A DNA stretch of 64,000 nt from an uncultured Clostridium sp. GTDB lineage: Bacteria; Bacillota_I; Bacilli_A; Acholeplasmatales; Anaeroplasmataceae. Below are positions 1 to 64,000 of this stretch, piece by piece (the stretch's first letter is position 1; every line of letters begins with the position of its first letter). The notes under the pieces are model-generated. The model was not told where the DNA came from, did no database searches, and was given only the letters and a program-made list of their open reading frames with translations. The DNA is taken from positions 1 to 64,000 of the forward strand of contig CAMNHY010000003.1 in the NCBI GenBank assembly GCA_946540005.1, given 5' to 3'. The translations under genes and the position numbers were made by a program.

Positions 1-3
1 AGT

Positions 4-49
4 ACTACTTAGAATTTATAGTCGATATACGATACTACGTAGAATTTAA
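4..49. repeat. Direct repeat at left edge of window
   Basis: A 16-base unit, ACTACTTAGAATTTAT at 4-19, recurs with two changes as ACTACGTAGAATTTAA at 34-49, a period of 30 bases. The 14 bases between them contain TCGATATACGA. The window begins here, so I cannot tell whether these are the last copies of a longer array. The period is too short for a usual CRISPR array. Confidence 0.4.
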
Positions 50-125
50 TATACTTTTTTTATTTTTAATGTATCTAAATTTATACTTCTTTGGTTTAGT
101 TTTTTGTGTTTTTAGTAAATGTTTA

Positions 126-134
126 TGTTATAAT
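126..134 (+). promoter_or_regulatory. Extended -10 promoter for the nucleoid protein gene
   Basis: TGTTATAAT at 126-134 is an extended -10 (TG-N-TATAAT). No convincing -35 lies upstream. It argues against the upstream in-frame ATG at 69 and for the start at 165. Confidence 0.55.
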
Positions 135-164
135 ATTTATACACTGATTTTGGAGATTATTTTT

Positions 165-1154
165 ATGATTATTGCACATGCCGTACTAGAAATTTTAGAT
201 TTAAGAAATAGTCAATATATTTATAGTGATTCTGAATTAGATTTTACTAAAGATTTGACTAATGAATATGTTACAAAGATTATTGAAAAGATTAAAAAGA
301 ATGCTAGTAAGCGTGAAGGAGAATTTAGAGAAACATCAGAACTTAGAAAAACTCTTCAAACATTTAGTCAAGATACTAACTTTACTGAATTTGCAAAATT
401 AGTATCTAAACAATTTGTTGAGGCACTTAAAAAAAGCGAAACTTATATTTCAAGTGATTTATTAGTAGTAGAATATAGGGAAAATAATGAAGATAATTTA
501 GCATTTATCTTCTTAGATAATGAACAAGCTATCACGCACATAATGTATCAAAATGAAGGTAAAACTAATAATCAAATAACTAAATCATTAGATTTATTAC
601 CTCAATCAAGTCTAAAAATTAATACATTTATGATTGTATCATTACCATCTTTAAAATTTTATTCAGTTGAAAAACTTAGAAAAATTGATGGAGTTAAGCA
701 TAAAGTATTAGAAGAAAATGTAGTTGATGCTACATTTAAACCATCAACAAATGATATTTATAAAGCCGTTAAAAATGCCGTAGTCAAATTATCAGAGGCA
801 GATGGATTAGACAAGACTGAAGCTATTGTAAATGCTAAAGAACATTTTAATCGTCATATGGATGAAGAATATTTAGATATAGTATCTTTAGCTGATGATG
901 TGTTTAAAAATGATAGTGTAAAAAAAGAATTTATTAATGATTTAAAGAAAAAAGGTATCAATGAAACAGAACCACTTGAATATGAATTAGTTTCAAATAA
1001 AACTAAAAATTCTAAGATTAAAACTGATACAGGAATAGAATTAACTATTCCAAATGATTATTTCCTTAATAAGGATAATATTGAAATTAAAGATAACGAT
1101 GATGGTACAATGACCATCGAAATTAAAAATTTTACAAGAATAATAAGCAGGTAA
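165..1154 (+). CDS. Nucleoid-associated protein, NdpA/YejK-like
   Basis: The product is about 329 residues. Its opening (MIIAHAVLEILDLRNSQ), the acidic SDSELDF segment near residue 25 and the overall length fit the 37-kDa nucleoid-associated protein family (NdpA/YejK, PF04245). Members bind the nucleoid, but their job is poorly known. I chose ATG 165 because GGAG lies 9 bases upstream and a TATAAT box sits at 129-134, inside the longer open frame that begins at 69. The C-terminus is rich in charged residues. The lipoprotein gene at 1160 starts 5 bases after the stop, so both are probably on one transcript. The family call rests on pattern recognition, not a search. Confidence 0.7.
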   Translation: MIIAHAVLEILDLRNSQYIYSDSELDFTKDLTNEYVTKIIEKIKKNASKREGEFRETSELRKTLQTFSQDTNFTEFAKLVSKQFVEALKKSETYISSDLLVVEYRENNEDNLAFIFLDNEQAITHIMYQNEGKTNNQITKSLDLLPQSSLKINTFMIVSLPSLKFYSVEKLRKIDGVKHKVLEENVVDATFKPSTNDIYKAVKNAVVKLSEADGLDKTEAIVNAKEHFNRHMDEEYLDIVSLADDVFKNDSVKKEFINDLKKKGINETEPLEYELVSNKTKNSKIKTDTGIELTIPNDYFLNKDNIEIKDNDDGTMTIEIKNFTRIISR

Positions 1155-1159
1155 TTGAT

Positions 1160-2407
1160 ATGAAGAAGAAAATTTTATTATTTGGGGTAATGGGATTAAT
1201 TTTATTTACAAGTGGTTGTACAACTGATTATACATCTACTTTAAATCAAAGCGTTATTTCTAGTGAAACTAGTCATACGAGTGATGAAAGTACATCAACT
1301 ATTAATGACGGACTTTTTACTAAAGTATTTAATGATTCTACAAATTGTGGTAAAGGAAGTAGCCCTCAATTTGTTGCATATGAAAAATATAATGTTGGTG
1401 TATATAGAGCACAAACATATTTATCATCAGTATTTACAACACTTTTACCTTCACCTAACATTTCAGGATATGAAATGAGTTCAAGTGTTATGAATCTAAG
1501 TGGTATTAAAGGAATTAAAGCTATTGAATTAACTTATAAATCTGAAAGTGAATTCTATGTTTATGCTTCTGAAAGCCGTGAGATGAGTGAAGAGAATAAG
1601 ACTGTAGTTCCTGCATCAAGCGGAAGAGATTATAAGTATGCAATTGTTAGATTTGATAATGCAAGCTATTATCAAATTACAACTGGTAAAAGTAATTTAA
1701 CAATCAAATCTATGACAATTAGATATGATGGTAAGACTCCAGTTGATGATTATGATTATTTATCATATAAAGCTAATAAAATTAATATGGATGATTTATA
1801 TACTAATTATAATGTTTCTGATGGTGATGTAAGAAGTATTCCAACTGATATTACAATAAATGCTGATGGTACATATACTATAAATGAAACAAAGGAATAT
1901 ACATATCACACAAGAGATTATTTAAAAGCTAATTATAGTGATAAATATGCAGATGATTTAGCTTTATTAGATCCTATTGATGTAATGAATTACTATATGT
2001 TATTCCATACATATCCTATAAATTACTTTACAAAAGAAGAATATGAATCAGGTTTAGGTAGTAATTATTTCTCAAGTTCATGCTTAAGAAGAGTATCTCC
2101 ATATAGTGGTGATTATGGATATGGTGCAGCTGTCCCTGATAATGGTGGAACATATTATGAATTAGATATTGATTTAAATAACACATATTCATTCACTAAT
2201 AGAGGTAACGGTAGAGTTGTAGTTTGGGGAAAAGGATTTAATGGTAAAGGTTATGATAAAAACCCTGTTGCTGTATATACAGATGACCATTATGCTACAT
2301 TTAGAGAATATATGAATTATGGTGTATTAGCTCCTAGATTTAATGCTGAACAAACTTTAACACCATATGTATGGTCTAACCCTACAATTTTATCAAAAAA
2401 TAAATAA
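1160..2407 (+). CDS. Secreted lipoprotein with C-terminal barnase-like ribonuclease domain
   Basis: The product has 415 residues. A signal peptide ends in the lipobox FTSGC with the lipidated Cys at 20. A Ser/Thr-rich linker follows (about 21-50), then a beta-rich domain of unknown type (about 55-190). The last 140 residues resemble the microbial ribonuclease family (barnase, PF00545). The order matches barnase: TK at 291-292 (Lys27), YYELDID with Glu334 (Glu73), NRGNGR with Arg348 and Arg352 (Arg83, Arg87), and TDDHYATF with His377 (His102). All five active-site counterparts are present, so RNA cleavage outside the cell is likely. The gene may share a transcript with the nucleoid protein gene. 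The next gene is a paralogue. I aligned by eye only. Confidence 0.72.
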   Translation: MKKKILLFGVMGLILFTSGCTTDYTSTLNQSVISSETSHTSDESTSTINDGLFTKVFNDSTNCGKGSSPQFVAYEKYNVGVYRAQTYLSSVFTTLLPSPNISGYEMSSSVMNLSGIKGIKAIELTYKSESEFYVYASESREMSEENKTVVPASSGRDYKYAIVRFDNASYYQITTGKSNLTIKSMTIRYDGKTPVDDYDYLSYKANKINMDDLYTNYNVSDGDVRSIPTDITINADGTYTINETKEYTYHTRDYLKANYSDKYADDLALLDPIDVMNYYMLFHTYPINYFTKEEYESGLGSNYFSSSCLRRVSPYSGDYGYGAAVPDNGGTYYELDIDLNNTYSFTNRGNGRVVVWGKGFNGKGYDKNPVAVYTDDHYATFREYMNYGVLAPRFNAEQTLTPYVWSNPTILSKNK

Positions 2408-2414
2408 TTAAAGT

Positions 2415-2443
2415 GCATCTTTAGAAATAAAGATGCTTTTTTT
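2415..2443 (+). terminator. Intrinsic terminator
   Basis: A 9-bp stem (2415-2423 with 2428-2436) with a GAAA loop is followed by seven T. It ends the transcript of the first lipoprotein. Confidence 0.9.
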
Positions 2444-2485
2444 ATACAAAATAAAGAAAATGTATATAAATTGTAATATTAATTG

Positions 2486-2494
2486 TGATATAAT
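2486..2494 (+). promoter_or_regulatory. Extended -10 promoter for second barnase-like lipoprotein
   Basis: TGATATAAT at 2486-2494 is an extended -10. The gene therefore has its own promoter, separate from its paralogue upstream. Confidence 0.6.
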
Positions 2495-2529
2495 TAAAAC
2501 ATACTTTATAAAAGGAAAGACAGAAGAAT

Positions 2530-3882
2530 ATGAAAAAAACTACAAAATTTTTAAGCTTAGCTTTTACAGCTTTAGTTTTATCTTCTTGCCAGGAACTTAA
2601 TTTAACTTCAACTACTATTTCTCAAATTAGTAGTGAATCTTCAAATATTGCGGTAGATAATTCAAGTAAAAGTAGTTCAAGTAGTAGTGAAAGTAGCACT
2701 ACTACATCTGAATTCAGTACTACAACAGAAACTAAAACTACTTCAGAAAATATTAGTTCATCAAGTTCTAGTTCAAGTTCTTATACTTCAACTACAGATT
2801 ATACTAATATAGATTTGTTGGATAAAACAATTAAATCAGATGAAATCGGTGATAATTCTTATTCAACGGGAAATTATGGATATTCTAGTAAAACTAATTT
2901 AACTTATTATAGAACCACTTCACCAAGTGGATGTCTTGTTAAATTGTTAAAGAATCCATCTTTTTCAATCAATCCTCATCCTTCTTGCATAGCTAATAAG
3001 GATCCTTATAATGGCATTAGACAAATTGAAATGACTTATTCAGCTGATTCGGATGCATATTTGTTAGCTTCACTTGACAAATCTTATAGCGAAAAATATG
3101 ACATTAAAAGAAGTTCTACATTTACAACAATTACTTTAAGAATTTCTCCAGCTAGTTATTTTAAGATTTGTTCAACATCATCAGATTTTACAATTAATAA
3201 ATTAACTATTAAATATGATAATGTAACAGAAGTAGATAAGACAGAGTTAACATATTCAGATTTAAGAATTAATATGTCTGATTTTTATGATACTTATACA
3301 CCTACACCTGGTGTTGTAAGAAAGGCTCCATCTAAATTAAATATTAATGATGATGGAACATATTCAGTATCAGAATACAAAGAATATACATATGCAACAA
3401 GTGATTGGGCAAGAAGTCAATCAAATCCAGATCAATATGCCTACACAGATCCTGTTGATGTAGCAAATTATTATATGTTATTCCATACATGGCCAGCAAA
3501 TTATGGAACAAAGAAAGGTGTAAAACAATTAAAAAATATCTTTACATCTAATAAGGTTCGTCAAGTATCTGAATATTCAAGACAAAATGGATATGCAACA
3601 GCCGTGCCATATTTCTATAAAGATAATTTTGTTTATTATGAATTAGATATAGATGTATCTGGTACATATTCAACAGGTAGTAGAGGAACAGGAAGACTAG
3701 TTGTATGGAATACTGGATTTAATGCAACTAATTATGATGAAAATCCTGTAATTGTATTTACAGATGATCATTATGCAACATTTAAGGAATTCTTAAATTA
3801 TTCAACATTTGGTGAAAGGTTTAATGCTGAACAAGCAATTACATCTTATTCATGGTGCCTAAATAAAACTTTAAAGAAATAA
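2530..3882 (+). CDS. Secreted lipoprotein with C-terminal barnase-like ribonuclease domain (paralogue)
   Basis: The product has 450 residues and is a diverged paralogue of the previous gene with the same three-part design. The signal peptide ends at LSSC (Cys20). The Ser/Thr linker is much longer, about 75 residues made almost wholly of Ser, Thr and Glu. The middle beta-rich domain spans about 95-230, and the barnase-like end follows. Active-site counterparts are Lys328, Glu371, Arg385, Arg389 and His414. The long linker probably reaches through a surface layer. The gene stands between its own promoter and terminator. No barstar-like inhibitor (about 90 acidic residues) is seen nearby. A role in nucleic-acid scavenging or in attacking neighbours is inference. 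Confidence 0.72.
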   Translation: MKKTTKFLSLAFTALVLSSCQELNLTSTTISQISSESSNIAVDNSSKSSSSSSESSTTTSEFSTTTETKTTSENISSSSSSSSSYTSTTDYTNIDLLDKTIKSDEIGDNSYSTGNYGYSSKTNLTYYRTTSPSGCLVKLLKNPSFSINPHPSCIANKDPYNGIRQIEMTYSADSDAYLLASLDKSYSEKYDIKRSSTFTTITLRISPASYFKICSTSSDFTINKLTIKYDNVTEVDKTELTYSDLRINMSDFYDTYTPTPGVVRKAPSKLNINDDGTYSVSEYKEYTYATSDWARSQSNPDQYAYTDPVDVANYYMLFHTWPANYGTKKGVKQLKNIFTSNKVRQVSEYSRQNGYATAVPYFYKDNFVYYELDIDVSGTYSTGSRGTGRLVVWNTGFNATNYDENPVIVFTDDHYATFKEFLNYSTFGERFNAEQAITSYSWCLNKTLKK

Positions 3883-3884
3883 TT

Positions 3885-3910
3885 GAATGGACGTTAAGTC
3901 CATTCTTTTT
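3885..3910 (+). terminator. Intrinsic terminator
   Basis: GAATGGAC (3885-3892) pairs with GTCCATTC (3898-3905), followed by five T. Confidence 0.88.
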
Positions 3911-3982
3911 CAATATTCTTTACAATTCTACAAAAATAAAGAGATTTTATAAGGTTTAAATGTTTAAATTTCCTTTTAGGTA

Positions 3983-3991
3983 TGGTATAAT
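3983..3991 (+). promoter_or_regulatory. Extended -10 promoter for SNF2 gene
   Basis: TGGTATAAT at 3983-3991. Transcription would begin near 3998, which rules out the TTG at 3991 as start codon. Confidence 0.6.
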
Positions 3992-4029
3992 TGATAAAGT
4001 GGGAATTTTTATATATGGATGGTGAATTT

Positions 4030-7029
4030 ATGTCAAAAATTGAAATTTCTGAAATCAGAAAGAAAGCTGATTCGTTAAAGGAATTAAATGAGGGGTATAA
4101 ACTTTATCAATTAAAGGATTATGAAGAATTTGAATTTGAGATAGTAAGAATCCCAACTCTATCATTCAAAGCCAGTGCTATTTTTAATGATGAAAGAGTT
4201 ACTATTGAATATGGAAAAGATGTAAAAGGTGATTGTTCTTGTAAATTAAATAATGGACTTTGTAGACATGAGATTTGTTTATTCTTTGTACTACGTGATA
4301 AGCTTAATACATTATTTACAGACAAAGAAAGCGAAGAGGTTTTCTTTGATAATGCTAAGCAAGATGAGTTCATGCAAGACTTAATGGAAATAAATATTTT
4401 AAGAAATGTATTTGAATATACACTTCTACCTATTTTATCATTTAGAGATGATAAATTAGTTTTATCTTTAAAATTTAAATGTAGAGATGATGAAATTGAT
4501 GTAGTAGATCTTCCTAAATTCATCAAAGATTTAGATACTAAACAAATTGTCACAATCAACAATAATAAATATAGAATTGAATATAAGTATTTTGATGATG
4601 AGGGCAAAAAAATTATTGATATCTTATATTTAATTAAAGATTCAATTAAATCTGAAGGACTATTTACTATTGTTCCCGCTGAAACATTAAATATCATTTA
4701 TAATGAAAACTTAAAACGTCTTTATTATGATAATTCAGTTTATAAGATGAAAGCTGAGTTTAGTACTGAATGGCCTAAGGTTAAATTAGTACTTGAAGAT
4801 AATTTATTAAGATTAAATTTCTATGATTTTAAGGTTTTAATAACTAAATCTAACTCATATGTTTTTGTTGCAGATACAATTCATGTTATATCACATAAAG
4901 ATTTAATGTATTCATCTTTAATAAATTATTTATCTATTAAGAAGACATTAGAATTAAATCAAAATAATAAAGAAATTTTCTTAAATAATTTCTATCCTCT
5001 ATACAAAAATCAAGTTAACACATTTGAAAATGAAAAGAGAGATGAAATTGTAATTAATACTTATTTAAACTATGAAGGTGGTTCTTTAAAACTTCATTAT
5101 GATGGTGATTTTGAAGAAGAAACATTCTATTTAAAAAAGAAAAATTATAAACTTCTTGTAAGAAATTTAGGATTTGTTAAAAAGAATAATTACTCAATCA
5201 ATGATTTTGATACTGTATGCGATATTTTAAATACTAAATTAGATTTATTTAAAGAATATGGCACATTATATATTGATAAGAATATTGAAAACCAAAAATT
5301 CTATAAGATGAATTCTAATAAACTTCGTTTCCATTTAACTGGTTCAATTATAACATTAACATTTGATGGAATGAAGTATAACGCAAACGAGTTAAAGGAT
5401 ATTTTAATTGCGTATAAAGAGAATAAGCATTATGTTAAATTAGATGATGATACAATCATTTCAATTGATCCTGACACAGCTGAATTATTTGATAAGCTGG
5501 TTACAGAACTTGGTGTTGATAATATTTCTGATAATATTCAAATACCATTATATCAAGCATATTTTATTTCATCTCGTTATAAAGATTTAATTGAATCAAA
5601 TCAATTATTAGATAAGTTTAGTAATGATATGATCAATTATAATTCATTAGAATATGAATTAAATGATACAATTAAGAATCAATTGAGAGATTATCAACTT
5701 CAAGGATTTAAGTGGTTAAAGATTTTATCTAGTTATAATTTAGGTGGAGTCTTAGCTGATGACATGGGACTTGGTAAGACTCTTGAGGTTATCGCATTAA
5801 TTGATACATTCTATCAAGAAAAATCTTCAATTGTTGTCGCACCAACATCATTAATCTTTAACTGGGAAATTGAATTTAAAAAATTCGCTCCACAAATTCC
5901 TGTAGAAGTAATTTATGGACTATCTCGTGATAAAGATGTAATCGATGATGCATATAATAAGAAAAAAGTATTGATTACAAGTTATGAATCATTACGTATG
6001 GATATTGACAAATATGAAGGTAAAACATTTAAGACAATTATTGTAGATGAAGCTCAATTTATTAAGAACCCAGACGCATTAAAGACTTTAGCTTGTAAGA
6101 AGTTAAAAGGTGAATCTAAGTTCGCATTAACAGGTACACCAATTGAAAACTCATTAATTGATTTATGGTCAATTTTTGATTTCATATTACCAGGTTATAT
6201 GAAAACTAAGAAAGAATTCGCTAAGAATTATGAAAACTTCCAAGATAAACAATTACTTCAAGAATTAAATAAGAAGGCTTCTCCATTTATCTTAAGAAGA
6301 TTAAAAGCGGATGTTCTTGATCTTAAAGAGAAGATTGAATACCCTGTATTCAATATTATGTCTGAAGAAGAAAGAAAATTATATGATGCATATCTTCTTG
6401 AAGCACAAAATGAAATCGCAAAAGATAATTTTGCAATTTCACATGTATTAAGTTTATTAACTCGTTTAAGAGAATTAGCTTGTGAACCAAGATTATTCTT
6501 AGAGGATGTTAAGACTCGTAATACTAAGTTAGATAAATTAATGGAAATTGTAGATGAAAAGATTGAAGATGGACATAAGATGTTAATTTTCTCTCAATTC
6601 ACATCAATGTTTGGATTTATTGAAGAAAGATTAAAAGCCGCAGGTATTAAATACTTTATTCTTACAGGTAAAACACCAGCCCAAGAAAGAATTGAATTAG
6701 TAAACAATTTTAATAATGATCCAGAGATTAAAGTATTCCTAATTTCATTAAAGGCCGGTGGTACAGGTCTTACTCTTACAAGTGCAGATACAGTTATTCA
6801 CTATGATCCATGGTGGAATGTTGCTGCCATGAACCAAGCTACAGACAGAACTTATAGAATTGGTCAAAAGAATCAAGTTAATGTTATCAAATTAATTAAT
6901 AAGGATACAATTGAAGATAGAATTGTTGAACTTCAAAATCGTAAACAAATGTTAACAGATGAAGTTATTTCAGAAGAAGATTTTGTTAATAAATTATCAA
7001 AAGATGACATTAAGAATTTATTTAGATAA
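4030..7029 (+). CDS. SWIM-domain SNF2-family DNA helicase/translocase
   Basis: The product is about 999 residues. An N-terminal SWIM zinc finger is visible as Cys69-x-Cys71 ... Cys78-x-His80. A long middle region follows, then a complete SNF2 ATPase: Walker A ADDMGLGKT (Lys583), DEAQ box (about 673), and the C-terminal helicase half with QATDRTYRIGQ near the end. Such proteins move along double-stranded DNA, usually in transcription or repair. I took ATG 4030, since GGTG precedes it by five bases; ATG 4015 is also possible. The gene at 7046 follows 16 bases after the stop, so the next genes may be co-transcribed. Confidence 0.9.
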   Translation: MSKIEISEIRKKADSLKELNEGYKLYQLKDYEEFEFEIVRIPTLSFKASAIFNDERVTIEYGKDVKGDCSCKLNNGLCRHEICLFFVLRDKLNTLFTDKESEEVFFDNAKQDEFMQDLMEINILRNVFEYTLLPILSFRDDKLVLSLKFKCRDDEIDVVDLPKFIKDLDTKQIVTINNNKYRIEYKYFDDEGKKIIDILYLIKDSIKSEGLFTIVPAETLNIIYNENLKRLYYDNSVYKMKAEFSTEWPKVKLVLEDNLLRLNFYDFKVLITKSNSYVFVADTIHVISHKDLMYSSLINYLSIKKTLELNQNNKEIFLNNFYPLYKNQVNTFENEKRDEIVINTYLNYEGGSLKLHYDGDFEEETFYLKKKNYKLLVRNLGFVKKNNYSINDFDTVCDILNTKLDLFKEYGTLYIDKNIENQKFYKMNSNKLRFHLTGSIITLTFDGMKYNANELKDILIAYKENKHYVKLDDDTIISIDPDTAELFDKLVTELGVDNISDNIQIPLYQAYFISSRYKDLIESNQLLDKFSNDMINYNSLEYELNDTIKNQLRDYQLQGFKWLKILSSYNLGGVLADDMGLGKTLEVIALIDTFYQEKSSIVVAPTSLIFNWEIEFKKFAPQIPVEVIYGLSRDKDVIDDAYNKKKVLITSYESLRMDIDKYEGKTFKTIIVDEAQFIKNPDALKTLACKKLKGESKFALTGTPIENSLIDLWSIFDFILPGYMKTKKEFAKNYENFQDKQLLQELNKKASPFILRRLKADVLDLKEKIEYPVFNIMSEEERKLYDAYLLEAQNEIAKDNFAISHVLSLLTRLRELACEPRLFLEDVKTRNTKLDKLMEIVDEKIEDGHKMLIFSQFTSMFGFIEERLKAAGIKYFILTGKTPAQERIELVNNFNNDPEIKVFLISLKAGGTGLTLTSADTVIHYDPWWNVAAMNQATDRTYRIGQKNQVNVIKLINKDTIEDRIVELQNRKQMLTDEVISEEDFVNKLSKDDIKNLFR

Positions 7030-7045
7030 TTAAAAGGAGATTAAT

Positions 7046-7585
7046 ATGAAAGTTTTATTTGCAAGTGATATACATGGTTCTTTCTACTATGCTAATTTAT
7101 TAGTAGAAAAATTTAAAAAAGGTAATTTCGATAAGTTATTATTACTTGGTGATATTTTATATCATGGACCTAGAAATGATCTTCCTAAAGATTATAATCC
7201 TAAAAAAGTAATACCTATTTTAAACGAAATTAAAGATAAGATTATTTGCGTACAAGGAAATTGTGATGCAGAAGTTGATCAAATGGTATTAGAATTTCCT
7301 ATTTTACGTGAAGCATGTGTTGAGATAGATGGGATTAATTATTATTTAACACATGGCCATGTTCATAATCCTAATAGCCCTATTAATGTAAATGATGGAG
7401 TTGTATTATATGGACATAGTCATGTAATTAATATTGAAAATGTTGGACCTGTTTATTACATAAACCCAGGTTCAACTTCAATACCAAAAGAAAAAATGAT
7501 ACATTCTTATGGTGTAATTGAAAATAGAAAGGTAACAATAAAAAATCTTTTAACAGATGAAGATGTTGTTAGCGTTCAATTATAA
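7046..7585 (+). CDS. yfcE: YfcE-type metallophosphoesterase (phosphodiesterase)
   Basis: The product has 179 residues. It carries the calcineurin-like motif series in order: SDIHG near the N-terminus (Asp8, His10), LLLGD, GNCD, THGHVH and YGHSH. Length and motifs fit the YfcE/MJ0936 group, small cytosolic enzymes that hydrolyse phosphodiesters with two bound metals, with unknown natural substrate. AAAGGAG precedes the start. The stop overlaps the ATG of the HAD gene by one base (TAATG), so the two are translationally linked. Confidence 0.85.
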   Translation: MKVLFASDIHGSFYYANLLVEKFKKGNFDKLLLLGDILYHGPRNDLPKDYNPKKVIPILNEIKDKIICVQGNCDAEVDQMVLEFPILREACVEIDGINYYLTHGHVHNPNSPINVNDGVVLYGHSHVINIENVGPVYYINPGSTSIPKEKMIHSYGVIENRKVTIKNLLTDEDVVSVQL

Positions 7586-8247
7586 TGAAATGTATAATTT
7601 TTGACTTAGATGGAACACTTTTATATACATTAGAAGATATAAACGACGCGATTAATTTCGCGTTGTCTTCTTTTAATATACGAAAAAATTCATTAGATGA
7701 AACTAAGACATATGTTGGTAATGGTGCTAAAGATTTAGTATTAAGAAGTATTTATCATAGATATGATACTAGACTGTTCTTAAAAAATGCATTTTTTGAT
7801 GAAGTTTTTAAAAAATATCAAGAAAGATATAGCGAAATAAGAATGAATAAGACTAGACCTTATGATGGAATTGTTGAATTATTAAATGATTTAGCAAAAA
7901 AAGGTTATTTATTAGCTGTACTATCTAATAAACCTGATAAAGATTGTAAAGAAATCATAAATAAATATTTTCCTAATATTTTTAATTTAGTGGTAGGTCA
8001 AAGAGAAGGAGTACCACTAAAGCCTAATCCTTACGTACTTGAAGAGATTATGAATAAATTAGATATAACTAAAGAAGATATTATTTATGTAGGAGATTCT
8101 TTAGTTGATATTGAATTTTCTAAAAATGCTAATATAAAATGTGTTAGTGTATCTTATGGATATTGTTTAAAAGATATTTTAAAACTAAAAAATGATTTAA
8201 TTTGTGATAATGTTAAAGAATTAGGTGATGTGCTAAATGATAACTAA
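7585..8247 (+). CDS. HAD-family phosphatase, phosphoglycolate phosphatase-like
   Basis: The product has 220 residues with all HAD motifs: DLDGTL near residue 8 (nucleophile Asp), LSNKPDK in the middle, Lys in LKPNP, and YVGDSLVDIEF. The helical cap after motif I fits the Gph/PpaX group. Substrate cannot be read from sequence; phosphoglycolate and pyrophosphate are both known in relatives. It overlaps the genes on both sides, by one base upstream and 11 bases downstream. Confidence 0.82.
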   Translation: MKCIIFDLDGTLLYTLEDINDAINFALSSFNIRKNSLDETKTYVGNGAKDLVLRSIYHRYDTRLFLKNAFFDEVFKKYQERYSEIRMNKTRPYDGIVELLNDLAKKGYLLAVLSNKPDKDCKEIINKYFPNIFNLVVGQREGVPLKPNPYVLEEIMNKLDITKEDIIYVGDSLVDIEFSKNANIKCVSVSYGYCLKDILKLKNDLICDNVKELGDVLNDN

Positions 8248-9121
8248 AGAAGAATTAGAAAATCTTATAAAAAAAGAATATCCTAATGATTATATTTCAA
8301 TAATGGAAGGCTTTAAAACTTCAAGAAATACATCATTTAGATTAAATAGACTTACTTCAACTAAAGAAGAAGTAGATAAATTTTTAATTGAAAATAATAT
8401 TAAATTTAAAAATCCTAACTTTTTTTCTGATGCATATATTTTAGAAGAAAAAATGGATTTATCTAATACTGATTTATTTAAAGAAGCTAAGATTTATCTC
8501 CAATCATTATCAAGCCAAATTCCACCACTATTCTTGGATTTAGATACTTCAAATGAAATTTTAGATATGTGTGCTGCACCTGGTGGAAAGACATGCGAAA
8601 TTGCATCATTGACTTTAAATAAAAAAGATTTATTAGCTGTTGAAGCTAATAAAATTAGAGCTGATAGATTAAAATATAATCTAAATATGCAAAAGGCTAA
8701 AGCTAATGTTATTGTTACAGATGCAAAGAAATTAGATGAATTCTTTAGATTTGATACTATTTTATTAGATGCACCTTGTTCAGGTAGTGGTACTTTAAAT
8801 TTAAATAATCCTAAAGATATGAAGTATTTTTCATATGAATTAGTTTTAAATTCAGCTAAAACTCAATTAGCATTATTAAAAAAGGCTTTAGAAATTCTAA
8901 AGCCAGGGCACACTTTAATTTATTCAACATGCTCAATTTTAAAAGAAGAGAATGAAAATATTTTAAAGAAAGTTTTAAATGATAAAATTGTTATTGAAAA
9001 AATTGAATTAGATATTGATAAATCTAATTTATTACCAAGTTCTATAGATGGTGTTATTACAGTTAAACCTTCTAAAGAATTTGAAGGATTTTTCATTTCA
9101 AAAATTAAAAAGATTAAATAA
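8237..9121 (+). CDS. RNA cytosine C5-methyltransferase, NOL1/NOP2/Sun (RsmB/RsmF) family
   Basis: The product has 294 residues, so it holds the catalytic domain without the long RNA-binding extensions of RsmB or RsmF. The SAM site is seen as MCAAPGGKT, and two catalytic Cys as DAPCSGSG and STCS. These enzymes make m5C in rRNA or tRNA; which base is modified here is unknown. The start overlaps the HAD gene by 11 bases. The transcript ends at a terminator shared with clpB on the other strand. Confidence 0.85.
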   Translation: MITKEELENLIKKEYPNDYISIMEGFKTSRNTSFRLNRLTSTKEEVDKFLIENNIKFKNPNFFSDAYILEEKMDLSNTDLFKEAKIYLQSLSSQIPPLFLDLDTSNEILDMCAAPGGKTCEIASLTLNKKDLLAVEANKIRADRLKYNLNMQKAKANVIVTDAKKLDEFFRFDTILLDAPCSGSGTLNLNNPKDMKYFSYELVLNSAKTQLALLKKALEILKPGHTLIYSTCSILKEENENILKKVLNDKIVIEKIELDIDKSNLLPSSIDGVITVKPSKEFEGFFISKIKKIK

Positions 9122-9129
9122 TTTAAAAA

Positions 9130-9158
9130 GCGTCATTTTAAATGACGCCCTTTTTTTT
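9130..9158. terminator. Bidirectional intrinsic terminator
   Basis: GCGTCAT pairs with ATGACGC (9130-9148), with A-rich sequence on the left and eight T on the right. It serves the methyltransferase on the plus strand and clpB on the minus strand. Confidence 0.85.
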
Positions 9159-11280
9159 AATTTACATAATCAAATATTTTATATTCGCCTCTAATATTAT
9201 CTAATACATAATCTTTATCAGGAAGTATATTACCTTTTACGATTTCAGTTGCGATAAATGTTTCAATATATTTTTGAATGAAACGTCTTATAGGTCTTGC
9301 ACCATAAGTTATATCAAATGCTTGAGACAAGATGTATTCTTTTAAAGAATCACTAAATGTTAAATGAATATTTTGATTTGCTAATCTTACATTTAATTCT
9401 TGTAACATCTTGTTAACAATTTTTAATTGTACATCTTTATTTAATGTGTTAAATACAATTATTTCATCAATTCTATTTAAGAATTCTGGTTTAAAATATC
9501 CACTATTTTTAACCATGTTAATTACTTCATCTTTATTGTTATTTTTAAGAAGAAGATCTGAGCCTAAATTAGATGTCATTATAATTATTGTATTCTTAAA
9601 ATTAACTACTTTACCTTGACCGTCAGTTAATCTACCATCATCAAGTATTTGTAACAATACATTGAACACATCTCTATGTGCCTTTTCAATTTCATCAAAT
9701 AGAATTATACAATAAGGATTACGTCTTACAGCTTCAGTTAATTGACCACCCTCATCATATCCTACATAACCAGGAGGTGCTCCAATTAAACGAGCGACTG
9801 AATGAGACTCCATATATTCAGACATATCGATACGTACAATATGCTTTTCTGAATCAAATAATTGGCTTGCAAGTGCTTTAGCTAATTCAGTTTTACCTAC
9901 ACCAGTAGGTCCTAGGAACATAAATGAACCAATTGGTCTATTTTCATCATTTATACCAGCTCTTTGTCTAATAATTGCGTCAGCTACTTCGGTAATTGCT
10001 TCATCTTGACCAATTACTCTTTCTTTTAGACGCTCACTTAAATTAAGAACTTTTTCCTTTTCACCTTCAACTAGCTTTGAAACAGGAATATTTGTCCATT
10101 TTGATATTATTTGTGCAATATCATTTTCAGATACAGTTTCTGATAACATTTTATTTTCTTTATTTGCGTTTTCAAATTCATTGATTTCTTTTTCAAGTTC
10201 TGGAATAACTTGATATTGTAATTCAGAAGCTTTCTTATAATCACCAGAAGAATAAGCAGTTTCTAGTTCATGTTTTTTCTCATTATATAGATTCTTTTTA
10301 GCTTTAAATTCTTCAAGTTCTTTTTTTTCTTTTTTCCATTCAGTTTTTAATTTTTCATCTTTTTCTTCTAAAGTTTGTAGTTCTGAATTTAGTTCATCCA
10401 TTCTTTTTAAAGAAATAGAATCAGTTTCATTTTTTAAAGAAATTTGTTCAATTTTAATTTGTGTGATTCTACGTTCAATATTATCTAATTCTACAGGCAT
10501 GCTATCTAAATCTAGTCTAACAGAAGCACAAGCTTCATCGATTAAATCTATAGCCTTATCTGGTAAAAATCTTTCAGTAATATATCTATTTGATAATACT
10601 GCTGCAGAAACTAAGGCGTTATCTTTAATATGAACACCATGATGTGCTTCAAAAGATTCTTTTATTCCACGAAGAATAGAAATAGTATCTTCAACTGTAG
10701 GTTCACTAATTAAAACCTTTTGGAATCTTCTTTCTAGTGCTTGATCCTTTTCAATATATTTTTTATATTCATTAAGAGTAGTAGCACCTATACAATGTAA
10801 ATCTCCACGAGCTAGCATTGGCTTTAAAATATTACCTGCATCCATTGCACCATCAGTTTTACCTGCTCCTACAATAAGATGTATTTCGTCAATGAATAGG
10901 ATAATTTGTCCATCTGATTTAGCAATTTTATTTAATACCGCTTTTAATCTTTGCTCAAATTCTCCTCTAAACATTGCACCTGCGACAAGAGAAGCCATAT
11001 CCAATTCAAATATTTCTTTATTTTTTAATGAATCAGGTACATCTCCTGAGACAATACGGCGTGCTAATCCTTCAATAACAGCAGTTTTACCTACACCAGG
11101 TTCACCAATTAGTACAGGATTATTTTTAGTTTTTCTAGATAATATCTTAATGATACGTCTAATTTCTTCATCTCTACCAATAACAGGATCTATTTTTCCT
11201 GCTTTTGCTAGATCGACAAGATTTCTTCCAAATTTCTCTAAAATATTTTCATCATTTTCGTAATTTGGTTGTTGCATCAT
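9157..11280 (-). CDS. clpB: ClpB disaggregase lacking the N-terminal domain
   Basis: The product is about 707 residues. Walker A of the first AAA+ ring is GEPGVGKT at 59-66, and the second reads GPTGVGKTE. The coiled-coil middle domain between them marks ClpB, not ClpC or ClpE. It works with DnaK to pull apart protein aggregates. The usual N-domain of about 150 residues is absent, as in mycoplasma ClpB. I chose the ATG at 11280 because AAAGG lies 10 bases upstream; the frame stays open to 11331, but that part carries the promoter. A CIRCE operator overlaps the promoter, so HrcA repression and heat-shock induction are expected. Confidence 0.93.
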
Positions 11281-11320
11281 AAACATCATCCTTTCCGGAA
11301 GTAATTTTCCTTCCAATCTA

Positions 11321-11348
11321 ATTATAGTCAAATTATTGGCACTGTCAA
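11321..11348 (-). promoter_or_regulatory. Promoter of clpB
   Basis: On the minus strand, TTGACA (11343-11348) and TATAAT (11321-11326) are spaced by 16 bases. The -35 lies inside the CIRCE palindrome. Confidence 0.8.
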
Positions 11349-11362
11349 TAGTAGAGTGCCAA
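11336..11362. promoter_or_regulatory. CIRCE element (HrcA operator) of clpB
   Basis: TTGGCACTG, nine bases, then GAGTGCCAA. This is the CIRCE layout (consensus TTAGCACTC-N9-GAGTGCTAA) with a matched A-to-G/T-to-C change in the arms. It overlaps the clpB -35 box, so bound HrcA would block RNA polymerase. Confidence 0.85.
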
Positions 11363-11386
11363 TAAAATGATATTTTGTAAATACTG

Positions 11387-11415
11387 TTGACTTTGAAAAT
11401 AAAAAAATATATAAT
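11387..11415 (+). promoter_or_regulatory. Promoter of metal-binding lipoprotein gene
   Basis: TTGACT (11387-11392), 17 bases, TATAAT (11410-11415). This is a near-consensus sigma-A promoter facing away from clpB. Confidence 0.82.
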
Positions 11416-11421
11416 TGCAAA

Positions 11422-11436
11422 TGCAAATTATTCGCA
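11422..11436. promoter_or_regulatory. Candidate Fur-family (Zur/PerR/Fur) operator
   Basis: TGCAAAT-T-ATTCGCA is a 7-1-7 inverted repeat with one mismatch, placed just after the -10 box, where a repressor would block initiation. Fur-family boxes such as TGATAATnATTATCA have this layout. The metal is not shown by the sequence; zinc is most likely given the gene. Confidence 0.5.
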
Positions 11437-11448
11437 ATTGGAGGAAAT

Positions 11449-12303
11449 ATGAAATTTAAAAAAGTATTATTTAGTTTATTTATATTACCTTTATTATTTG
11501 TTACTAGCTGTACAAACAAAGGTAATGAAAAGAGTGTAATTACATCATTTTATGCTGTAAACGAATTTACAAAGGAATTAGTAAAAGATACTAATATTAA
11601 TGTATCTTGTCTTGTCAATGGTTTAGTTGAACCTCATGAATATGAACCAACCGCTAAACAAGTAACTAATATGACTAATGCTAATTTAGTCATTTTAAAC
11701 GGATTAGATTTTGAAGAGTTTTCAAAAAATTTAGAAAGTAACGATAAAATTAAAGATAAGATTTTATATGCATCTAAAGATATTGAACCAATTAAAATTG
11801 ATTCTAATATTGACCCACATACATTTGTATCTTTAAAAGAAGCATTAATAATGGTTACTAATATAAAGAATGGATTAATTAACGCGTTTGACGAAGATAC
11901 AGAAATTATTGAGAAGAATTATGATAATTATTATAATAGATTAAATGAATTAAATAATAGATTTGAGAAAGAACTATTAAAATTAAAAGATAGTACTATT
12001 ATTGTAGGACATGAAGCATTTAATTATTTTGGTAGAGACTATAATATTAATGCTAAGCCTTTATTAGGTCTTCATGAAGAAGAACCTTCTGCTAAAGCTT
12101 TAACTGATATTAAGAAATATATTCAAGATAATAATATTACTAAAATATATGGTGAACATTTTGAAGAAAATGAAAGTATAGAAAAGGTTGCAAAGGATTG
12201 TAATATTTCTGTTTCATATTTATATACTTGCGAAATGATGAATAATTCTAATTTAAGTTATATTGAATGCCAAGAAGAAAATTTAAAAACTTTAATTAAA
12301 TAA
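11449..12303 (+). CDS. Zinc/manganese ABC transporter substrate-binding lipoprotein (ZnuA/AdcA-like)
   Basis: The product has 284 residues. A signal peptide with lipobox VTSC puts the lipid on Cys21. The cluster A-I metal-binding protein pattern is clear, with ligand candidates His63 (EPHEYEP), His124 (DPHTF) and His188 (VGHEAFNYF), and a further GEHFEE at 236-240. The His-rich loop found in many ZnuA proteins is missing. No permease or ATPase gene lies nearby, so it must use transporter parts encoded elsewhere. A strong promoter and a Fur-family-like box precede it, and TTGGAGG sits before ATG. Confidence 0.85.
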   Translation: MKFKKVLFSLFILPLLFVTSCTNKGNEKSVITSFYAVNEFTKELVKDTNINVSCLVNGLVEPHEYEPTAKQVTNMTNANLVILNGLDFEEFSKNLESNDKIKDKILYASKDIEPIKIDSNIDPHTFVSLKEALIMVTNIKNGLINAFDEDTEIIEKNYDNYYNRLNELNNRFEKELLKLKDSTIIVGHEAFNYFGRDYNINAKPLLGLHEEEPSAKALTDIKKYIQDNNITKIYGEHFEENESIEKVAKDCNISVSYLYTCEMMNNSNLSYIECQEENLKTLIK

Positions 12304-12344
12304 ATATTTGTTATATAATAATCTTAATTTGAGGTGAAGGTTAT

Positions 12345-13829
12345 ATGATTTATATAGTAGGTGACTCAACTGTATCAGAATTTAATGAAGTTTATTTTTA
12401 TAAACGTTGCGGTTGGGGTTGTGAAATTGGTACTTATTTTAAAGGCCTTGAAATTAAAAATTTAGCAATGTCTGGAAGAAGTTCTTTAAGTTTTATTAAA
12501 GAGACTAATTACCAAGAATTTTTAAAGATAAAAGAAGGAGACTTCTTATTTATAGGATTTGGTCATAATGATGAAAAAGATGATGATCCTGATAGATTTA
12601 CTAGTGCTAATTTAGATATTAATACAAAAGGTTCATTTAAGTATACATTATTTAATTATTATATTAAAATTGCAAAAGAAAGAAAAGCTTATCCAATTTT
12701 ATGTACACCAATTGTTAGACTTGATAATACAAATGAATATGTTGGTAAAAATATTCATATAACTAAGAATGGTGATTATAGAAAGGCTATTATTGAATTA
12801 GCTAAAGAAGTAAATATTGATTATGTTGATTTAACATCTATATCTCTTGAGGTAGCTAAAAGATTAGGATATGAAAAATCATGTTTGATGCACGCTATCA
12901 CAAAGGGTAAGATTGATGAAAATAATAATTTAGTACCTGATATTAATTCAGTTGACCCAACACATATTAATACCTTAGGTGCAAAATACTTTGCATATTC
13001 TATCGCAAAAGAATTAAGTTTTACTAATAATCCTATTAAAAAATATATTGTTAATCCATTAATTAAACCTACATTTGATGATTTAGTTATGGATGAAGGA
13101 TATAAATTTGTTTCTTATATTGCACCTGATTTTGATGCATATAAGCCTAAAGAATGGTTTGATACAAAGTCAAAAACATATGTAGGTACAGCTTTTGGAG
13201 ATACAGGAAGAGGTACTTTTGATAGATCTAATGGATTTGTCGCAAAGGAATTTGAAAATAAATTTATTGTTGGACAAATTCTTAAGAATGAATCTGAATA
13301 TACTCCTCTTGGTAAGATATCTTTAAACAGTGAAGGTGTTGCGATTATTGGAAGAAAAATACCTTCAAATAAGAATTTTACTTTTGAAGCTTGTGCTAAA
13401 ATTATAGATTGTTCTCCTATTCCTCAAGCTGGTTTTGGAGTATCATTAAGAGATGATTTCTATCTTGATTTAAAAATTGCAGATAAAACAATTACTTCTA
13501 ATTATGTGGCAGCAGGTTTTGTTAGTGAAAAAGATAATTTAGTTATAAATTATAGTAGAGCTAATTCACAATTAGTTAAGACTGATAATAAAATTGAAGG
13601 AGAATTTCATAATAATTTAGAAGCTAAATTTATAATCAAGAGACTTGGTCAAGTTGTATATGTTACTACAATTTATGATAATGTAGAATATAAAAACACA
13701 TTTACTGATTTTGATTTTACTCAAATTGATAAATCAAATATTTATATTTCATTATTTGCAACAAGAAATACATTAGTAGAATTCAGTGAAATAAAGTTTA
13801 TAGATGAAGGAATTGCGCAAGAAGCGTAA
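12345..13829 (+). CDS. GDSL/SGNH-family esterase, rhamnogalacturonan acetylesterase-like
   Basis: The product has 494 residues. The first 225 form an SGNH hydrolase: VGDST with Ser8 as nucleophile, the GHND block at 73-76, and DPTH with Asp204 and His207. GHND in block III is typical of carbohydrate esterase family 12, which removes acetyl groups from pectin side regions. The C-terminal 270 residues are beta-rich and unassigned. No signal peptide is present, so the enzyme should act in the cytosol on imported fragments. A terminator hairpin overlaps the last codons. The pectin link is supported by GH28 and pectate lyase genes elsewhere in the window. Confidence 0.75.
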   Translation: MIYIVGDSTVSEFNEVYFYKRCGWGCEIGTYFKGLEIKNLAMSGRSSLSFIKETNYQEFLKIKEGDFLFIGFGHNDEKDDDPDRFTSANLDINTKGSFKYTLFNYYIKIAKERKAYPILCTPIVRLDNTNEYVGKNIHITKNGDYRKAIIELAKEVNIDYVDLTSISLEVAKRLGYEKSCLMHAITKGKIDENNNLVPDINSVDPTHINTLGAKYFAYSIAKELSFTNNPIKKYIVNPLIKPTFDDLVMDEGYKFVSYIAPDFDAYKPKEWFDTKSKTYVGTAFGDTGRGTFDRSNGFVAKEFENKFIVGQILKNESEYTPLGKISLNSEGVAIIGRKIPSNKNFTFEACAKIIDCSPIPQAGFGVSLRDDFYLDLKIADKTITSNYVAAGFVSEKDNLVINYSRANSQLVKTDNKIEGEFHNNLEAKFIIKRLGQVVYVTTIYDNVEYKNTFTDFDFTQIDKSNIYISLFATRNTLVEFSEIKFIDEGIAQEA

Positions 13830-13839
13830 TTCTTTTTTT
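13810..13839 (+). terminator. Intrinsic terminator overlapping the end of the esterase gene
   Basis: GAATTGCGC (13810-13818) pairs with GCGTAATTC (13824-13832), with one G-T pair, and seven T follow. The stop codon lies inside the stem. Confidence 0.82.
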
Positions 13840-13861
13840 AAAATAAAAATGGTTATATTTC

Positions 13862-13890
13862 TTGACTATATTTGTTAAATTAAGTATACT
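13862..13890 (+). promoter_or_regulatory. Promoter of lipoprotein gene
   Basis: TTGACT (13862-13867), 17 bases, TATACT (13885-13890). It lies inside the open frame upstream of ATG 13928 and so decides the start. Confidence 0.8.
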
Positions 13891-13927
13891 TTCTTCTTGG
13901 AAGATAATTTTCTTTCAAGAGGTATTT

Positions 13928-14761
13928 ATGAAAAAATTTTTAAAAACTATATTATTATCTGGGTTAGGCTTAGGGGTACTTGCTAGCTGTGGTGTAGAAA
14001 ACACATCAACTAGTACAACAAAAAATGATAAGATTGCAGAATCAAGTGAAAGCACATCACAAGCACCAACAATTCTTAATGTAGATTTTGATATTAAGAA
14101 AATGCCACTTGGTGATACATTAACTAATCTTTTACTAAATAATTACTCTGTTACAATTGATCGTGGACAATTTAGCGCTAGTAACTTATTAGTTAAAAAA
14201 TTAAATAAGAGTGCTGGTGTAGCATTTGTAGCAACTATTAAAAAAGGTAAAGAAGTTGCATATGTAGCTTATACAAATAACGAAGAAAGTGCTAATAAAT
14301 ATTTAGAACTTTATTCAATTAAAGGTTATAATCAAAAAGTTAACGGTAATGTTGCAATGTATTATAATTCTGATTTCAATTATTCAATGCTAGATGAATC
14401 AATAATTGTTGATAAAGAAGTAGAAAACTTAGGTATTAATTTATCAAATTATGTTTTAACTGGTAATTTAAGAGAATACTCAAATGTATCCATTGAAAGC
14501 TATGTTAATCCATATGAGATTCAACAAGCTATTAGTATAGGTAAAAATGGTTCTAATGGTTATGCGTTAAGATTTGAATCAAGCGCAAAAGCTAATGAAT
14601 TCTTTGAATATGCTAAGACTTTAGAAAAGTATGAATTATCAACTGAAGGAGAAAAGCCTAAGAAGATTACAATTGATACTAGACATGTAAAAGTTGAAGG
14701 TTGTGTTGTATATTGCTTAACTCCTGTTGCATACGATGATATGTTTACTCTTGTTAAGTAA
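13928..14761 (+). CDS. Lipoprotein of unknown function
   Basis: The product is about 277 residues. A signal peptide ends in VLASC with Cys21, followed by a short Ser/Thr-rich linker to about residue 50. I recognise no family in the rest. It contains a motif-like run YNSDFNYSMLDESIIVD and seems to consist of two similar alpha/beta halves (about 60-150 and 160-275). The longer frame from 13862 is excluded by the promoter. AAGAGG precedes ATG 13928. It lies directly before the methionine T-box but has its own promoter, so a link to transport is only a possibility. Confidence 0.7.
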   Translation: MKKFLKTILLSGLGLGVLASCGVENTSTSTTKNDKIAESSESTSQAPTILNVDFDIKKMPLGDTLTNLLLNNYSVTIDRGQFSASNLLVKKLNKSAGVAFVATIKKGKEVAYVAYTNNEESANKYLELYSIKGYNQKVNGNVAMYYNSDFNYSMLDESIIVDKEVENLGINLSNYVLTGNLREYSNVSIESYVNPYEIQQAISIGKNGSNGYALRFESSAKANEFFEYAKTLEKYELSTEGEKPKKITIDTRHVKVEGCVVYCLTPVAYDDMFTLVK

Positions 14762-14782
14762 TCGTTTTCATTAAAATTTATA

Positions 14783-14811
14783 TTGATTTATTGTAATAAG
14801 AATTATATAAT
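14783..14811 (+). promoter_or_regulatory. Promoter of the met T-box leader
   Basis: TTGATT (14783-14788), 17 bases, TATAAT (14806-14811). The transcript would begin near 14818. Confidence 0.8.
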
Positions 14812-14817
14812 TTCTAA

Positions 14818-15094
14818 TGTAAAAATTAATACCCATTCAAATTGACGTTGAAAAGAAGAGTAATTATTTGTACTTGCATAGAGAGTTTCCGGTTGGTGTA
14901 AGTGAAACGTAGGAGAAATAATGAACATGGTCTTGGAGTTGCAGTAGTGATATTTAGCTATTGACGGGTCTGCCCGTTATCGCAGTAGGAATTGTTAGAT
15001 TCTGAAAATAGGGGAATTATTATTTAATTCCTGAAAAAAGGTTGGTACCACGTGAACTTATAGTCTCGTCCTTTATTGGATGGGACTTTTTTTT
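14818..15094 (+). ncRNA. T-box leader, probably sensing uncharged tRNA-Met
   Basis: This fills the 366-base gap before metN. Stem I signs are the AGAGAG and GGTTGGTGTAA blocks (14880-14901). The specifier region reads GAACATGG with ATG at 14927-14929. The antiterminator bulge TGGTACCACG lies at 15043-15052. The terminator stem 15062-15071/15077-15086 is followed by eight T. Uncharged tRNA would pair with the T-box sequence and allow read-through into metNIQ. The codon ATG is chosen because the genes import methionine; the neighbouring reading CAT (His) cannot be fully excluded by eye. Confidence 0.92.
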
Positions 15095-15127
15095 ACATTT
15101 TAAAGCTATTAAGAAAGGAGAACTTAT

Positions 15128-16132
15128 ATGTCTAAGATTGAAATAAGAAAGGTATCTAAATCATATTTTTCTAGATTAGTTCTAAATAATGTATCATTGA
15201 AGGTAGAAGAGGGAGATATATATGGAGTACTAGGTTTATCTGGTGCTGGTAAATCTACTTTAGTTCGTTGTATCAATGGTCTTGAAAGATTTGAACAAGG
15301 TGAAATATATTTTAATGACCAATTATTATGTGATAAAGATAATAAGATTAGTCATGAAAATCAAAGAAAGATTCAAATGATTTTCCAACATTTTAACCTT
15401 TTACAACAAAGAAGCGTTTTAGGTAATGTTGAATTAGCTTTAGAAATAGCTAAGAAAGGTAATAAAGCTTATAGAAGAGAAAAGTCTATTGAAGCGCTAA
15501 AAAGAGTTGGATTAGAAGATAAAATGAATTATTATCCATCTCAATTATCTGGTGGTCAACAACAAAGAGTAGCGATAGCACGTGCATTAGTATTAGAACC
15601 TGAAGTTTTATTATCTGATGAATCAACAAGCGCACTTGATCCTGAAACTACTACATCAATTCTAGAATTATTAAAAAAATTAAATAAAGAATTAGGACTA
15701 ACAATTATTATGATTAGCCATCAAATGAATGTTATTGAACAAATTTGTAATAAAGTAGCAATCATTGATAAGGCACAAATAGTTGAAAATGGTTCATTAT
15801 CTGATGTGTTCTTAAATCCTCAAACAGATATTGCAAGAGGTTTAGTATTCTCAAATCATGTAAATACAAAGCTTAGTAAAGATAGAATTATAAGACTTTT
15901 ATTTAATGGTAATGCTGATGAACCAATTATCGCAAATCTTGTTCAATCTTGTAATATTTTAGTATCTGTTGTATATGCTGATAGTAAAGTAATTGATTCT
16001 AAAGTTTATGGTCAATTGGCTATTAAAATGCCTGAAAATGATAAAGATAGAATCAAAGTTGAAAAATATCTAAACTTACACCAAATAGCTTTTGAAGAAG
16101 TAAATATTAATTCTTTAGAGGAGGATAGATAG
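15128..16132 (+). CDS. metN: Methionine ABC transporter ATP-binding protein MetN
   Basis: The product has 334 residues. The ABC ATPase core shows Walker A GLSGAGKST (36-44), the signature LSGGQ (140-144) and Walker B LLSDE ending at Glu165. The extra 90 residues at the C-terminus are the NIL regulatory domain, which in MetN binds methionine and shuts down transport. This domain separates it from histidine or glutamine importers. AAAGGAG precedes the start. It heads metN-metI-metQ behind the T-box, with gaps of two and three bases. It acts on the inner face of the membrane. Confidence 0.95.
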   Translation: MSKIEIRKVSKSYFSRLVLNNVSLKVEEGDIYGVLGLSGAGKSTLVRCINGLERFEQGEIYFNDQLLCDKDNKISHENQRKIQMIFQHFNLLQQRSVLGNVELALEIAKKGNKAYRREKSIEALKRVGLEDKMNYYPSQLSGGQQQRVAIARALVLEPEVLLSDESTSALDPETTTSILELLKKLNKELGLTIIMISHQMNVIEQICNKVAIIDKAQIVENGSLSDVFLNPQTDIARGLVFSNHVNTKLSKDRIIRLLFNGNADEPIIANLVQSCNILVSVVYADSKVIDSKVYGQLAIKMPENDKDRIKVEKYLNLHQIAFEEVNINSLEEDR

Positions 16133-16134
16133 AA

Positions 16135-16791
16135 ATGAATTATTTAAACGCATTTATAGAAACATTTCTAGTTGTAGTAATATCTACATCTTTATCATAT
16201 TTAGTAGGTCTTCCTCTTGGTGTATTATTAAATATTTCATCAAAAGAAGGTATTAAGCCAAATAAATGGTTAAATAGAATACTTGGACTTATTATTAATG
16301 TATTAAGATCAATACCTTGTTTAATAATAATAGTTCTTGCATTACCTATTACAAGAGCTATATTTGGTAGAGGTACAGGTGCATGGTATATTATGATAAT
16401 TCCACTTTTCTTAACATCATTTGCATATGTAGCTCGTGTTGTAGAACAAAGTCTTTCTGAAGTAGATTTAGGTGTAATTGAGGCTGCTAAATCAATGGGC
16501 GCAACAAATATGCAAATAATTAAGAAAGTATTACTTCGTGAATCTCGTTCAAGCATTATTATGGGTCTTGCAGTAACATTAGTTTCAATTATAGGATATA
16601 CATCATTTGCATATGACTTTGCAGGTGGCGGATTAATTTCTGAAATATATAAGATTTATAGATATCATCCACAAGATTATTTAAAAGAAACTTCATTCTG
16701 GATAGCTTTAATTATGGTTATATTATTTGTCCAATTAATTCAACAAGGTGGACTTTTAATTGCTAAGAAATTAGATAAGAGGAGAAAATAA
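16135..16791 (+). CDS. metI: Methionine ABC transporter permease MetI
   Basis: The product has 218 residues with five or six membrane segments. The cytoplasmic EAA loop is visible as EAAKSMGATNMQIIKKVLL (about 120-138), which docks on MetN. Length and sequence match the D-methionine permease family. The ribosome site GAGGAGG lies inside the last codons of metN, two bases separate the genes, and metQ follows after three. Confidence 0.95.
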   Translation: MNYLNAFIETFLVVVISTSLSYLVGLPLGVLLNISSKEGIKPNKWLNRILGLIINVLRSIPCLIIIVLALPITRAIFGRGTGAWYIMIIPLFLTSFAYVARVVEQSLSEVDLGVIEAAKSMGATNMQIIKKVLLRESRSSIIMGLAVTLVSIIGYTSFAYDFAGGGLISEIYKIYRYHPQDYLKETSFWIALIMVILFVQLIQQGGLLIAKKLDKRRK

Positions 16792-16794
16792 ATT

Positions 16795-17664
16795 ATGAAA
16801 AAAGGATTATTATTTTTATTAGGTATAGGAGCAAGCTTTTTATCACTTACATCATGTAATAATAATGAGAAGACAATTAGAGTTTGTGCAAGTGAATTAC
16901 CACATGCAAAAATTTTAAATGAATCTGTAGCTCCAATTTTAAAGGAAAAAGGTTATAAGTTAGAAGTAAATGTATTAGATTGGACTGTACAAAATGCTTC
17001 AGTTGCATCACAAGATTATGATGCAAATTATTTCCAACATGAACCATATCTAGAGACATATAACTCTACTGTATCAGAATCAAACCAATTAACTATGGCT
17101 TGTAAGGTTCATTTTGAAAAATTATGTTTATATGCATCTGATACTAATAAAAAAGAAGTTAGTAATGGAGATAGTATCGAATTAGTTAATGATATATCAA
17201 ATGTAGAAAGAGCGTTATTATTGTTAGAAAGTAAAAATTATTTAACAATTAATGATAGCTGTTATGAAAATGTTAATGGTGTTAAGACTTTTAAAAACTT
17301 TGATACAACTAATCCAAATTCATGCGTAACATTTAATGAGGCTTATTCAAATTGTAAATTATATTGTTTAGCTGAAAGCCAATTAACTAATGCGCTAAAT
17401 GATTATAATTTTGGTATTATTCCAGGTAATTCAGCATTAACAGGACTTGGTGCTGATTATGCTAGTCGTATTGTATTTGGTGAAAATGTAGATGATGCTA
17501 CATTAACACTTCGTGCAAATGGTATTGCAGTTCGTAAAGATAAATTAAATAGTGAAAAGACTAAAGCTTTAGTAGAAGCTTTTGAAGATGTTAAAGTTAA
17601 AAACTATATTTCTACAACATTTGGAGAATCTGTTGTATATCATTTTATTAATTTATTGAAATAA
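16795..17664 (+). CDS. metQ: Methionine-binding lipoprotein MetQ
   Basis: The product has 289 residues. The signal peptide ends in SLTSC (Cys21). The NlpA/MetQ fold is seen in ASELPHAKIL, VLDWTVQNASVASQDYDANYFQHEPYL split over residues 56-84, and the conserved FGIIPGNSALTGLG region near 200. It captures methionine outside the cell and delivers it to MetI. It closes the T-box-controlled operon and is followed by a strong terminator. Confidence 0.94.
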   Translation: MKKGLLFLLGIGASFLSLTSCNNNEKTIRVCASELPHAKILNESVAPILKEKGYKLEVNVLDWTVQNASVASQDYDANYFQHEPYLETYNSTVSESNQLTMACKVHFEKLCLYASDTNKKEVSNGDSIELVNDISNVERALLLLESKNYLTINDSCYENVNGVKTFKNFDTTNPNSCVTFNEAYSNCKLYCLAESQLTNALNDYNFGIIPGNSALTGLGADYASRIVFGENVDDATLTLRANGIAVRKDKLNSEKTKALVEAFEDVKVKNYISTTFGESVVYHFINLLK

Positions 17665-17671
17665 TTTAAAA

Positions 17672-17701
17672 AACGTTCGCAAAATTATTGCGGACGTTTT
17701 T
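17672..17701. terminator. Bidirectional intrinsic terminator
   Basis: AACGTTCGCAA (17672-17682) pairs with TTGCGGACGTT (17688-17698) with one G-T pair, with A-rich and T-rich flanks. It is shared by metQ and the converging methyltransferase gene. Confidence 0.85.
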
Positions 17702-17702
17702 G

Positions 17703-18872
17703 TTATTCTATACGTAAAACTACGCATTTTAGATATAATTGTTCTTCACCAGCTAAAAGCGCAGGATGATCAATTGCTTGAACTCTAAAATCAATAAATT
17801 GTATATTTCTCTTAGAATCAACTTGAGCTTCCTTTAGCATTTGTAAGAATAATTCAGGTGTCATATTTTGACTACATGAATAAGTTAAAAGATAGCCACC
17901 TTTTTTGATTAATTTCATTGCTTGAAGATTAATTTCTTTATATCCTTTATAGGCTTTTTTAACTGTATCTTTAGTTTTTGTAAATGCAGGTGGGTCTAGA
18001 ATAATTACATCATATTTATCTTTAATATCATTATCTCTTAGTAAAGAGAAGACATCACAGCATTTTGTAGATAAATTGGTGAAATTATTAAGTTTAGCAT
18101 TTAACAAAATTTCATCACAAGCCCTTTGTGATATGTCGCAAGCATCTACATGTTTAGCACCATATTTACAAGAATTTAGGGCGAATCCTCCAACATTTGA
18201 GAATGCATCTAAAACCATTTTATCTTTTACATAATATTTTACATTATCTCTATTTAATTTTTGATCTAAAAAATATCCAGTTTTTTGGCCATTTTCTACA
18301 TCTACATAGAATTTAATACCATTTTCAATTACTAATACTCTTGTATCAAATGTACCATATAATGGACCTTTTATTTGCTCTAAACCTTCTTTAAGTCTTA
18401 CAGGCATATCTGATCTTTCATAAATACCTTTTGGGTTTAATTCTTCAACAAGAATATCAACAATATCTTTTTTTATTAAATCCATTCCAAGTGATAAAAA
18501 TTGAACAGATAAAATATCATTATATTTATCAACAATTAGACCTGGTAAAAAGTCCGCCTCAGAGAAGATTAATCTTTGACAATTAGAATCGTTGAATAAG
18601 TTTTTTCTATGTTCAATTGAATATTGAATTCTTTTTCTAAAGAATTCTTTATCTATTACATCATTTTCATTATAAGATAATATTCTTACCATGATTTTTG
18701 AAAATGTATTTAAAAAGCCATAACAAACAAATTCATTTTTTGAATTTAGGACTTTAACAACCTCACCATTTTTAATTTGTCCTTCAAATTTATTTATTTC
18801 ATTATTATAAATCCAAGGAAAACCTTCTAATTTTTCTTTTTCTTCATTATTATTTAAAATTACATTTAGCAT
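17703..18872 (-). CDS. RlmI-type 23S rRNA cytosine C5-methyltransferase
   Basis: The product has 389 residues. An N-terminal PUA-like domain (about 1-75) precedes an EEHEE linker and a Rossmann methyltransferase domain. Visible motifs include SEADFLPGLIVDKY, VLDAFSNVGGFAL (SAM site), LDPPAFTK and the catalytic-type SCSQ. This set is typical of the RlmI/YccW family, which in E. coli makes m5C1962 in 23S rRNA. It overlaps the upstream hydrolase gene by 23 bases, so they share a transcript. Confidence 0.87.
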   Translation of the reverse strand: MLNVILNNNEEKEKLEGFPWIYNNEINKFEGQIKNGEVVKVLNSKNEFVCYGFLNTFSKIMVRILSYNENDVIDKEFFRKRIQYSIEHRKNLFNDSNCQRLIFSEADFLPGLIVDKYNDILSVQFLSLGMDLIKKDIVDILVEELNPKGIYERSDMPVRLKEGLEQIKGPLYGTFDTRVLVIENGIKFYVDVENGQKTGYFLDQKLNRDNVKYYVKDKMVLDAFSNVGGFALNSCKYGAKHVDACDISQRACDEILLNAKLNNFTNLSTKCCDVFSLLRDNDIKDKYDVIILDPPAFTKTKDTVKKAYKGYKEINLQAMKLIKKGGYLLTYSCSQNMTPELFLQMLKEAQVDSKRNIQFIDFRVQAIDHPALLAGEEQLYLKCVVLRIE

Positions 18873-19767
18873 ATTTTTCCTCTACAAAATTCAAAATGTC
18901 CTTATAAACAATATCTTTCTCTTTTTCTTTTAATATTTCATGTCTTAGTCTTGGATATGATATATGTCTTTGATTTTTAAATCCTTGTTTCTTAAGTATT
19001 TTTCTAGATATTTTAATACCTTTTAATGAACCAACACAAGGATCATTTTCACCATTTAGAAGAAGAATTGGCAAATCTTCTTTAACATTTTTTAAGTTTG
19101 TTTTACCCATTTCATACATTAAATGAAATAAATCATTATAGGCTTGATTACTAAATTTAAATCCACATAATGGGTCTTTAATATATTCATCGACATTTTC
19201 TTTATTTACACTTAGCCAATCTAGATTTGTCTTTCTATCTTTAATGGCTTTTTCAAAAGGACCTAAAGCCCCTTTTTCTAATATTATTGAATGACCATGT
19301 TTTCCTTCAAATAGTTTAATTATATTAGATAAAAGAATTGCGAATGGCGCAAATTTATTATAATTTGGAAAACCTGATAAAATAACTTTTTCGTATTCTT
19401 GAGATGAGGTTTTTATTACATTTCTTGTAATAATAGAACCCATTGAGTGACCAAATAATATTACGTTTTGAATCTTTAATTCATTTTTAATATAATTAGT
19501 TATTTCAATTTGGTCCTTAATTAAAGCTTTATATCCATATTTATTTTTGAAAAAACCTAATTCGGTACAATTTGAGCCATGCCCTCTTAAATCGCTAGTG
19601 ATGACTGTATATCCATTTTGATTTAAAAAATGTGCAAAGTCACGATAGCGTTCTTGATGTTCCATCATTCCATGAACAATTTGTACAGCACCTTTAGGAT
19701 TGTCTACTTTATATATTTTTAAATATAATTTTTCATTATCAAATGATTTTAATATACTATATTCCAT
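18850..19767 (-). CDS. Alpha/beta hydrolase, monoacylglycerol lipase/lysophospholipase-like
   Basis: The product is about 305 residues. The oxyanion region is HGMMEHQERY, the nucleophile elbow is GHSMG (Ser near 100), the acid is in LNGENDP and the base is His in LRHE. These match the serine aminopeptidase S33/lysophospholipase group. There is no signal peptide. Substrates are probably lysolipids or monoacylglycerols, which is inference. ATG 19767 is preferred since AAGG lies about eight bases upstream; GTG 19776 is an alternative. Confidence 0.82.
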   Translation of the reverse strand: MEYSILKSFDNEKLYLKIYKVDNPKGAVQIVHGMMEHQERYRDFAHFLNQNGYTVITSDLRGHGSNCTELGFFKNKYGYKALIKDQIEITNYIKNELKIQNVILFGHSMGSIITRNVIKTSSQEYEKVILSGFPNYNKFAPFAILLSNIIKLFEGKHGHSIILEKGALGPFEKAIKDRKTNLDWLSVNKENVDEYIKDPLCGFKFSNQAYNDLFHLMYEMGKTNLKNVKEDLPILLLNGENDPCVGSLKGIKISRKILKKQGFKNQRHISYPRLRHEILKEKEKDIVYKDILNFVEEKYAKCNFK

Positions 19768-19802
19768 ATTTCTCACCTTTTTATTTTATTATAAAATAAA
19801 AT

Positions 19803-19820
19803 GCTCTAGTTTCCTAGAGC
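19803..19820 (-). terminator. Terminator hairpin after RNase J1
   Basis: GCTCTAG pairs with CTAGAGC around a four-base loop. On the minus strand an A/T-rich tail follows that is not pure T, so it may be partly leaky into the hydrolase gene. Confidence 0.6.
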
Positions 19821-19827
19821 AATTTCA

Positions 19828-21498
19828 TTAGATATAACTAAATAATATTAAAATAATTGGTTTTCTTTCAGATTCTTCCTTAACAATTTTATTAAGATAA
19901 TCAGTTAAATCAATTTTAATTTGATCATATGGAATTTTTGGATTACCTAATTCTTTAGCTAAGAATGTTTTAGCTTTTTCTACAAATAGTTTTGTTAATT
20001 CTTCACTATCTTTTAAATATACGAAACCACGAGAAACTACTTGAGGTTCAAGTGCAATTTTTCTCTTATCTTTAATGATTGTAAAAATGATAGAGAATAG
20101 ACCATCATCTGATAAAGATTTACGTTCATGAATAATATCTGAATTTAAATCTGATACAGCACCATCAATATAAATATCTGATGCAGTAACTTTATCATTA
20201 ACTTCACATACACCATCTCTCATTGTTAAAACGTCACCATTAGACATAATGAATAAATTGTTTGGGTTTAGACCACATTGAATATCTAATTCACCACTAG
20301 TTTTTAACATTCTATATTCACCATGAATTGGCATATGATTCTTTGGCTTTAACAATGTAAATAATAACTTTAAGTCACCTTGTGCAGCATGACCTGAAGT
20401 GTGAGTATCAGTGATTGGAGAATGTGTAATTACGTTACAACCGGCTTTAAATAATAAGTTTATTGTATTATTTACACCAACTTGATTACCTGGAATTGGA
20501 GAAGAAGAGAATATTACAGTATCACCTGGAATTAATTTAATCTGTTTATGTATTCCTGCAGCTATACGAGATAATGCGGCCATAGGTTCACCTTGAGAGC
20601 CTGTACAAATAATAACCAATTCATGTGGTTTATAATTTTTACATTCATCTACTTCAATAAATGTAGATTTTGGAGCTGTAATATAACCAATTTGTTGACC
20701 TACTTCAATTGTCTTTAGCATTGAACGACCAAATATTGCGATTTTTCTATTTGTAGCTACTGCAGCTTCAACAATTTGTTGTACACGATAAATATTTGAT
20801 GCAAATGTTGCAACTAAGATACGAGAATGAATATGCTTAAATAATTCTAATATATTTTTACCAATATATTTTTCTGACTTTGTATAACCTGGAACTGTTG
20901 CATTTGTTGAATCTGATAATAGTAAATCAACACCATCTTCACCAAGCTTTGCTAATTTATAGAATTCTGTATTTGGTCCATTTGGGGTCATATCAAATTT
21001 GAAGTCACCAGTATGGAAAATTGTACCAGCCTTAGTCTTTACTACAATACCATAAGTATCAGGTACTGAGTGTGTCATTCTAATGAAAGAAATTTGACAA
21101 TCTTTAAATTTATATTCATCATTTGATGTAAATTCAACAATTTCAGGAACTCTAATATCTTTATGCTCCTCTAATTTATTTTTAATAAGTGCTACTGTTA
21201 CACCTGCTGCATAAATCTTAGGAATTTTAACTTCTTTTAATAAGAATGGAATTCCACCAATGTGGTCTTCATGACCATGTGTAACAAATAAACCAATAAT
21301 TTTGTCTTCATTTTCTTTTAAATATGAGAAGTTGGGTATAACATAATCTACACCTAATAAATGTTCATCAGGGAATAAAATACCGCAGTCGATTATAATT
21401 ATTTGATTCATATATTCGATACAATATAAGTTTTTACCAACTTCAAGAAGTCCTCCTAATGCGAAGACTCTAACTTCATGTGAATTTAATCTAGCCAT
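19828..21498 (-). CDS. rnjA: Ribonuclease J1
   Basis: The product has 556 residues. It is a metallo-beta-lactamase/beta-CASP nuclease with all metal ligands: HGHEDH at 74-79, His143, Asp165 in HTGDFKFD, and a late His in MPIHGEYR. RNase J1 degrades RNA 5' to 3' and also cuts internally; it is central to mRNA decay and 16S maturation in Firmicutes. GGAGG precedes ATG. The leader of about 135 bases holds two hairpins, and its promoter abuts that of proS. A second, altered copy is at 39609. Confidence 0.95.
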   Translation of the reverse strand: MARLNSHEVRVFALGGLLEVGKNLYCIEYMNQIIIIDCGILFPDEHLLGVDYVIPNFSYLKENEDKIIGLFVTHGHEDHIGGIPFLLKEVKIPKIYAAGVTVALIKNKLEEHKDIRVPEIVEFTSNDEYKFKDCQISFIRMTHSVPDTYGIVVKTKAGTIFHTGDFKFDMTPNGPNTEFYKLAKLGEDGVDLLLSDSTNATVPGYTKSEKYIGKNILELFKHIHSRILVATFASNIYRVQQIVEAAVATNRKIAIFGRSMLKTIEVGQQIGYITAPKSTFIEVDECKNYKPHELVIICTGSQGEPMAALSRIAAGIHKQIKLIPGDTVIFSSSPIPGNQVGVNNTINLLFKAGCNVITHSPITDTHTSGHAAQGDLKLLFTLLKPKNHMPIHGEYRMLKTSGELDIQCGLNPNNLFIMSNGDVLTMRDGVCEVNDKVTASDIYIDGAVSDLNSDIIHERKSLSDDGLFSIIFTIIKDKRKIALEPQVVSRGFVYLKDSEELTKLFVEKAKTFLAKELGNPKIPYDQIKIDLTDYLNKIVKEESERKPIILILFSYI

Positions 21499-21534
21499 AA
21501 CAAAAAATCCTCCTTTATAAATTCAATAAAAGAT

Positions 21535-21614
21535 GTAATAGAAAAAGCTATTACTGTAAAATCTAAAAAAAGTAATAATTAAATTTTTTCGTCTATATGG
21601 AAGAAAAAGCTTCC
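21535..21614 (-). promoter_or_regulatory. Structured 5' leader of rnjA with two hairpins bearing identical loops
   Basis: On the minus strand, GGAAG-CUUUUU-CUUCC (21599-21614) and GUAAUAG-CUUUUU-CUAUUAC (21535-21554) form two hairpins with the same six-base loop. They sit between the predicted start of transcription near 21633 and the ribosome site. Function is unknown; autoregulation by RNase J is one possibility. Confidence 0.5.
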
Positions 21615-21639
21615 GCGAAATAATTTAAATTCATATGTT

Positions 21640-21668
21640 ATTATAACCTAAATTAAGTTATATATCAA
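21640..21668 (-). promoter_or_regulatory. Promoter of rnjA
   Basis: Minus strand TTGATA (21663-21668), 17 bases, TATAAT (21640-21645). It stands back to back with the proS promoter. Confidence 0.75.
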
Positions 21669-21697
21669 TTGTTTTAATAAAATGATTGTGATATAAT
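21669..21697 (+). promoter_or_regulatory. Promoter of proS
   Basis: TTGTTT (21669-21674), 17 bases, TATAAT (21692-21697) with an extended TG. Its -35 directly touches the -35 of rnjA. Confidence 0.78.
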
Positions 21698-21759
21698 CAT
21701 AACAGACTTTTTTTTAAAAGTTATATTTTTGATTGTTTCGAAGAAAGAGGTAAAATGTT

Positions 21760-23472
21760 ATGAAAGCTAGTCAAATGTTAATTTCAACATCAAAAGAAGC
21801 TCCAGCAGAAGCTAAAATTGCATCACATCAATTATTACTTCGTGCAGGTTATATGAAGAATGAAGTTGCGGGTATTTATAACTATCTACCGTTAGGTCTT
21901 CGTGTAATAAATAAAATTGAGACTGTTATTAGAGAAGAAATGAATAAGTCTGGTGCTAATGAGATTTTATGTTCAGCTATTCAACCTAAGGAATTATGGG
22001 AAGAAAGTGGACGTTGGTCAAAATATGGTCCTGAATTAATGAGATTTAAAGATAGACATGAAAGAGAATTCTGTCTTGGACCTACTCATGAAGAAGTATT
22101 TACTTCAATTGCACGTGACTTAATTAAATCACCTAAACAATTACCAATGAATTTATATCAAATTCAAACTAAATATAGAGATGAATTCAGACCTAGATTT
22201 GGTTTAATGCGTTCTCGTGAATTTATCATGAAAGATGCATATACTTTTGATAAGGATGAAGCTGGTTTAGAAGTAAGTTATCAAACTATGTATGATACAT
22301 ATTCTAAAATCTTTACACGTCTTGGATTAAATTATCGTCCTGTTTTAGCTGATACAGGTGCTATTGGTGGTAATGGATCACATCAATTTATGGCTCTATG
22401 TGATATTGGTGAATCTGATATTGTATATTGTGAAAATTGTGGATATGCAGCAGACGTTGAAAAGAGTGATGCTGTATGTACATTAAAAGATGATTCAAAA
22501 GAATTACCACTTGAAAAGGTTAATGTTGGAGATGCTAAATCAATTGAACAAATGGTTGAATTCTATAAGAGACCAGCTACAGAAATGGTTAAATCTGTTT
22601 TATATAAAGATAGTGAAACTAAGAAATTATATTTAGCTTTAGTTAGAGGCGACAGAGAAGTTAATGAAATAAAATTAGTTAATGCTATAAATTCAGCAGA
22701 AGCATTTTTAACATTTGGTAATGATGAAGATATTAAATCATTACATACATCAGAAGGATATATCGGACCTGTTGGACTAAAAGGTGATATTGAAATATTA
22801 GTTGATAATGAAGTTGCAGCTATGAAGAATGCAATTTATGGTGCAAATGAATATCAAATGAATTATATCAATGTTAATTATGGTAGAGATTATACAGGTA
22901 GAGTTCTTGATTTACGTAAGGCCGTAGCAGGAGATTTATGTCCTTGCTGTGGTAAGCCAATGAAGATGCGTAGAGGTATTGAAGTTGGTCAAATCTTTAA
23001 GCTTCAAACTAAGTATAGCGAAGCTATGAACTGTACTTATCAAAATGAACAAGGAAAGAATGTTCCAATGGTAATGGGTTGCTATGGTATTGGTGTTACT
23101 CGTACTATGACAGCTATTATTGAACAACATCATGATGATTTTGGTATTCAATGGCCATTAAATGTTGCACCATATCATGCTGTTGTAATTCCTGTAATTA
23201 ATAAGGATGAAGCTCAAGTTTCTTTAGCTAATGATTTATATAATAAATTATTAAATGCTAATGTTGAAACTATTTTAGATGATAGAGATGCAAAACCAGG
23301 ATTTAAGTTTAAAGACTGGGATTTAATGGGCATCCCTTATCAAATTATTTGTGGTAAACGTTCTAGTGAAGGCATTGTTGAATTAAAGAATAGAATGACT
23401 AATGAAAAAGAAGAAATGTCATTTGAAGATGCATTAAATAAGGTTATTGATGCAGTTAAAGCTATAAAATAA
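21760..23472 (+). CDS. proS: Prolyl-tRNA synthetase (bacterial type with editing insertion)
   Basis: The product has 570 residues. It is a class II synthetase: LGPTHEEV at 106-113, the motif 2 region FRPRFGLMRSREF, and GCYGIGVTRT as motif 3. The stretch of about 230-390 between motifs 2 and 3 is the YbaK-like domain that clears Ala-tRNA-Pro, as in bacterial-type ProRS. The C-terminal anticodon-binding domain begins near 470. It charges tRNA-Pro in the cytosol. In many Firmicutes proS precedes polC and rimP; here a sirtuin, coaD and a CBS gene lie between proS and rimP. Confidence 0.96.
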   Translation: MKASQMLISTSKEAPAEAKIASHQLLLRAGYMKNEVAGIYNYLPLGLRVINKIETVIREEMNKSGANEILCSAIQPKELWEESGRWSKYGPELMRFKDRHEREFCLGPTHEEVFTSIARDLIKSPKQLPMNLYQIQTKYRDEFRPRFGLMRSREFIMKDAYTFDKDEAGLEVSYQTMYDTYSKIFTRLGLNYRPVLADTGAIGGNGSHQFMALCDIGESDIVYCENCGYAADVEKSDAVCTLKDDSKELPLEKVNVGDAKSIEQMVEFYKRPATEMVKSVLYKDSETKKLYLALVRGDREVNEIKLVNAINSAEAFLTFGNDEDIKSLHTSEGYIGPVGLKGDIEILVDNEVAAMKNAIYGANEYQMNYINVNYGRDYTGRVLDLRKAVAGDLCPCCGKPMKMRRGIEVGQIFKLQTKYSEAMNCTYQNEQGKNVPMVMGCYGIGVTRTMTAIIEQHHDDFGIQWPLNVAPYHAVVIPVINKDEAQVSLANDLYNKLLNANVETILDDRDAKPGFKFKDWDLMGIPYQIICGKRSSEGIVELKNRMTNEKEEMSFEDALNKVIDAVKAIK

Positions 23473-23479
23473 TAAAATT

Positions 23480-23510
23480 CTATCTAGATTTTTTTCTAGA
23501 TAGTTTTTTT
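23480..23510 (+). terminator. Intrinsic terminator of proS
   Basis: CTATCTAGA pairs with TCTAGATAG around six T, followed by seven T. Confidence 0.92.
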
Positions 23511-23590
23511 ATGCATAAAAATATATAGTTTTATATCTCAAATATTTATAAATATGTTTTATAATACAAGTGTAGTAAAGTTTATTCTAA

Positions 23591-23599
23591 TGTTATAAT
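23591..23599 (+). promoter_or_regulatory. Extended -10 promoter of the sirtuin gene
   Basis: TGTTATAAT at 23591-23599; no clear -35. Confidence 0.55.
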
Positions 23600-23619
23600 A
23601 TATATGAAGGATATTAATT

Positions 23620-24345
23620 ATGGATCAAAGAAAATTAGAAGAATTAATGAAGATTATTCAAGAATCAAATAAAATAGTGTTTTTTGGTGGTGCAGGAGTA
23701 TCTGTTGCATCTAATATTCCTGATTTTAGAGGCGCTAATGGATTATATAATTATTCACCAGAAGAAATAATAAGTCATCACTTCTTTATGTCACACACTA
23801 AAGAGTTTTATGATTTTTATTTTAGTAAAATGGTTTATCCTAATGCATTACCTAATGCTTGTCATAAAGCGCTTAAATATCTTGAAGATAAAAAGAAGTT
23901 ATTATCAATTGTAACTCAAAATATTGATAATCTACATCAAGCTGCAGGTAGTAGTGTTGTTAGAGAATTACATGGTTCTGTTAAGAGAAATTATTGTATG
24001 AAGTGTCATAAGTATTATGATATTTCGGATATTAAGCTTGAAGGAATACCTAAATGCTCATGCGGAGGTATTATTAAACCTGATGTTGTATTATATGAAG
24101 AAGGTTTAGATGAAAAAGTAATAAATAATGCGATTAAAGACATTTCCACTTGTGACACTTTAATTATTGCAGGAACATCTCTAGTAGTATATCCTGCTGC
24201 AAGCTTTATTAGATTTTTTAGAGGTAAACATTTAGTTATTATTAATATAGGAGAAACTAGTTATGATAACTTATGTGATTTAGTAATTGATGGAAAAGTG
24301 GAAGAATATTTAAATATAGATAATTTTAAAAAATATGGGATATAA
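23620..24345 (+). CDS. cobB: NAD-dependent protein deacylase, sirtuin (CobB/SrtN)
   Basis: The product has 241 residues. The NAD site is GAGVSVASNIPDFRG (24-38), followed by TQNIDNLH and catalytic His118 in ELHGS. The zinc ribbon has Cys126, Cys129, Cys146 and Cys148. It removes acetyl or other acyl groups from lysines, using NAD. It has its own promoter and converges on coaD, sharing a terminator. Confidence 0.94.
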   Translation: MDQRKLEELMKIIQESNKIVFFGGAGVSVASNIPDFRGANGLYNYSPEEIISHHFFMSHTKEFYDFYFSKMVYPNALPNACHKALKYLEDKKKLLSIVTQNIDNLHQAAGSSVVRELHGSVKRNYCMKCHKYYDISDIKLEGIPKCSCGGIIKPDVVLYEEGLDEKVINNAIKDISTCDTLIIAGTSLVVYPAASFIRFFRGKHLVIINIGETSYDNLCDLVIDGKVEEYLNIDNFKKYGI

Positions 24346-24347
24346 AA

Positions 24348-24380
24348 AAGACTTGAGTAGGATAAACCTATTCAAGTCTT
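24348..24380. terminator. Bidirectional terminator between cobB and coaD
   Basis: A 14-bp stem (24348-24361 with 24367-24380) with a five-base loop, A-rich on the left and T-rich on the right. It overlaps the coaD stop by two bases. Confidence 0.85.
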
Positions 24381-24861
24381 ATTGTTTTTCTTTGTATTTT
24401 TTATATATTTCACAAGCTATTTCTGTTGGTACATATTTATTTATATCAACATTGAATGCTAATAATTCTCTAATAGAAGAAGATGATACAAATTGATTCT
24501 TAGGATTAGGGAACATAAGCAAAGTTTCAATTTCAGGATAAATATCTTGATTGAATTGTGCTAATTGATATTCAGATTCATAATCTGTATAATTTCTTAA
24601 TCCTCTTATAATTACATTTATATTATTCTTTTTTGCATAAGATACAGTTAGTTCGTTTGTAGAAATTACTTTAACATTTTTCATATCTTTAACGACTTTT
24701 TTTATCATTTCAAGTCTTTCACTAACAGTAAATGTAGGATTTTTATGAACATTAGTTGATATTAGTACATGTACTTCATCAAATATTTTACTAGCTCTTC
24801 TTATAACGTCTAAATGTCCGTTTGATAGTGGATCAAATGAACCCGGGTAAACAGCTCTCAT
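24379..24861 (-). CDS. coaD: Phosphopantetheine adenylyltransferase
   Basis: The product has 160 residues, the normal CoaD length. GSFDPLSNGH (7-16) is the nucleotidyltransferase signature, and VSSSSIRE near 128-135 is the second conserved loop. It adds AMP to 4'-phosphopantetheine, the next-to-last step of coenzyme A synthesis. GAGGTG precedes ATG. It is a single gene with its own promoter. Confidence 0.95.
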   Translation of the reverse strand: MRAVYPGSFDPLSNGHLDVIRRASKIFDEVHVLISTNVHKNPTFTVSERLEMIKKVVKDMKNVKVISTNELTVSYAKKNNINVIIRGLRNYTDYESEYQLAQFNQDIYPEIETLLMFPNPKNQFVSSSSIRELLAFNVDINKYVPTEIACEIYKKYKEKQ

Positions 24862-24886
24862 AAATTACACCTCAAATTCCTAATAA

Positions 24887-24915
24887 AGTATACAACTCTT
24901 TATATTATAATTCAA
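24887..24915 (-). promoter_or_regulatory. Promoter of coaD
   Basis: Minus strand TTGAAT (24910-24915), 17 bases, TATACT (24887-24892). Confidence 0.65.
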
Positions 24916-25011
24916 TAAAAACTCTTATATAAGTATTATAAAATATTTATTTAAAATAGTAAAATTTTTTACAAGTTCTTTCTAATCTATTTATTTTTTG
25001 TAAAATAATTG

Positions 25012-25017
25012 TATAAT
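25012..25017 (+). promoter_or_regulatory. -10 box of the CBS-protein gene
   Basis: TATAAT at 25012-25017, 20 bases before ATG 25037. No good -35 is seen. Confidence 0.45.
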
Positions 25018-25036
25018 AAACTTAGGTGAGACATAT

Positions 25037-25435
25037 ATGAACGTATTATTTTTTTTAATACCTAAATCTAAAATTTCATATTTAGAAGAAAATGACACTC
25101 TCCGTCAAGCATTAGAAAAAGTTAGAACTTCAGGTTTTACAAATCTTCCTGTTATCAAAGAAAATAGTGAATTTGCATTCTCTTTATCAGAAGGAGACAT
25201 TTTATTTAAAATTTTAGAAATGAATTCTTATGATATTCATGATTTTGAAAAAATTAAAATCAAAGATATTTCAAGAAAACGTCAATTTAAAACTATTTCT
25301 ATAAATAACAATATGGAAGATTTAGCACAGATTGTACTTGAACAAAATTATGTTCCTGTTGTAGATGATAGGAATATTTTTATTGGTTTAATTACAAGAC
25401 ATGATATATTGAAGTATTTTTTTGACAATAAGTAA
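25037..25435 (+). CDS. CBS-pair protein, CbpB/DarB-like c-di-AMP-binding candidate
   Basis: The product has 132 residues: two CBS domains (about 10-60 and 75-130) and nothing else. Spacing and several segments follow Bacillus DarB (YkuL) and Listeria CbpB: an opening KSKISYLEENDTLRQAL, a central FEKI, and a closing GLITRHDILKYF. Those proteins bind cyclic di-AMP, and when free they activate the Rel ppGpp synthetase. A rel gene occurs in this window at 46024. The N-terminus is slightly shorter than in DarB. The assignment is by eye; another small CBS protein is possible. Confidence 0.65.
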   Translation: MNVLFFLIPKSKISYLEENDTLRQALEKVRTSGFTNLPVIKENSEFAFSLSEGDILFKILEMNSYDIHDFEKIKIKDISRKRQFKTISINNNMEDLAQIVLEQNYVPVVDDRNIFIGLITRHDILKYFFDNK

Positions 25436-25466
25436 TCCCCAATTTAGCAAAAAAATGGCATAAGGG

Positions 25467-25495
25467 TTGTTAAAAATATATAAAAGTGATATAAT
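25467..25495 (+). promoter_or_regulatory. Promoter of the rimP-nusA-infB operon
   Basis: TTGTTA (25467-25472), 17 bases, TATAAT (25490-25495) with an extended TG. Transcription would begin near 25502. Confidence 0.8.
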
Positions 25496-25511
25496 AAATC
25501 TAATGAAAGAT

Positions 25512-25538
25512 GTGAGAAGGTTGACCTTCTCACTTTTT
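25512..25538 (+). terminator. Leader attenuator ahead of rimP-nusA
   Basis: GTGAGAAGG pairs with CCTTCTCAC around TTGA, then five T. It begins about 10 bases after the predicted transcription start and before the rimP ribosome site, so it should control entry into the operon. Bacillus subtilis has a NusA-dependent attenuator at the same place. Confidence 0.8.
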
Positions 25539-25560
25539 CAATGCATGGAGGTGTATATAT

Positions 25561-26010
25561 TTGTTAGACTTAAGTATAGTTGAAGAATTAGTAAATGAAT
25601 TCTTAAAAGATCACAATGAATTATCATTATATTCTCTTGAATGGGCTAATGAATTTGGCTATAAAATTTTAAGAGTTGCGATTGATAAGAAGGGTGGTAT
25701 TAATTCTGACGAATTAGCTGTAGTTAATGATTATTTATCTGAACAATTAGATAAATATGAGAATGATTTACCTGCTAATTATATGCTAGAAGTATGTTCA
25801 CCTGGTGCTGAAAAGCCTTTAAGAAATGAGGAAGAAGTTCTTAATTCTATAGGTGAAAAAATTAATGCAAAAACTGATAAGTTTGAATTTGAAGGTAAAC
25901 TTTTAAGTTTTGAAGGAAGAATTCTTACTATACAAATTAATGTCAAAGGACGTATAAAGAAAGTAGAAGTTCCTTATGATGATATCAAAGAAATTAGACT
26001 AGCCGTTTAA
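25561..26010 (+). CDS. rimP: Ribosome maturation factor RimP
   Basis: The product has 149 residues. It shows the two RimP domains, with the conserved LEVCSPGAEKPLR segment near 80-92. It assists 30S subunit maturation. The start is TTG 25561, seven bases after GGAGGTG. It opens the operon rimP-nusA-rnpM-ylxQ-infB-rbfA. Confidence 0.93.
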   Translation: MLDLSIVEELVNEFLKDHNELSLYSLEWANEFGYKILRVAIDKKGGINSDELAVVNDYLSEQLDKYENDLPANYMLEVCSPGAEKPLRNEEEVLNSIGEKINAKTDKFEFEGKLLSFEGRILTIQINVKGRIKKVEVPYDDIKEIRLAV

Positions 26011-26029
26011 ATAGGAGGTTATATTAAAA

Positions 26030-27118
26030 ATGGTTAACAAAAAGTTATTTGAATTCTTACATGAAATGGCCGATGAAAAAGGCATGGAATTCGAAGATTT
26101 ATTAAAAGTATTAGGAGATTCTCTTGCAGCATGTGCTAAGAGAGCTGCACAAGATTCAAATGCTACTGTCAAAGTTAGATTTGATGTAGATAATAATGAA
26201 TATTATATTGAAAAGTGTCATAAGGTTGTTGAACAACTTTCTGACAAGGATCAAGATGTTGAAATTGCTGAAATTTTATTAGAAGATGCTAAGAAAATTA
26301 AGAGAAGCGCTAAGATTGGTGATATTATCACTGAAGAAATGAATCCAAAGGATGATGAATTCTCAAGACAAGTAATTAGAAGTGTTCTATCAACATTTAA
26401 ATCAAATCTTAAGAATTTAGAGCGTGAAAAAGCATATGATTACTTTAAGAAGTATGAAGATGAAATGGTATCTGCAATTGTAACACAAATTAATGACAAG
26501 TTCTTAGTATTAGATATTGGTATGGGTGTTTCTACAATTCTTCCTACAAAAGAATTATTACCAAATGATAAATTCTATGTAGGTGATAACATTAAAGTAT
26601 ATGTTAAGCAAGTAGAAAAGACTTCTAAAGATCCTAAAGTTAAAGTTTCAAGAACTGATAGAAACTTAATCACTCGTTTAATGGAAGATACTATTCCTGA
26701 AATTAAAGAAGGTATCATTGTCATTAAGGGTATTGCAAGAGATCCAGGTAGTAGAACTAAGATTGCTGTTTATTCAACTGATCCAAAAGTTGATGCAATT
26801 GGTTCATGTGTTGGTGAAGCAGGAACTAGAATTAAAGAAATCGTTACTGCATTAAATAATGAACAAATTGATTTATATAAGTGGTCTGATGATCCAGAAG
26901 AATTAGTTACAGGTGCATTACAACCTGCTCGTGTAACTCGTGTTGTTAATATTGATGAAAGAGAAAAATCAGCTTTAGCTGTTGTTCCTGACAATCAATT
27001 ATCATTAGCAATTGGTAAGGCTGGACAAAATGTTAGATTAGCTGTTCAATCATCTGGATGGAAGATTGATATTAAATCAACAAAGGAAGCTTTAGATAGC
27101 GGTTTAATGAAATTATAA
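26030..27118 (+). CDS. nusA: Transcription termination/antitermination factor NusA
   Basis: The product has 362 residues, the Firmicutes form without the C-terminal acidic repeats. Order: N-terminal RNA polymerase-binding domain (1-130), S1 (about 133-200), KH1 and KH2 (about 205-345). VGEAGTRIKEIV and IGKAGQNVRLAVQ mark the two KH loops. It controls pausing and termination, likely also of its own operon through the leader hairpin at 25512. AGGAGG precedes ATG. Confidence 0.97.
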   Translation: MVNKKLFEFLHEMADEKGMEFEDLLKVLGDSLAACAKRAAQDSNATVKVRFDVDNNEYYIEKCHKVVEQLSDKDQDVEIAEILLEDAKKIKRSAKIGDIITEEMNPKDDEFSRQVIRSVLSTFKSNLKNLEREKAYDYFKKYEDEMVSAIVTQINDKFLVLDIGMGVSTILPTKELLPNDKFYVGDNIKVYVKQVEKTSKDPKVKVSRTDRNLITRLMEDTIPEIKEGIIVIKGIARDPGSRTKIAVYSTDPKVDAIGSCVGEAGTRIKEIVTALNNEQIDLYKWSDDPEELVTGALQPARVTRVVNIDEREKSALAVVPDNQLSLAIGKAGQNVRLAVQSSGWKIDIKSTKEALDSGLMKL

Positions 27119-27136
27119 TTTGTATTGGATACGATT

Positions 27137-27406
27137 ATGAAAGAAAAAAAACTTGTTTTAAGAAGCTGCGTTTTAACGCGTGAAACCCTTGAAAAAAAGG
27201 ATTTATTAAGAATTGTTAGATCAAAAGAAGGAATCGTTTCTGTTGATTTAACAGGCAAAGCAAATGGTCGTGGAGCATATCTTAAAAAAGATATTGATGT
27301 AGTTAAGAAAGCTAAGCAAGTTAAAATTTTAGATAAGAAACTCGAATGCAAAGTTCCTGATGAAATTTATGATCAATTAGAGGAAATTATTAATGAATCT
27401 AAATAA
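27137..27406 (+). CDS. rnpM: YlxR/RnpM family RNA-binding protein
   Basis: The product is about 89 residues (DUF448). The signature is clear: LRSCVLTRETLEKKDLLRIV at the start and KANGRGAYLKK near 40-50. In Bacillus subtilis this protein (RnpM) binds RNase P RNA and modulates its activity. I prefer ATG 27137; TTG 27125 is possible and the ribosome site is weak for both. It overlaps ylxQ by 14 bases. Confidence 0.9.
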   Translation: MKEKKLVLRSCVLTRETLEKKDLLRIVRSKEGIVSVDLTGKANGRGAYLKKDIDVVKKAKQVKILDKKLECKVPDEIYDQLEEIINESK

Positions 27407-27674
27407 TTTAGGTCTAGCGAAAGCTGCAAGAGCTATAATTACAGGTGAAGATAAGGTTATTGAAAAATTAAAACAACATAAACTTCATTTAATATTGCTA
27501 GCAAAAGACTCAGGAAGCTCTACTACTAAAAAAATTAAAGACAAAGCCTCTTTTTATGGCGTTAGAGTAAACTGCGAATTAACTTCACAAGAGCTTAGTC
27601 AAGCTATTGGTGAAATTAATATTCATGTTATTGGAATCTATAATGAGGGGTTTGCAAAATTAATAGAAAAGTAG
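27393..27674 (+). CDS. ylxQ: L7Ae-family ribosomal protein YlxQ
   Basis: The product has 93 residues. It belongs to the L7Ae/L30e/Gadd45 fold: GLAKAARAIITGEDKV, LLAKDSG and the late VIGIYNEGFAKLI fit. Relatives bind kink-turn RNA. Its place between rnpM and infB is the usual one. The start lies inside rnpM. Confidence 0.88.
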   Translation: MNLNNLGLAKAARAIITGEDKVIEKLKQHKLHLILLAKDSGSSTTKKIKDKASFYGVRVNCELTSQELSQAIGEINIHVIGIYNEGFAKLIEK

Positions 27675-27683
27675 GTGATTTTA

Positions 27684-29504
27684 TTGGCAAAGAAAAATAA
27701 TAAATCTGAGAAGCGTATTTCTAATATACCTCAGAAGGAAGCCAACAAAAATTCAAAAGGTGTTTTAATTTATAAAGAAGGAATGTCTGTTAAAGATGTT
27801 GCTGAAGGTTTACAACAAAGTGTAGGAGCTATTATAAAAAAGCTTATGATGCTTGGAGTAATGGCAAATCAAAACCAAGTTGTTGATCGTGAAACAATTG
27901 AACTTATCGCATCAGAATTTGGTGCTACATTAAAAGATGAAGTTGTAACAGACGTTACTAGATTTGATGAATTTAAAATTGAAGATGATTCAGAAAATCT
28001 TGTTAAAAGACCTCCTGTTGTAACAATTATGGGTCATGTTGACCATGGTAAAACAACATTACTTGATTTCATTAGAAATTCTCGTGTTGCTGCTGGTGAA
28101 GCCGGTGGTATCACACAACATATTGGTGCATACCAAGTAAATCATAATGGTAATTTAATTACATTTATTGATACTCCAGGTCATGCTGCATTTACTGAAA
28201 TGCGTGCACGTGGAGCTCAAGTAACAGATGTAGTAATTATCGTTGTAGCTGCAGATGATGGTGTAATGCCTCAAACTGAAGAAGCAATTGAGCATGCTAA
28301 AGCTGCAAATTGCCCAATTATTGTTGCTGTAAATAAGTGTGATAAGCCAAATGCTAATCCTACACATGTTATGGAACAATTAACAAAATATAATTTAGTA
28401 CCTGAAGAATGGGGTGGAGATATTCCATTCATTCAAATTTCAGCATTAAAGGGTACTGGTGTTGAGACACTTTTAGATACTGTAATGTTAGTTTCTGAAA
28501 TGGCTGATTTAAAGGCTAATGAAAAGAGACTTGCACTTGGTACAGTACTTGAAGCTCAACTTGATAGAAATTTAGGACCATGTGCTACATTCCTTGTACA
28601 AAATGGTACTTTAAAAACTGGTGATTATATCGTTGTAGGAGATACTTATGGTAAGATTCGTACAATGGAAGATGACCGCCATATTAAATATAATGAAGCT
28701 AAGCCTAGCCAAGCTGTTCTTGTTACTGGTTTAGATGAAGTTCCTTTTGCAGGAGACAAATTCATGGCTCTTCAAGATGAGAGACAAGCTCGTCAAATTG
28801 CAGAAGAAAGATCATATAGATCTAAGGCCAAGGAACAAGCTTCAAAATCTGTTTCATTAGAAGATTTATTCAAAAATTCTAATGACGATGATGAAAAGTC
28901 ATTAAATTTATTAATTAAAGCCGATCTTCAAGGTTCAGCAGAAGCTTTAAGACAATCAGTTGAAAAGATTAAAGTTGAAGACTTAAAGATTAATGTTATT
29001 CGTTGTTCTGTTGGTGCAATTACAGATACAGATATTTCTTTAGCTGAAGCATCTCACGCAATAGTTATCGGATTTAATGTTCGTCCTAGCCAAGCAGTTA
29101 GAGATGGTGCTCAAAGCAAAGGTGTAGAAATTAGACTTTATAGTATTATCTACAAGTTATTAGAAGATATTGAAGCTGCCTTAAAGGGTATGCTAGAACC
29201 TGAATATGAAGAAGTTATTACAGGTCATGCTGAAGTTAGACAAACTTATAAGATTTCTTCAGTTGGTACTGTTGCAGGTTGCTATGTTACTGATGGTTCA
29301 ATCGCATCACATAGCTTAGTACATATTGTACGTGACGGTATCGTTGTTTATGAAGGTCAAATGGCATCATTAAGAAGATTTAAAGATGACGTTAAGGAAG
29401 TTAAGGCTGGATTCGAATGTGGTATCACTATCGAAAAATTTAACGACATTAAAGAAGGCGACGTTTTCGAAGCTTCAATAATGAAGGAGATTAAGAGAAA
29501 ATAA
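27684..29504 (+). CDS. infB: Translation initiation factor IF-2
   Basis: The product is about 606 residues, short because the N-terminal extension is reduced to about 45 residues. GTPase motifs are GHVDHGKTT (about 116-124), DTPGH and NKCDKP. Domains II, III and IV follow and the C-terminal fMet-tRNA-binding part is complete. I chose TTG 27684, five bases after AGGTGA; GTG 27675 overlaps that ribosome site. The stop overlaps the rbfA start (TAATG). Confidence 0.97.
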   Translation: MAKKNNKSEKRISNIPQKEANKNSKGVLIYKEGMSVKDVAEGLQQSVGAIIKKLMMLGVMANQNQVVDRETIELIASEFGATLKDEVVTDVTRFDEFKIEDDSENLVKRPPVVTIMGHVDHGKTTLLDFIRNSRVAAGEAGGITQHIGAYQVNHNGNLITFIDTPGHAAFTEMRARGAQVTDVVIIVVAADDGVMPQTEEAIEHAKAANCPIIVAVNKCDKPNANPTHVMEQLTKYNLVPEEWGGDIPFIQISALKGTGVETLLDTVMLVSEMADLKANEKRLALGTVLEAQLDRNLGPCATFLVQNGTLKTGDYIVVGDTYGKIRTMEDDRHIKYNEAKPSQAVLVTGLDEVPFAGDKFMALQDERQARQIAEERSYRSKAKEQASKSVSLEDLFKNSNDDDEKSLNLLIKADLQGSAEALRQSVEKIKVEDLKINVIRCSVGAITDTDISLAEASHAIVIGFNVRPSQAVRDGAQSKGVEIRLYSIIYKLLEDIEAALKGMLEPEYEEVITGHAEVRQTYKISSVGTVAGCYVTDGSIASHSLVHIVRDGIVVYEGQMASLRRFKDDVKEVKAGFECGITIEKFNDIKEGDVFEASIMKEIKRK

Positions 29505-29863
29505 TGAGTTTAGCACTTAAAAGATTAGAATCAAATTCATTAAGAGAACTTTCAATTATTTTATCAAGAGAAAGTCGTAATGAATATCTTCATGAAGTTA
29601 CATTAACTGAAGTTAGAATTACTCGTGATTTATCTTATATGACAGTATTTTACAGTGTTTTAAATGATAAGCATAAAGAAAAAGCTGCACAAGCTTTAGA
29701 AGATTGTAAGAGTTTCTTACGTACAGCTTTATGCCAAAAAATTAATGCTCGTAAAATGCCTGAAATAATTTGGAAATATGATGAATCACTTGCATATGGT
29801 AACCATATGAATGAAATTATTGCTTCATTAAATATTCCTCATGATGATGAAGAAAATGAATAA
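29504..29863 (+). CDS. rbfA: Ribosome-binding factor A
   Basis: The product has 119 residues with the KH-like RbfA fold; EVRITRDLSYMTVFYSVL is the characteristic strand. It matures the 30S subunit and helps in cold adaptation. It is the last gene of the nusA operon here: a terminator follows, and truB, its usual follower, is 25 kb away. Confidence 0.94.
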   Translation: MSLALKRLESNSLRELSIILSRESRNEYLHEVTLTEVRITRDLSYMTVFYSVLNDKHKEKAAQALEDCKSFLRTALCQKINARKMPEIIWKYDESLAYGNHMNEIIASLNIPHDDEENE

Positions 29864-29873
29864 TTAAAATTTT

Positions 29874-29912
29874 AAACCTATCATTAAAAAAATAATGGTA
29901 GGTTTTAATTTT
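29874..29912 (+). terminator. Intrinsic terminator of the nusA-infB operon
   Basis: AAACCTATCATTA (29874-29886) pairs with TAATGGTAGGTTT (29893-29905), ending in a T-rich tail. Confidence 0.8.
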
Positions 29913-29962
29913 ATATATGAATAATTATAATATATAAGAATGATAAAAAAAGTCCTTAGTTG

Positions 29963-29971
29963 TGGTATAAT
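29963..29971 (+). promoter_or_regulatory. Extended -10 promoter of FAD-protein pair
   Basis: TGGTATAAT at 29963-29971, 16 bases before ATG 29988. It shows that the longer frame from 29940 is not translated. Confidence 0.6.
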
Positions 29972-29987
29972 CATAATGGTGATTAAA

Positions 29988-31151
29988 ATGAAAATTGCAG
30001 TTATAGGTGGAGGAGCATCAGGACTTTTTTTATCTAGCTATTTGATGCGTAAATATAAAAATATAAATATTACAATATTTGATAAAAATAAATCTCTTGG
30101 TAGAAAATTACTCGCAACAGGTAATGGTAAATGTAATTTTTCAAATTTTAAAGCTTTACCATCTGATTACAATAATGAAGAATTCATTAATAAATTATTT
30201 AATAAATGTTCTAAGGAAGAATTAATTAATTATTTTTCATCTCTTGGACTAATGTTTTATTTTGATGAAGAAGGAAGAATGTATCCTATTTCTAATTCAA
30301 GCCAAACTATTTTAAATTTATTTTTATTAGATTTAAAAGGAGCAAATGTTAAATTAGAAACTACAGTTAATAATATTTATCAAAAAAATAATAAAGTTTA
30401 TGTTAATGATTTAGAATTTGATTATGCTGTAATGAGTAGTGGTTCAAATGCTAGTATCGATATTAAAAAATGTGATTCTACTTATAATTATTTTAAAAAT
30501 TTAAATTTAAAATTTGTTAAATTAAGACCAAGTTTGGTTGGATTTAAATCATTTGATAAAGATATAAATATTCTTAAAGGATATCGTTCTAAAGGAGTAG
30601 TCTCACTTATTAGAAATAATAAAATTATTTTTAATGAATTTGGAGAAATAATTTTTAAAGAAGACGGAATATCTGGAATAGTAATAATGAATGCTAGTCA
30701 TTATTACGAAGATGGTGATGAATTAAGAATTAATTTATTACCAAATATTGATTTAAATGAATTATTTTATAAAATTGAAAATAGAAAAAAGGAAAATACT
30801 AATCCAAATTATTATCTAGAACCTATTTTCCATAATCAAATTATTTCATATTTGGTTAAAAAGAATATTTTAGATACTAAAGATATTATAGGATTATTAT
30901 CTAATTTCAATCCATTAATTAGAAGTACATATGACATTAAGGATAGTCAAGTATTAAAAGGCGGTATTGATGTATCTGAAATTGATGATGATTTTAGATT
31001 AAAAAAATATAATTTAATTTTTGCAACAGGAGAAGTCTTAGATATTAATGGACTATGCGGTGGCTATAATTTAATGTTTGCATTTATGTCAGCTCTTGTT
31101 TGCGCAAAAAAAATTGGAGAAATTTATGAAAATAAAAATAACAAATTATAA
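29988..31151 (+). CDS. FAD-dependent oxidoreductase, HI0933/BaiN-like
   Basis: The product is about 387 residues. The FAD-binding start is IAVIGGGASGLFLSSYL, followed by KSLGRKLLATGNGKCNFSN, the hallmark of the HI0933 family. The end carries FATGEVLDINGLCGGYN. Members include BaiN of bile acid metabolism, but most have no known substrate. GGTG lies upstream of ATG. It overlaps the next FAD gene by 26 bases. Confidence 0.86.
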   Translation: MKIAVIGGGASGLFLSSYLMRKYKNINITIFDKNKSLGRKLLATGNGKCNFSNFKALPSDYNNEEFINKLFNKCSKEELINYFSSLGLMFYFDEEGRMYPISNSSQTILNLFLLDLKGANVKLETTVNNIYQKNNKVYVNDLEFDYAVMSSGSNASIDIKKCDSTYNYFKNLNLKFVKLRPSLVGFKSFDKDINILKGYRSKGVVSLIRNNKIIFNEFGEIIFKEDGISGIVIMNASHYYEDGDELRINLLPNIDLNELFYKIENRKKENTNPNYYLEPIFHNQIISYLVKKNILDTKDIIGLLSNFNPLIRSTYDIKDSQVLKGGIDVSEIDDDFRLKKYNLIFATGEVLDINGLCGGYNLMFAFMSALVCAKKIGEIYENKNNKL

Positions 31152-32703
31152 AGTATCATTATCTAAAAAAGATAATCCACTTATAAATTTAATTTCAAAA
31201 GATTTAAAAATCAATAAAGCTAATATTCATAATATTTATGTTGAAAAAGAATCTGTAGACGCAAGACATAAACAAAATATTTATATTTCATATAATTTAA
31301 TAATTGATATTGATGACACTATTTTTGATAAAATTAAAAATAATGTAAATGTTTCAATTTATAATGATGAAAAAGTAGTATTAGAATATCCATTATGGAA
31401 AGAAAAATATAGACCAGTTATTGTAGGATTTGGTCCTGCAGGTATTTTTGCAGCCCTTTATTTAACTAGATGTAAAGCTAATCCAATAATTCTTGAACGT
31501 GGTTCAGACATGGATAATAGAATTAAAGATGTTGAGAATTTTATCAATAATAAAATTATTGATGAAAATTCAAATATTCAATTTGGAGAAGGTGGAGCCG
31601 GAACATTTAGTGATGGTAAATTAACAACTAATGTAAAAGACAAGTTATTAACATTTATCATTCAAGAATTTGTAAATTATGGTGCTCCAAGTAATATTTT
31701 ATATGAGTCAAAGCCTCATATTGGTACTGACTATTTACGTAAAGTAATTAAGAATATGCGTCTTGATATGGAAAAAAATGGAGCTACATTCTATTTTAAC
31801 ACTAAGTTTGATGATTATATTGAAAATAAAGATTCTATTACAGTAAAAACTACTGGAGTTAATAAGTTAGAATTAGTTACTGATCATTTAATTTTAGGCT
31901 TAGGACATAGCGCAAGAGACACATTAAAGATGTTATATGATAAAAATATCAAAATGGAAGCCAAAGCTTTTTCAATGGGTGTTAGAATTGAACATAAAAG
32001 AGATAAAATTAATGAAATTCAATACGGAAAAGCTTATAAAGTTTTACCACCTGCAAGTTATAAATTAGTTGCACATTTAAATAGTGGTAGAAGTGTTTAT
32101 TCATTTTGTATGTGCCCAGGTGGTACAATTATGGCATCTACAAGTGAAAAAAATAGTATTGTTACAAATGGTATGAGCTATTATGCGCGTGATTTAGAGA
32201 ATTCAAATGCTGCATTACTTGTAAATGTAAATCCTGAAGATTTTGTTAAAAATTCAATATTAGATGGATTAAGCTATCAAGAATTTTATGAAAGAAAAGC
32301 TTTTGAATTTTCAAAGGATTATAGAGCGCCAATAAATTTATGTAAAGAATTTATTGAAGGTAAAGTAGCAACAGAAATTAGAAGTGTTAAACCTAGCTAT
32401 CCAATGGGATATGTCTTTGCTGATTTTAAAGAATGTTTACCAGATTATGTTGTAGATTCTTTAAGAGAGGCTATTCCTTTATTTGATAAGAAGATGCATG
32501 GATATAATGATCCAGATGCAGTTTTAACTGGAATTGAAACAAGATCTAGTTGTCCTGTTAGAATATTAAGAGATGATTTTAGACAAAGCAGTTTAAAATA
32601 TATTTATCCAATAGGTGAAGGTGCAGGATATGCTGGTGGTATATCAAGTGCAGCATTAGATGGATTAAAGACTGCAATAAGTATTTGTGAAAAGAGTGAA
32701 TAA
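31126..32703 (+). CDS. FAD-dependent dehydrogenase, COG2509 family
   Basis: The product is about 525 residues. An N-terminal domain of about 100 residues precedes the FAD fingerprint VGFGPAGIFAALYL. GEGGAGTFSDGKL, CMCPGGTIMAS and GEGAGYAGGISSAALDG are typical of this widespread uncharacterised family. The start ATG 31126 has TTGGAG before it, inside the previous gene. Co-translation with another FAD enzyme suggests a shared pathway, which I cannot name. Confidence 0.87.
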   Translation: MKIKITNYKVSLSKKDNPLINLISKDLKINKANIHNIYVEKESVDARHKQNIYISYNLIIDIDDTIFDKIKNNVNVSIYNDEKVVLEYPLWKEKYRPVIVGFGPAGIFAALYLTRCKANPIILERGSDMDNRIKDVENFINNKIIDENSNIQFGEGGAGTFSDGKLTTNVKDKLLTFIIQEFVNYGAPSNILYESKPHIGTDYLRKVIKNMRLDMEKNGATFYFNTKFDDYIENKDSITVKTTGVNKLELVTDHLILGLGHSARDTLKMLYDKNIKMEAKAFSMGVRIEHKRDKINEIQYGKAYKVLPPASYKLVAHLNSGRSVYSFCMCPGGTIMASTSEKNSIVTNGMSYYARDLENSNAALLVNVNPEDFVKNSILDGLSYQEFYERKAFEFSKDYRAPINLCKEFIEGKVATEIRSVKPSYPMGYVFADFKECLPDYVVDSLREAIPLFDKKMHGYNDPDAVLTGIETRSSCPVRILRDDFRQSSLKYIYPIGEGAGYAGGISSAALDGLKTAISICEKSE

Positions 32704-32705
32704 TT

Positions 32706-34241
32706 ATGGCAAATAATAAAAGAACAACTTCGAAGAAAAGTAGTTCATCATTAGAAAAAAGCATCAAAAAAGGTGCTAAAAAAGTTTATAAAAAAAATAA
32801 AAATAAACCTGTATTTTGGATTGTTTTATTAATTTTAATAATCATAATTGCGGGTGCAGCAATCTTTTTTGTTAAAATGAATCCCAATTTAATCAAGGAT
32901 TTGACTGACACAAAGAATACAACTTCTGAGATTAGTGGTACAAAAGAATCAAATATAGTCCCAAGTGACTCAAAGAATACAACTCCTGAAATTAGTGGTA
33001 CAAAAGAATCAAATATAAACCCAAGTGACACAAAAAATACAACTACACATGTTCATCATGATGAAAAAATGGAAGGTGTTGTCTATGATGATTTTCAAAT
33101 TCATTTTTTAGAATTCTCATCAGATAGTGCAGGAGATTCTGTTTATATTAAAGCCGGAGATACAGATATTTTAATTGATGCGGGTAACAAGAATGATAAT
33201 AGTGAAAAATTAAAATCACAAATTGATAATTATTGTCATGATAATAAATTAGAATATGTAATAATAACTCATGGTGATTCAGACCATATAACTTCTTTTT
33301 ATGGTAGTAGTAAGAAAAATGGTTTATTGTATACTTATGATGTTGGTACAATAATTTATAATCAAAATACTAATAAGTCTAATAAGACTACTAGTTTATA
33401 TTCTAATTTAATGAGAGCTGTAGATTATTGTGTATCAAAAGGTACTACAAGAAAATATGCACATGAATATTTTGAAGAAGATAAATTAACTGCTAAATCT
33501 GATTCTTATATTAAATTATCAGATAATGTTGAAATGGATATTTTATATAATCCTTATTATTTTACAAAAACAGATGATGAAAATAACTATTCAGTATGTA
33601 CTTTATTTAAATATACAAGCGGTACTGAAACTCATAATTTCTTATTAACAGGTGATTTAGAAAAAGAAGGTGAGGAAGCATTAGTTAAACATTATCAAAA
33701 AGGTACATATGGTACTCTTCCTCATGTTGATTTGTATAAAGGAGGTCATCATGGTTCTAAGACTAGTAGTAATACAATTTTACTAGATACGATTACTCCT
33801 GATATTTGTTGTGTATGTAGTTGTGCTGGTACAAATGAATATACAACTGATTATACAAATCAGTTCCCAACTCAACAATTTATTAATAGAATTGCTAAAT
33901 ATACTGAAAAAGTATATATAACTGGTCTATATGAAAATGGTTCATTTAAACCAATGAATGGAAGAATTACTATATCTTGTGGTTTTGATTCAAATACTAA
34001 TAAAGTAGAAGTAGGTATAGCTGCAACTAATAATTTAATCAAACTTAAAGATAGTGATTGGTTTAATGAAACTATTTATGTAAAAAATTATAAAGAAGCT
34101 ACTAGTAAAGATTTAGATAATATTAACAGTTGTCCTCACGGAAATAATTCTGATAAAGCTGGTTCAAATATTTTCTATACGAAGGATGACCCAAATGTAA
34201 AAGCCGTTCCAAGAAGAATTTGGCCAAGTTATGGTGTATAA
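32706..34241 (+). CDS. Membrane-anchored metallo-beta-lactamase-fold protein, ComEC C-terminal type
   Basis: The product has 511 residues. A Lys-rich cytosolic start is followed by one membrane segment (about 36-59), a linker with a 20-residue tandem repeat (68 onward) and a histidine-rich THVHHDEK. The metallo-beta-lactamase domain lies outside the membrane, with THGDSDH, LLTGDLE and KGGHHGSKTS, as in the soluble domain of ComEC/Rec2. The membrane channel of ComEC is absent, so this is a stand-alone domain, perhaps an extracellular nuclease or phosphodiesterase. The last 90 residues are unassigned and end in RRIWPSYGV. It follows the FAD gene by two bases. Confidence 0.78.
   Translation: MANNKRTTSKKSSSSLEKSIKKGAKKVYKKNKNKPVFWIVLLILIIIIAGAAIFFVKMNPNLIKDLTDTKNTTSEISGTKESNIVPSDSKNTTPEISGTKESNINPSDTKNTTTHVHHDEKMEGVVYDDFQIHFLEFSSDSAGDSVYIKAGDTDILIDAGNKNDNSEKLKSQIDNYCHDNKLEYVIITHGDSDHITSFYGSSKKNGLLYTYDVGTIIYNQNTNKSNKTTSLYSNLMRAVDYCVSKGTTRKYAHEYFEEDKLTAKSDSYIKLSDNVEMDILYNPYYFTKTDDENNYSVCTLFKYTSGTETHNFLLTGDLEKEGEEALVKHYQKGTYGTLPHVDLYKGGHHGSKTSSNTILLDTITPDICCVCSCAGTNEYTTDYTNQFPTQQFINRIAKYTEKVYITGLYENGSFKPMNGRITISCGFDSNTNKVEVGIAATNNLIKLKDSDWFNETIYVKNYKEATSKDLDNINSCPHGNNSDKAGSNIFYTKDDPNVKAVPRRIWPSYGV
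32907..33044 (+). repeat. 60-base in-frame tandem repeat, 2.3 copies
   Basis: Copies at 32907-32966 and 32967-33026 with a partial third (33027-33044) encode DTKNTTSEISGTKESNIVPS and a close variant. They lengthen the linker between membrane anchor and catalytic domain. Copy number may vary between strains. Confidence 0.85.
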
Positions 34242-34262
34242 TATTATTAAGGAGTGATACAA

Positions 34263-35384
34263 ATGAAAATTGCATTTGTGATAGATCAATATAGTCAAGG
34301 TAATAATGGTACAACTATGACAGTAAGACGTTTCGCAGAAACCTTGACTGCACATGGTCATGAAATTATTGTTATTTGTGGTAAAGGTTCTGGTAATGAA
34401 AAAGTTTATCAGACTGGAGAAATTCATTATATCGCATTTAAAAATTTAATACATAAGCAAGGAATGATTTTTGCAAAATATAATAAGAAAATTGTAGAAG
34501 AAGCAATCAAGGATTGTGATGTAGTTCACTTCTTATTACCTTTTGGTTTAGAAAAAAAGACTAAAAAATTATGTGATAAATTAAATATTCCAACAACTTC
34601 AGCATTCCATTGCCAACCTCAAAATATATCTTCAACTGCTCATCTTGGTAAATCAAAATTTGTTAACTGGATACTATTTAGATATTTTAGAAGATTTTAT
34701 AATAAATTTAATGATATTCATTGTCCATCTATTATGATAAGAGATGAATTAATTAAACATAAATATAAATCTAATTTACATGTAATATCTAATGGTATTA
34801 CTGATTATTTTCATAAGATTGATGCGGTTAGACCAGAATTTTTAAAAGATAAAATATGTATCGTTATGACTGGTAGATATTCAATTGAAAAGAGACAAGA
34901 TTTATTAATTAATGCGGTTAAAAATTCTAAATATGAAAATCGTATTCAATTAATACTATGTGGTCAAGGTCCTTGGCAAAAAAAGCTTGAAAAGTTATCA
35001 AAAGATTTAACTAATAAACCTATGATGGGATTCCATACTCCTGAAGAATTAAGATATATTTTATCTTATTCTGATTTATATGTTCATTGTAGTGATGCAG
35101 AGATTGAAGGAATGGCTTGTACAGAAGCATTTGCGTGCGGACTTGTACCTATTATTAGTGATTCTAAAAAATCAGCAACTGGTCAATTTGCGATAACTAA
35201 TGAATCCTTATTTAAAGCTGGAGATTATCTTGATTTAAGAGATAAAATTGATTATTTATTAGATAATCCTCAAAGAAAAGCAGAATTATCTAGATTATAT
35301 ATTGAAGAAAGTAAAAAATATTTAATTGATAATTGTGTTAAACAATTTGAAAAAGAAATATTAGAAAAAGCTATTAAAAAATAA
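34263..35384 (+). CDS. Glycosyltransferase family 4
   Basis: The product is about 373 residues with a GT-B fold. The N-terminal half begins IAFVIDQYSQGNNGTTMT. The C-terminal half has GRYSIEKRQDLLI and the retaining-enzyme E-x7-E motif at Glu280 and Glu288. Relatives add sugars to membrane lipids (diacylglycerol glucosyltransferases, PimB) or to polymers. A glycolipid role fits this bacterial lineage but is inference. AAGGAGTG precedes ATG 34263. Confidence 0.83.
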   Translation: MKIAFVIDQYSQGNNGTTMTVRRFAETLTAHGHEIIVICGKGSGNEKVYQTGEIHYIAFKNLIHKQGMIFAKYNKKIVEEAIKDCDVVHFLLPFGLEKKTKKLCDKLNIPTTSAFHCQPQNISSTAHLGKSKFVNWILFRYFRRFYNKFNDIHCPSIMIRDELIKHKYKSNLHVISNGITDYFHKIDAVRPEFLKDKICIVMTGRYSIEKRQDLLINAVKNSKYENRIQLILCGQGPWQKKLEKLSKDLTNKPMMGFHTPEELRYILSYSDLYVHCSDAEIEGMACTEAFACGLVPIISDSKKSATGQFAITNESLFKAGDYLDLRDKIDYLLDNPQRKAELSRLYIEESKKYLIDNCVKQFEKEILEKAIKK

Positions 35385-35405
35385 TTAATAGTTTAGGTGT
35401 ATCAA

Positions 35406-36053
35406 ATGGAAAAATTCATTTTAATTTTAGATATTATTGGCGCTATCGCGTTTGCATATTCTGGTGTAGTTGTAGCGATAAAACATAAAATGGACTTACT
35501 TGGTGTAATTTTATTAGGATGTATTACAGCATGTGGTGGTGGAGTATTTAGAGATATAATTTTAGGTAATTTTCCTGTATCACTATTTATTTTTCCAAAT
35601 TATGAATTAATTGCAGCATTTATTACAACAATAGTATTATTTATTTTCTTTTATTTAAAGAAAGATATGTCTTTCTTTGAAAAAAAGTGGTTTAAAACGC
35701 TTAACACAATTTTAGATGCAATAGGTCTTGGTGTATTTGTAATAATCGGTGCTAATGTAGCAATGAAAGAAAATTATACTAATTGGTTTCTTGTAATATT
35801 TTTAGCTACATTAACTGCTACAGGTGGAGGAATCTTAAGAGATTTATTAGCTTTAAGAATACCAGTTATATTTAGTCGCCATATTTACGCAATTGCGGCT
35901 ATTGTAGAAGCTATTATTTATTATTTTATGGCAAAAAATAATGTAGATATTAGAATATCAACAGTATTTTGTTTATTATTTATTGTTTTAATAAGATATT
36001 TTGCATATAAGTTTAGAATAAATCTACCTCATGTTGAACTAAATGAAGATTAA
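35406..36053 (+). CDS. TRIC-type/UPF0126 membrane channel protein
   Basis: The product is about 215 residues with around seven membrane segments, made of two similar halves (about 5-85 and 95-175). Both carry a GGG-x2-RD motif (ACGGGVFRDIIL and ATGGGILRDLLA), the mark of UPF0126, the bacterial relatives of trimeric intracellular cation channels. They conduct cations as trimers. AGGTG lies seven bases before ATG 35406. Confidence 0.9.
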   Translation: MEKFILILDIIGAIAFAYSGVVVAIKHKMDLLGVILLGCITACGGGVFRDIILGNFPVSLFIFPNYELIAAFITTIVLFIFFYLKKDMSFFEKKWFKTLNTILDAIGLGVFVIIGANVAMKENYTNWFLVIFLATLTATGGGILRDLLALRIPVIFSRHIYAIAAIVEAIIYYFMAKNNVDIRISTVFCLLFIVLIRYFAYKFRINLPHVELNED

Positions 36054-36055
36054 AA

Positions 36056-36086
36056 ATATGACTCATTATTGGGTCATATTTATTTT
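36056..36086 (+). terminator. Intrinsic terminator
   Basis: ATATGACTC (36056-36064) pairs with GGGTCATAT (36071-36079), with one G-T pair and a T-rich tail. Confidence 0.7.
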
Positions 36087-36164
36087 GTGATTAATTTTCC
36101 TTAGAAATAATAAAAATATGTTATTATTTTAATATAAATTATTAGATTTTTGATTGGAGTATAT

Positions 36165-37541
36165 ATGGAAATTAAAGTAGAACAACCTCAATTTTTAGAT
36201 AAAAATTATAATATATTAGATTTTGGTGAGATTAATGAAAATGCAGAGATTAATCAAAAAACAATTCAATATGCAATAGATACAATTTCACAAATGGGTG
36301 GAGGACATTTAGTTTTAAATCCTGGAATTATTGAATGTGGACCTATTGAATTAAAATCAAATATTGATTTGGTAATACCTAGAAATTGCTATTTAAAATT
36401 TGTGAAGGATCATAAATTCTATAAACCTGAAATGTTTAATTATGAAGGAAAGAAAGCTATTCGTTGTAATTCACCAATTAAGATTTGGAATTGTGAAAAT
36501 GTAGCAATTACTGGTGATGGTATTATAGATGGATGTGGCTTTTATTGGAGACCTTGTAAAGATTGGAAGATTAATGTTAAGGAAAAAGAAGCAAGAGAAA
36601 AAATCTCTACTTTCTATGTGAAAACAAAAGAAAGTATGATATGGTATCCAACTGAGTCTTCATATCTTGGTTCATTAAAAGGTATAGATAATATTACACT
36701 TGAAGAAAGTGATCAATATTGGGATTTATTTAGACCAGTATTGATTTCAATATATAAATCAAATAAAGTGTTATTAAAAGATATTACATCATCTAATTCT
36801 CCAGCGTGGAATATTCATCCATTATTTTCAACAAATTTAACTTTTGATTCAATTAAAGTTAAAAATGAATATAGTGCTCAAAATGGTGATGGTATTGACA
36901 TTGAATCTTGTAAGAATGTTTTAGTATTTAATTCTGTCTTTGAAGTTGGTGATGATGGAATTTGTATTAAGAGTGGTAAAAATAGAGAAGCTAGACTTAT
37001 AAAAGGTCCAAGTGAAAATATATACATTCATGATAATTTAGTTTATCACGCTCATGGAGGTATTGTTATTGGTAGTGAAATGAGTAGAGGTGTAAAGAAT
37101 GTATTTGTATCTAATAATTCATTCATAGGAACAGATGTTGGTATTAGATTTAAGTCAGCTATTGGTCGTGGTGGAGTTGTAGAAGACATTCATCTAGACA
37201 ATATTTATATGTCTGATATTAAAGAAGAAGCTATTATATTTGATTTAGGTTATTCTTTATATAAGATGGACCATGAAAATAGTGATGATGTAGAAGCTAT
37301 TGATAATGATGATATTCCATATTTCCAAAATATCACAATGTCTAATATGGTATCAAATGGAAGTAAGGTATTTTTAAAGATTAGAGGAATTAATCCTCTT
37401 ACTGTTAAAAATATACATATAGAAAATGTATCATTCAAATCTAAAGAATTCTTAGATTTGAATAATTGTTCGAATGTTAGATTAAAAAATGTATATAATA
37501 ATGAAGATATATTAATTGAGGATAATATTTATAATAAATAA
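36165..37541 (+). CDS. Glycoside hydrolase family 28 (polygalacturonase-like), cytosolic
   Basis: The product is about 458 residues with a right-handed beta-helix. The GH28 catalytic set is complete: Asp242 in NGDG, Asp263-Asp264 in GDDG, His297 in AHGG, and Arg328/Lys330 in RFK. These hydrolyse alpha-1,4 links of galacturonan or rhamnogalacturonan. There is no signal peptide, so it should work on fragments brought into the cell. TTGGAG precedes ATG 36165; the longer frame from 36150 lacks a ribosome site. No sugar transporter lies nearby. Substrate is not resolved. Confidence 0.88.
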   Translation: MEIKVEQPQFLDKNYNILDFGEINENAEINQKTIQYAIDTISQMGGGHLVLNPGIIECGPIELKSNIDLVIPRNCYLKFVKDHKFYKPEMFNYEGKKAIRCNSPIKIWNCENVAITGDGIIDGCGFYWRPCKDWKINVKEKEAREKISTFYVKTKESMIWYPTESSYLGSLKGIDNITLEESDQYWDLFRPVLISIYKSNKVLLKDITSSNSPAWNIHPLFSTNLTFDSIKVKNEYSAQNGDGIDIESCKNVLVFNSVFEVGDDGICIKSGKNREARLIKGPSENIYIHDNLVYHAHGGIVIGSEMSRGVKNVFVSNNSFIGTDVGIRFKSAIGRGGVVEDIHLDNIYMSDIKEEAIIFDLGYSLYKMDHENSDDVEAIDNDDIPYFQNITMSNMVSNGSKVFLKIRGINPLTVKNIHIENVSFKSKEFLDLNNCSNVRLKNVYNNEDILIEDNIYNK

Positions 37542-37629
37542 AATAATTTATTGAAATTATTATATATGTATTATAAAATATTATTAGGGTAATTTTTTCG
37601 GGGATAAATATATTTTTAAAGGTGTAATT

Positions 37630-37959
37630 ATGTTGAATGATAACAATGAAGAGAAAGAAATTTTAGAACAAATTAATGATACTACAAAGGATAATATGGA
37701 TTATTATTTCACACGTGATCCTCAATTTATTACTTCATTAATTTGGCAAATTTTAGCTTTCTTTATTAATCCACTTCTTGGAACTGCAGGACTAGTATTT
37801 TTATTTATGGGACACCACAGTTTTATGAATAAAGATTTAAAAAAATCTTTAGATTATTATGATTTTGGAAAGCGTTTCTCATTATATGGCATATATGTTA
37901 CTTTAGGACTTTTAGTCTTATTACTTGTAATTATAATTATTAGATTATCAGTTGCATAA
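37630..37959 (+). CDS. Small membrane protein of unknown function
   Basis: The product has 109 residues. It has an acidic N-terminus (1-30), a first membrane segment (about 38-60), a loop with DLKKSLDYYDFGKRF, and a second membrane segment (about 82-105). The layout of two segments joined by a short loop recalls CD225/dispanin-like proteins, but I see no firm match. It has a good ribosome site (AAAGGTG) and its own terminator, so it is a real gene. Confidence 0.7.
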   Translation: MLNDNNEEKEILEQINDTTKDNMDYYFTRDPQFITSLIWQILAFFINPLLGTAGLVFLFMGHHSFMNKDLKKSLDYYDFGKRFSLYGIYVTLGLLVLLLVIIIIRLSVA

Positions 37960-37964
37960 AAATT

Positions 37965-37995
37965 AGCTCTTAAGATTTTTTTCTTAAGAGCTTTT
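37965..37995 (+). terminator. Intrinsic terminator
   Basis: AGCTCTTAAGA (37965-37975) pairs with TCTTAAGAGCT (37982-37992), followed by T. Confidence 0.85.
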
Positions 37996-38038
37996 AACTT
38001 TAAATTTGTTAAAATATATATAGTGGAGGAAAAAGAAA

Positions 38039-38848
38039 ATGAATTGTGTTGTAATTACAGGTTCAGCTAGAGGATTTGGCTTTGAACAGGCAAAAAAATT
38101 TAAAGAGTTAGGATATAATGTTGTAATAAGTGATGTCAATGAAACAAATTTAAGTAAGGCTTTAGATATTTTAAATAATATTAATAAAGATAATACTAAA
38201 GCTATTATGGTTAAATGTGATGTAACTAATATCTTAGATTTAGAAAATTTATATGAAACAGCCTCAAATACATTTGGTGCTGTTGATATTTGGGTTAATA
38301 ATGCAGGAGTTAATTCACCTGATAAACCAGTATATCTTTTAAATGATAAAGAAATTAGTTTTATAGTAGATGTAGACTTAAAGGGTACAATTTATGGTTC
38401 TAATGTAGCATTTAAACACATGCTTGAACAAGGTTTTGGTAAAATTTATAATGTTGAAGGATACGGCTCTAATGATGCGATGATGTTAGGTTTAACAATG
38501 TATGGAACAGCTAAAAGAGCAGTAACGTATTTTACTAGATCACTTGCAAAAGAATCTAAAATTTTAAGCAATAATAAAATAAAAGTTTGCCGTTTAGCAC
38601 CAGGTATTATGATTACTGATTTTATAACTCATGCAAATCTAGACAAAACAGAAATTAAGCTTAGTGAAAAAACTAAAAAAGTATATAACATTTTAGGAGA
38701 TTATCCAAAGACTATAGTTGATTATGTTGTACCTAGAATGATTAAGAATAATAAAAATGATAAACAAATTTTATGGTTAACAAATAGAAAAGCTTTCTTT
38801 AGATTCTTAACTGCAGGATTTAAAAAAAGAGATTTCTTTAAACAATAA
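38039..38848 (+). CDS. Short-chain dehydrogenase/reductase
   Basis: The product has 269 residues. The NAD(P) motif is TGSARGFG (8-15), NNAG follows, and the catalytic Tyr and Lys are in YGTAK. Classical SDR enzymes oxidise or reduce hydroxyls; the substrate is unknown. GGAGG precedes ATG. It stands alone between terminators. Confidence 0.88.
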   Translation: MNCVVITGSARGFGFEQAKKFKELGYNVVISDVNETNLSKALDILNNINKDNTKAIMVKCDVTNILDLENLYETASNTFGAVDIWVNNAGVNSPDKPVYLLNDKEISFIVDVDLKGTIYGSNVAFKHMLEQGFGKIYNVEGYGSNDAMMLGLTMYGTAKRAVTYFTRSLAKESKILSNNKIKVCRLAPGIMITDFITHANLDKTEIKLSEKTKKVYNILGDYPKTIVDYVVPRMIKNNKNDKQILWLTNRKAFFRFLTAGFKKRDFFKQ

Positions 38849-38857
38849 AAGCTTATA

Positions 38858-38890
38858 ATCGAATGTTTTCTAAGACATTCGATTTTTTTT
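38858..38890 (+). terminator. Intrinsic terminator
   Basis: ATCGAATGT (38858-38866) pairs with ACATTCGAT (38875-38883), followed by T. Confidence 0.88.
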
Positions 38891-38901
38891 AAATATAAAT
38901 A

Positions 38902-38930
38902 TTCACAAAAAGGAATAGTTGTGGTATTAT
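38902..38930 (+). promoter_or_regulatory. Promoter of the HIT gene
   Basis: TTCACA (38902-38907), 17 bases, TATTAT (38925-38930) with an extended TG. Confidence 0.65.
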
Positions 38931-38943
38931 AGTTATGGCTAAA

Positions 38944-39015
38944 TCGTATATTTCAAAAAAATTTAATAGAACTAATAATTTTTAATTACAATTACAAAAT
39001 ATATACGACTTTTTT
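38944..39015 (+). promoter_or_regulatory. Leader with attenuator-like long-range stem before the HIT gene
   Basis: TCGTATAT (38944-38951) can pair with ATATACGA (39001-39008), which is followed by C and six T. It lies in the 110-base untranslated leader. The 49-base loop makes it weak as a plain terminator, so control by a factor or alternative folding is possible. Otherwise I see nothing in this stretch. Confidence 0.3.
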
Positions 39016-39047
39016 ATTAATTAATTTTTTTGTTGGAGGTAATAAAA

Positions 39048-39494
39048 ATGGCTGAAAAAGATATTAATTGTGCATATTGCATGAAGGATGAAAATCCATC
39101 ACTTTATCAAAAGTTTGGATATTTCGCATTTGAGACAAAAACATCAAATGTTTATATTTTTAAGGAGCAATCTCACCCAGGTAGAGCTATTGTTGCATAT
39201 AAAGAACATGTTTCTGAAATGATTGAATTAACTGATGAAGAACGTAATGCATTCTTTAAGGATGTTAATGATGTTGCAAAAGCTATACATAAGGCTTTCA
39301 ACCCTAATAAATTAAATTATGGTGCATACGGTGATACAGGACATCATTTACATGTACATTTATGTCCTAAATATAAGGATCAATATGAGTGGGGTGGAGT
39401 ATTTGAAATGAATCCTCACAAGTGTGAACTTAGTGATGAAGAATGTGCTAAATTAGCTGAAAAGCTTTTAAATGCTTATAACTCAGTTAAGTAA
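39048..39494 (+). CDS. HIT-family nucleotide hydrolase/transferase
   Basis: The product is about 148 residues. The histidine triad is HHLHVHLCP near 102-110. CAYC near the N-terminus with later His and Cys may bind zinc, as in Hint-type proteins. Members cleave nucleoside phosphoramidates or dinucleotides. GGAGGT lies seven bases before ATG 39048. Confidence 0.9.
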   Translation: MAEKDINCAYCMKDENPSLYQKFGYFAFETKTSNVYIFKEQSHPGRAIVAYKEHVSEMIELTDEERNAFFKDVNDVAKAIHKAFNPNKLNYGAYGDTGHHLHVHLCPKYKDQYEWGGVFEMNPHKCELSDEECAKLAEKLLNAYNSVK

Positions 39495-39569
39495 TCTAGT
39501 ATTTTACAACATTAATTATTTTTTAATGTTATAATTAAATAAAGATTTGTTTTTAATAGAAGTATGACG

Positions 39570-39608
39570 AAAGGAGGAGTTTTAGACAAAAAGTCTAAAA
39601 CAAAATTA
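39570..39608 (+). promoter_or_regulatory. Ribosome site bridged to the start codon by a hairpin
   Basis: AAAGGAGG (39570-39577) is followed by TTTTAGAC-AAAAA-GTCTAAAA (39580-39600), then ATG at 39609. The 31-base distance becomes about 10 if the 8-bp hairpin folds. Since the start chosen here matches the conserved RNase J beginning, the hairpin may set or regulate translation. Confidence 0.5.
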
Positions 39609-41564
39609 ATGAGTAAAATAAATTTTATTTCTCTTGGTGGATGCCAAGAAAATGGTAAAAATTTGTATGTTGTAGAAGTTGATTCTTTACTTTTTGTTCT
39701 TGATTGTGGAATCAAATATCCTACAAGTGAATTATATGGCGTAGATTATATAAGAGCGGATATGACTTATCTTGAATCTAGAAAAGATCAAATTTATGGA
39801 TTATTTTTAACTCATGGCCATGAAGATTCTATGGGAGCTGTTTGCCAATTCGTTAAATCATTCCCAAAGACTAGAATCATTGGTTCAGCTTTCACAATGG
39901 CTTTAGTAGAAGATTTATTAAAGAGTAAAAATACTCCTTATAATCCAAAGAATTTAATTGTTATTTCTAATAAAGTTTATAAAGTTGGTGAATCTGGATT
40001 AACAATTTCATTCTTTAATACTGCTCATAATATTCCAGATAGTTATGGTATTATCATTCATACTAAAGATGGTAATATTGTATATACATCTAATTTTACA
40101 TTTGACCCAAATCAACACCAAGCTGATTATTTATCAATGTTTTCAGCTTTAGTTAAAGCTTCAAGTGGCGGAGTTTTAGCTTTATTAACTGAATCTTTAG
40201 GTGCATTATCAGAAGGTTCACGTGGAACTATTTTTGAATTTAGACAAAGAATTGAAAATATTTTTGTTACCGCAAAAGGTAGACTTATTTTCTCACTTTT
40301 CTCATCTGATTTACAAAGAGTTCAACAAATCATCAATATTGCATATTCATTTAATAGAAATATTGCTATCCTTGGTAGAAAAACTCAAAGAATCATTGAT
40401 TTAGGTATCAAGATGGGTTATTTAAAAGTTCCTGAGGAAAGATTAGTAAATTTAAGGTTTATTGATGATAAGAATCAAAATGATGATCCAAATCTAGTAG
40501 TAATTGTAACAGGTGAACGTCATGAACCATATTATATGTTACAAAGAATGGCTCGTCACGTAGATAGATTAATTAATATTAATGAAAGAGATAATATCAT
40601 TGTATTAACTAATCCATATCCTGGAACTGAAAAAATGGCTGCAAGAACTCTTGACATGATTTATAAGGTTTGTACAAATGTTACTACATTTACAAATGAC
40701 TTATTACCTGAAAGCCATGCTGACAGAGAAGAGATTAAATTATTAATTAATATTTTAAAACCTAAATATATTTTCCCTGTAATTGGTGAATATAGACATC
40801 AATATGCGGTTATTCAAATTGCAAATTGTGTTGGATTTGATGTTAAGAATAATTTAATTATTCCTGATAATGGTGATATTTATAATTTCACAGATGGACA
40901 ATATTGTGGTATTGTAGGACAAGCTCCTGTTGGTGAAATTATGAATGATGGTGATGCAGTAGGTGAAGTAGGAGAAGTTGTTATGAGAGATAGAGAACTT
41001 CTTGGAGAAGATGGTGTTATTTTATTATCAGTTAACATCAATCCTCGTACAAAGAAGATTATCACTCCATTACAAATAGTATCTAAGGGTTTTGCATATT
41101 TATCTGAACATCCTGAATTTGAAGAAAAAATTGTTGATGAATTCCAAAATGTTGCGGATAAATATTTATCTCAACCTCGTATTGATTGGGCTGAATTTAA
41201 ATCTGATATTAGAAATGCTGAATCTAGATTGATTTATAAAGCTGCAGATGCAAATCCAATCATTATTCCTGTATTAATTTCAACTGACCCAGCTCATCTA
41301 TTAGTACCTAAGATTGATATGTCTGATACAAAGAAAGGTATTAAGAAGGCTGCAAAAGAGGCAAAAGAAAAAAATAGTGCTACAAAAGCTAATGATAAAA
41401 AAGTTGTTTCAGAAAAGAAATCTGAAACAACAAAGCCTAAAAAGACTTTAAAGCCTAAAACAGTAAAAAAACCAACTAAAACTGATTCAAAAGAAAAAAC
41501 TGTAAAAAAAGTAGTTAGAAAAAAACCGGTTAAGAAGGTTGAAAATAATACTACTAATGAATAA
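39609..41564 (+). CDS. rnjB: RNase J2-like protein with lost metal ligands and a lysine-rich tail
   Basis: The product is about 651 residues. The metallo-beta-lactamase/beta-CASP fold is kept throughout (SKINFISLGGCQENG start, beta-CASP middle, C-terminal domain). Against RNase J1 of the same genome several ligands differ: HGHEDH becomes HGHEDS (69-74), the bridging Asp in HTGDF becomes Asn162 in YTSNF, and HGEYR becomes IGEYR. Nuclease activity is therefore doubtful. It may be a structural partner of J1, as J2 is in Bacillus. The last 80 residues are Lys/Thr/Pro-rich and likely unstructured, perhaps RNA- or ribosome-binding. An earlier ATG at 39564 is possible. Confidence 0.85.
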   Translation: MSKINFISLGGCQENGKNLYVVEVDSLLFVLDCGIKYPTSELYGVDYIRADMTYLESRKDQIYGLFLTHGHEDSMGAVCQFVKSFPKTRIIGSAFTMALVEDLLKSKNTPYNPKNLIVISNKVYKVGESGLTISFFNTAHNIPDSYGIIIHTKDGNIVYTSNFTFDPNQHQADYLSMFSALVKASSGGVLALLTESLGALSEGSRGTIFEFRQRIENIFVTAKGRLIFSLFSSDLQRVQQIINIAYSFNRNIAILGRKTQRIIDLGIKMGYLKVPEERLVNLRFIDDKNQNDDPNLVVIVTGERHEPYYMLQRMARHVDRLININERDNIIVLTNPYPGTEKMAARTLDMIYKVCTNVTTFTNDLLPESHADREEIKLLINILKPKYIFPVIGEYRHQYAVIQIANCVGFDVKNNLIIPDNGDIYNFTDGQYCGIVGQAPVGEIMNDGDAVGEVGEVVMRDRELLGEDGVILLSVNINPRTKKIITPLQIVSKGFAYLSEHPEFEEKIVDEFQNVADKYLSQPRIDWAEFKSDIRNAESRLIYKAADANPIIIPVLISTDPAHLLVPKIDMSDTKKGIKKAAKEAKEKNSATKANDKKVVSEKKSETTKPKKTLKPKTVKKPTKTDSKEKTVKKVVRKKPVKKVENNTTNE

Positions 41565-41571
41565 ATTTTTT

Positions 41572-41600
41572 AAACACCTGAATTATTTCAGGTGTTTTTT
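41572..41600 (+). terminator. Intrinsic terminator
   Basis: AAACACCTGAA (41572-41582) pairs with TTCAGGTGTTT (41587-41597), with T to 41600. It ends only 13 bases before the next start codon. Confidence 0.85.
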
Positions 41601-41613
41601 GAATGGTGAATTT

Positions 41614-42132
41614 ATGAAAGATTTAGATATTATTTTAACAAGAGAATCTCAAAGAGAATATGAAAATACAAAAATAAAAAAAGAAGACATAAATCTTTTA
41701 ATGCAATGTGCTATGTCAGGACCTAGTTGTCTTAATTTAAGAGATTACGCATTTATAATTGTTGATGATAAAAATAAGTTAAATGAATTAAGTGATTTAA
41801 TTGGACCATCTGCCAAACCTTTAAAAAATGCTTCGTTAGCTATTGTTGTATTAATGGATGAATCAAGGGCTTATGAAAAAGCTAAGGATTATCGAATAAT
41901 AGATTCAACAATAGCTGCGCAAAACATTATGCTTGCTGCAAATGCTTTAAATATAGGTTCAGTAATGCTTGGAATATATCCTCAAATGGATAGAGTTAAT
42001 AAATTAAATGAATATTTCAATTTACCAAACTATATTTCAACTAATTCTATTATTTCTTTAGGCTATAAAAAGAATAAAACAAATGGCAAAAATCATTATG
42101 AGGAAGATAGAATTCATTATAATAAGTGGTAA
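41614..42132 (+). CDS. Nitroreductase-family flavoprotein
   Basis: The product is about 172 residues. It has the FMN-binding TRESQREYENTKI start, CAMSGPSCLNLRDYAF, and the later IAAQNIMLAANALNIGSVMLG. The fold usually works as a dimer with FMN and reduces nitro compounds, quinones or enones. The longer frame from 41539 runs through the terminator and is not real. GGTGAA precedes ATG 41614. As no promoter fits between terminator and start, it probably depends on read-through from rnjB. Confidence 0.85.
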   Translation: MKDLDIILTRESQREYENTKIKKEDINLLMQCAMSGPSCLNLRDYAFIIVDDKNKLNELSDLIGPSAKPLKNASLAIVVLMDESRAYEKAKDYRIIDSTIAAQNIMLAANALNIGSVMLGIYPQMDRVNKLNEYFNLPNYISTNSIISLGYKKNKTNGKNHYEEDRIHYNKW

Positions 42133-42136
42133 ATAA

Positions 42137-42187
42137 AATAACCCCGTAAGATTATATTTTTTAATAATACTTATGGGGTTATTTTTT
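42137..42187. terminator. Bidirectional terminator between nitroreductase and rarA
   Basis: AATAACCCC (42137-42145) pairs with GGGGTTATT (42175-42183), with TAAG/CTTA adding inner pairs and T on the right side. It overlaps the rarA stop region. Confidence 0.8.
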
Positions 42188-43405
42188 TAATACTTTATTT
42201 GCAAACTCATAATATTCTTTAATAGCTCTTTCATATTTACCAGTTTCTTTAGGTGTATAGTATTTATGAGTTCTTAAATTCTTTGGCATATATTCTTGAT
42301 AAATTATATCGTTAGGGAAATCATGAGGATATTTATATAATTTAGAATTACCTTTAATCTCTCTATTTAAAATATTGCTTGGAATATCAAATTCAGCTAA
42401 ATTTTCAATATCTGCTAAAGCTTTATCTATTGCAGCTTCACAAGAATTTGATTTTGGCGATAGTGCTAAAATTATTGTAGCACTTGCAAGTGGAATTCTA
42501 GCTTCAGGTAATCCTGTCATTTTTGCGGTTTGACAAGCACTATAAACATAAGATGCTACCTGAGGATTAGCCATACCTATATCTTCATATGCAATAATGG
42601 ATAATCTTCTTATTATTATATCTAAATCTTCTAATTTTATTAATTTAGCTAAATATAATAATGCGGCATCTACATCTGAACCTCGAATTGATTTTTGAAG
42701 TGCAGATAATAAATCATAATAATTTAATGATTTACTATCTAATCTTAAAGCTTTCATGCCTGTTACTTTTTCACATTCATCTAAGCTTATTTCGCCTTTT
42801 AATACACTTAAACTTTCAAGCATATTTAAAGCTGTTCTTATTTCTCCGCCTGATTTTGTAGCTATAAATTTTAATATTTCATCTTTTATTATTACATCTT
42901 TAAATAATGAATTATTAACTGAAGTCTTTTTTAATAAATTAAAGATATCATTTTCTTCAATTGTTTTCATTTTATAAATATGACATCTAGATCTTATAGC
43001 TGGATTTATTGAAATATAAGGATTTTCAGTTGTTAAACCTATTATAGTAATAGAACCATTTTCAACAAATGGTAATAAAAAATCTTGAGTATCTTTTTTC
43101 ATTCTATGAATTTCATCAATTATTACAATGGCTCTATTATAAAATTTAACAGAATTAGCAATATCTTTTAGAACCTGTTTACTATCAGAAGAAGCATTAA
43201 AAGAAAAACTTTCCATAGAATATTTTTCTTTTATAATTCTTGCAATAGTAGTTTTACCTGTACCTGGAGGACCAAATAAAATAAATGACATTAATTTATT
43301 TTGATCTACCATTTTTCTAATTATTCCATCTTTACCCACTAAATCATCTTGCCCGATAATGTCATCAAATGATTTAGGTCTTAATTGATATGCAAGTGGT
43401 TCCAT
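42179..43405 (-). CDS. rarA: Replication-associated recombination protein RarA (MgsA)
   Basis: The product is about 408 residues. The AAA+ ATPase shows ILFGPPGTGKTTIAR (Walker A) and IIDEIHRM (Walker B). RPKSFDDIIGQDDLVG at the start and the C-terminal MgsA region (YEDIGMANPQ, EYMPKNLR) are diagnostic. It acts at stalled forks and single-stranded DNA gaps. I use ATG 43405 with GAGGTG before it; the frame continues upstream to 43522 but a promoter lies there. Confidence 0.94.
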   Translation of the reverse strand: MEPLAYQLRPKSFDDIIGQDDLVGKDGIIRKMVDQNKLMSFILFGPPGTGKTTIARIIKEKYSMESFSFNASSDSKQVLKDIANSVKFYNRAIVIIDEIHRMKKDTQDFLLPFVENGSITIIGLTTENPYISINPAIRSRCHIYKMKTIEENDIFNLLKKTSVNNSLFKDVIIKDEILKFIATKSGGEIRTALNMLESLSVLKGEISLDECEKVTGMKALRLDSKSLNYYDLLSALQKSIRGSDVDAALLYLAKLIKLEDLDIIIRRLSIIAYEDIGMANPQVASYVYSACQTAKMTGLPEARIPLASATIILALSPKSNSCEAAIDKALADIENLAEFDIPSNILNREIKGNSKLYKYPHDFPNDIIYQEYMPKNLRTHKYYTPKETGKYERAIKEYYEFANKVLKK

Positions 43406-43425
43406 AAAAATCACCTCTAAATTCA

Positions 43426-43434
43426 TTATACCAA
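43426..43434 (-). promoter_or_regulatory. Extended -10 promoter of rarA
   Basis: Minus strand TGGTATAAT at 43434-43426. It rules out the upstream part of the open frame. Confidence 0.6.
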
Positions 43435-43575
43435 AAAATAATAAATTATATCGAAATTTAGGTAAAAAAAGCACAAATAAAAGTTTATTTTTTAATAAAA
43501 TTACAATCTGAAATGAAAACAACTTTCACGCCTTTCTTTGTGCTAATTTTTCCTTTTTTAATAATTTATTAAGCT

Positions 43576-43594
43576 TATAATGAAAACGATATCA
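43576..43594 (+). promoter_or_regulatory. Pectate lyase promoter -10 with overlapping cre site
   Basis: TATAAT at 43576-43581 is overlapped by TGAAAACGATATCA (43581-43594), which matches the CcpA cre consensus TGWNANCGNTNWCA at every defined position. Placement at the transcription start suggests repression by CcpA when preferred sugars are present. Confidence 0.7.
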
Positions 43595-43609
43595 AAAAGG
43601 AGAAATATT

Positions 43610-45358
43610 ATGAAAAAGAAATTAATAGGATTATCTTTATTAAGTTTATCTATGCTTGCTTCATGCGATTTATTAGAAACAAGCCAAACAAATACAACTG
43701 GAAATAACTCAGTTATATCTAGTTCTGAAAGTGATCCTACAACAGCTGAATCTAGTTCAAGTGTAGGTACAACAAAGGAGACACCAAGTACTACAGAGGA
43801 GACTCCATCTACACCAAAGGAAACTACAACAGATGAAACTCCAATTGCTGTAGATAAGAGTGTTTATGGTTATGGTATTGATAAGACTTCTGATTTTACT
43901 CAATACTATGGTACTGATGCTTATGTAACTGTTACTAATGCAGAAGAGTTATTATATGCATTAAAAGATGCAAGAGAAGATTATACAACTACTTGGAATG
44001 CTGAAAAGAATAATTACACACAAGAATTAAAATCTGAAGGAAAAGTTAAAGTTATTGAAATTGCTAATGACATTGAGCTAGGATACAATAAAATTAGCGA
44101 TGAGGCAAAAAAAACTAATTTAGTTGGAAACTTTTCACAAAAGAAATCAACATATGATAAGAATGGTATTCAAGCAAGTGATATGTTAAATGAGTATGGT
44201 ATATCTCAAATTGCAATTGAAAATACTTCAAATCTATTAATATATTCAAAGAATGGTGCTAAATTACGTCATGGAGGATTTAAAGTAAATTCTTGTTATG
44301 ACATTGTATTTAGAAATTTAGATATGGATGAATTATGGCAATGGGAAGATGCTAATACAGTAAAACCTAATGTTAAGATTGGTGATTATGACTGCTATGG
44401 TTGGGCTTATTTTAAAATTAATTTCTCATCTGCTATTTGGATTGATCATTGTTCATTTGGTAAATCATATGATGGTCAAATAGATATTGCAAACCCTGTA
44501 TATTGGACAGAAGGAACAGCTTTCCGTGCTCCTTATAATGCTGAAAATAAGCACGGTGTTTCTATTACAAATTGTGACTTCCATGCTGGTTCTGATGATA
44601 AAGATGGATATATCTATAAGATGATGGAAAAGATTGAACAAAATTATCAAGAAAAAGGCGAAGCTTCAGACTATCAATTCTATAGAACATTAAGAGATAC
44701 TTATGGCTTAACATTTGAACAAATTCTATATGGTGTTGCTATCCCTCAAAAGAAAGGATTCTTAATTGGTGATGGTACAAATGAAGCTGACACAGCTATT
44801 AATCATAACATTTATGTAACATTTGCAAACTGCCGTTTCACAAACTTACAAGATAGATTACCAAAGTTACGTGGTGGTTTTGTATACATGTATAATTGCG
44901 TAGTAGATAGTACTCAATTCTATGAATATAAGAAAGTTTATAAAGAAAAGAATGTTGCTGACATTAAGAATTTATATTTTAAGAAATTTAAGTGCGGTAC
45001 AACTTCTCAAGGTTTAATTGCTGCATATGGTGGAGCTATTAGATGTGAAAATTGTATTTTCTTAGGAATTGAAGATTTAGCTAAGAATAATGAAAAAGAA
45101 GATTCAACTCTTGGTGGTGGAATTAGTTTAGTTGACTGTCTATATTCTAAAGATGGAGTAGCAGCTACTACATTAATTAATACAGACACTAACAAAGATT
45201 CACTTGTTCTTGGCAGTGGTTTAATTTCAGTTGATAAATTTAATTGGCATAATGAAGATAACAAAAACCCATTTGTTGTAATATTAATTGATGTTAATAC
45301 ATTAGCTGATACTTTAAGCAATGTTTATAACATTGGAGCTAATCAAATTACTGAATAA
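43610..45358 (+). CDS. Pectate lyase (PL1 family) lipoprotein
   Basis: The product is about 582 residues. The signal peptide ends in MLASC (Cys19), then a Ser/Thr/Glu/Pro-rich linker to about 80. The PL1 beta-helix follows, with WIDHCSF, SITNCDF and DRLPKLRGG, where Arg416 and Arg421 match the conserved catalytic-region arginines. An insertion of about 90 residues sits between these motifs. It cleaves polygalacturonate by beta-elimination at the cell surface. AAAGGAG precedes ATG 43610. A cre box overlaps the promoter. Confidence 0.88.
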   Translation: MKKKLIGLSLLSLSMLASCDLLETSQTNTTGNNSVISSSESDPTTAESSSSVGTTKETPSTTEETPSTPKETTTDETPIAVDKSVYGYGIDKTSDFTQYYGTDAYVTVTNAEELLYALKDAREDYTTTWNAEKNNYTQELKSEGKVKVIEIANDIELGYNKISDEAKKTNLVGNFSQKKSTYDKNGIQASDMLNEYGISQIAIENTSNLLIYSKNGAKLRHGGFKVNSCYDIVFRNLDMDELWQWEDANTVKPNVKIGDYDCYGWAYFKINFSSAIWIDHCSFGKSYDGQIDIANPVYWTEGTAFRAPYNAENKHGVSITNCDFHAGSDDKDGYIYKMMEKIEQNYQEKGEASDYQFYRTLRDTYGLTFEQILYGVAIPQKKGFLIGDGTNEADTAINHNIYVTFANCRFTNLQDRLPKLRGGFVYMYNCVVDSTQFYEYKKVYKEKNVADIKNLYFKKFKCGTTSQGLIAAYGGAIRCENCIFLGIEDLAKNNEKEDSTLGGGISLVDCLYSKDGVAATTLINTDTNKDSLVLGSGLISVDKFNWHNEDNKNPFVVILIDVNTLADTLSNVYNIGANQITE

Positions 45359-45369
45359 TATATTTAATT

Positions 45370-45399
45370 AAAGGTAAGATTATGGAGTCTTACCTTTTT
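45370..45399 (+). terminator. Intrinsic terminator
   Basis: GGTAAGA pairs with TCTTACC around an eight-base loop, followed by T. Confidence 0.85.
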
Positions 45400-45431
45400 C
45401 TTTAAGTTTTTGATGTGTTTTTTATAATTTA

Positions 45432-45440
45432 TGGTATAAT
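45432..45440 (+). promoter_or_regulatory. Extended -10 promoter of apt
   Basis: TGGTATAAT at 45432-45440; the -35 is weak. Confidence 0.6.
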
Positions 45441-45470
45441 AGTAAAGTAAAATTAGTGAGGTTGATTATT

Positions 45471-45989
45471 ATGAATTTAAAAGAGTATGTTGCGACTATT
45501 CCGAATTTTCCTAAAGAAGGAATAATGTTTAGAGATTGTACTCCAATTGTTGGTAATGGAGAAGCATTTAAATTTGCGATTGATAAAATAGCTGAATTTG
45601 CCAAAAAATTAGGAGCTACTGTTATTATAGGACCAGAAGCTAGAGGTTTTATCTTTGGTTGTCCTGTTGCATATAAGCTAGGTTTAGGTTTCGCACCAGT
45701 TAGAAAACCTGGTAAACTTCCTCGTAAACAAGTAACTGCTGAATATGATTTAGAATATGGTTCAAATACATTATGCATGCATGATGACGCAGTTAAACCA
45801 GGAGATAAGGTTTTAATTGTCGATGATTTGCTTGCAACAGGTGGTACAGCTAAAGCTTGTGTTGAATTAACAAGAAAGCTTGGCGCAACACCAGTTGGTG
45901 TAGCTTTTGTTATTGAATTAGTAGATTTAAAGGGAAGAGACAATTTTGATATCCCTGTTTTATCATTAACTCAATATGAAGGTGAATAA
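45471..45989 (+). CDS. apt: Adenine phosphoribosyltransferase
   Basis: The product is about 172 residues. The PRPP motif [14 protein letters not shown] lies near 115-128 and [10 protein letters not shown] near 58-67. It makes AMP from adenine and PRPP. GAGG precedes ATG 45471. It heads apt-rel-dtd, the same order as in Bacillus. Confidence 0.95.
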
Positions 45990-46023
45990 TTAACTTTAAA
46001 ATATCCTAAAGGAGGTGGATTAT

Positions 46024-48210
46024 ATGAATCAAGTTAATAATATTGATTTTAATCGACTTTTAGTCAAAATTAAAAAATATATAACTAAACCTGAAGATCT
46101 TTCTTTAATTAGAAAGGCATATGATTATGCTTTTAACAAACATCAAAATCAATTCAGAAAATCAGGTGAAGCATATATTATCCATCCACTTGAGGTAACA
46201 ATAATTCTAGCTGAACTTCATGTAGGACCTAATGCACTTTGTGCAGGTTTATTACATGATGTAGTTGAAGATACGGATACAACATTAGAAGATATTTCTA
46301 ATGAATTTAATCCTGACGTAGCTTCAATTGTAGATGGTGTTACAAAAATTTCAAAACTTCAATTTTCATCCCTTGAGAAGGCTCAAGCTGTAAACCATCA
46401 AAAAATGCTTTTTGCTATGGCTAAAGACATCCGTGTAGTTATCGTTAAATTATCAGATAGACTACATAATATGAGAACATTAGATGCTATGGCACCTGAG
46501 AAACAAGTTCGTATTGCTAAAGAAACTTTAGAAATTTATGCTCCTATTGCAGATAAACTCGGTATTTTCCATATCAAGAGCGAACTTGAAGATAGATCTT
46601 TAAAATATATAGATCCTGAAATGTATACTAAGATTACTAATTTAGTTCATCATAGAGAAAATGACAAAGGTGGTCTTATTGATACAATTATTTCTGAAGT
46701 TAATGAAATATTACAAACTTCAAATGTTAAGTATAGCATTAAAGGAAGATTAAAAAACACTTATTCAATTTATAAAAAGATGGTAAATAAGAATAAGAGT
46801 TTTGATGATATATATGATATTTATGCTATTCGTATTATCGTTGATAAAGTTGAAACTTGTTATCAAGTTTTAGGTATTATTCATGCACACTTCACACCAA
46901 TTCCTAATAGATTTAAGGACTATATTGCAGTTCCTAAATCAAACATGTACCAATCTTTACATACAACTGTAATTGGTCCAAAAGGTAATACTTTTGAAGT
47001 TCAAATTAGAACTGAAGAAATGGATGAAATTGCAGAATATGGTGTTGCTGCACACTGGGCTTATAAAGAAAGTGTACAATACTCTAAGGAAAAAGAACAA
47101 TATGAAATTGCTCAAAAATTAAAATGGTATTCTGATTTAGTTCGTATGACTGATGAAGGTCCTGATAATGCTGAAGAGTTTGTAGATTCCATTAAAAATG
47201 AAATATTAGATACAAATGTTTATGTATATACACCTACAGGAGATGTAATTGATTTACCAAAGGGCGCAACTCCTATTGATTTTGCATATAAAATTCATAC
47301 TAATTTAGGTAATAAGATGGTAGGTGCAATTATCAATAATAAGATTGTACCATTATCTTATGAATTAAAAACTGGAGACATTGTATCTATAAAGACTAGT
47401 AATTCATCATTTGGTCCTTCAGAAGACTGGATGAATTTAGCTAAAACTAGTCATGCTAAGCATAAGATTAGATCTTTCCTTAATTCTCAAAATAGAGATA
47501 TTATCATTGATAGAGGTAAAGCTAATTTATTAGCTGAAATGAATCAACAAAAGATTCAATATGATTTTAATGATAAATTTGTACAAGATAATTTCGTAAA
47601 AAATAATCTTAAGACTGTTGAAGATATGTATCTTGAAATAGGTAAAGCTATTTTATCTCCTAAGACTGTATGTCAAAAGATTACAAATAGTACTGGTCAA
47701 GCAGAAACAAGTGAAGAAAAAATACAAAAATCTATCGAAAGAAATAATAAAGTTTTACGAACAAATTCTGAAACAGGTGTAGTTGTTGAGGGATTATCTA
47801 ATCCAAAAATTAGAATTGGTAATTGCTGTCTTCCAATACCTGGTGATAAAATTATAGGATTTATCACAAAAGGTAATGGTATTGTAGTTCATCATTGTGA
47901 TTGCCAAAACTTAACAGCTTTAGATAAAAAGAGATGTATTAATTTAGAGTGGGCTTCAAATATTAATAGAAAATATCCTACTGCAATAAAGATTTCTGCA
48001 GATACTAGACCTTCATTAATTGCTGAAATTATGAATGTATTAAGTGGTCAAAGTATTCAAGTTTCTGATTTCAATGTTAAAAATAATATTGATCTTGAAT
48101 CAATTATTAAAATAAAAGTTATTGTATCTAACTTAGCTGATTTAGAGATTTTAATTATAAATCTTAAAAAGGTAGAAGGAGTATATAATATAGAACGTAT
48201 TTTATCATGA
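46024..48210 (+). CDS. rel: Bifunctional (p)ppGpp synthetase/hydrolase Rel
   Basis: The product is about 728 residues. The hydrolase HD domain is intact (His54, His78-Asp79, EDT). The synthetase domain has GRLKNTYSIYKKM and RFKD at 296-299, the charge pattern of bifunctional enzymes. TGS and C-terminal ACT domains follow. It sets the stringent response at the ribosome. GGAGGTG fits ATG 46024; the GTG at 46015 lies inside that site. The TGA stop overlaps dtd by four bases. A DarB-like regulator candidate is at 25037. Confidence 0.96.
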   Translation: MNQVNNIDFNRLLVKIKKYITKPEDLSLIRKAYDYAFNKHQNQFRKSGEAYIIHPLEVTIILAELHVGPNALCAGLLHDVVEDTDTTLEDISNEFNPDVASIVDGVTKISKLQFSSLEKAQAVNHQKMLFAMAKDIRVVIVKLSDRLHNMRTLDAMAPEKQVRIAKETLEIYAPIADKLGIFHIKSELEDRSLKYIDPEMYTKITNLVHHRENDKGGLIDTIISEVNEILQTSNVKYSIKGRLKNTYSIYKKMVNKNKSFDDIYDIYAIRIIVDKVETCYQVLGIIHAHFTPIPNRFKDYIAVPKSNMYQSLHTTVIGPKGNTFEVQIRTEEMDEIAEYGVAAHWAYKESVQYSKEKEQYEIAQKLKWYSDLVRMTDEGPDNAEEFVDSIKNEILDTNVYVYTPTGDVIDLPKGATPIDFAYKIHTNLGNKMVGAIINNKIVPLSYELKTGDIVSIKTSNSSFGPSEDWMNLAKTSHAKHKIRSFLNSQNRDIIIDRGKANLLAEMNQQKIQYDFNDKFVQDNFVKNNLKTVEDMYLEIGKAILSPKTVCQKITNSTGQAETSEEKIQKSIERNNKVLRTNSETGVVVEGLSNPKIRIGNCCLPIPGDKIIGFITKGNGIVVHHCDCQNLTALDKKRCINLEWASNINRKYPTAIKISADTRPSLIAEIMNVLSGQSIQVSDFNVKNNIDLESIIKIKVIVSNLADLEILIINLKKVEGVYNIERILS

Positions 48211-48656
48211 GAGTAGTAGTTCAAAGCGCAAAAGATGCAAGTTGCATCATAAATAATGAAGTAGTATCTCATATTGATAGTGGTTTTATGTTACTTGTAG
48301 GTTTTACTACGGGTGATGACATTAATGTTTTAGAAAAGGTTGCCAAAAAAGTTCAAGGACTTAGAATTTTACCAGATGAATTAGGTAAAATGAATAAGTC
48401 GTTACATGATGTAAATGGGGAAATATTATCAATTTCCCAATTTACTTTATATGGAGATGTAAAAAATGGCTATAGACCAAGTTTTACAGAGGCTTTAGGT
48501 GGAGACTTAGCTAAACCACTATATGAGAAGTTTAATGAAATATTAAGAGGATATGGTTTAAGGGTTAGTGAAGGTGTATTTGGTGCTGATATGCAAATTA
48601 AATTTGTAAATATGGGACCAACTACAATTTTAATTGATTCTAGTAATTTAAAATAA
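48207..48656 (+). CDS. dtd: D-aminoacyl-tRNA deacylase
   Basis: The product has 149 residues. SQFTLYGD and the later VNMGPTTILID are the two active-site motifs of Dtd. It frees tRNA from D-amino acids. The ATGA overlap with rel implies coupled translation. Confidence 0.95.
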   Translation: MRVVVQSAKDASCIINNEVVSHIDSGFMLLVGFTTGDDINVLEKVAKKVQGLRILPDELGKMNKSLHDVNGEILSISQFTLYGDVKNGYRPSFTEALGGDLAKPLYEKFNEILRGYGLRVSEGVFGADMQIKFVNMGPTTILIDSSNLK

Positions 48657-48670
48657 GACGAGGTTTAATT

Positions 48671-49975
48671 ATGAATATTTATATGGTTACCCTTGGCTGT
48701 TCGAAAAACCAAGTAGATAGTGAAATGGTTTTAGGTTTCCTTAAAAACCATGGTAATACTATAGTTGCAAATCCTGAAAATGCTGATATATTAATGGTTA
48801 ATACTTGTGCATTTATTCTAAGTGCTAAAGAAGAAGCTATTAATACAATTCTTGAAGTTGCTAAATATAAAACTGAAGGTAAAAAGCTTATTGTAATGGG
48901 TTGTCTTGCACAAAGATATAAAGATGAATTAATTTCTGAATTACCTGAAGTTGATTATTTCTTAAAAATTGATGATTATAAGGATATTAGTAAGGTTTTA
49001 AATAATTTATTACATACATCATATAAAGAGAATGATTTATTATCTTACACTGAACGTGTAACAGATACTCCTAATTATATGACTTATGTAAGAATATCTG
49101 ATGGTTGTTTAAACCGTTGCGCTTTTTGTGCAATTCCATTAATTCGTGGTAGATTAAAATCTAGAACTATTGAAGATATAGAAAACGAAGTAAGAATAGC
49201 TGTAAGTAGAGGAACTTATGAAATAAATATTATTTCACAAGATACTACTCGTTATGGCTATGATTTATATAAAAAGAATGCCTTAGTAGATTTATTAAAA
49301 GTTTTAGTTAAAATTGAAGGTAAATTTAAGATTAGATTATTCTATTTATATCCTGAAATTGTAACTGATGAATTAATTGATTTTATTAAAGATAATCCAG
49401 ATCATATCATGCCATATTTTGATATTCCTCTTCAACATTGTGAAGATAAAGTTTTAAAAGCTATGAGAAGAAGAGGAAATAGGGAATATTTAGTTTCTTT
49501 ATTAAAGAAAATTAAAGAACGTATTCCTCATGCAATTTTCCGTACTACAATGCTTGTAGGATTTCCTGGTGAAACTGATGAGGATGTTGATCATCTTGTA
49601 GAATTTATGCAAGACATTAAGTTTGATAGATTAGGTGTATTCACATATTCTCCTGAAGAAGGAACAATAGGTGCTACACTTGAACAAATACCTGATGCGA
49701 TTAAAAATGAAAGATACAATAAAGTTATGAAGGCTCAATTCTATATTTCTCTTGAAAAGAATAGAGAAAAGATTGGTCAAAACTTTGATGTGTTGATTGA
49801 AGGATATGATGAAGATAACTTAATGTATACAGGTAGAACATATGGATTTGCACCAGACGATATTGATGGATGTGTGTATGTTGCAGCACATCAAGAATTA
49901 AAACCTGGTGATATAGTAAATGTATGTATTAAAGATGCTGATAGTTATTCTTTAACAGGTGAACAAAATGACTAA
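48671..49975 (+). CDS. rimO: Ribosomal protein S12 methylthiotransferase RimO
   Basis: The product has 434 residues. LGCSKNQVDSEMVLG at the start is the RimO form of the UPF0004 domain (MiaB differs). The radical-SAM cluster motif is CLNRCAFC near 145-152, and a TRAM domain ends the protein. It adds a methylthio group to an Asp of S12. It overlaps trmL by eight bases. Confidence 0.93.
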   Translation: MNIYMVTLGCSKNQVDSEMVLGFLKNHGNTIVANPENADILMVNTCAFILSAKEEAINTILEVAKYKTEGKKLIVMGCLAQRYKDELISELPEVDYFLKIDDYKDISKVLNNLLHTSYKENDLLSYTERVTDTPNYMTYVRISDGCLNRCAFCAIPLIRGRLKSRTIEDIENEVRIAVSRGTYEINIISQDTTRYGYDLYKKNALVDLLKVLVKIEGKFKIRLFYLYPEIVTDELIDFIKDNPDHIMPYFDIPLQHCEDKVLKAMRRRGNREYLVSLLKKIKERIPHAIFRTTMLVGFPGETDEDVDHLVEFMQDIKFDRLGVFTYSPEEGTIGATLEQIPDAIKNERYNKVMKAQFYISLEKNREKIGQNFDVLIEGYDEDNLMYTGRTYGFAPDDIDGCVYVAAHQELKPGDIVNVCIKDADSYSLTGEQND

Positions 49976-50516
49976 ACAAGTAAATGTTGTATTATTTGAA
50001 CCAGAAATACCTGCAAATACTGGTAATATTATGAGAACATGTGTTGGATTTAATGTTAAATTACATTTAATTCAACCACTTGGATTTAAATTAGATGATG
50101 CACATTTAAGAAGAGCTCATCTAGATTATTTTAAAGATGTAGATTTTACTATTTATGATAATTTAGATGATTTCTTAGAAAAAAATAATAACCCAGAAAT
50201 TTATTATTTAACTCGTTATGGTCATATTTCACCAGATATGATTGATTTTAAGCCATATAAAGAAGATTCAAATAAACCAATTTATTTTATGTTTGGTAGA
50301 GAATCAACAGGAATCCCATATAAAGTTTTACATGAACATCTAGATCATTGTTTTAGAATACCTACAACAGATAAGATTAGATCACTAAATTTATCAAATT
50401 GTGTTGCAATGGTTTTATTTTATACAATGAGTCAATTAAATTATCCTAATTTAATTAGACATGAACCAGATACTTTTAAGGGAGAAAATTTTATTGATAA
50501 TTATAAAGAGGAGTAG
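49968..50516 (+). CDS. trmL: tRNA (cytidine(34)-2'-O)-methyltransferase TrmL
   Basis: The product is about 182 residues, a SPOUT enzyme without extensions. NVVLFEPEIPANTGNIMRTC at the start, FGRESTGIP and RIPTTDKIRSLNLSNCVA at the knot fit TrmL. It methylates the wobble base of leucine tRNAs. ATG 49968 has AGGTG upstream and overlaps the rimO stop as ATGACTAA. Confidence 0.93.
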   Translation: MTKQVNVVLFEPEIPANTGNIMRTCVGFNVKLHLIQPLGFKLDDAHLRRAHLDYFKDVDFTIYDNLDDFLEKNNNPEIYYLTRYGHISPDMIDFKPYKEDSNKPIYFMFGRESTGIPYKVLHEHLDHCFRIPTTDKIRSLNLSNCVAMVLFYTMSQLNYPNLIRHEPDTFKGENFIDNYKEE

Positions 50517-50521
50517 TTATT

Positions 50522-52849
50522 ATGTATGATATTAACTCTTTAGAACTTAATAAAGTTTTAAATAGCGTAAGTAATTACGCTTTTTTAGAATTAAATAAGG
50601 AAAGAATTTTATCTTTAACTCCATTTAAAGATATAGAGTCACTTAATTTAGATTTAGATAATCAAAAAGAAGCTATTGATGCTATATATAAATTAGGTAA
50701 TTTACCTATAGATTTTATAAAAAATGTTAGAGATTCATTAAAGAGAGTTAAAATTGGTTCAATTTTAACAAGTGAAGAATTATATAATATTTATATTTTA
50801 GTAGAAAAAACTAAATCATTAAAATATTACATTCGTGATTTAAGAAATGGAAATATTAAAGTAGATAATTTATCTAAATATTTTGATATATTATCAGATA
50901 ATAAAAAAGTTGGACAAGAAATAGAAGGCGCAATTGATGAAAATTATAATGTAAAAGATAGCGCATCAATGTCACTTTTTAAAGTTCGTAAAAGAATTCA
51001 AATGGAAGAAAATCATTTAAGAAGTTACATGAATGGTTTATTAATGAGTCAAGCAAGCAAATTAAATGATTCTATCATTGTTATGCGTGATGGAAGAATG
51101 TGTTTACCTGTAAAAGCTGATAGTAAAAATCAAATTAAAGGTATTATTCATGACCAATCAGCATCAGGTACAACTTTCTTTATAGAACCTGAAGAAGCTA
51201 ATAATATTTATAATCATATTTTAGAATTAAAAAATGATGAGAAAAAAGAAATAGAATTAGTTCTAAAAGGTCTATCTTTATTAGTTGAATCACACAGTGA
51301 TGAATTAATTTCTGATTTTGAAAATATATCAGAACTTGATTATATATTTGCAAAGGCTAGATATGCAAAAGAGAATGGATATATTAGACCTTTAATTAAT
51401 CAAAAAGGCTATATAAATATCATCGAAGGTGCTCATCCTTTGATTAATAAAGATATAGTTGTAAAGAATAGTATTGAACTTGGAAATAAATATTCAACAA
51501 TTATTATTACAGGTCCAAATACAGGTGGTAAGACTGTTGTATTAAAACTTGTAGGATTGCTTACTGTAATGGCTTTATCAGGATTGTATATTCCTGCAAA
51601 AGAAGGTAGTCAAATTGCATTTGTAGATAACGTTCTTGTAGATATTGGTGATGAACAATCTATCGAACAAAACTTATCAACATTCTCATCTCATATGACA
51701 CGTATTGCAAATATATTTAAACTTGTAACACAAAATTCATTAATTTTATTAGATGAAGTTGGTTCAGGTACAGATCCTAAGGAAGGAGCTTCACTTGCAA
51801 TCGCAATTATAGATAAATTAACAAAATTAGGTGCTAGAGTTATTTCAACTACTCACTATAGTGATTTAAAGGCTTTTGCATATAATAATAAAAATATTAT
51901 TAATGCGTCAGTAGAATTTGATTCTGAGACATTAATTCCTACTTATAAATTATTTATAGGTATTCCTGGTAGTTCGAATGCTATTTTAATTTCAAGAAGA
52001 CTTGGATTAGATGAAGATATTTTAAAAGAAGCTAGTAATTTAATGAATAATAATTCAACTGAATCTAGTTCTTTAATTCAAAAAATTGATGAAGAAAATC
52101 AAAATATTGCAAAAATCCGTCAAAATTATGAAAAGAAGCTTAAAGAATTAGAAAGTGATAAGCTTCATTATAAGAAATTATTAGATGATTTTGATAAGAA
52201 TAAAGAATTAATGTTATATAAAGCTCATCTTGAAGCTAATAAGATTGTTGAAGATGCTAAAGAAAAATCTAAAGATTTAATTGATAAATTAAATCAATTA
52301 AAGAATGAAAAGAATATTTTAGATAAAGATTTAGCACAAGTTAAATATGATGCTAAAAAGCTTGCACCAAAAGAAAGTGAAAAGAAAGTTGATGACCATG
52401 TACTTGAAGTCGGTGATATGGTTCATGTTCTTGATTATCATAAAGTGGGACAAGTTCTTGAAATTAAAAAGAATAAATATACAGTTCAATTCGGTCAATT
52501 TAAAATGTCTTTTAAGAGAGAAGAATTGGAATACGATAAGTCTTTAAGAAAAGAAGAGCCAAAAGAAGTTAAACCTGTTTCAACAGTTACACTTTCAACA
52601 AATTCTACTCCTATGAAATTAGATTTAAGAGGAGAAAGATATGTTGATGTAGGTCCACAAGTTGATTTATTTATTGATAGAGCTGTATTAGCTCATTATG
52701 ATACTGTATATATTATCCATGGATTTGGAACTGGTGCAGTTCGTAAAGCTGTTTATGAAACTTTAAAGAAAAATAAACATGTTAAAGATACTCGCTATGG
52801 TGGAGATGGTGAAGGTCTTAACGGTTGTACAGTAGTAACAATTAAATAA
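50522..52849 (+). CDS. mutS2: MutS2, ribosome rescue/recombination-suppressing ATPase
   Basis: The product has 775 residues. The MutS-type ATPase has GPNTGGKT near 329 and LLDEVGSGTDP. A long coiled coil (about 510-620) is followed by a KOW-like part and a C-terminal Smr domain (LDLRGERYVD, HGFGTGAVR). The mismatch-recognition domain of MutS is absent, which defines MutS2. In Bacillus it splits collided ribosomes. The thiN start follows two bases after the stop. Confidence 0.95.
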   Translation: MYDINSLELNKVLNSVSNYAFLELNKERILSLTPFKDIESLNLDLDNQKEAIDAIYKLGNLPIDFIKNVRDSLKRVKIGSILTSEELYNIYILVEKTKSLKYYIRDLRNGNIKVDNLSKYFDILSDNKKVGQEIEGAIDENYNVKDSASMSLFKVRKRIQMEENHLRSYMNGLLMSQASKLNDSIIVMRDGRMCLPVKADSKNQIKGIIHDQSASGTTFFIEPEEANNIYNHILELKNDEKKEIELVLKGLSLLVESHSDELISDFENISELDYIFAKARYAKENGYIRPLINQKGYINIIEGAHPLINKDIVVKNSIELGNKYSTIIITGPNTGGKTVVLKLVGLLTVMALSGLYIPAKEGSQIAFVDNVLVDIGDEQSIEQNLSTFSSHMTRIANIFKLVTQNSLILLDEVGSGTDPKEGASLAIAIIDKLTKLGARVISTTHYSDLKAFAYNNKNIINASVEFDSETLIPTYKLFIGIPGSSNAILISRRLGLDEDILKEASNLMNNNSTESSSLIQKIDEENQNIAKIRQNYEKKLKELESDKLHYKKLLDDFDKNKELMLYKAHLEANKIVEDAKEKSKDLIDKLNQLKNEKNILDKDLAQVKYDAKKLAPKESEKKVDDHVLEVGDMVHVLDYHKVGQVLEIKKNKYTVQFGQFKMSFKREELEYDKSLRKEEPKEVKPVSTVTLSTNSTPMKLDLRGERYVDVGPQVDLFIDRAVLAHYDTVYIIHGFGTGAVRKAVYETLKKNKHVKDTRYGGDGEGLNGCTVVTIK

Positions 52850-52850
52850 T

Positions 52851-53486
52851 ATGAAAGTAGCTATTATTTTATTTAATATTAATTTAAAAGAATTCTCATT
52901 AGATTCATATTTTAAAATAGGATGCGATGGAGGAGCATTAAACGCTACTCAAAATAATATTAATTTAGATTTATCTATTGGTGATTTTGATAGTATAAAT
53001 AAAGAAGAATTTGAATTAATAAAAAATAATTCTAAACAAATTATAAAATTAAATCCTATTAAAGATAAAACAGATGTTGAAGAAGCTATAGAATATGCTA
53101 AAAATATTAGTGATGATATTACAATTTTTGGTGGTATTCAAGGCAAAAGAATTGAACATTTTTTATCAATTATAAATATTTTCAACAAATATGAGAATTT
53201 AAAGTTAATAGATAACAATTCATTAATCTTTAAGATAAAAAATAAATTTGAATTTAGAAAAGATGATTATAAAGATTATAAATTTGTATCATTCTTTTCA
53301 TTTAATGAAAATTATAATATTTCATTAAATGGCTTTAAATATGATTTAGATAATAAGAATATTACTAAATTAGATTCTTCATTACTTATTTCTAATGAAA
53401 TGAAGGAAAATAATTTATCAGTTATTACAAATAAGGATATTTTTATCATTTTTTCTAAATTAGATAATATTAACAATATTGCATAA
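52851..53486 (+). CDS. thiN: Thiamine pyrophosphokinase
   Basis: The product has 211 residues. CDGGA, IGDFDSI, KDKTDVEEAI and GGIQGKRIEHFL follow the order of the TPK catalytic domain; the C-terminal beta-sandwich is diverged. It turns thiamine into TPP. It is the last gene of the apt/mutS2 run and lies just before the TPP-controlled thiT, so uptake and activation of thiamine are neighbours under different control. Confidence 0.9.
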   Translation: MKVAIILFNINLKEFSLDSYFKIGCDGGALNATQNNINLDLSIGDFDSINKEEFELIKNNSKQIIKLNPIKDKTDVEEAIEYAKNISDDITIFGGIQGKRIEHFLSIINIFNKYENLKLIDNNSLIFKIKNKFEFRKDDYKDYKFVSFFSFNENYNISLNGFKYDLDNKNITKLDSSLLISNEMKENNLSVITNKDIFIIFSKLDNINNIA

Positions 53487-53506
53487 TTATATAATTGTGA
53501 TAAAAT
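53479..53506 (+). promoter_or_regulatory. Promoter of the TPP riboswitch-thiT transcript
   Basis: TTGCAT (53479-53484), 16 bases, TAAAAT (53501-53506) with an extended TG. The -35 overlaps the thiN stop. Confidence 0.6.
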
Positions 53507-53518
53507 AAATAAGAAGGA

Positions 53519-53605
53519 AACTCTGGGGAGCCAATATGGCTGAGAGGTTATTAAATTAACGACCCACTAACCTGATCTAGGTAATGCTAGCGTAGGTATA
53601 TGTTT
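53519..53605 (+). ncRNA. TPP riboswitch (thi-box)
   Basis: CTGGGGAG (53523-53530), GGCTGAGAGG (53538-53547), GACCC (53561-53565), ACCTGATCTAGGTAATGC (53570-53587) and GCGTAGG are the conserved thi-box blocks in order. A short P3 region lies between. It regulates thiT by termination: AATGCTAG (53583-53590) can pair with CTAGCATT in the terminator, so ligand-free RNA should allow read-through. Confidence 0.95.
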
Positions 53606-53647
53606 AACTTTTTTATTTGTTCTTTTTTACAATTTAAAAGAAAACTT

Positions 53648-53677
53648 ATTCTTCTAGCATTGCTGGAAGAATTTTTT
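53648..53677 (+). terminator. Riboswitch-controlled terminator before thiT
   Basis: ATTCTTCTAGC (53648-53658) pairs with GCTGGAAGAAT (53662-53672), followed by T. Its left arm is also the partner of the riboswitch 3' end. Confidence 0.9.
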
Positions 53678-53697
53678 GTTATTGAAGGAGAGTAAAA

Positions 53698-54366
53698 ATG
53701 AAAAAAAATAACAAATTACAAGCGATTATTGAAGTCGCAATTTTTGCAGCAATTGCAGTAGCACTTGATTTAATTCAAGGAGGATTATTTAAAGGAGTAT
53801 TTGCAAGTGGTGGTTCAATTGGATTTGCAATGTTACCTATCTTTATTATCTCTTATAGAAGAGGTTTAGGATATGGAATATTATGTGGATTTATTGTATC
53901 AGTTCTTCAAATGTTATCTGGTATTTATGTTATTCAAGGCGCAACAATGCCAAATGATTTCCTAAAAGCTTGTGGTCCATTTATTCAAGTCATGCTTGAT
54001 TATGTATTAGCTTATACTTTAGTAGGATTTGCAGGATTATTTGCAAAAGTATATAAAAAATCTGGAGATCAAAAATCTAGAATCTTATTTATCATTTTAG
54101 GTTGCCTTGTTGGAGGTATGCTAAAATATTTAGTACATACTATTGCTGGTATTGTATTCTGGCTAGGTGATGGAAGTGGTTCATTTGCAGGTATTGCAAA
54201 TAACACTCATTTATATTCTTGGATATATAATGGTGCTTATTGTATTCCAAATATAATTATTTGCACAATTATTATGGTAATTATTGCAATTCGTTATCCT
54301 TTCTTCTTAGATTTATCAAATGAAGAATTATTAAATGAAAATATGGAGGATAATGCAAATGACTAA
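53698..54366 (+). CDS. thiT: Energy-coupled thiamine transporter ThiT
   Basis: The product has 222 residues with about six membrane segments. IEVAIFAAIAVALD at the start fits ECF S-components, and the aromatic LVHTIAGIVFWLGDG region fits ThiT. It binds thiamine and works with a shared ECF module, not encoded here. It lies directly under the TPP switch. GAAGGAG precedes ATG. It overlaps the next gene by eight bases. Confidence 0.93.
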   Translation: MKKNNKLQAIIEVAIFAAIAVALDLIQGGLFKGVFASGGSIGFAMLPIFIISYRRGLGYGILCGFIVSVLQMLSGIYVIQGATMPNDFLKACGPFIQVMLDYVLAYTLVGFAGLFAKVYKKSGDQKSRILFIILGCLVGGMLKYLVHTIAGIVFWLGDGSGSFAGIANNTHLYSWIYNGAYCIPNIIICTIIMVIIAIRYPFFLDLSNEELLNENMEDNAND

Positions 54367-54811
54367 TAAAACATTCAACTTAACAAAAAAGATTTTTGTA
54401 GTATGTGCGTCTGCTATAGTATCTCTTTTAGTATTAATATTTATGATTGTTAATGCTAAACGAGATGGTGGTTTTTACGAGGGTGGTTTTGAATTTGATG
54501 AACAATATGTATATTTCTTATATTCATCAATTACAGTGTTAATTTGTAGTATATATAATTTAGTTAAATTTTTAAAATATGAAGAAGATGATTTATCTTC
54601 TAAATTAGTAGGTGCAGCAATTTCATCTTCATTCTTGTTAGGATATTATTCAAAGGTATTCTTTAAAGCATTAAATAAATATGGTACTGAAGGATTTAAT
54701 TCAACTAATTTAATATTATTTTTAATATTCTTATTTGTTACTATTTATTTCTTCTTTATTTTAATTAGAAATGCATTAATTAAATACAATGTAGAACATA
54801 AGAAAATTTAA
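54359..54811 (+). CDS. Four-segment membrane protein in the TPP-controlled operon, unknown function
   Basis: The product is about 150 residues. Membrane segments lie near 14-35, 55-76, 85-105 and 118-142. The loop after the first is Gly/Phe-rich (RDGGFYEGGFEFDEQYVYF). I recognise no family. GGAGGA eight bases upstream supports ATG 54359, overlapping the thiT stop as ATGACTAA. Being translated after thiT under the same riboswitch, it may assist thiamine uptake, which is inference. Confidence 0.72.
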   Translation: MTNKTFNLTKKIFVVCASAIVSLLVLIFMIVNAKRDGGFYEGGFEFDEQYVYFLYSSITVLICSIYNLVKFLKYEEDDLSSKLVGAAISSSFLLGYYSKVFFKALNKYGTEGFNSTNLILFLIFLFVTIYFFFILIRNALIKYNVEHKKI

Positions 54812-54829
54812 CGATATAGCCTAATTATC

Positions 54830-54870
54830 TTTGTGGTAATTAGGTTTTTTAATTGTTTAATAAAAGAAAA
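54830..54870 (+). terminator. Intrinsic terminator
   Basis: CCTAATTA (54830-54837) pairs with TAATTAGG (54857-54864), followed by six T. The loop is long. Confidence 0.75.
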
Positions 54871-54880
54871 ATGATATAAT
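54853..54880 (+). promoter_or_regulatory. Promoter of truB-ribF
   Basis: TTGTTT (54853-54858), 16 bases, TATAAT (54875-54880) with an extended TG. Its -35 falls at the edge of the upstream terminator region. Confidence 0.7.
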
Positions 54881-54906
54881 ATTATCATAGAATTTTGGTG
54901 ATTATT

Positions 54907-55767
54907 ATGGATGGATTTTTTATTATAGATAAAGAAAAAAATTTTACTTCATTTGATGTATGTAATAAGATAAAACATAAATTTTTTAATTCTCATGTAG
55001 GACACACTGGTACGCTTGATCCTAATGCAACAGGTGTATTAGTTGTTTCAGTTGGTAATGCATGTAAAACATTACAATTGTTAGAAGATAAAACTAAAGA
55101 ATATTTATGTACAATAGAATTTAATAAATCATATGATACAATTGATCCTACAGGAAAAATTGTTAAAACATCTAATAAAGATATAACAATTGATGAAATA
55201 AGAGAAGCTATTAATGTTTTATCAAAAAGAGAATCTCAAATCCCACCAAGTTTTTCAGCACTTAAAGTTAATGGTAAAAGAAGTTATGAATTGGCAAGAA
55301 AAGGTATTGAAGTTAAACATGAACCAAGACCAATTAAAATTTATAAGACAGAAATTAGAAGTGAACTTAGAAAAATAGATGAGTGTTATTACATTGATAT
55401 ATATCTATATGTAAATAGAGGCTTCTATGTTAGAAGTTTTGTACGTGATTTATGTGAAATGTTAAATATATGTGGTAATATGTATGATTTAAGAAGATTA
55501 TCTAGTGGCATATTTAATATTGATAAAGCTAAAAAGATTGATGAGATTTCCGAATATGATTTAATTAGTGTAAATGACGCATTTAGTTATTTAGATAAAT
55601 TAGAAGTAAAAGATTACTTAGTAAATTTAATCCAAAATGGTGTTGTATTAGATGAAAGACAAATAACAACAGATAAACCTTTTATTGTAACAAATAAAGG
55701 TAAAGATTTAGCAATTTATCAGCCTAGTGATAAAAAATATAAATATAAAAGAGTTGTATTATTATAA
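54907..55767 (+). CDS. truB: tRNA pseudouridine(55) synthase TruB
   Basis: The product is about 286 residues. GHTGTLDPNATGVL holds the catalytic Asp, and KVNGKRSYELARKG is a second family motif. The C-terminal PUA-like part is short. It forms pseudouridine 55 in the T-loop of tRNAs. TTGGTGA precedes ATG 54907. The stop overlaps ribF (TAATG). Confidence 0.95.
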   Translation: MDGFFIIDKEKNFTSFDVCNKIKHKFFNSHVGHTGTLDPNATGVLVVSVGNACKTLQLLEDKTKEYLCTIEFNKSYDTIDPTGKIVKTSNKDITIDEIREAINVLSKRESQIPPSFSALKVNGKRSYELARKGIEVKHEPRPIKIYKTEIRSELRKIDECYYIDIYLYVNRGFYVRSFVRDLCEMLNICGNMYDLRRLSSGIFNIDKAKKIDEISEYDLISVNDAFSYLDKLEVKDYLVNLIQNGVVLDERQITTDKPFIVTNKGKDLAIYQPSDKKYKYKRVVLL

Positions 55768-56666
55768 TGAAGACAGTATTTATTAAAGATTTAAATGAAG
55801 TTTTCCAAAATGAAAATTTAGCATTAATGTTAGGTAATTTTGATGGATTTCATTTAGGTCATAACGCCTTATTAAACGAATTAAAAAAATTAAATATTAA
55901 ACAAGGATTATTAACTTTTTATCCTCATCCATTAAAAATATTAAAGAATTTAGATTTTAAATATTTAGATACAATTAAAGATAAAGAAAAGAAATTAGAA
56001 AATGAAATAGATTATCTTATTGTAATAAATACTACAAAAGAGCTATTAAATGAAAATAAAAATTCATTTATTAATTTCTTAAAAAATAATAAAGTATCTG
56101 ATATTGTATGTGGAAATGATTTTACATTTGGTAAAAATAAATCAGGAACAGTTAAAGACTTATCCGATTTTAGACTTCATATTGTGCCTGATTATAAGAT
56201 TGATAATATTAGAGTTAGTTCGACTTATATTAGAAAATATTTAAATGAAGGTAATATTGATTTTGCAAATAAATATTTAGGACATTTTTATGAAATTGAA
56301 GGTGTCGTAAGCCATGGGTCTCATTTAGGAAATACAATAGGCTTTCCTACTGCAAATATAGAAGAAAATGAATATTTATTACCAAGTAATGGTGTTTATT
56401 TTGGTTATGCAATAGTTGATGATAAAAAAATTTTTGGGATGATTAATATTGGAATTAATCCTACGATTAATTTATTAAATAAGAAGAGATTAGAAATTAA
56501 TTTATTTGATTATAATCAAGATCTTTACGACAAAATTATAAGAGTCGGATTTATAAAAAAATTAAGAGATGAAATTAAATTTAATTCTAAGGAAGAATTA
56601 ATTAATATGTTAAATAAGAATAAGTTAGAATGTATAAATCTTATTAAAACATATAATAAAGACTAA
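55767..56666 (+). CDS. ribF: Bifunctional riboflavin kinase/FAD synthetase
   Basis: The product has 299 residues. The N-terminal nucleotidyltransferase has GNFDGFHLGHNAL (23-35) and RVSSTYIRKYL. The C-terminal kinase has VSHGSHLGNTIGFPTANI and GVYFGYA. It makes FMN and FAD, needed by the several flavoproteins of this window. It is translationally coupled to truB. Confidence 0.95.
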   Translation: MKTVFIKDLNEVFQNENLALMLGNFDGFHLGHNALLNELKKLNIKQGLLTFYPHPLKILKNLDFKYLDTIKDKEKKLENEIDYLIVINTTKELLNENKNSFINFLKNNKVSDIVCGNDFTFGKNKSGTVKDLSDFRLHIVPDYKIDNIRVSSTYIRKYLNEGNIDFANKYLGHFYEIEGVVSHGSHLGNTIGFPTANIEENEYLLPSNGVYFGYAIVDDKKIFGMINIGINPTINLLNKKRLEINLFDYNQDLYDKIIRVGFIKKLRDEIKFNSKEELINMLNKNKLECINLIKTYNKD

Positions 56667-56717
56667 TTAGTGTTGTCAAAATTTATTATTTTTTATATTG
56701 AATTTAATTTAAATATA

Positions 56718-56726
56718 TGTTATATT
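56718..56726 (+). promoter_or_regulatory. Extended -10 promoter of rpsO
   Basis: TGTTATATT at 56718-56726, placing the start of transcription near 56733. Confidence 0.55.
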
Positions 56727-56734
56727 ATACAGGA

Positions 56735-56784
56735 CGTTAGCTTAGGTTATCGAGCATTTCCTCGTTCGTAATCCAAGTTAATCG
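56735..56784 (+). promoter_or_regulatory. Structured rpsO leader, probable S15 autoregulatory site
   Basis: CGTTAGCTT-A-GGTTA pairs in a long imperfect helix with TAATCC-AAGTTAATCG, capped by CGAG/CTCG. It starts about two bases after the predicted transcription start and ends 15 bases before the ribosome site AGGAGG. S15 of Bacillaceae represses its own mRNA through a leader structure; the same is likely here, though the junction differs in detail. Confidence 0.55.
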
Positions 56785-56813
56785 CGAATATATAATTTAG
56801 GAGGAAATTCAAT

Positions 56814-57083
56814 ATGGCATTAACAGCAGTTGAAAAGAAAGAAATCGTTAAAAAGTTTGGTAAGAATGAACAAGATACAGGTTCTGCAGCAGTTCAAGTT
56901 GCTATTTTAACTGAAGAAATTTCACGTTTAAATAAGCACTTAGCAGACAATCATCATGATTTCTGTTCAAGCCGTGTTTTACTTGTTAAGGTTGCTCAAA
57001 GACGTTCTTTATTAGCTTATATTAAGAAGAACAACTTAGAAGAATATGCTAGCCTTATCAATGCATTAGGATTACGTCGTTAA
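56814..57083 (+). CDS. rpsO: 30S ribosomal protein S15
   Basis: The product has 89 residues, the standard length. TGSAAVQVAILTEEI, HLADNHHDFCSSR and LLAYIKKNN are conserved S15 segments. It binds 16S rRNA early in assembly. AGGAGG precedes ATG. Confidence 0.98.
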   Translation: MALTAVEKKEIVKKFGKNEQDTGSAAVQVAILTEEISRLNKHLADNHHDFCSSRVLLVKVAQRRSLLAYIKKNNLEEYASLINALGLRR

Positions 57084-57099
57084 TCATAAATTGCAAATT

Positions 57100-57127
57100 A
57101 AGAGTTCATTATTTGAACTCTTTTTTT
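57100..57127 (+). terminator. Intrinsic terminator of rpsO
   Basis: AAGAGTTCA pairs with TGAACTCTT around TTATT, followed by T to 57127. Confidence 0.92.
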
Positions 57128-57135
57128 ATTTGTAT

Positions 57136-57141
57136 TATAAT
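57136..57141 (+). promoter_or_regulatory. -10 box of the glutathione peroxidase gene
   Basis: TATAAT at 57136-57141, 19 bases before GTG 57161. Confidence 0.5.
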
Positions 57142-57160
57142 CAAAGTGAGGTACAAATTT

Positions 57161-57706
57161 GTGGGATTTTATGATTTAAAAGTTTTAGATAACATTGGAA
57201 ATGAGATTAGTTTATCTGAATATAAAGGGAAAATATTATTAATTGTAAATACTGCAACAGGTTGTGGATTTACACCTCAATATGAATATCTTGAGAGAAT
57301 TTATAATAAATATAAGAATTCTGGTTTTGAAATCTTAGATTTCCCTTGTAATCAATTTGGCTCTCAAGCTCCTGGTGATGATAAAGAGATTAATCAATTT
57401 TGCACTTTAAATTATCATACAACATTCAAAAGATTCAAAAAGATTGATGTTAATGGTTCATCAGCAGATCCTTTATTTAAATATTTAACTTCTAATACTA
57501 AATTTGAAGGCTTTGATTTAAGTAATAAGATTGGTATGTATTTAGACAATATGTTTAAATCACAAGATAAAGATTATACTAAAAAATCTGATATTAAATG
57601 GAATTTTACTAAATTTTTAATTAGTAAAGATGGTAAAATTTTAAAAAGATTTGAGCCTACTGCAAGTGAGGAAGAAATCGTAAAAGAAATAGAAAAGGTA
57701 TTATAA
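57161..57706 (+). CDS. Glutathione/thioredoxin peroxidase family protein
   Basis: The product is about 181 residues. The peroxidatic site is NTATGCGFTPQ with Cys35 (not selenocysteine). FPCNQFG (61-67) and the later KWNFTKF supply Gln and Trp of the active site. Bacterial forms of this type often use thioredoxin. I chose GTG 57161, as AGTGAGGT precedes it; the open frame from 57113 runs back into the rpsO terminator. The CDF gene starts two bases after the stop. Confidence 0.88.
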   Translation: MGFYDLKVLDNIGNEISLSEYKGKILLIVNTATGCGFTPQYEYLERIYNKYKNSGFEILDFPCNQFGSQAPGDDKEINQFCTLNYHTTFKRFKKIDVNGSSADPLFKYLTSNTKFEGFDLSNKIGMYLDNMFKSQDKDYTKKSDIKWNFTKFLISKDGKILKRFEPTASEEEIVKEIEKVL

Positions 57707-57707
57707 A

Positions 57708-58823
57708 ATGGAAAATAGTGGAAAAAGTAGAGAAAATAAGATTTTAAAGGTTTCAATAATTGGAATTATTACTAATATTTTATTAGTTATAGTTAAAGCT
57801 ATTATAGGTGTTATTGCTAAATCAACTGCTGTTATTTTAGACGCTGTTAATAATTTAGCTGATGCTTTCTCATCAATTGTCACTATTGTAGGAACTAAAT
57901 TAGCTAATAAAAAACCTACTAAGAAACATCCTTATGGATATGGTAGAATTGAGCATTTGACATCAATTGTAGTTGCAGTTATTGTACTTGTTGCAGGTAT
58001 CACTGCTGTAAGAGAATCTATCGATAAGATTATAAATCCAGCAGAAACTCATTATGAATGGTATAGTTTTTTAATCATATCTCTTGCAATTGTTGTAAAA
58101 TTAGCTTTAGGTTTATTTACTAAAAAGGCTGGAAAAAAATACAATAGCGATTCATTAGTAGCTTCAGGAAGTGAAGCATTATATGATTCAATAGTTTCAA
58201 TAATGACTTTGATTGGTGCTATCATTTTAATGACAGTTCATGTAAATATAGAAGGATATTTATCAATTGTAATTTCAGCTTTAATTATTAAGACAGGTTG
58301 TGAGATATTGATTGAATCTATATCAAATATTATTGGTGAACGTGTTGAATCAGATCTTGCGGCTAAAATTAAAGATGAAATCAATAGTTTTGAAGAAGTT
58401 CATGGTGCCTATGATTTATTACTAAATAAATATGGTCCTGAAAAAATTATTGGTTCTGTTCATGTTGAAGTCGATGATAATATGAAGGCTTATGAAATTC
58501 ATAGATTAAGTCAACAAATCGCTAATAAAATATATAATGATTTTGGTATTGTTTTAACCGTTGGAATTTATGCAACAAATGAAAATGATAATAATTCTTT
58601 ATTAATAAAAAGTAGGATATTAGAATTAATTAAAGACTATCAAAACATTATTCAAATGCATGGATTTTATTTAGATAACACTAATAAAGTAGCAACATTT
58701 GATTTAGTATTTAATTTTAAAGAAAAGAATAGAGAAAATATAATTAATGAATTAGCTTTAAAACTTGAAAATGAGTTTAAATATAAATTCTTTATTAATA
58801 TAGATACAGATTATTCAGACTAA
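57708..58823 (+). CDS. Cation diffusion facilitator (CDF) metal exporter
   Basis: The product has 371 residues. Six membrane segments fall in about 15-210; DAVNNLAD and DSLVASGSEALYDS carry the transport-site Asp and neighbours. HPYGYGRIEHL is the family loop motif. The C-terminal cytosolic domain is followed by an extra 80 residues of unknown role. Manganese, zinc or iron may be exported. Co-transcription with a peroxidase hints at metal/oxidative stress. Confidence 0.9.
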   Translation: MENSGKSRENKILKVSIIGIITNILLVIVKAIIGVIAKSTAVILDAVNNLADAFSSIVTIVGTKLANKKPTKKHPYGYGRIEHLTSIVVAVIVLVAGITAVRESIDKIINPAETHYEWYSFLIISLAIVVKLALGLFTKKAGKKYNSDSLVASGSEALYDSIVSIMTLIGAIILMTVHVNIEGYLSIVISALIIKTGCEILIESISNIIGERVESDLAAKIKDEINSFEEVHGAYDLLLNKYGPEKIIGSVHVEVDDNMKAYEIHRLSQQIANKIYNDFGIVLTVGIYATNENDNNSLLIKSRILELIKDYQNIIQMHGFYLDNTNKVATFDLVFNFKEKNRENIINELALKLENEFKYKFFINIDTDYSD

Positions 58824-58824
58824 G

Positions 58825-58849
58825 AGCACTAATTATTAGTGCTTTTTTT
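58825..58849 (+). terminator. Intrinsic terminator
   Basis: AGCACTAA pairs with TTAGTGCT around TTA, followed by seven T. Confidence 0.9.
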
Positions 58850-58919
58850 AAATATTTTTAAATATTGTTTAAATCAATGAAAATATAATGATTTATTTAT
58901 TTTAAATTATTAATAATTG

Positions 58920-58928
58920 TGCTAAAAT
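58920..58928 (+). promoter_or_regulatory. Extended -10 promoter of pnp
   Basis: TGCTAAAAT at 58920-58928; the -35 is weak. Confidence 0.45.
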
Positions 58929-58986
58929 GTAGGAGATGATTATAAGATAAAAGAACAAAAAAACAATGTTACAAAGGAGATACTTT

Positions 58987-61140
58987 ATGAGTGAAGTAAA
59001 AAGATTCGAGTACAATTGGGCGGGTCGTCCACTTGTAGTTGAAATCGGAGAAGTTGCTAAACAAGCTAATGGTTCTTGTTTAGTAAAGTACGGTGATACT
59101 GTTGTATTATCAGCAGTTTGTTCAAAGGCTTCAGAGACTGTTCAAGATTTCTTCCCATTAATGGTATTATATCAAGAGAAATTATATGCTAATGGTATGA
59201 TTCCAGGAGGATATTTACGTAGAGAAGGTCGTCCAACTGAGCATGAGACACTAACAAGCCGTCTAATAGATAGACCAATTAGACCATTATTTGCTGATGG
59301 ATTCTCTGATGAGGTTCAAGTTGTTAACCAAGTATTATCATATGATCCTGAATGCTCACCAGAAATGGCTGCAATGTTAGGTGCATCTATTGCCTTAACA
59401 ATTTCTGATATTCCATTTGAAGGACCTATTGCTGGTGTTAAAGTTGGTTATATCAATGGAGAGTATGTAATTAACCCTACTCCTGCTCAATTAGCTGAGG
59501 GTAATAGAATTGATTTAACTGTTGCAGGTACTAAAGATGCAATCAACATGGTTGAATCAGGTTCATCATTCGTTTCTGAGGATGAAATGTGGGGCGCATT
59601 AGTATATGGACATAAAGAAATAATAAAATTATGCGAATTCCAACAAGAAATCCAAAAAGAATGCGGTAAGGAAAAGGTTAAGCCTTTATTATTTGTTGTT
59701 GATAAAGAAGTTGACCAAGCAGTTAGAGATTTTGCTGAAAAAGATTTAGTTAAAGCTATTCGTATCGAAGATAAGTTAGAGCGTTATGCTGCAATCGATG
59801 CTGAAAATAAGAAGACTTTAGAAGAATTCTCTAAAAAAGTATTTACTAAGAATTTAGGAGATATTGTTGTTGAAGATACAGATAAGAAGAAAGAATACTT
59901 ATCACAAGTTCAACATACATTAGATGATATTTTATATACTGAAGTTCGTAAGATGATTGCGGTTGAAAAGATTCGTCCAGACGGTAGAAAGACTGATGAA
60001 ATTCGTCCATTATCTAGCCGCGTAGACGTATTACCACGTGCTCATGGTTCTGCATTATTTACTCGTGGTCAAACTCAATCATTAGGTACTACAACTTTAG
60101 GATCATTAGCTGATGCTCAAGAAATTGAAGGATTAGATGGTATTCATAAAGAAAGATTTATTTTCCAATATAATTTCCCTCAATATTCTGTAGGTGAAAC
60201 AGGAAAATATGGTTCACCAGGTCGTCGTGAAATTGGTCATGGTCATTTAGCAGGTCGTGCTCTTTCATACATAATTCCTGATGAGGATGTATTCCCATAC
60301 ACAATTAGACAAGTATCAGATATTCTTGAATCAAATGGTTCATCAAGCCAAGCATCTATTTGTTCAGGTACATTATCATTAATGGCTGCAGGTGTTCCTA
60401 TTAAGGCTCCTGTTGCAGGTATTGCTATGGGATTAATAACTTATGGTAACGATTATACAATTTTAACTGATATTCAAGGTCTAGAAGATCACCTTGGTGA
60501 TATGGACTTTAAGGTAGCAGGTACTAAAGATGGTATTACTGCACTTCAAATGGATATTAAGATTCGTGGTATTTCATATCAGATTTTAAGAGAAGCTCTT
60601 GAACAAGCTAAAGCAGGTCGTCTTCAAATTCTTGATCATATGATGCATACAATCGATAAGGTACGTCCAGAATTATCTAAGTACGCACCTAAGGTTAAAA
60701 TGATTCGTATTAATCCAGATAAGATTAAGGATGTTATTGGTTCTGGTGGTAAGGTTATTAATGACATTATCGCTAAGTGCAATGATGTTAAGATTGACAT
60801 TGAACAAGATGGTAGAGTATATGTAATGCACCAAGAAATGGAATATGTTACAAAGTGTATTTCTATCATTGAAGATATGGTTCGTGAAGTTGAAGTTGGT
60901 AAAGTATATTCAGGTGTAGTTAAGCGTATTGAAAAATATGGTTGCTTCATTGAATTATGGCCAGGTTGCGAAGGATTATGTCATATTTCAAAATTAGCTA
61001 AAGAACGTATTGAAAAATGTGAACAAGTTGTTTCATTAAATGATACAATTTTAGTTAAGTGTATTGGTGTAAATGATAAAGGTCAAATTGATTTATCAAG
61101 AAAAGATGCTTTATTAGATACTGAAAAGAAAGAAAAATAG
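58987..61140 (+). CDS. pnp: Polyribonucleotide nucleotidyltransferase (PNPase)
   Basis: The product is about 717 residues: two RNase PH domains with a helical linker, then KH (about 560-620, [12 protein letters not shown]) and S1 (about 630-705). [15 protein letters not shown] marks the second PH domain. It degrades RNA 3' to 5' using phosphate. AAAGGAG precedes ATG 58987. It follows rpsO as in most bacteria, with two genes inserted. Confidence 0.97.
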
Positions 61141-61149
61141 TTAGTTTAA

Positions 61150-61182
61150 AATACATACCGTAAAAATGGTATGTATTTTTTT
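61150..61182 (+). terminator. Intrinsic terminator of pnp
   Basis: AATACATACC pairs with GGTATGTATT around eight bases, followed by T. Confidence 0.9.
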
Positions 61183-61188
61183 ACTTTA

Positions 61189-61197
61189 TGATATAAT
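61189..61197 (+). promoter_or_regulatory. Extended -10 promoter of the MarR-type gene
   Basis: TGATATAAT at 61189-61197. Confidence 0.6.
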
Positions 61198-61231
61198 AAT
61201 AGTGCGATATAGTATTAAAAGGAGTAATTGT

Positions 61232-61636
61232 ATGGACTTCAAAACGATTCAAGACAGTGTTATTAATATAATTAGTTATATAAAAGATATAGAAAATAAC
61301 TTATATAAAAAATATAATTTAACAAATAATGAAGCATTAGTCTTTTTAAAGATTGCTAATAACGAAATTACTCAAACAGAAATTTGTGAAATGCTTAATT
61401 TTGCTAAATCTACAGTTCATTCTATTATATTAAAATTTTTAAAGAAAGATTTAATTTATATTTTAGATAAAAATAAAAAAGAAAAATATTTATATTTATC
61501 AGATAGAGGAAAAGATTTATTCATTAATTTAAATAATGATTTATATAATAGAAGAAAAGAATTATATTTAAAATTAAGCGATGATGAATTAAAATCAGTT
61601 CTAAATATTTCATTAAAATTATTTAATCATAAATAA
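61232..61636 (+). CDS. MarR-family winged-helix transcriptional regulator
   Basis: The product is about 134 residues. A winged helix occupies about 30-100, with ITQTEICEMLNFAKSTVHSIILKFLKKDLI as helix-turn-helix (in two parts) and KEKYLYLSDRGKDLF as wing. Flanking helices would form the dimer. Ligand and targets are unknown. AAGGAG precedes ATG 61232. A pair of inverted sites flanks the promoter just downstream. Confidence 0.82.
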   Translation: MDFKTIQDSVINIISYIKDIENNLYKKYNLTNNEALVFLKIANNEITQTEICEMLNFAKSTVHSIILKFLKKDLIYILDKNKKEKYLYLSDRGKDLFINLNNDLYNRRKELYLKLSDDELKSVLNISLKLFNHK

Positions 61637-61645
61637 AATATTGAT

Positions 61646-61726
61646 TTTTGTGCAAATTAATAAGTTTTTTAAAATATACTATTGAAAATAATTAGATATT
61701 TATGTATAATCTATTTGCACACAAAA
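61646..61726. repeat. Inverted repeats flanking the tRNA-Lys promoter
   Basis: TGTGCAAAT (61649-61657) and its exact complement ATTTGCACA (61713-61721) lie on either side of the promoter. Both arms extend in TTTT/AAAA. The first arm is outside the transcript, so they are better read as DNA sites than as an RNA stem. They could bind the adjacent MarR-type protein. Confidence 0.4.
61682..61710 (+). promoter_or_regulatory. Promoter of tRNA-Lys
   Basis: TTGAAA (61682-61687), 17 bases, TATAAT (61705-61710). Confidence 0.82.
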
Positions 61727-61729
61727 TTT

Positions 61730-61805
61730 GGACCGTTAGCTCAGTTGGTAGAGCAACTGACTCTTAATCAGTGGGTCTGGAGTTCGAGTCTCCAACGGTC
61801 CACCA
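61730..61805 (+). tRNA. tRNA-Lys (anticodon CUU)
   Basis: A full cloverleaf of 76 bases: acceptor GGACCGT/ACGGTCC, D arm with AGTTGGTA loop, anticodon arm ACTGA-CTCTTAA-TCAGT with CTT, T arm TGGAG-TTCGAGT-CTCCA, and an encoded CCA end. It reads AAG, a rare Lys codon in this AT-rich genome. Confidence 0.97.
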
Positions 61806-61818
61806 TCTTAGAAATTAG

Positions 61819-61838
61819 AAGGTAGTAATACCTTTTTT
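61819..61838 (+). terminator. Intrinsic terminator of tRNA-Lys
   Basis: AAGGTA pairs with TACCTT around GTAA, followed by T. Confidence 0.75.
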
Positions 61839-61944
61839 ATTTTGCAATAAATTTGAATTTTTATGACTTAGTATTCTATCATTAAAAGGTTGGTTTGATA
61901 ATAGACAATAACATGTCATTTAAGCTTAATTATTAGCTAGAAGA

Positions 61945-62127
61945 ATGTTTACAAAGCTAGCTGATAAAATTATGGCTGAGGCTTATAAAGAATGGAATGA
62001 AACAAAAGAAGTTAATAAGAGATTAATTGAATTAGGAGTAACTCCTGTAGCAATTGAAGAATATCCTTTTATTTGTGATATTAAAGAAATTGAATATGGA
62101 AATTATTTAATAGAAATGATTGGATAA
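61945..62127 (+). CDS. Small orphan protein, 60 residues
   Basis: The product is 60 residues, mostly helical and charged (KIMAEAYKEWNETKEVNKRL) and ending in a short beta-like part. I recognise no family. Support is modest: an AGAAG site before ATG, codon use like the neighbours, and an otherwise empty gap between tRNA-Lys and ruvX. It could also be a remnant of a longer gene. The 106 bases before it show only a weak -10 (GATAAT). Confidence 0.45.
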   Translation: MFTKLADKIMAEAYKEWNETKEVNKRLIELGVTPVAIEEYPFICDIKEIEYGNYLIEMIG

Positions 62128-62131
62128 AAAA

Positions 62132-62158
62132 GTAGTACACAAAATAAATGTGTACTAC
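62132..62158 (-). terminator. Intrinsic terminator of ruvX
   Basis: GTAGTACACA (62132-62141) pairs with TGTGTACTAC (62149-62158); on the minus strand six T follow. It also lies after the small plus-strand ORF. Confidence 0.85.
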
Positions 62159-62162
62159 CATT

Positions 62163-62591
62163 TTAGTATTGTCCGATAGAACGAAGATAACGTTCTAAGA
62201 TTATTACTGCTGCAGCTGAATCAATAATGCTTTTTTGTTTTTTTGAATTTTTTTTATTTAGGTGAAGCATTTGGCTAGCTTCTACAGTTGTATTTCTTTC
62301 ATCTTGAAACTTAATATCAATATTAGGGAAATATGGCTCTATTTTTTTTGCAAATTCTAAAACGATAGGAGTCATTTCACAAATATCACCACTAGGATAT
62401 AATGGATAACCCATAACTATATGTTCAATTTTTTCATATTTAACTGCTTCTAAAAATTTAGTAAGACATTCATCAAAATCATTTTGAGTAAAATGAAGAT
62501 TAGGAAGAGCTTGCGCAAACATACCACTTCTTGAAATTGCTAATCCTAGTGATGATTTACCTAAATCTAATGCTATTATATTTGTAATCAT
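62163..62591 (-). CDS. ruvX: RuvX/YqgF Holliday-junction-resolvase-like protein
   Basis: The product has 142 residues with an RNase H fold. IIALDLGKSSLGLA at the start, MGYPLYPSGD, FQDERNTT and DSAAAVIILERYL carry the conserved acids. It takes part in 16S rRNA 5' end maturation and was first named as a putative resolvase. Minus strand TATAAT at 62612-62607 with an extended TG, close before GGTGAT, suggests a very short leader. Confidence 0.93.
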   Translation of the reverse strand: MITNIIALDLGKSSLGLAISRSGMFAQALPNLHFTQNDFDECLTKFLEAVKYEKIEHIVMGYPLYPSGDICEMTPIVLEFAKKIEPYFPNIDIKFQDERNTTVEASQMLHLNKKNSKKQKSIIDSAAAVIILERYLRSIGQY

Positions 62592-62649
62592 ATTATCACC
62601 ATATAGATTATATCAAAAAACTTTTATTCTTAAAAGAATTAGTTTAAAG

Positions 62650-62658
62650 TGTTATAAT
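62650..62658 (+). promoter_or_regulatory. Extended -10 promoter of nitroreductase-like gene
   Basis: TGTTATAAT at 62650-62658, followed by AGGAG before ATG 62680. Confidence 0.6.
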
Positions 62659-62679
62659 TTAGATATTAGGAGTATTATT

Positions 62680-63465
62680 ATGTATATTGAATTATTAAAA
62701 AATAGAAAAAGCGTTAGAACATTTGATGAAACTAAAAAAATAGATACAGAGATTTTAAATGAATTAAGTGAATCAATTAATTCATTTAAAAATCCTTTTT
62801 CTGATAATATTTGCATCAAGATATTAAATAAAAATGATTTTAATTTATTTAGCAAGGTAATTAAAGGAGAAGAATATTATATTGCCACAAAGCTTAAAAG
62901 AGATAAAAATTATGAAGTCGCATTTGGCTTTGAATTAGAAAGTATTTTAATTAATTTAAGAAAATATAATATTGAATCTGTATTTTTAGCTTCTACATAC
63001 GAAGAAGAGAATTTCATAAAAGCGCTTGAAGTAAAAGATGATGAAATAATACCAGCTGTTTGCCCTATTGGATATAAGGCAAGTGAATCAAGTATTAAAG
63101 ATAGAGCTTTAAGAAGATTTTGTAAGAGCGATACTAGAAAAGATATTAAAGATTTATTAGTAAATTATGAATTATTTACTAAGGATGAATTAGAAATCTT
63201 TAGTACTGTTTTATGGGCTCCTTCAGCTAGAAATAATCAACCTTTAAAAATTATTAAAGAAGATAATTATTATCATTTCTATATAAATCATACTAAAGGA
63301 TTTAGTAATGATTTAGGCGATGTACAAAAAATAGATTTGGGTATAGCATTAGCTAATTTATCTTTAGCATATAAAGATTATAATAAAGAGTTAGAATTTG
63401 TATATTTAAAAAAAGAAAACTTATCTGATAATTGTGATTATCAAATAAGTGTTAAATTAGCGTAA
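62680..63465 (+). CDS. Nitroreductase-like protein, TM1586 type
   Basis: The product has 261 residues. It begins ELLKNRKSVRTFDETKKID, as nitroreductases do, and repeats a second flavin-fold half with VLWAPSARNNQPLKI near 180-194. This two-halves-in-one-chain design fits the TM1586 NiRdase family (PF14512), of unknown substrate. It differs clearly from the shorter nitroreductase at 41614. Its end overlaps the converging DUF3990 gene by nine bases. Confidence 0.8.
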   Translation: MYIELLKNRKSVRTFDETKKIDTEILNELSESINSFKNPFSDNICIKILNKNDFNLFSKVIKGEEYYIATKLKRDKNYEVAFGFELESILINLRKYNIESVFLASTYEEENFIKALEVKDDEIIPAVCPIGYKASESSIKDRALRRFCKSDTRKDIKDLLVNYELFTKDELEIFSTVLWAPSARNNQPLKIIKEDNYYHFYINHTKGFSNDLGDVQKIDLGIALANLSLAYKDYNKELEFVYLKKENLSDNCDYQISVKLA

Positions 63466-64000
63466 TATTTTAGTTTCTTTTCTTAATATCTTATAGAATT
63501 TTTTTAAAAACTTTTTTTCATCTTTTTTAACTAATTGTCTATAGTATGTTGTTTCTTCATCATTTTCGCTTATATAATTAATAAATCTTAAATTATTTAA
63601 GGCTTTTTCACTTTTTATTACAACTTGAATATATTTAGGACCATTTTTTAATACTTTTAAAGCTTTTTTCTCTTTAATATATCCACTTGTAAGAAGACCG
63701 AATGTATCAAATAATGTGTCATTTGAAATAGGTCCAATTATCACATCATAATCTTTTAACAAATCATTATTTTGTCTATTATTTAAAATATAATTGAACC
63801 ATTCTTTATTTTGATTTAAATATTTAATATTAAGATCATTTAAATCTAATTCGTAAATATTTATATACGAATTAGTTCCGCTATTCCATTTTTTAGTAAA
63901 CTCTAAATCTAAAGATAAATAAAATCCTTTACCAAAATCTGCATTTGATCTACCATGATTAATATTAGGTTTATTAATTATATTATTTGATGCATGATAT
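63457..64000 (-). CDS. DUF3990-domain protein, partial (ADP-ribosyltransferase-like fold)
   Basis: On the minus strand the frame is open from the right edge to the stop at 63457: 181 residues, N-terminus outside the window. The visible part begins YHASNNIINKPNINHGRSN, then ADFGKGFYLSLDLEFTKKW, KEWFNYILNNR, and DYDVIIGPISND. This set matches DUF3990 (PF13151), placed with the ADP-ribosyl fold. A start at TTG 63762 would lose the conserved core and is not real. DUF3990 genes often follow a small DUF3791 gene in toxin-antitoxin-like pairs, which would lie beyond the edge. No enzyme activity is proven by sequence. Confidence 0.75.
   Translation of the reverse strand, partial: YHASNNIINKPNINHGRSNADFGKGFYLSLDLEFTKKWNSGTNSYINIYELDLNDLNIKYLNQNKEWFNYILNNRQNNDLLKDYDVIIGPISNDTLFDTFGLLTSGYIKEKKALKVLKNGPKYIQVVIKSEKALNNLRFINYISENDEETTYYRQLVKKDEKKFLKKFYKILRKETKILR

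Follow-up and report, generated by a model that had tools for sequence, protein, structure and literature searches.

Tandem lipoproteins with barnase-type domains from a barstar-free barnase clade in Bacilli, predicted to degrade extracellular RNA

Barnase and barstar are a textbook enzyme–inhibitor pair. Near the start of the window, by which we mean the whole 64,000-nucleotide stretch of DNA analysed here, two adjacent genes encode putative lipoproteins, P1 and P2, whose C-terminal parts had been likened to barnase in an initial annotation that saw no barstar. The locus therefore raises the question of what these two proteins are, what they do at the cell surface, and how a cell could carry them without the inhibitor.

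Layout of the locus and the N-terminal domain

We found that P1 and P2 are encoded by tandem plus-strand open reading frames at 1160-2407 and 2530-3882, as originally placed, and that they are paralogues, with 44% of 341 aligned residues identical (E 8e-83). The features of the locus are as follows.

165-1154, plus strand: gene of an NA37-type nucleoid-associated protein (PF04245, E 3.3e-21), with its stop codon 5 bp upstream of P1
1160-2407, plus strand: P1, a 415-aa lipoprotein with a jelly roll and a barnase-type C-terminal domain
1160-1219, plus strand: P1 signal peptide and lipobox FTSG-Cys20, from sequence
1367-1735, plus strand: P1 beta jelly-roll domain, from the alignment to P2, with the fold taken from P2
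1967-2317, plus strand: P1 barnase-type domain with K292, E334, R348, R352 and H377
2306-2350, plus strand: P1 clade-specific C-terminal extension E-Y-x-N...F-N-A-E, from the 21-member alignment
2415-2436, plus strand: terminator-like hairpin 3' of P1 (9-bp stem and T run)
2530-3882, plus strand: P2, a 450-aa lipoprotein with a Ser/Thr linker, a jelly roll and a barnase-type domain
2530-2589, plus strand: P2 signal peptide and lipobox VLSS-Cys20, from sequence
2590-2814, plus strand: P2 Ser/Thr-rich linker, aa 21-95, from sequence
2869-3216, plus strand: P2 jelly-roll domain, aa ~114-229, with a CBM29/CBM61/CBM6-like fold, from AlphaFold2 and Foldseek against the PDB
3445-3798, plus strand: P2 barnase-type domain with K328, E371, R385, R389 and H414
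3787-3831, plus strand: P2 clade-specific C-terminal extension E-F-L-N...F-N-A-E, from the 21-member alignment
3885-3905, plus strand: terminator-like hairpin 3' of P2 (8-bp stem and T run)

Because each gene is followed by its own terminator-like hairpin, P1 and P2 are probably separate transcription units. Their immediate neighbours are the NA37 gene and an SNF2-like helicase gene. In each of the genus's three genomes an NA37-type gene precedes the barnase gene(s) by a few bp (window 165-1154; L074 6695-7678; L075 10700-11686); it was considered as a hidden antidote and rejected, since the other lineages that were read did not show it next to their barnase genes.

The membrane tether proposed earlier is also predicted by our analysis, as the signal peptide ends in lipobox Cys20 in both proteins, and a lipobox is shared by most of their nearest relatives. 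Of the Ser/Thr-rich linkers ascribed to both paralogues, that of P2 is long (aa 21-95) and that of P1 is short. The extra beta-rich domain was modelled confidently by AlphaFold2 from five sequences (P2 aa ~114-229, pLDDT up to 94). A Foldseek search of the PDB with the P2 jelly roll gave E values of about 1e-4, with the carbohydrate-binding module (CBM) of a pectate lyase, CBM29 and CBM61 at the top and CBM6 also matched; identity to the top CBM matches was about 10%. In a viral structure library the jelly roll resembled phage tail and other beta-sandwich domains, and nothing specific emerged. The N-terminal domain is modelled as a CBM-like jelly roll that may bind glycans, and for such a fold it is reasonable to suggest that it might select the surface to be targeted. 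Elsewhere in the window we noted a GDSL-type esterase (12345-13829), a GH28 polygalacturonase (36150-37541) and a pectate-lyase-like lipoprotein (43580-45358), a scattered pectin-degrading set that would fit life on plant fibre in a rumen or gut.

The barnase-type domain and its active site

With single proteins, the PF00545 profile matched P1 at E 4.8e-4 (21.0 bits) and P2 at E 0.33 (11.9 bits), the Pfam gathering score being 24; in a six-frame genome search the two genes scored 24.4 and 22.9 bits, and all seven of their nearest relatives matched the family. A single-sequence PDB search gave no match, and a 7-member window-type profile matched barnase weakly (E 0.07), so the argument for barnase rests on profile–profile comparison. 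The results of hhalign showed that the window-type profile matched a canonical barnase profile from the same bacterial family at 98.3% (E 1.6e-14), and that a 21-member window-type profile matched it at 98.8% (E 9.1e-16); none of 20 column-shuffled alignments exceeded 2.6%, and the reversed alignment gave 0.2%. The canonical profile in turn matched solved barnase at E 4e-32. AlphaFold2 gave low-confidence models of this part, both from the five-sequence input (pLDDT about 30-50) and from the barnase domain alone (pLDDT 43). Since the profile homology stands above chance when set against the shuffled controls, the reading of both C-termini as barnase-type holds, and on homology and catalytic residues we assign them to the barnase-type RNase superfamily (PF00545 / BECR fold).

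Both paralogues had been reported to keep residues equivalent to barnase Lys27, Glu73, Arg83, Arg87 and His102. All five align, as K292, E334, R348, R352 and H377 in P1 and as K328, E371, R385, R389 and H414 in P2; the Glu334/His377 and Glu371/His414 pairs named earlier are correct.

A tree of 51 barnase domains separated a window-type clade A (24 rows, support 98/93), a clade B (3 rows, 99/91) and a canonical clade C (24 rows, 99/97). The split tracks barstar, with most of clade C having it and clades A and B being without. In clade A, Glu73, Arg83 and Arg87 (Arg-x-x-x-Arg), and His102 and Tyr103 (His-Tyr) are kept in 24/24 members. The C-terminal regions of the nearest seven relatives are about 39-51% identical, and a catalytic set invariant at this level of divergence indicates that the site is under selection. 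Lys27, present in P1 and P2, is retained in 7/24 members, and the guanine-recognition loop N-x-E (barnase Asn58-Arg59-Glu60) in 0/24. The corresponding counts in clade C are 23/24 for Glu73, 24/24 for both Arg-x-x-x-Arg and His-Tyr, 23/24 for Lys27 and 24/24 for the N-x-E loop. Clade A is also marked by an insert ahead of the His strand and, past that strand, by a conserved C-terminal extension, DDHYxTFxE[YF]xN...FxAE. As the N-x-E loop is gone from every member and Lys27 from 17, activity or specificity may have changed; P1 and P2, which have no N-x-E loop, are by their sequences not guanyl-specific barnases.

Set beside barnase and binase (PF00545, the bacterial RNase N1/T1 family), P1 and P2 share a homologous exported domain in which Glu73, Arg83, Arg87 and His102 align, as well as the Lys27 counterpart, but they differ in having no barstar and no N-x-E loop, and in the insert, which adds roughly 10 residues between the strands of Arg87 and His, the conserved C-terminal extension, the lipid anchor and the jelly-roll domain.

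In several members from family f11 the domain belongs to exported proteins about 730-880 aa long, one of them matching a bacterial Ig-like domain; others are lipoproteins like P1 and P2, and the congener G040 too carries a tandem of barnase-type genes. In genus g72 of family f11 (L082, L112), long secreted proteins flank the barnase gene, some of them ending in an anchor-like tail (LAFTxLLVFKKKKQK) and one having a weak Ig-like match. A mobile-element origin was rejected, as searches of phage, plasmid and viral-contig collections found no relatives. No description of clade A was found in the open-access literature, subscription papers lying mostly outside this search.

Barstar in canonical and window-type genomes

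Searches of the source genome, whose assembly is about 76% complete, with PF01337 and a clade-specific barstar profile returned no barstar, in agreement with the first reading of the locus. That reading had also treated membrane tethering as a departure from the normal state of barnase, and here our results point the other way. Among the sister genera within this family, 16 genomes encode canonical barnases, nearly all of them lipobox-bearing, and the barstar gene lies directly downstream in 14/16, often with an overlap of a few bases. These lipoprotein barnase–barstar pairs (for example L020, L025 and L028) share with P1 and P2 the bacterial family, the lipobox and a linker or repeat domain before the barnase domain; they differ in keeping Lys27, the N-x-E loop and, in those 14 genomes, barstar.

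A family-specific profile built from 13 of the sister-genus barstars found barstars in 14 canonical genomes and in none of the five window-type genomes of the family. Across the class, barstar was present in 7/8 further canonical genomes, and a PF01337 search found it in 0/22 window-type genomes, most of which are 92-100% complete. In total, barstar was detected in 21/24 canonical genomes versus 0/22 window-type genomes (Fisher p 3e-10, shared ancestry ignored). Because canonical lipoprotein barnases mostly keep barstar and none was found in window-type genomes, tethering is ordinary and the lack of barstar is clade-wide. The absence of barstar is thus a property of the whole clade and not of the source genome alone, and P1 and P2, with barstar absent, are not a barnase–barstar system.

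We considered whether loss of the barstar contact Arg59 had caused the loss of barstar, and rejected this, as some barstar-bearing canonical genomes have Tyr or Phe at that position. For two lipoprotein barnases of the canonical type whose active sites are complete (L024 and L021, in genomes G032 and G034, 97-99% complete), we found no barstar; these are possible natural losses within the canonical clade. In genera g5 and g3, lipoproteins with a List_Bact repeat and weak OB-fold matches (L076 3144-5444; L077 1709-4063) adjoin a canonical barnase–barstar pair and possibly bind nucleic acids.

Candidate functions and the safety of the cell

Three roles had been put forward for the pair: RNA scavenging, defence against RNA, and contact-dependent attack on neighbours. 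The first fits the gene neighbourhoods of relatives and the source organism's own endonuclease I lipoprotein. In genus g112, the barnase gene comes immediately after one for endonuclease I (in G374 with a 1-bp overlap; likewise in G286, G339 and G386), and the same order was found in G470; in the congeners G039 and G040 an endonuclease I gene is no farther than about 5-6 kb away. In the clade B genome G351, the gene of a barnase-like lipoprotein overlaps that of a 5'-nucleotidase lipoprotein by 8 bp. P1 and P2 themselves have no nuclease genes alongside; the one endonuclease I lipoprotein of the source genome (517 aa) is encoded elsewhere, and a 5'-nucleotidase C-domain was not found in this 76% complete genome. 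The purine-synthesis marker PF01259 was not found in 20/22 clade A genomes; the source genome, which has purC, and G039 do carry it. Having purC, the source organism is probably not a purine auxotroph, and purine auxotrophy fails as a driver for it. An ECF transporter S component (PF12822), whose gene follows the barnase gene(s) of both congeners, G039 and G040 (L074 9131-9817; L075 7150-7824), was considered as a sign of nucleoside uptake and dropped, as it is missing from the window locus.

Cultured wall-less relatives, the Izemoplasmatales, break down and use extracellular DNA and RNA (PMC10470597), and mycoplasmas acquire nucleic acid precursors with membrane nucleases of another fold (PMC12115388). 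The mycoplasma enzymes Mhp379, MG_186 and MnuA resemble P1 and P2 as membrane-associated surface nucleases of small-genome relatives (PMC12115388). The domain of Mhp379 and MG_186 is of the thermonuclease type and has a Ca2+ site, whereas P1 and P2 have a barnase-type domain and gave no Pfam match to a thermonuclease domain. Known barnase-type members are metal-independent.

From the neighbourhoods, the endonuclease I lipoprotein, the purine-marker pattern and these reports, we favour extracellular RNA degradation for salvage: P1 and P2 are probably surface-anchored endoribonucleases of a barstar-free barnase clade that scavenge RNA, their activity being predicted. The lipid anchor, to judge from the lipobox, would hold both proteins at the outer side of the membrane, and the linker and CBM-like jelly roll, going by the fold, would bring the nuclease to a surface or matrix rich in glycans. 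The barnase domain, in which Glu would serve as general base, His as general acid and two Arg as phosphate binders, would cleave extracellular RNA, and together with the endonuclease I lipoprotein it may reduce extracellular nucleic acid to small pieces for nucleotide salvage.

A different account keeps the scaffold and the acid/base pair but lets the rebuilt loop and the FxAE extension turn the protein into an RNA binder or into an enzyme that is weak, not specific for guanine or not directed at RNA; such a protein would need no barstar. The loss of the N-x-E loop in all 24 clade A members and of Lys27 in 17, the conserved C-terminal extension and the contrast in barstar counts (0/22 against 21/24) all speak for it, and we give it a real though minor chance; the invariance of Glu73, Arg83, Arg87, His102 and Tyr103 and the nucleic-acid-degrading enzymes encoded beside the relatives' genes count against it. 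So does RNase Sa, which is active and has no Lys27 counterpart. A missed barstar, lying in the missing quarter of the assembly or highly diverged, would make the pair an ordinary barnase–barstar system. The incompleteness of the source genome would allow this, but it is very unlikely: PF01337 is missing from all 22 clade genomes, most of them nearly complete, the family-specific profile recovers the barstars of 14 canonical genomes and none in five window-type ones, and the gaps 3' of P1 and P2 are merely about 110-120 bp.

The pair could also be a contact-dependent antibacterial toxin displayed on the surface. Barnase domains are common tips of polymorphic toxins (Tox-Barnase / Imm-Barstar; PMC3482391), where, as here, the domain is C-terminal in a larger exported protein, and a tethered protein with a CBM-like domain could bind a neighbour's glycans. 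The immunity protein that goes specifically with barnase-tipped toxins, however, is barstar (PMC3482391), and barstar was detected in none of the 22 genomes; no conserved small gene adjoins the barnase genes in the loci read, and Pfam and NCBIfam show no delivery or repeat domain in P1 or P2. With neither an immunity gene nor a toxin-delivery domain, we regard attack on neighbours as improbable. Surface defence against foreign RNA or phage would suit the location and predicted activity, but nothing specific was found in its support: no defence genes were noticed in the loci read, and the relatives' neighbours are catabolic; we regard this role as extremely unlikely.

If P1 and P2 are scavenging RNases, as we favour, the cell must avoid harming itself. 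The simplest guess is that the cytoplasm is spared because the barnase-type domain would turn active only after export. We infer three candidate means: the domain may fold only once exported, the C-terminal extension or the jelly roll may restrain it, or its chemistry may have changed when the guanine loop was lost. We tentatively raise the possibility that this clade of barnases, widespread in small-genome Bacilli, dispensed with barstar through export-gated activity, in which the rebuilt loop and FxAE extension (or the jelly roll) would act as a built-in safety; the enzyme would then be silent in the cytoplasm, work at the surface and prefer a base other than guanine. Since clade A keeps the catalytic residues and no inhibitor was found, it offers a natural comparison for how an exported RNase is made safe without barstar. 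It also hints at RNA as food for reduced-genome Bacilli, alongside the extracellular DNA and RNA that wall-less relatives are described as using. Elsewhere in the window, the gene at 32706-34241 encodes an N-terminal membrane segment, a linker and a metallo-beta-lactamase domain (PF00753, E 9e-9); the protein resembles a stand-alone ComEC-type exported phosphodiesterase and is possibly another surface nuclease.
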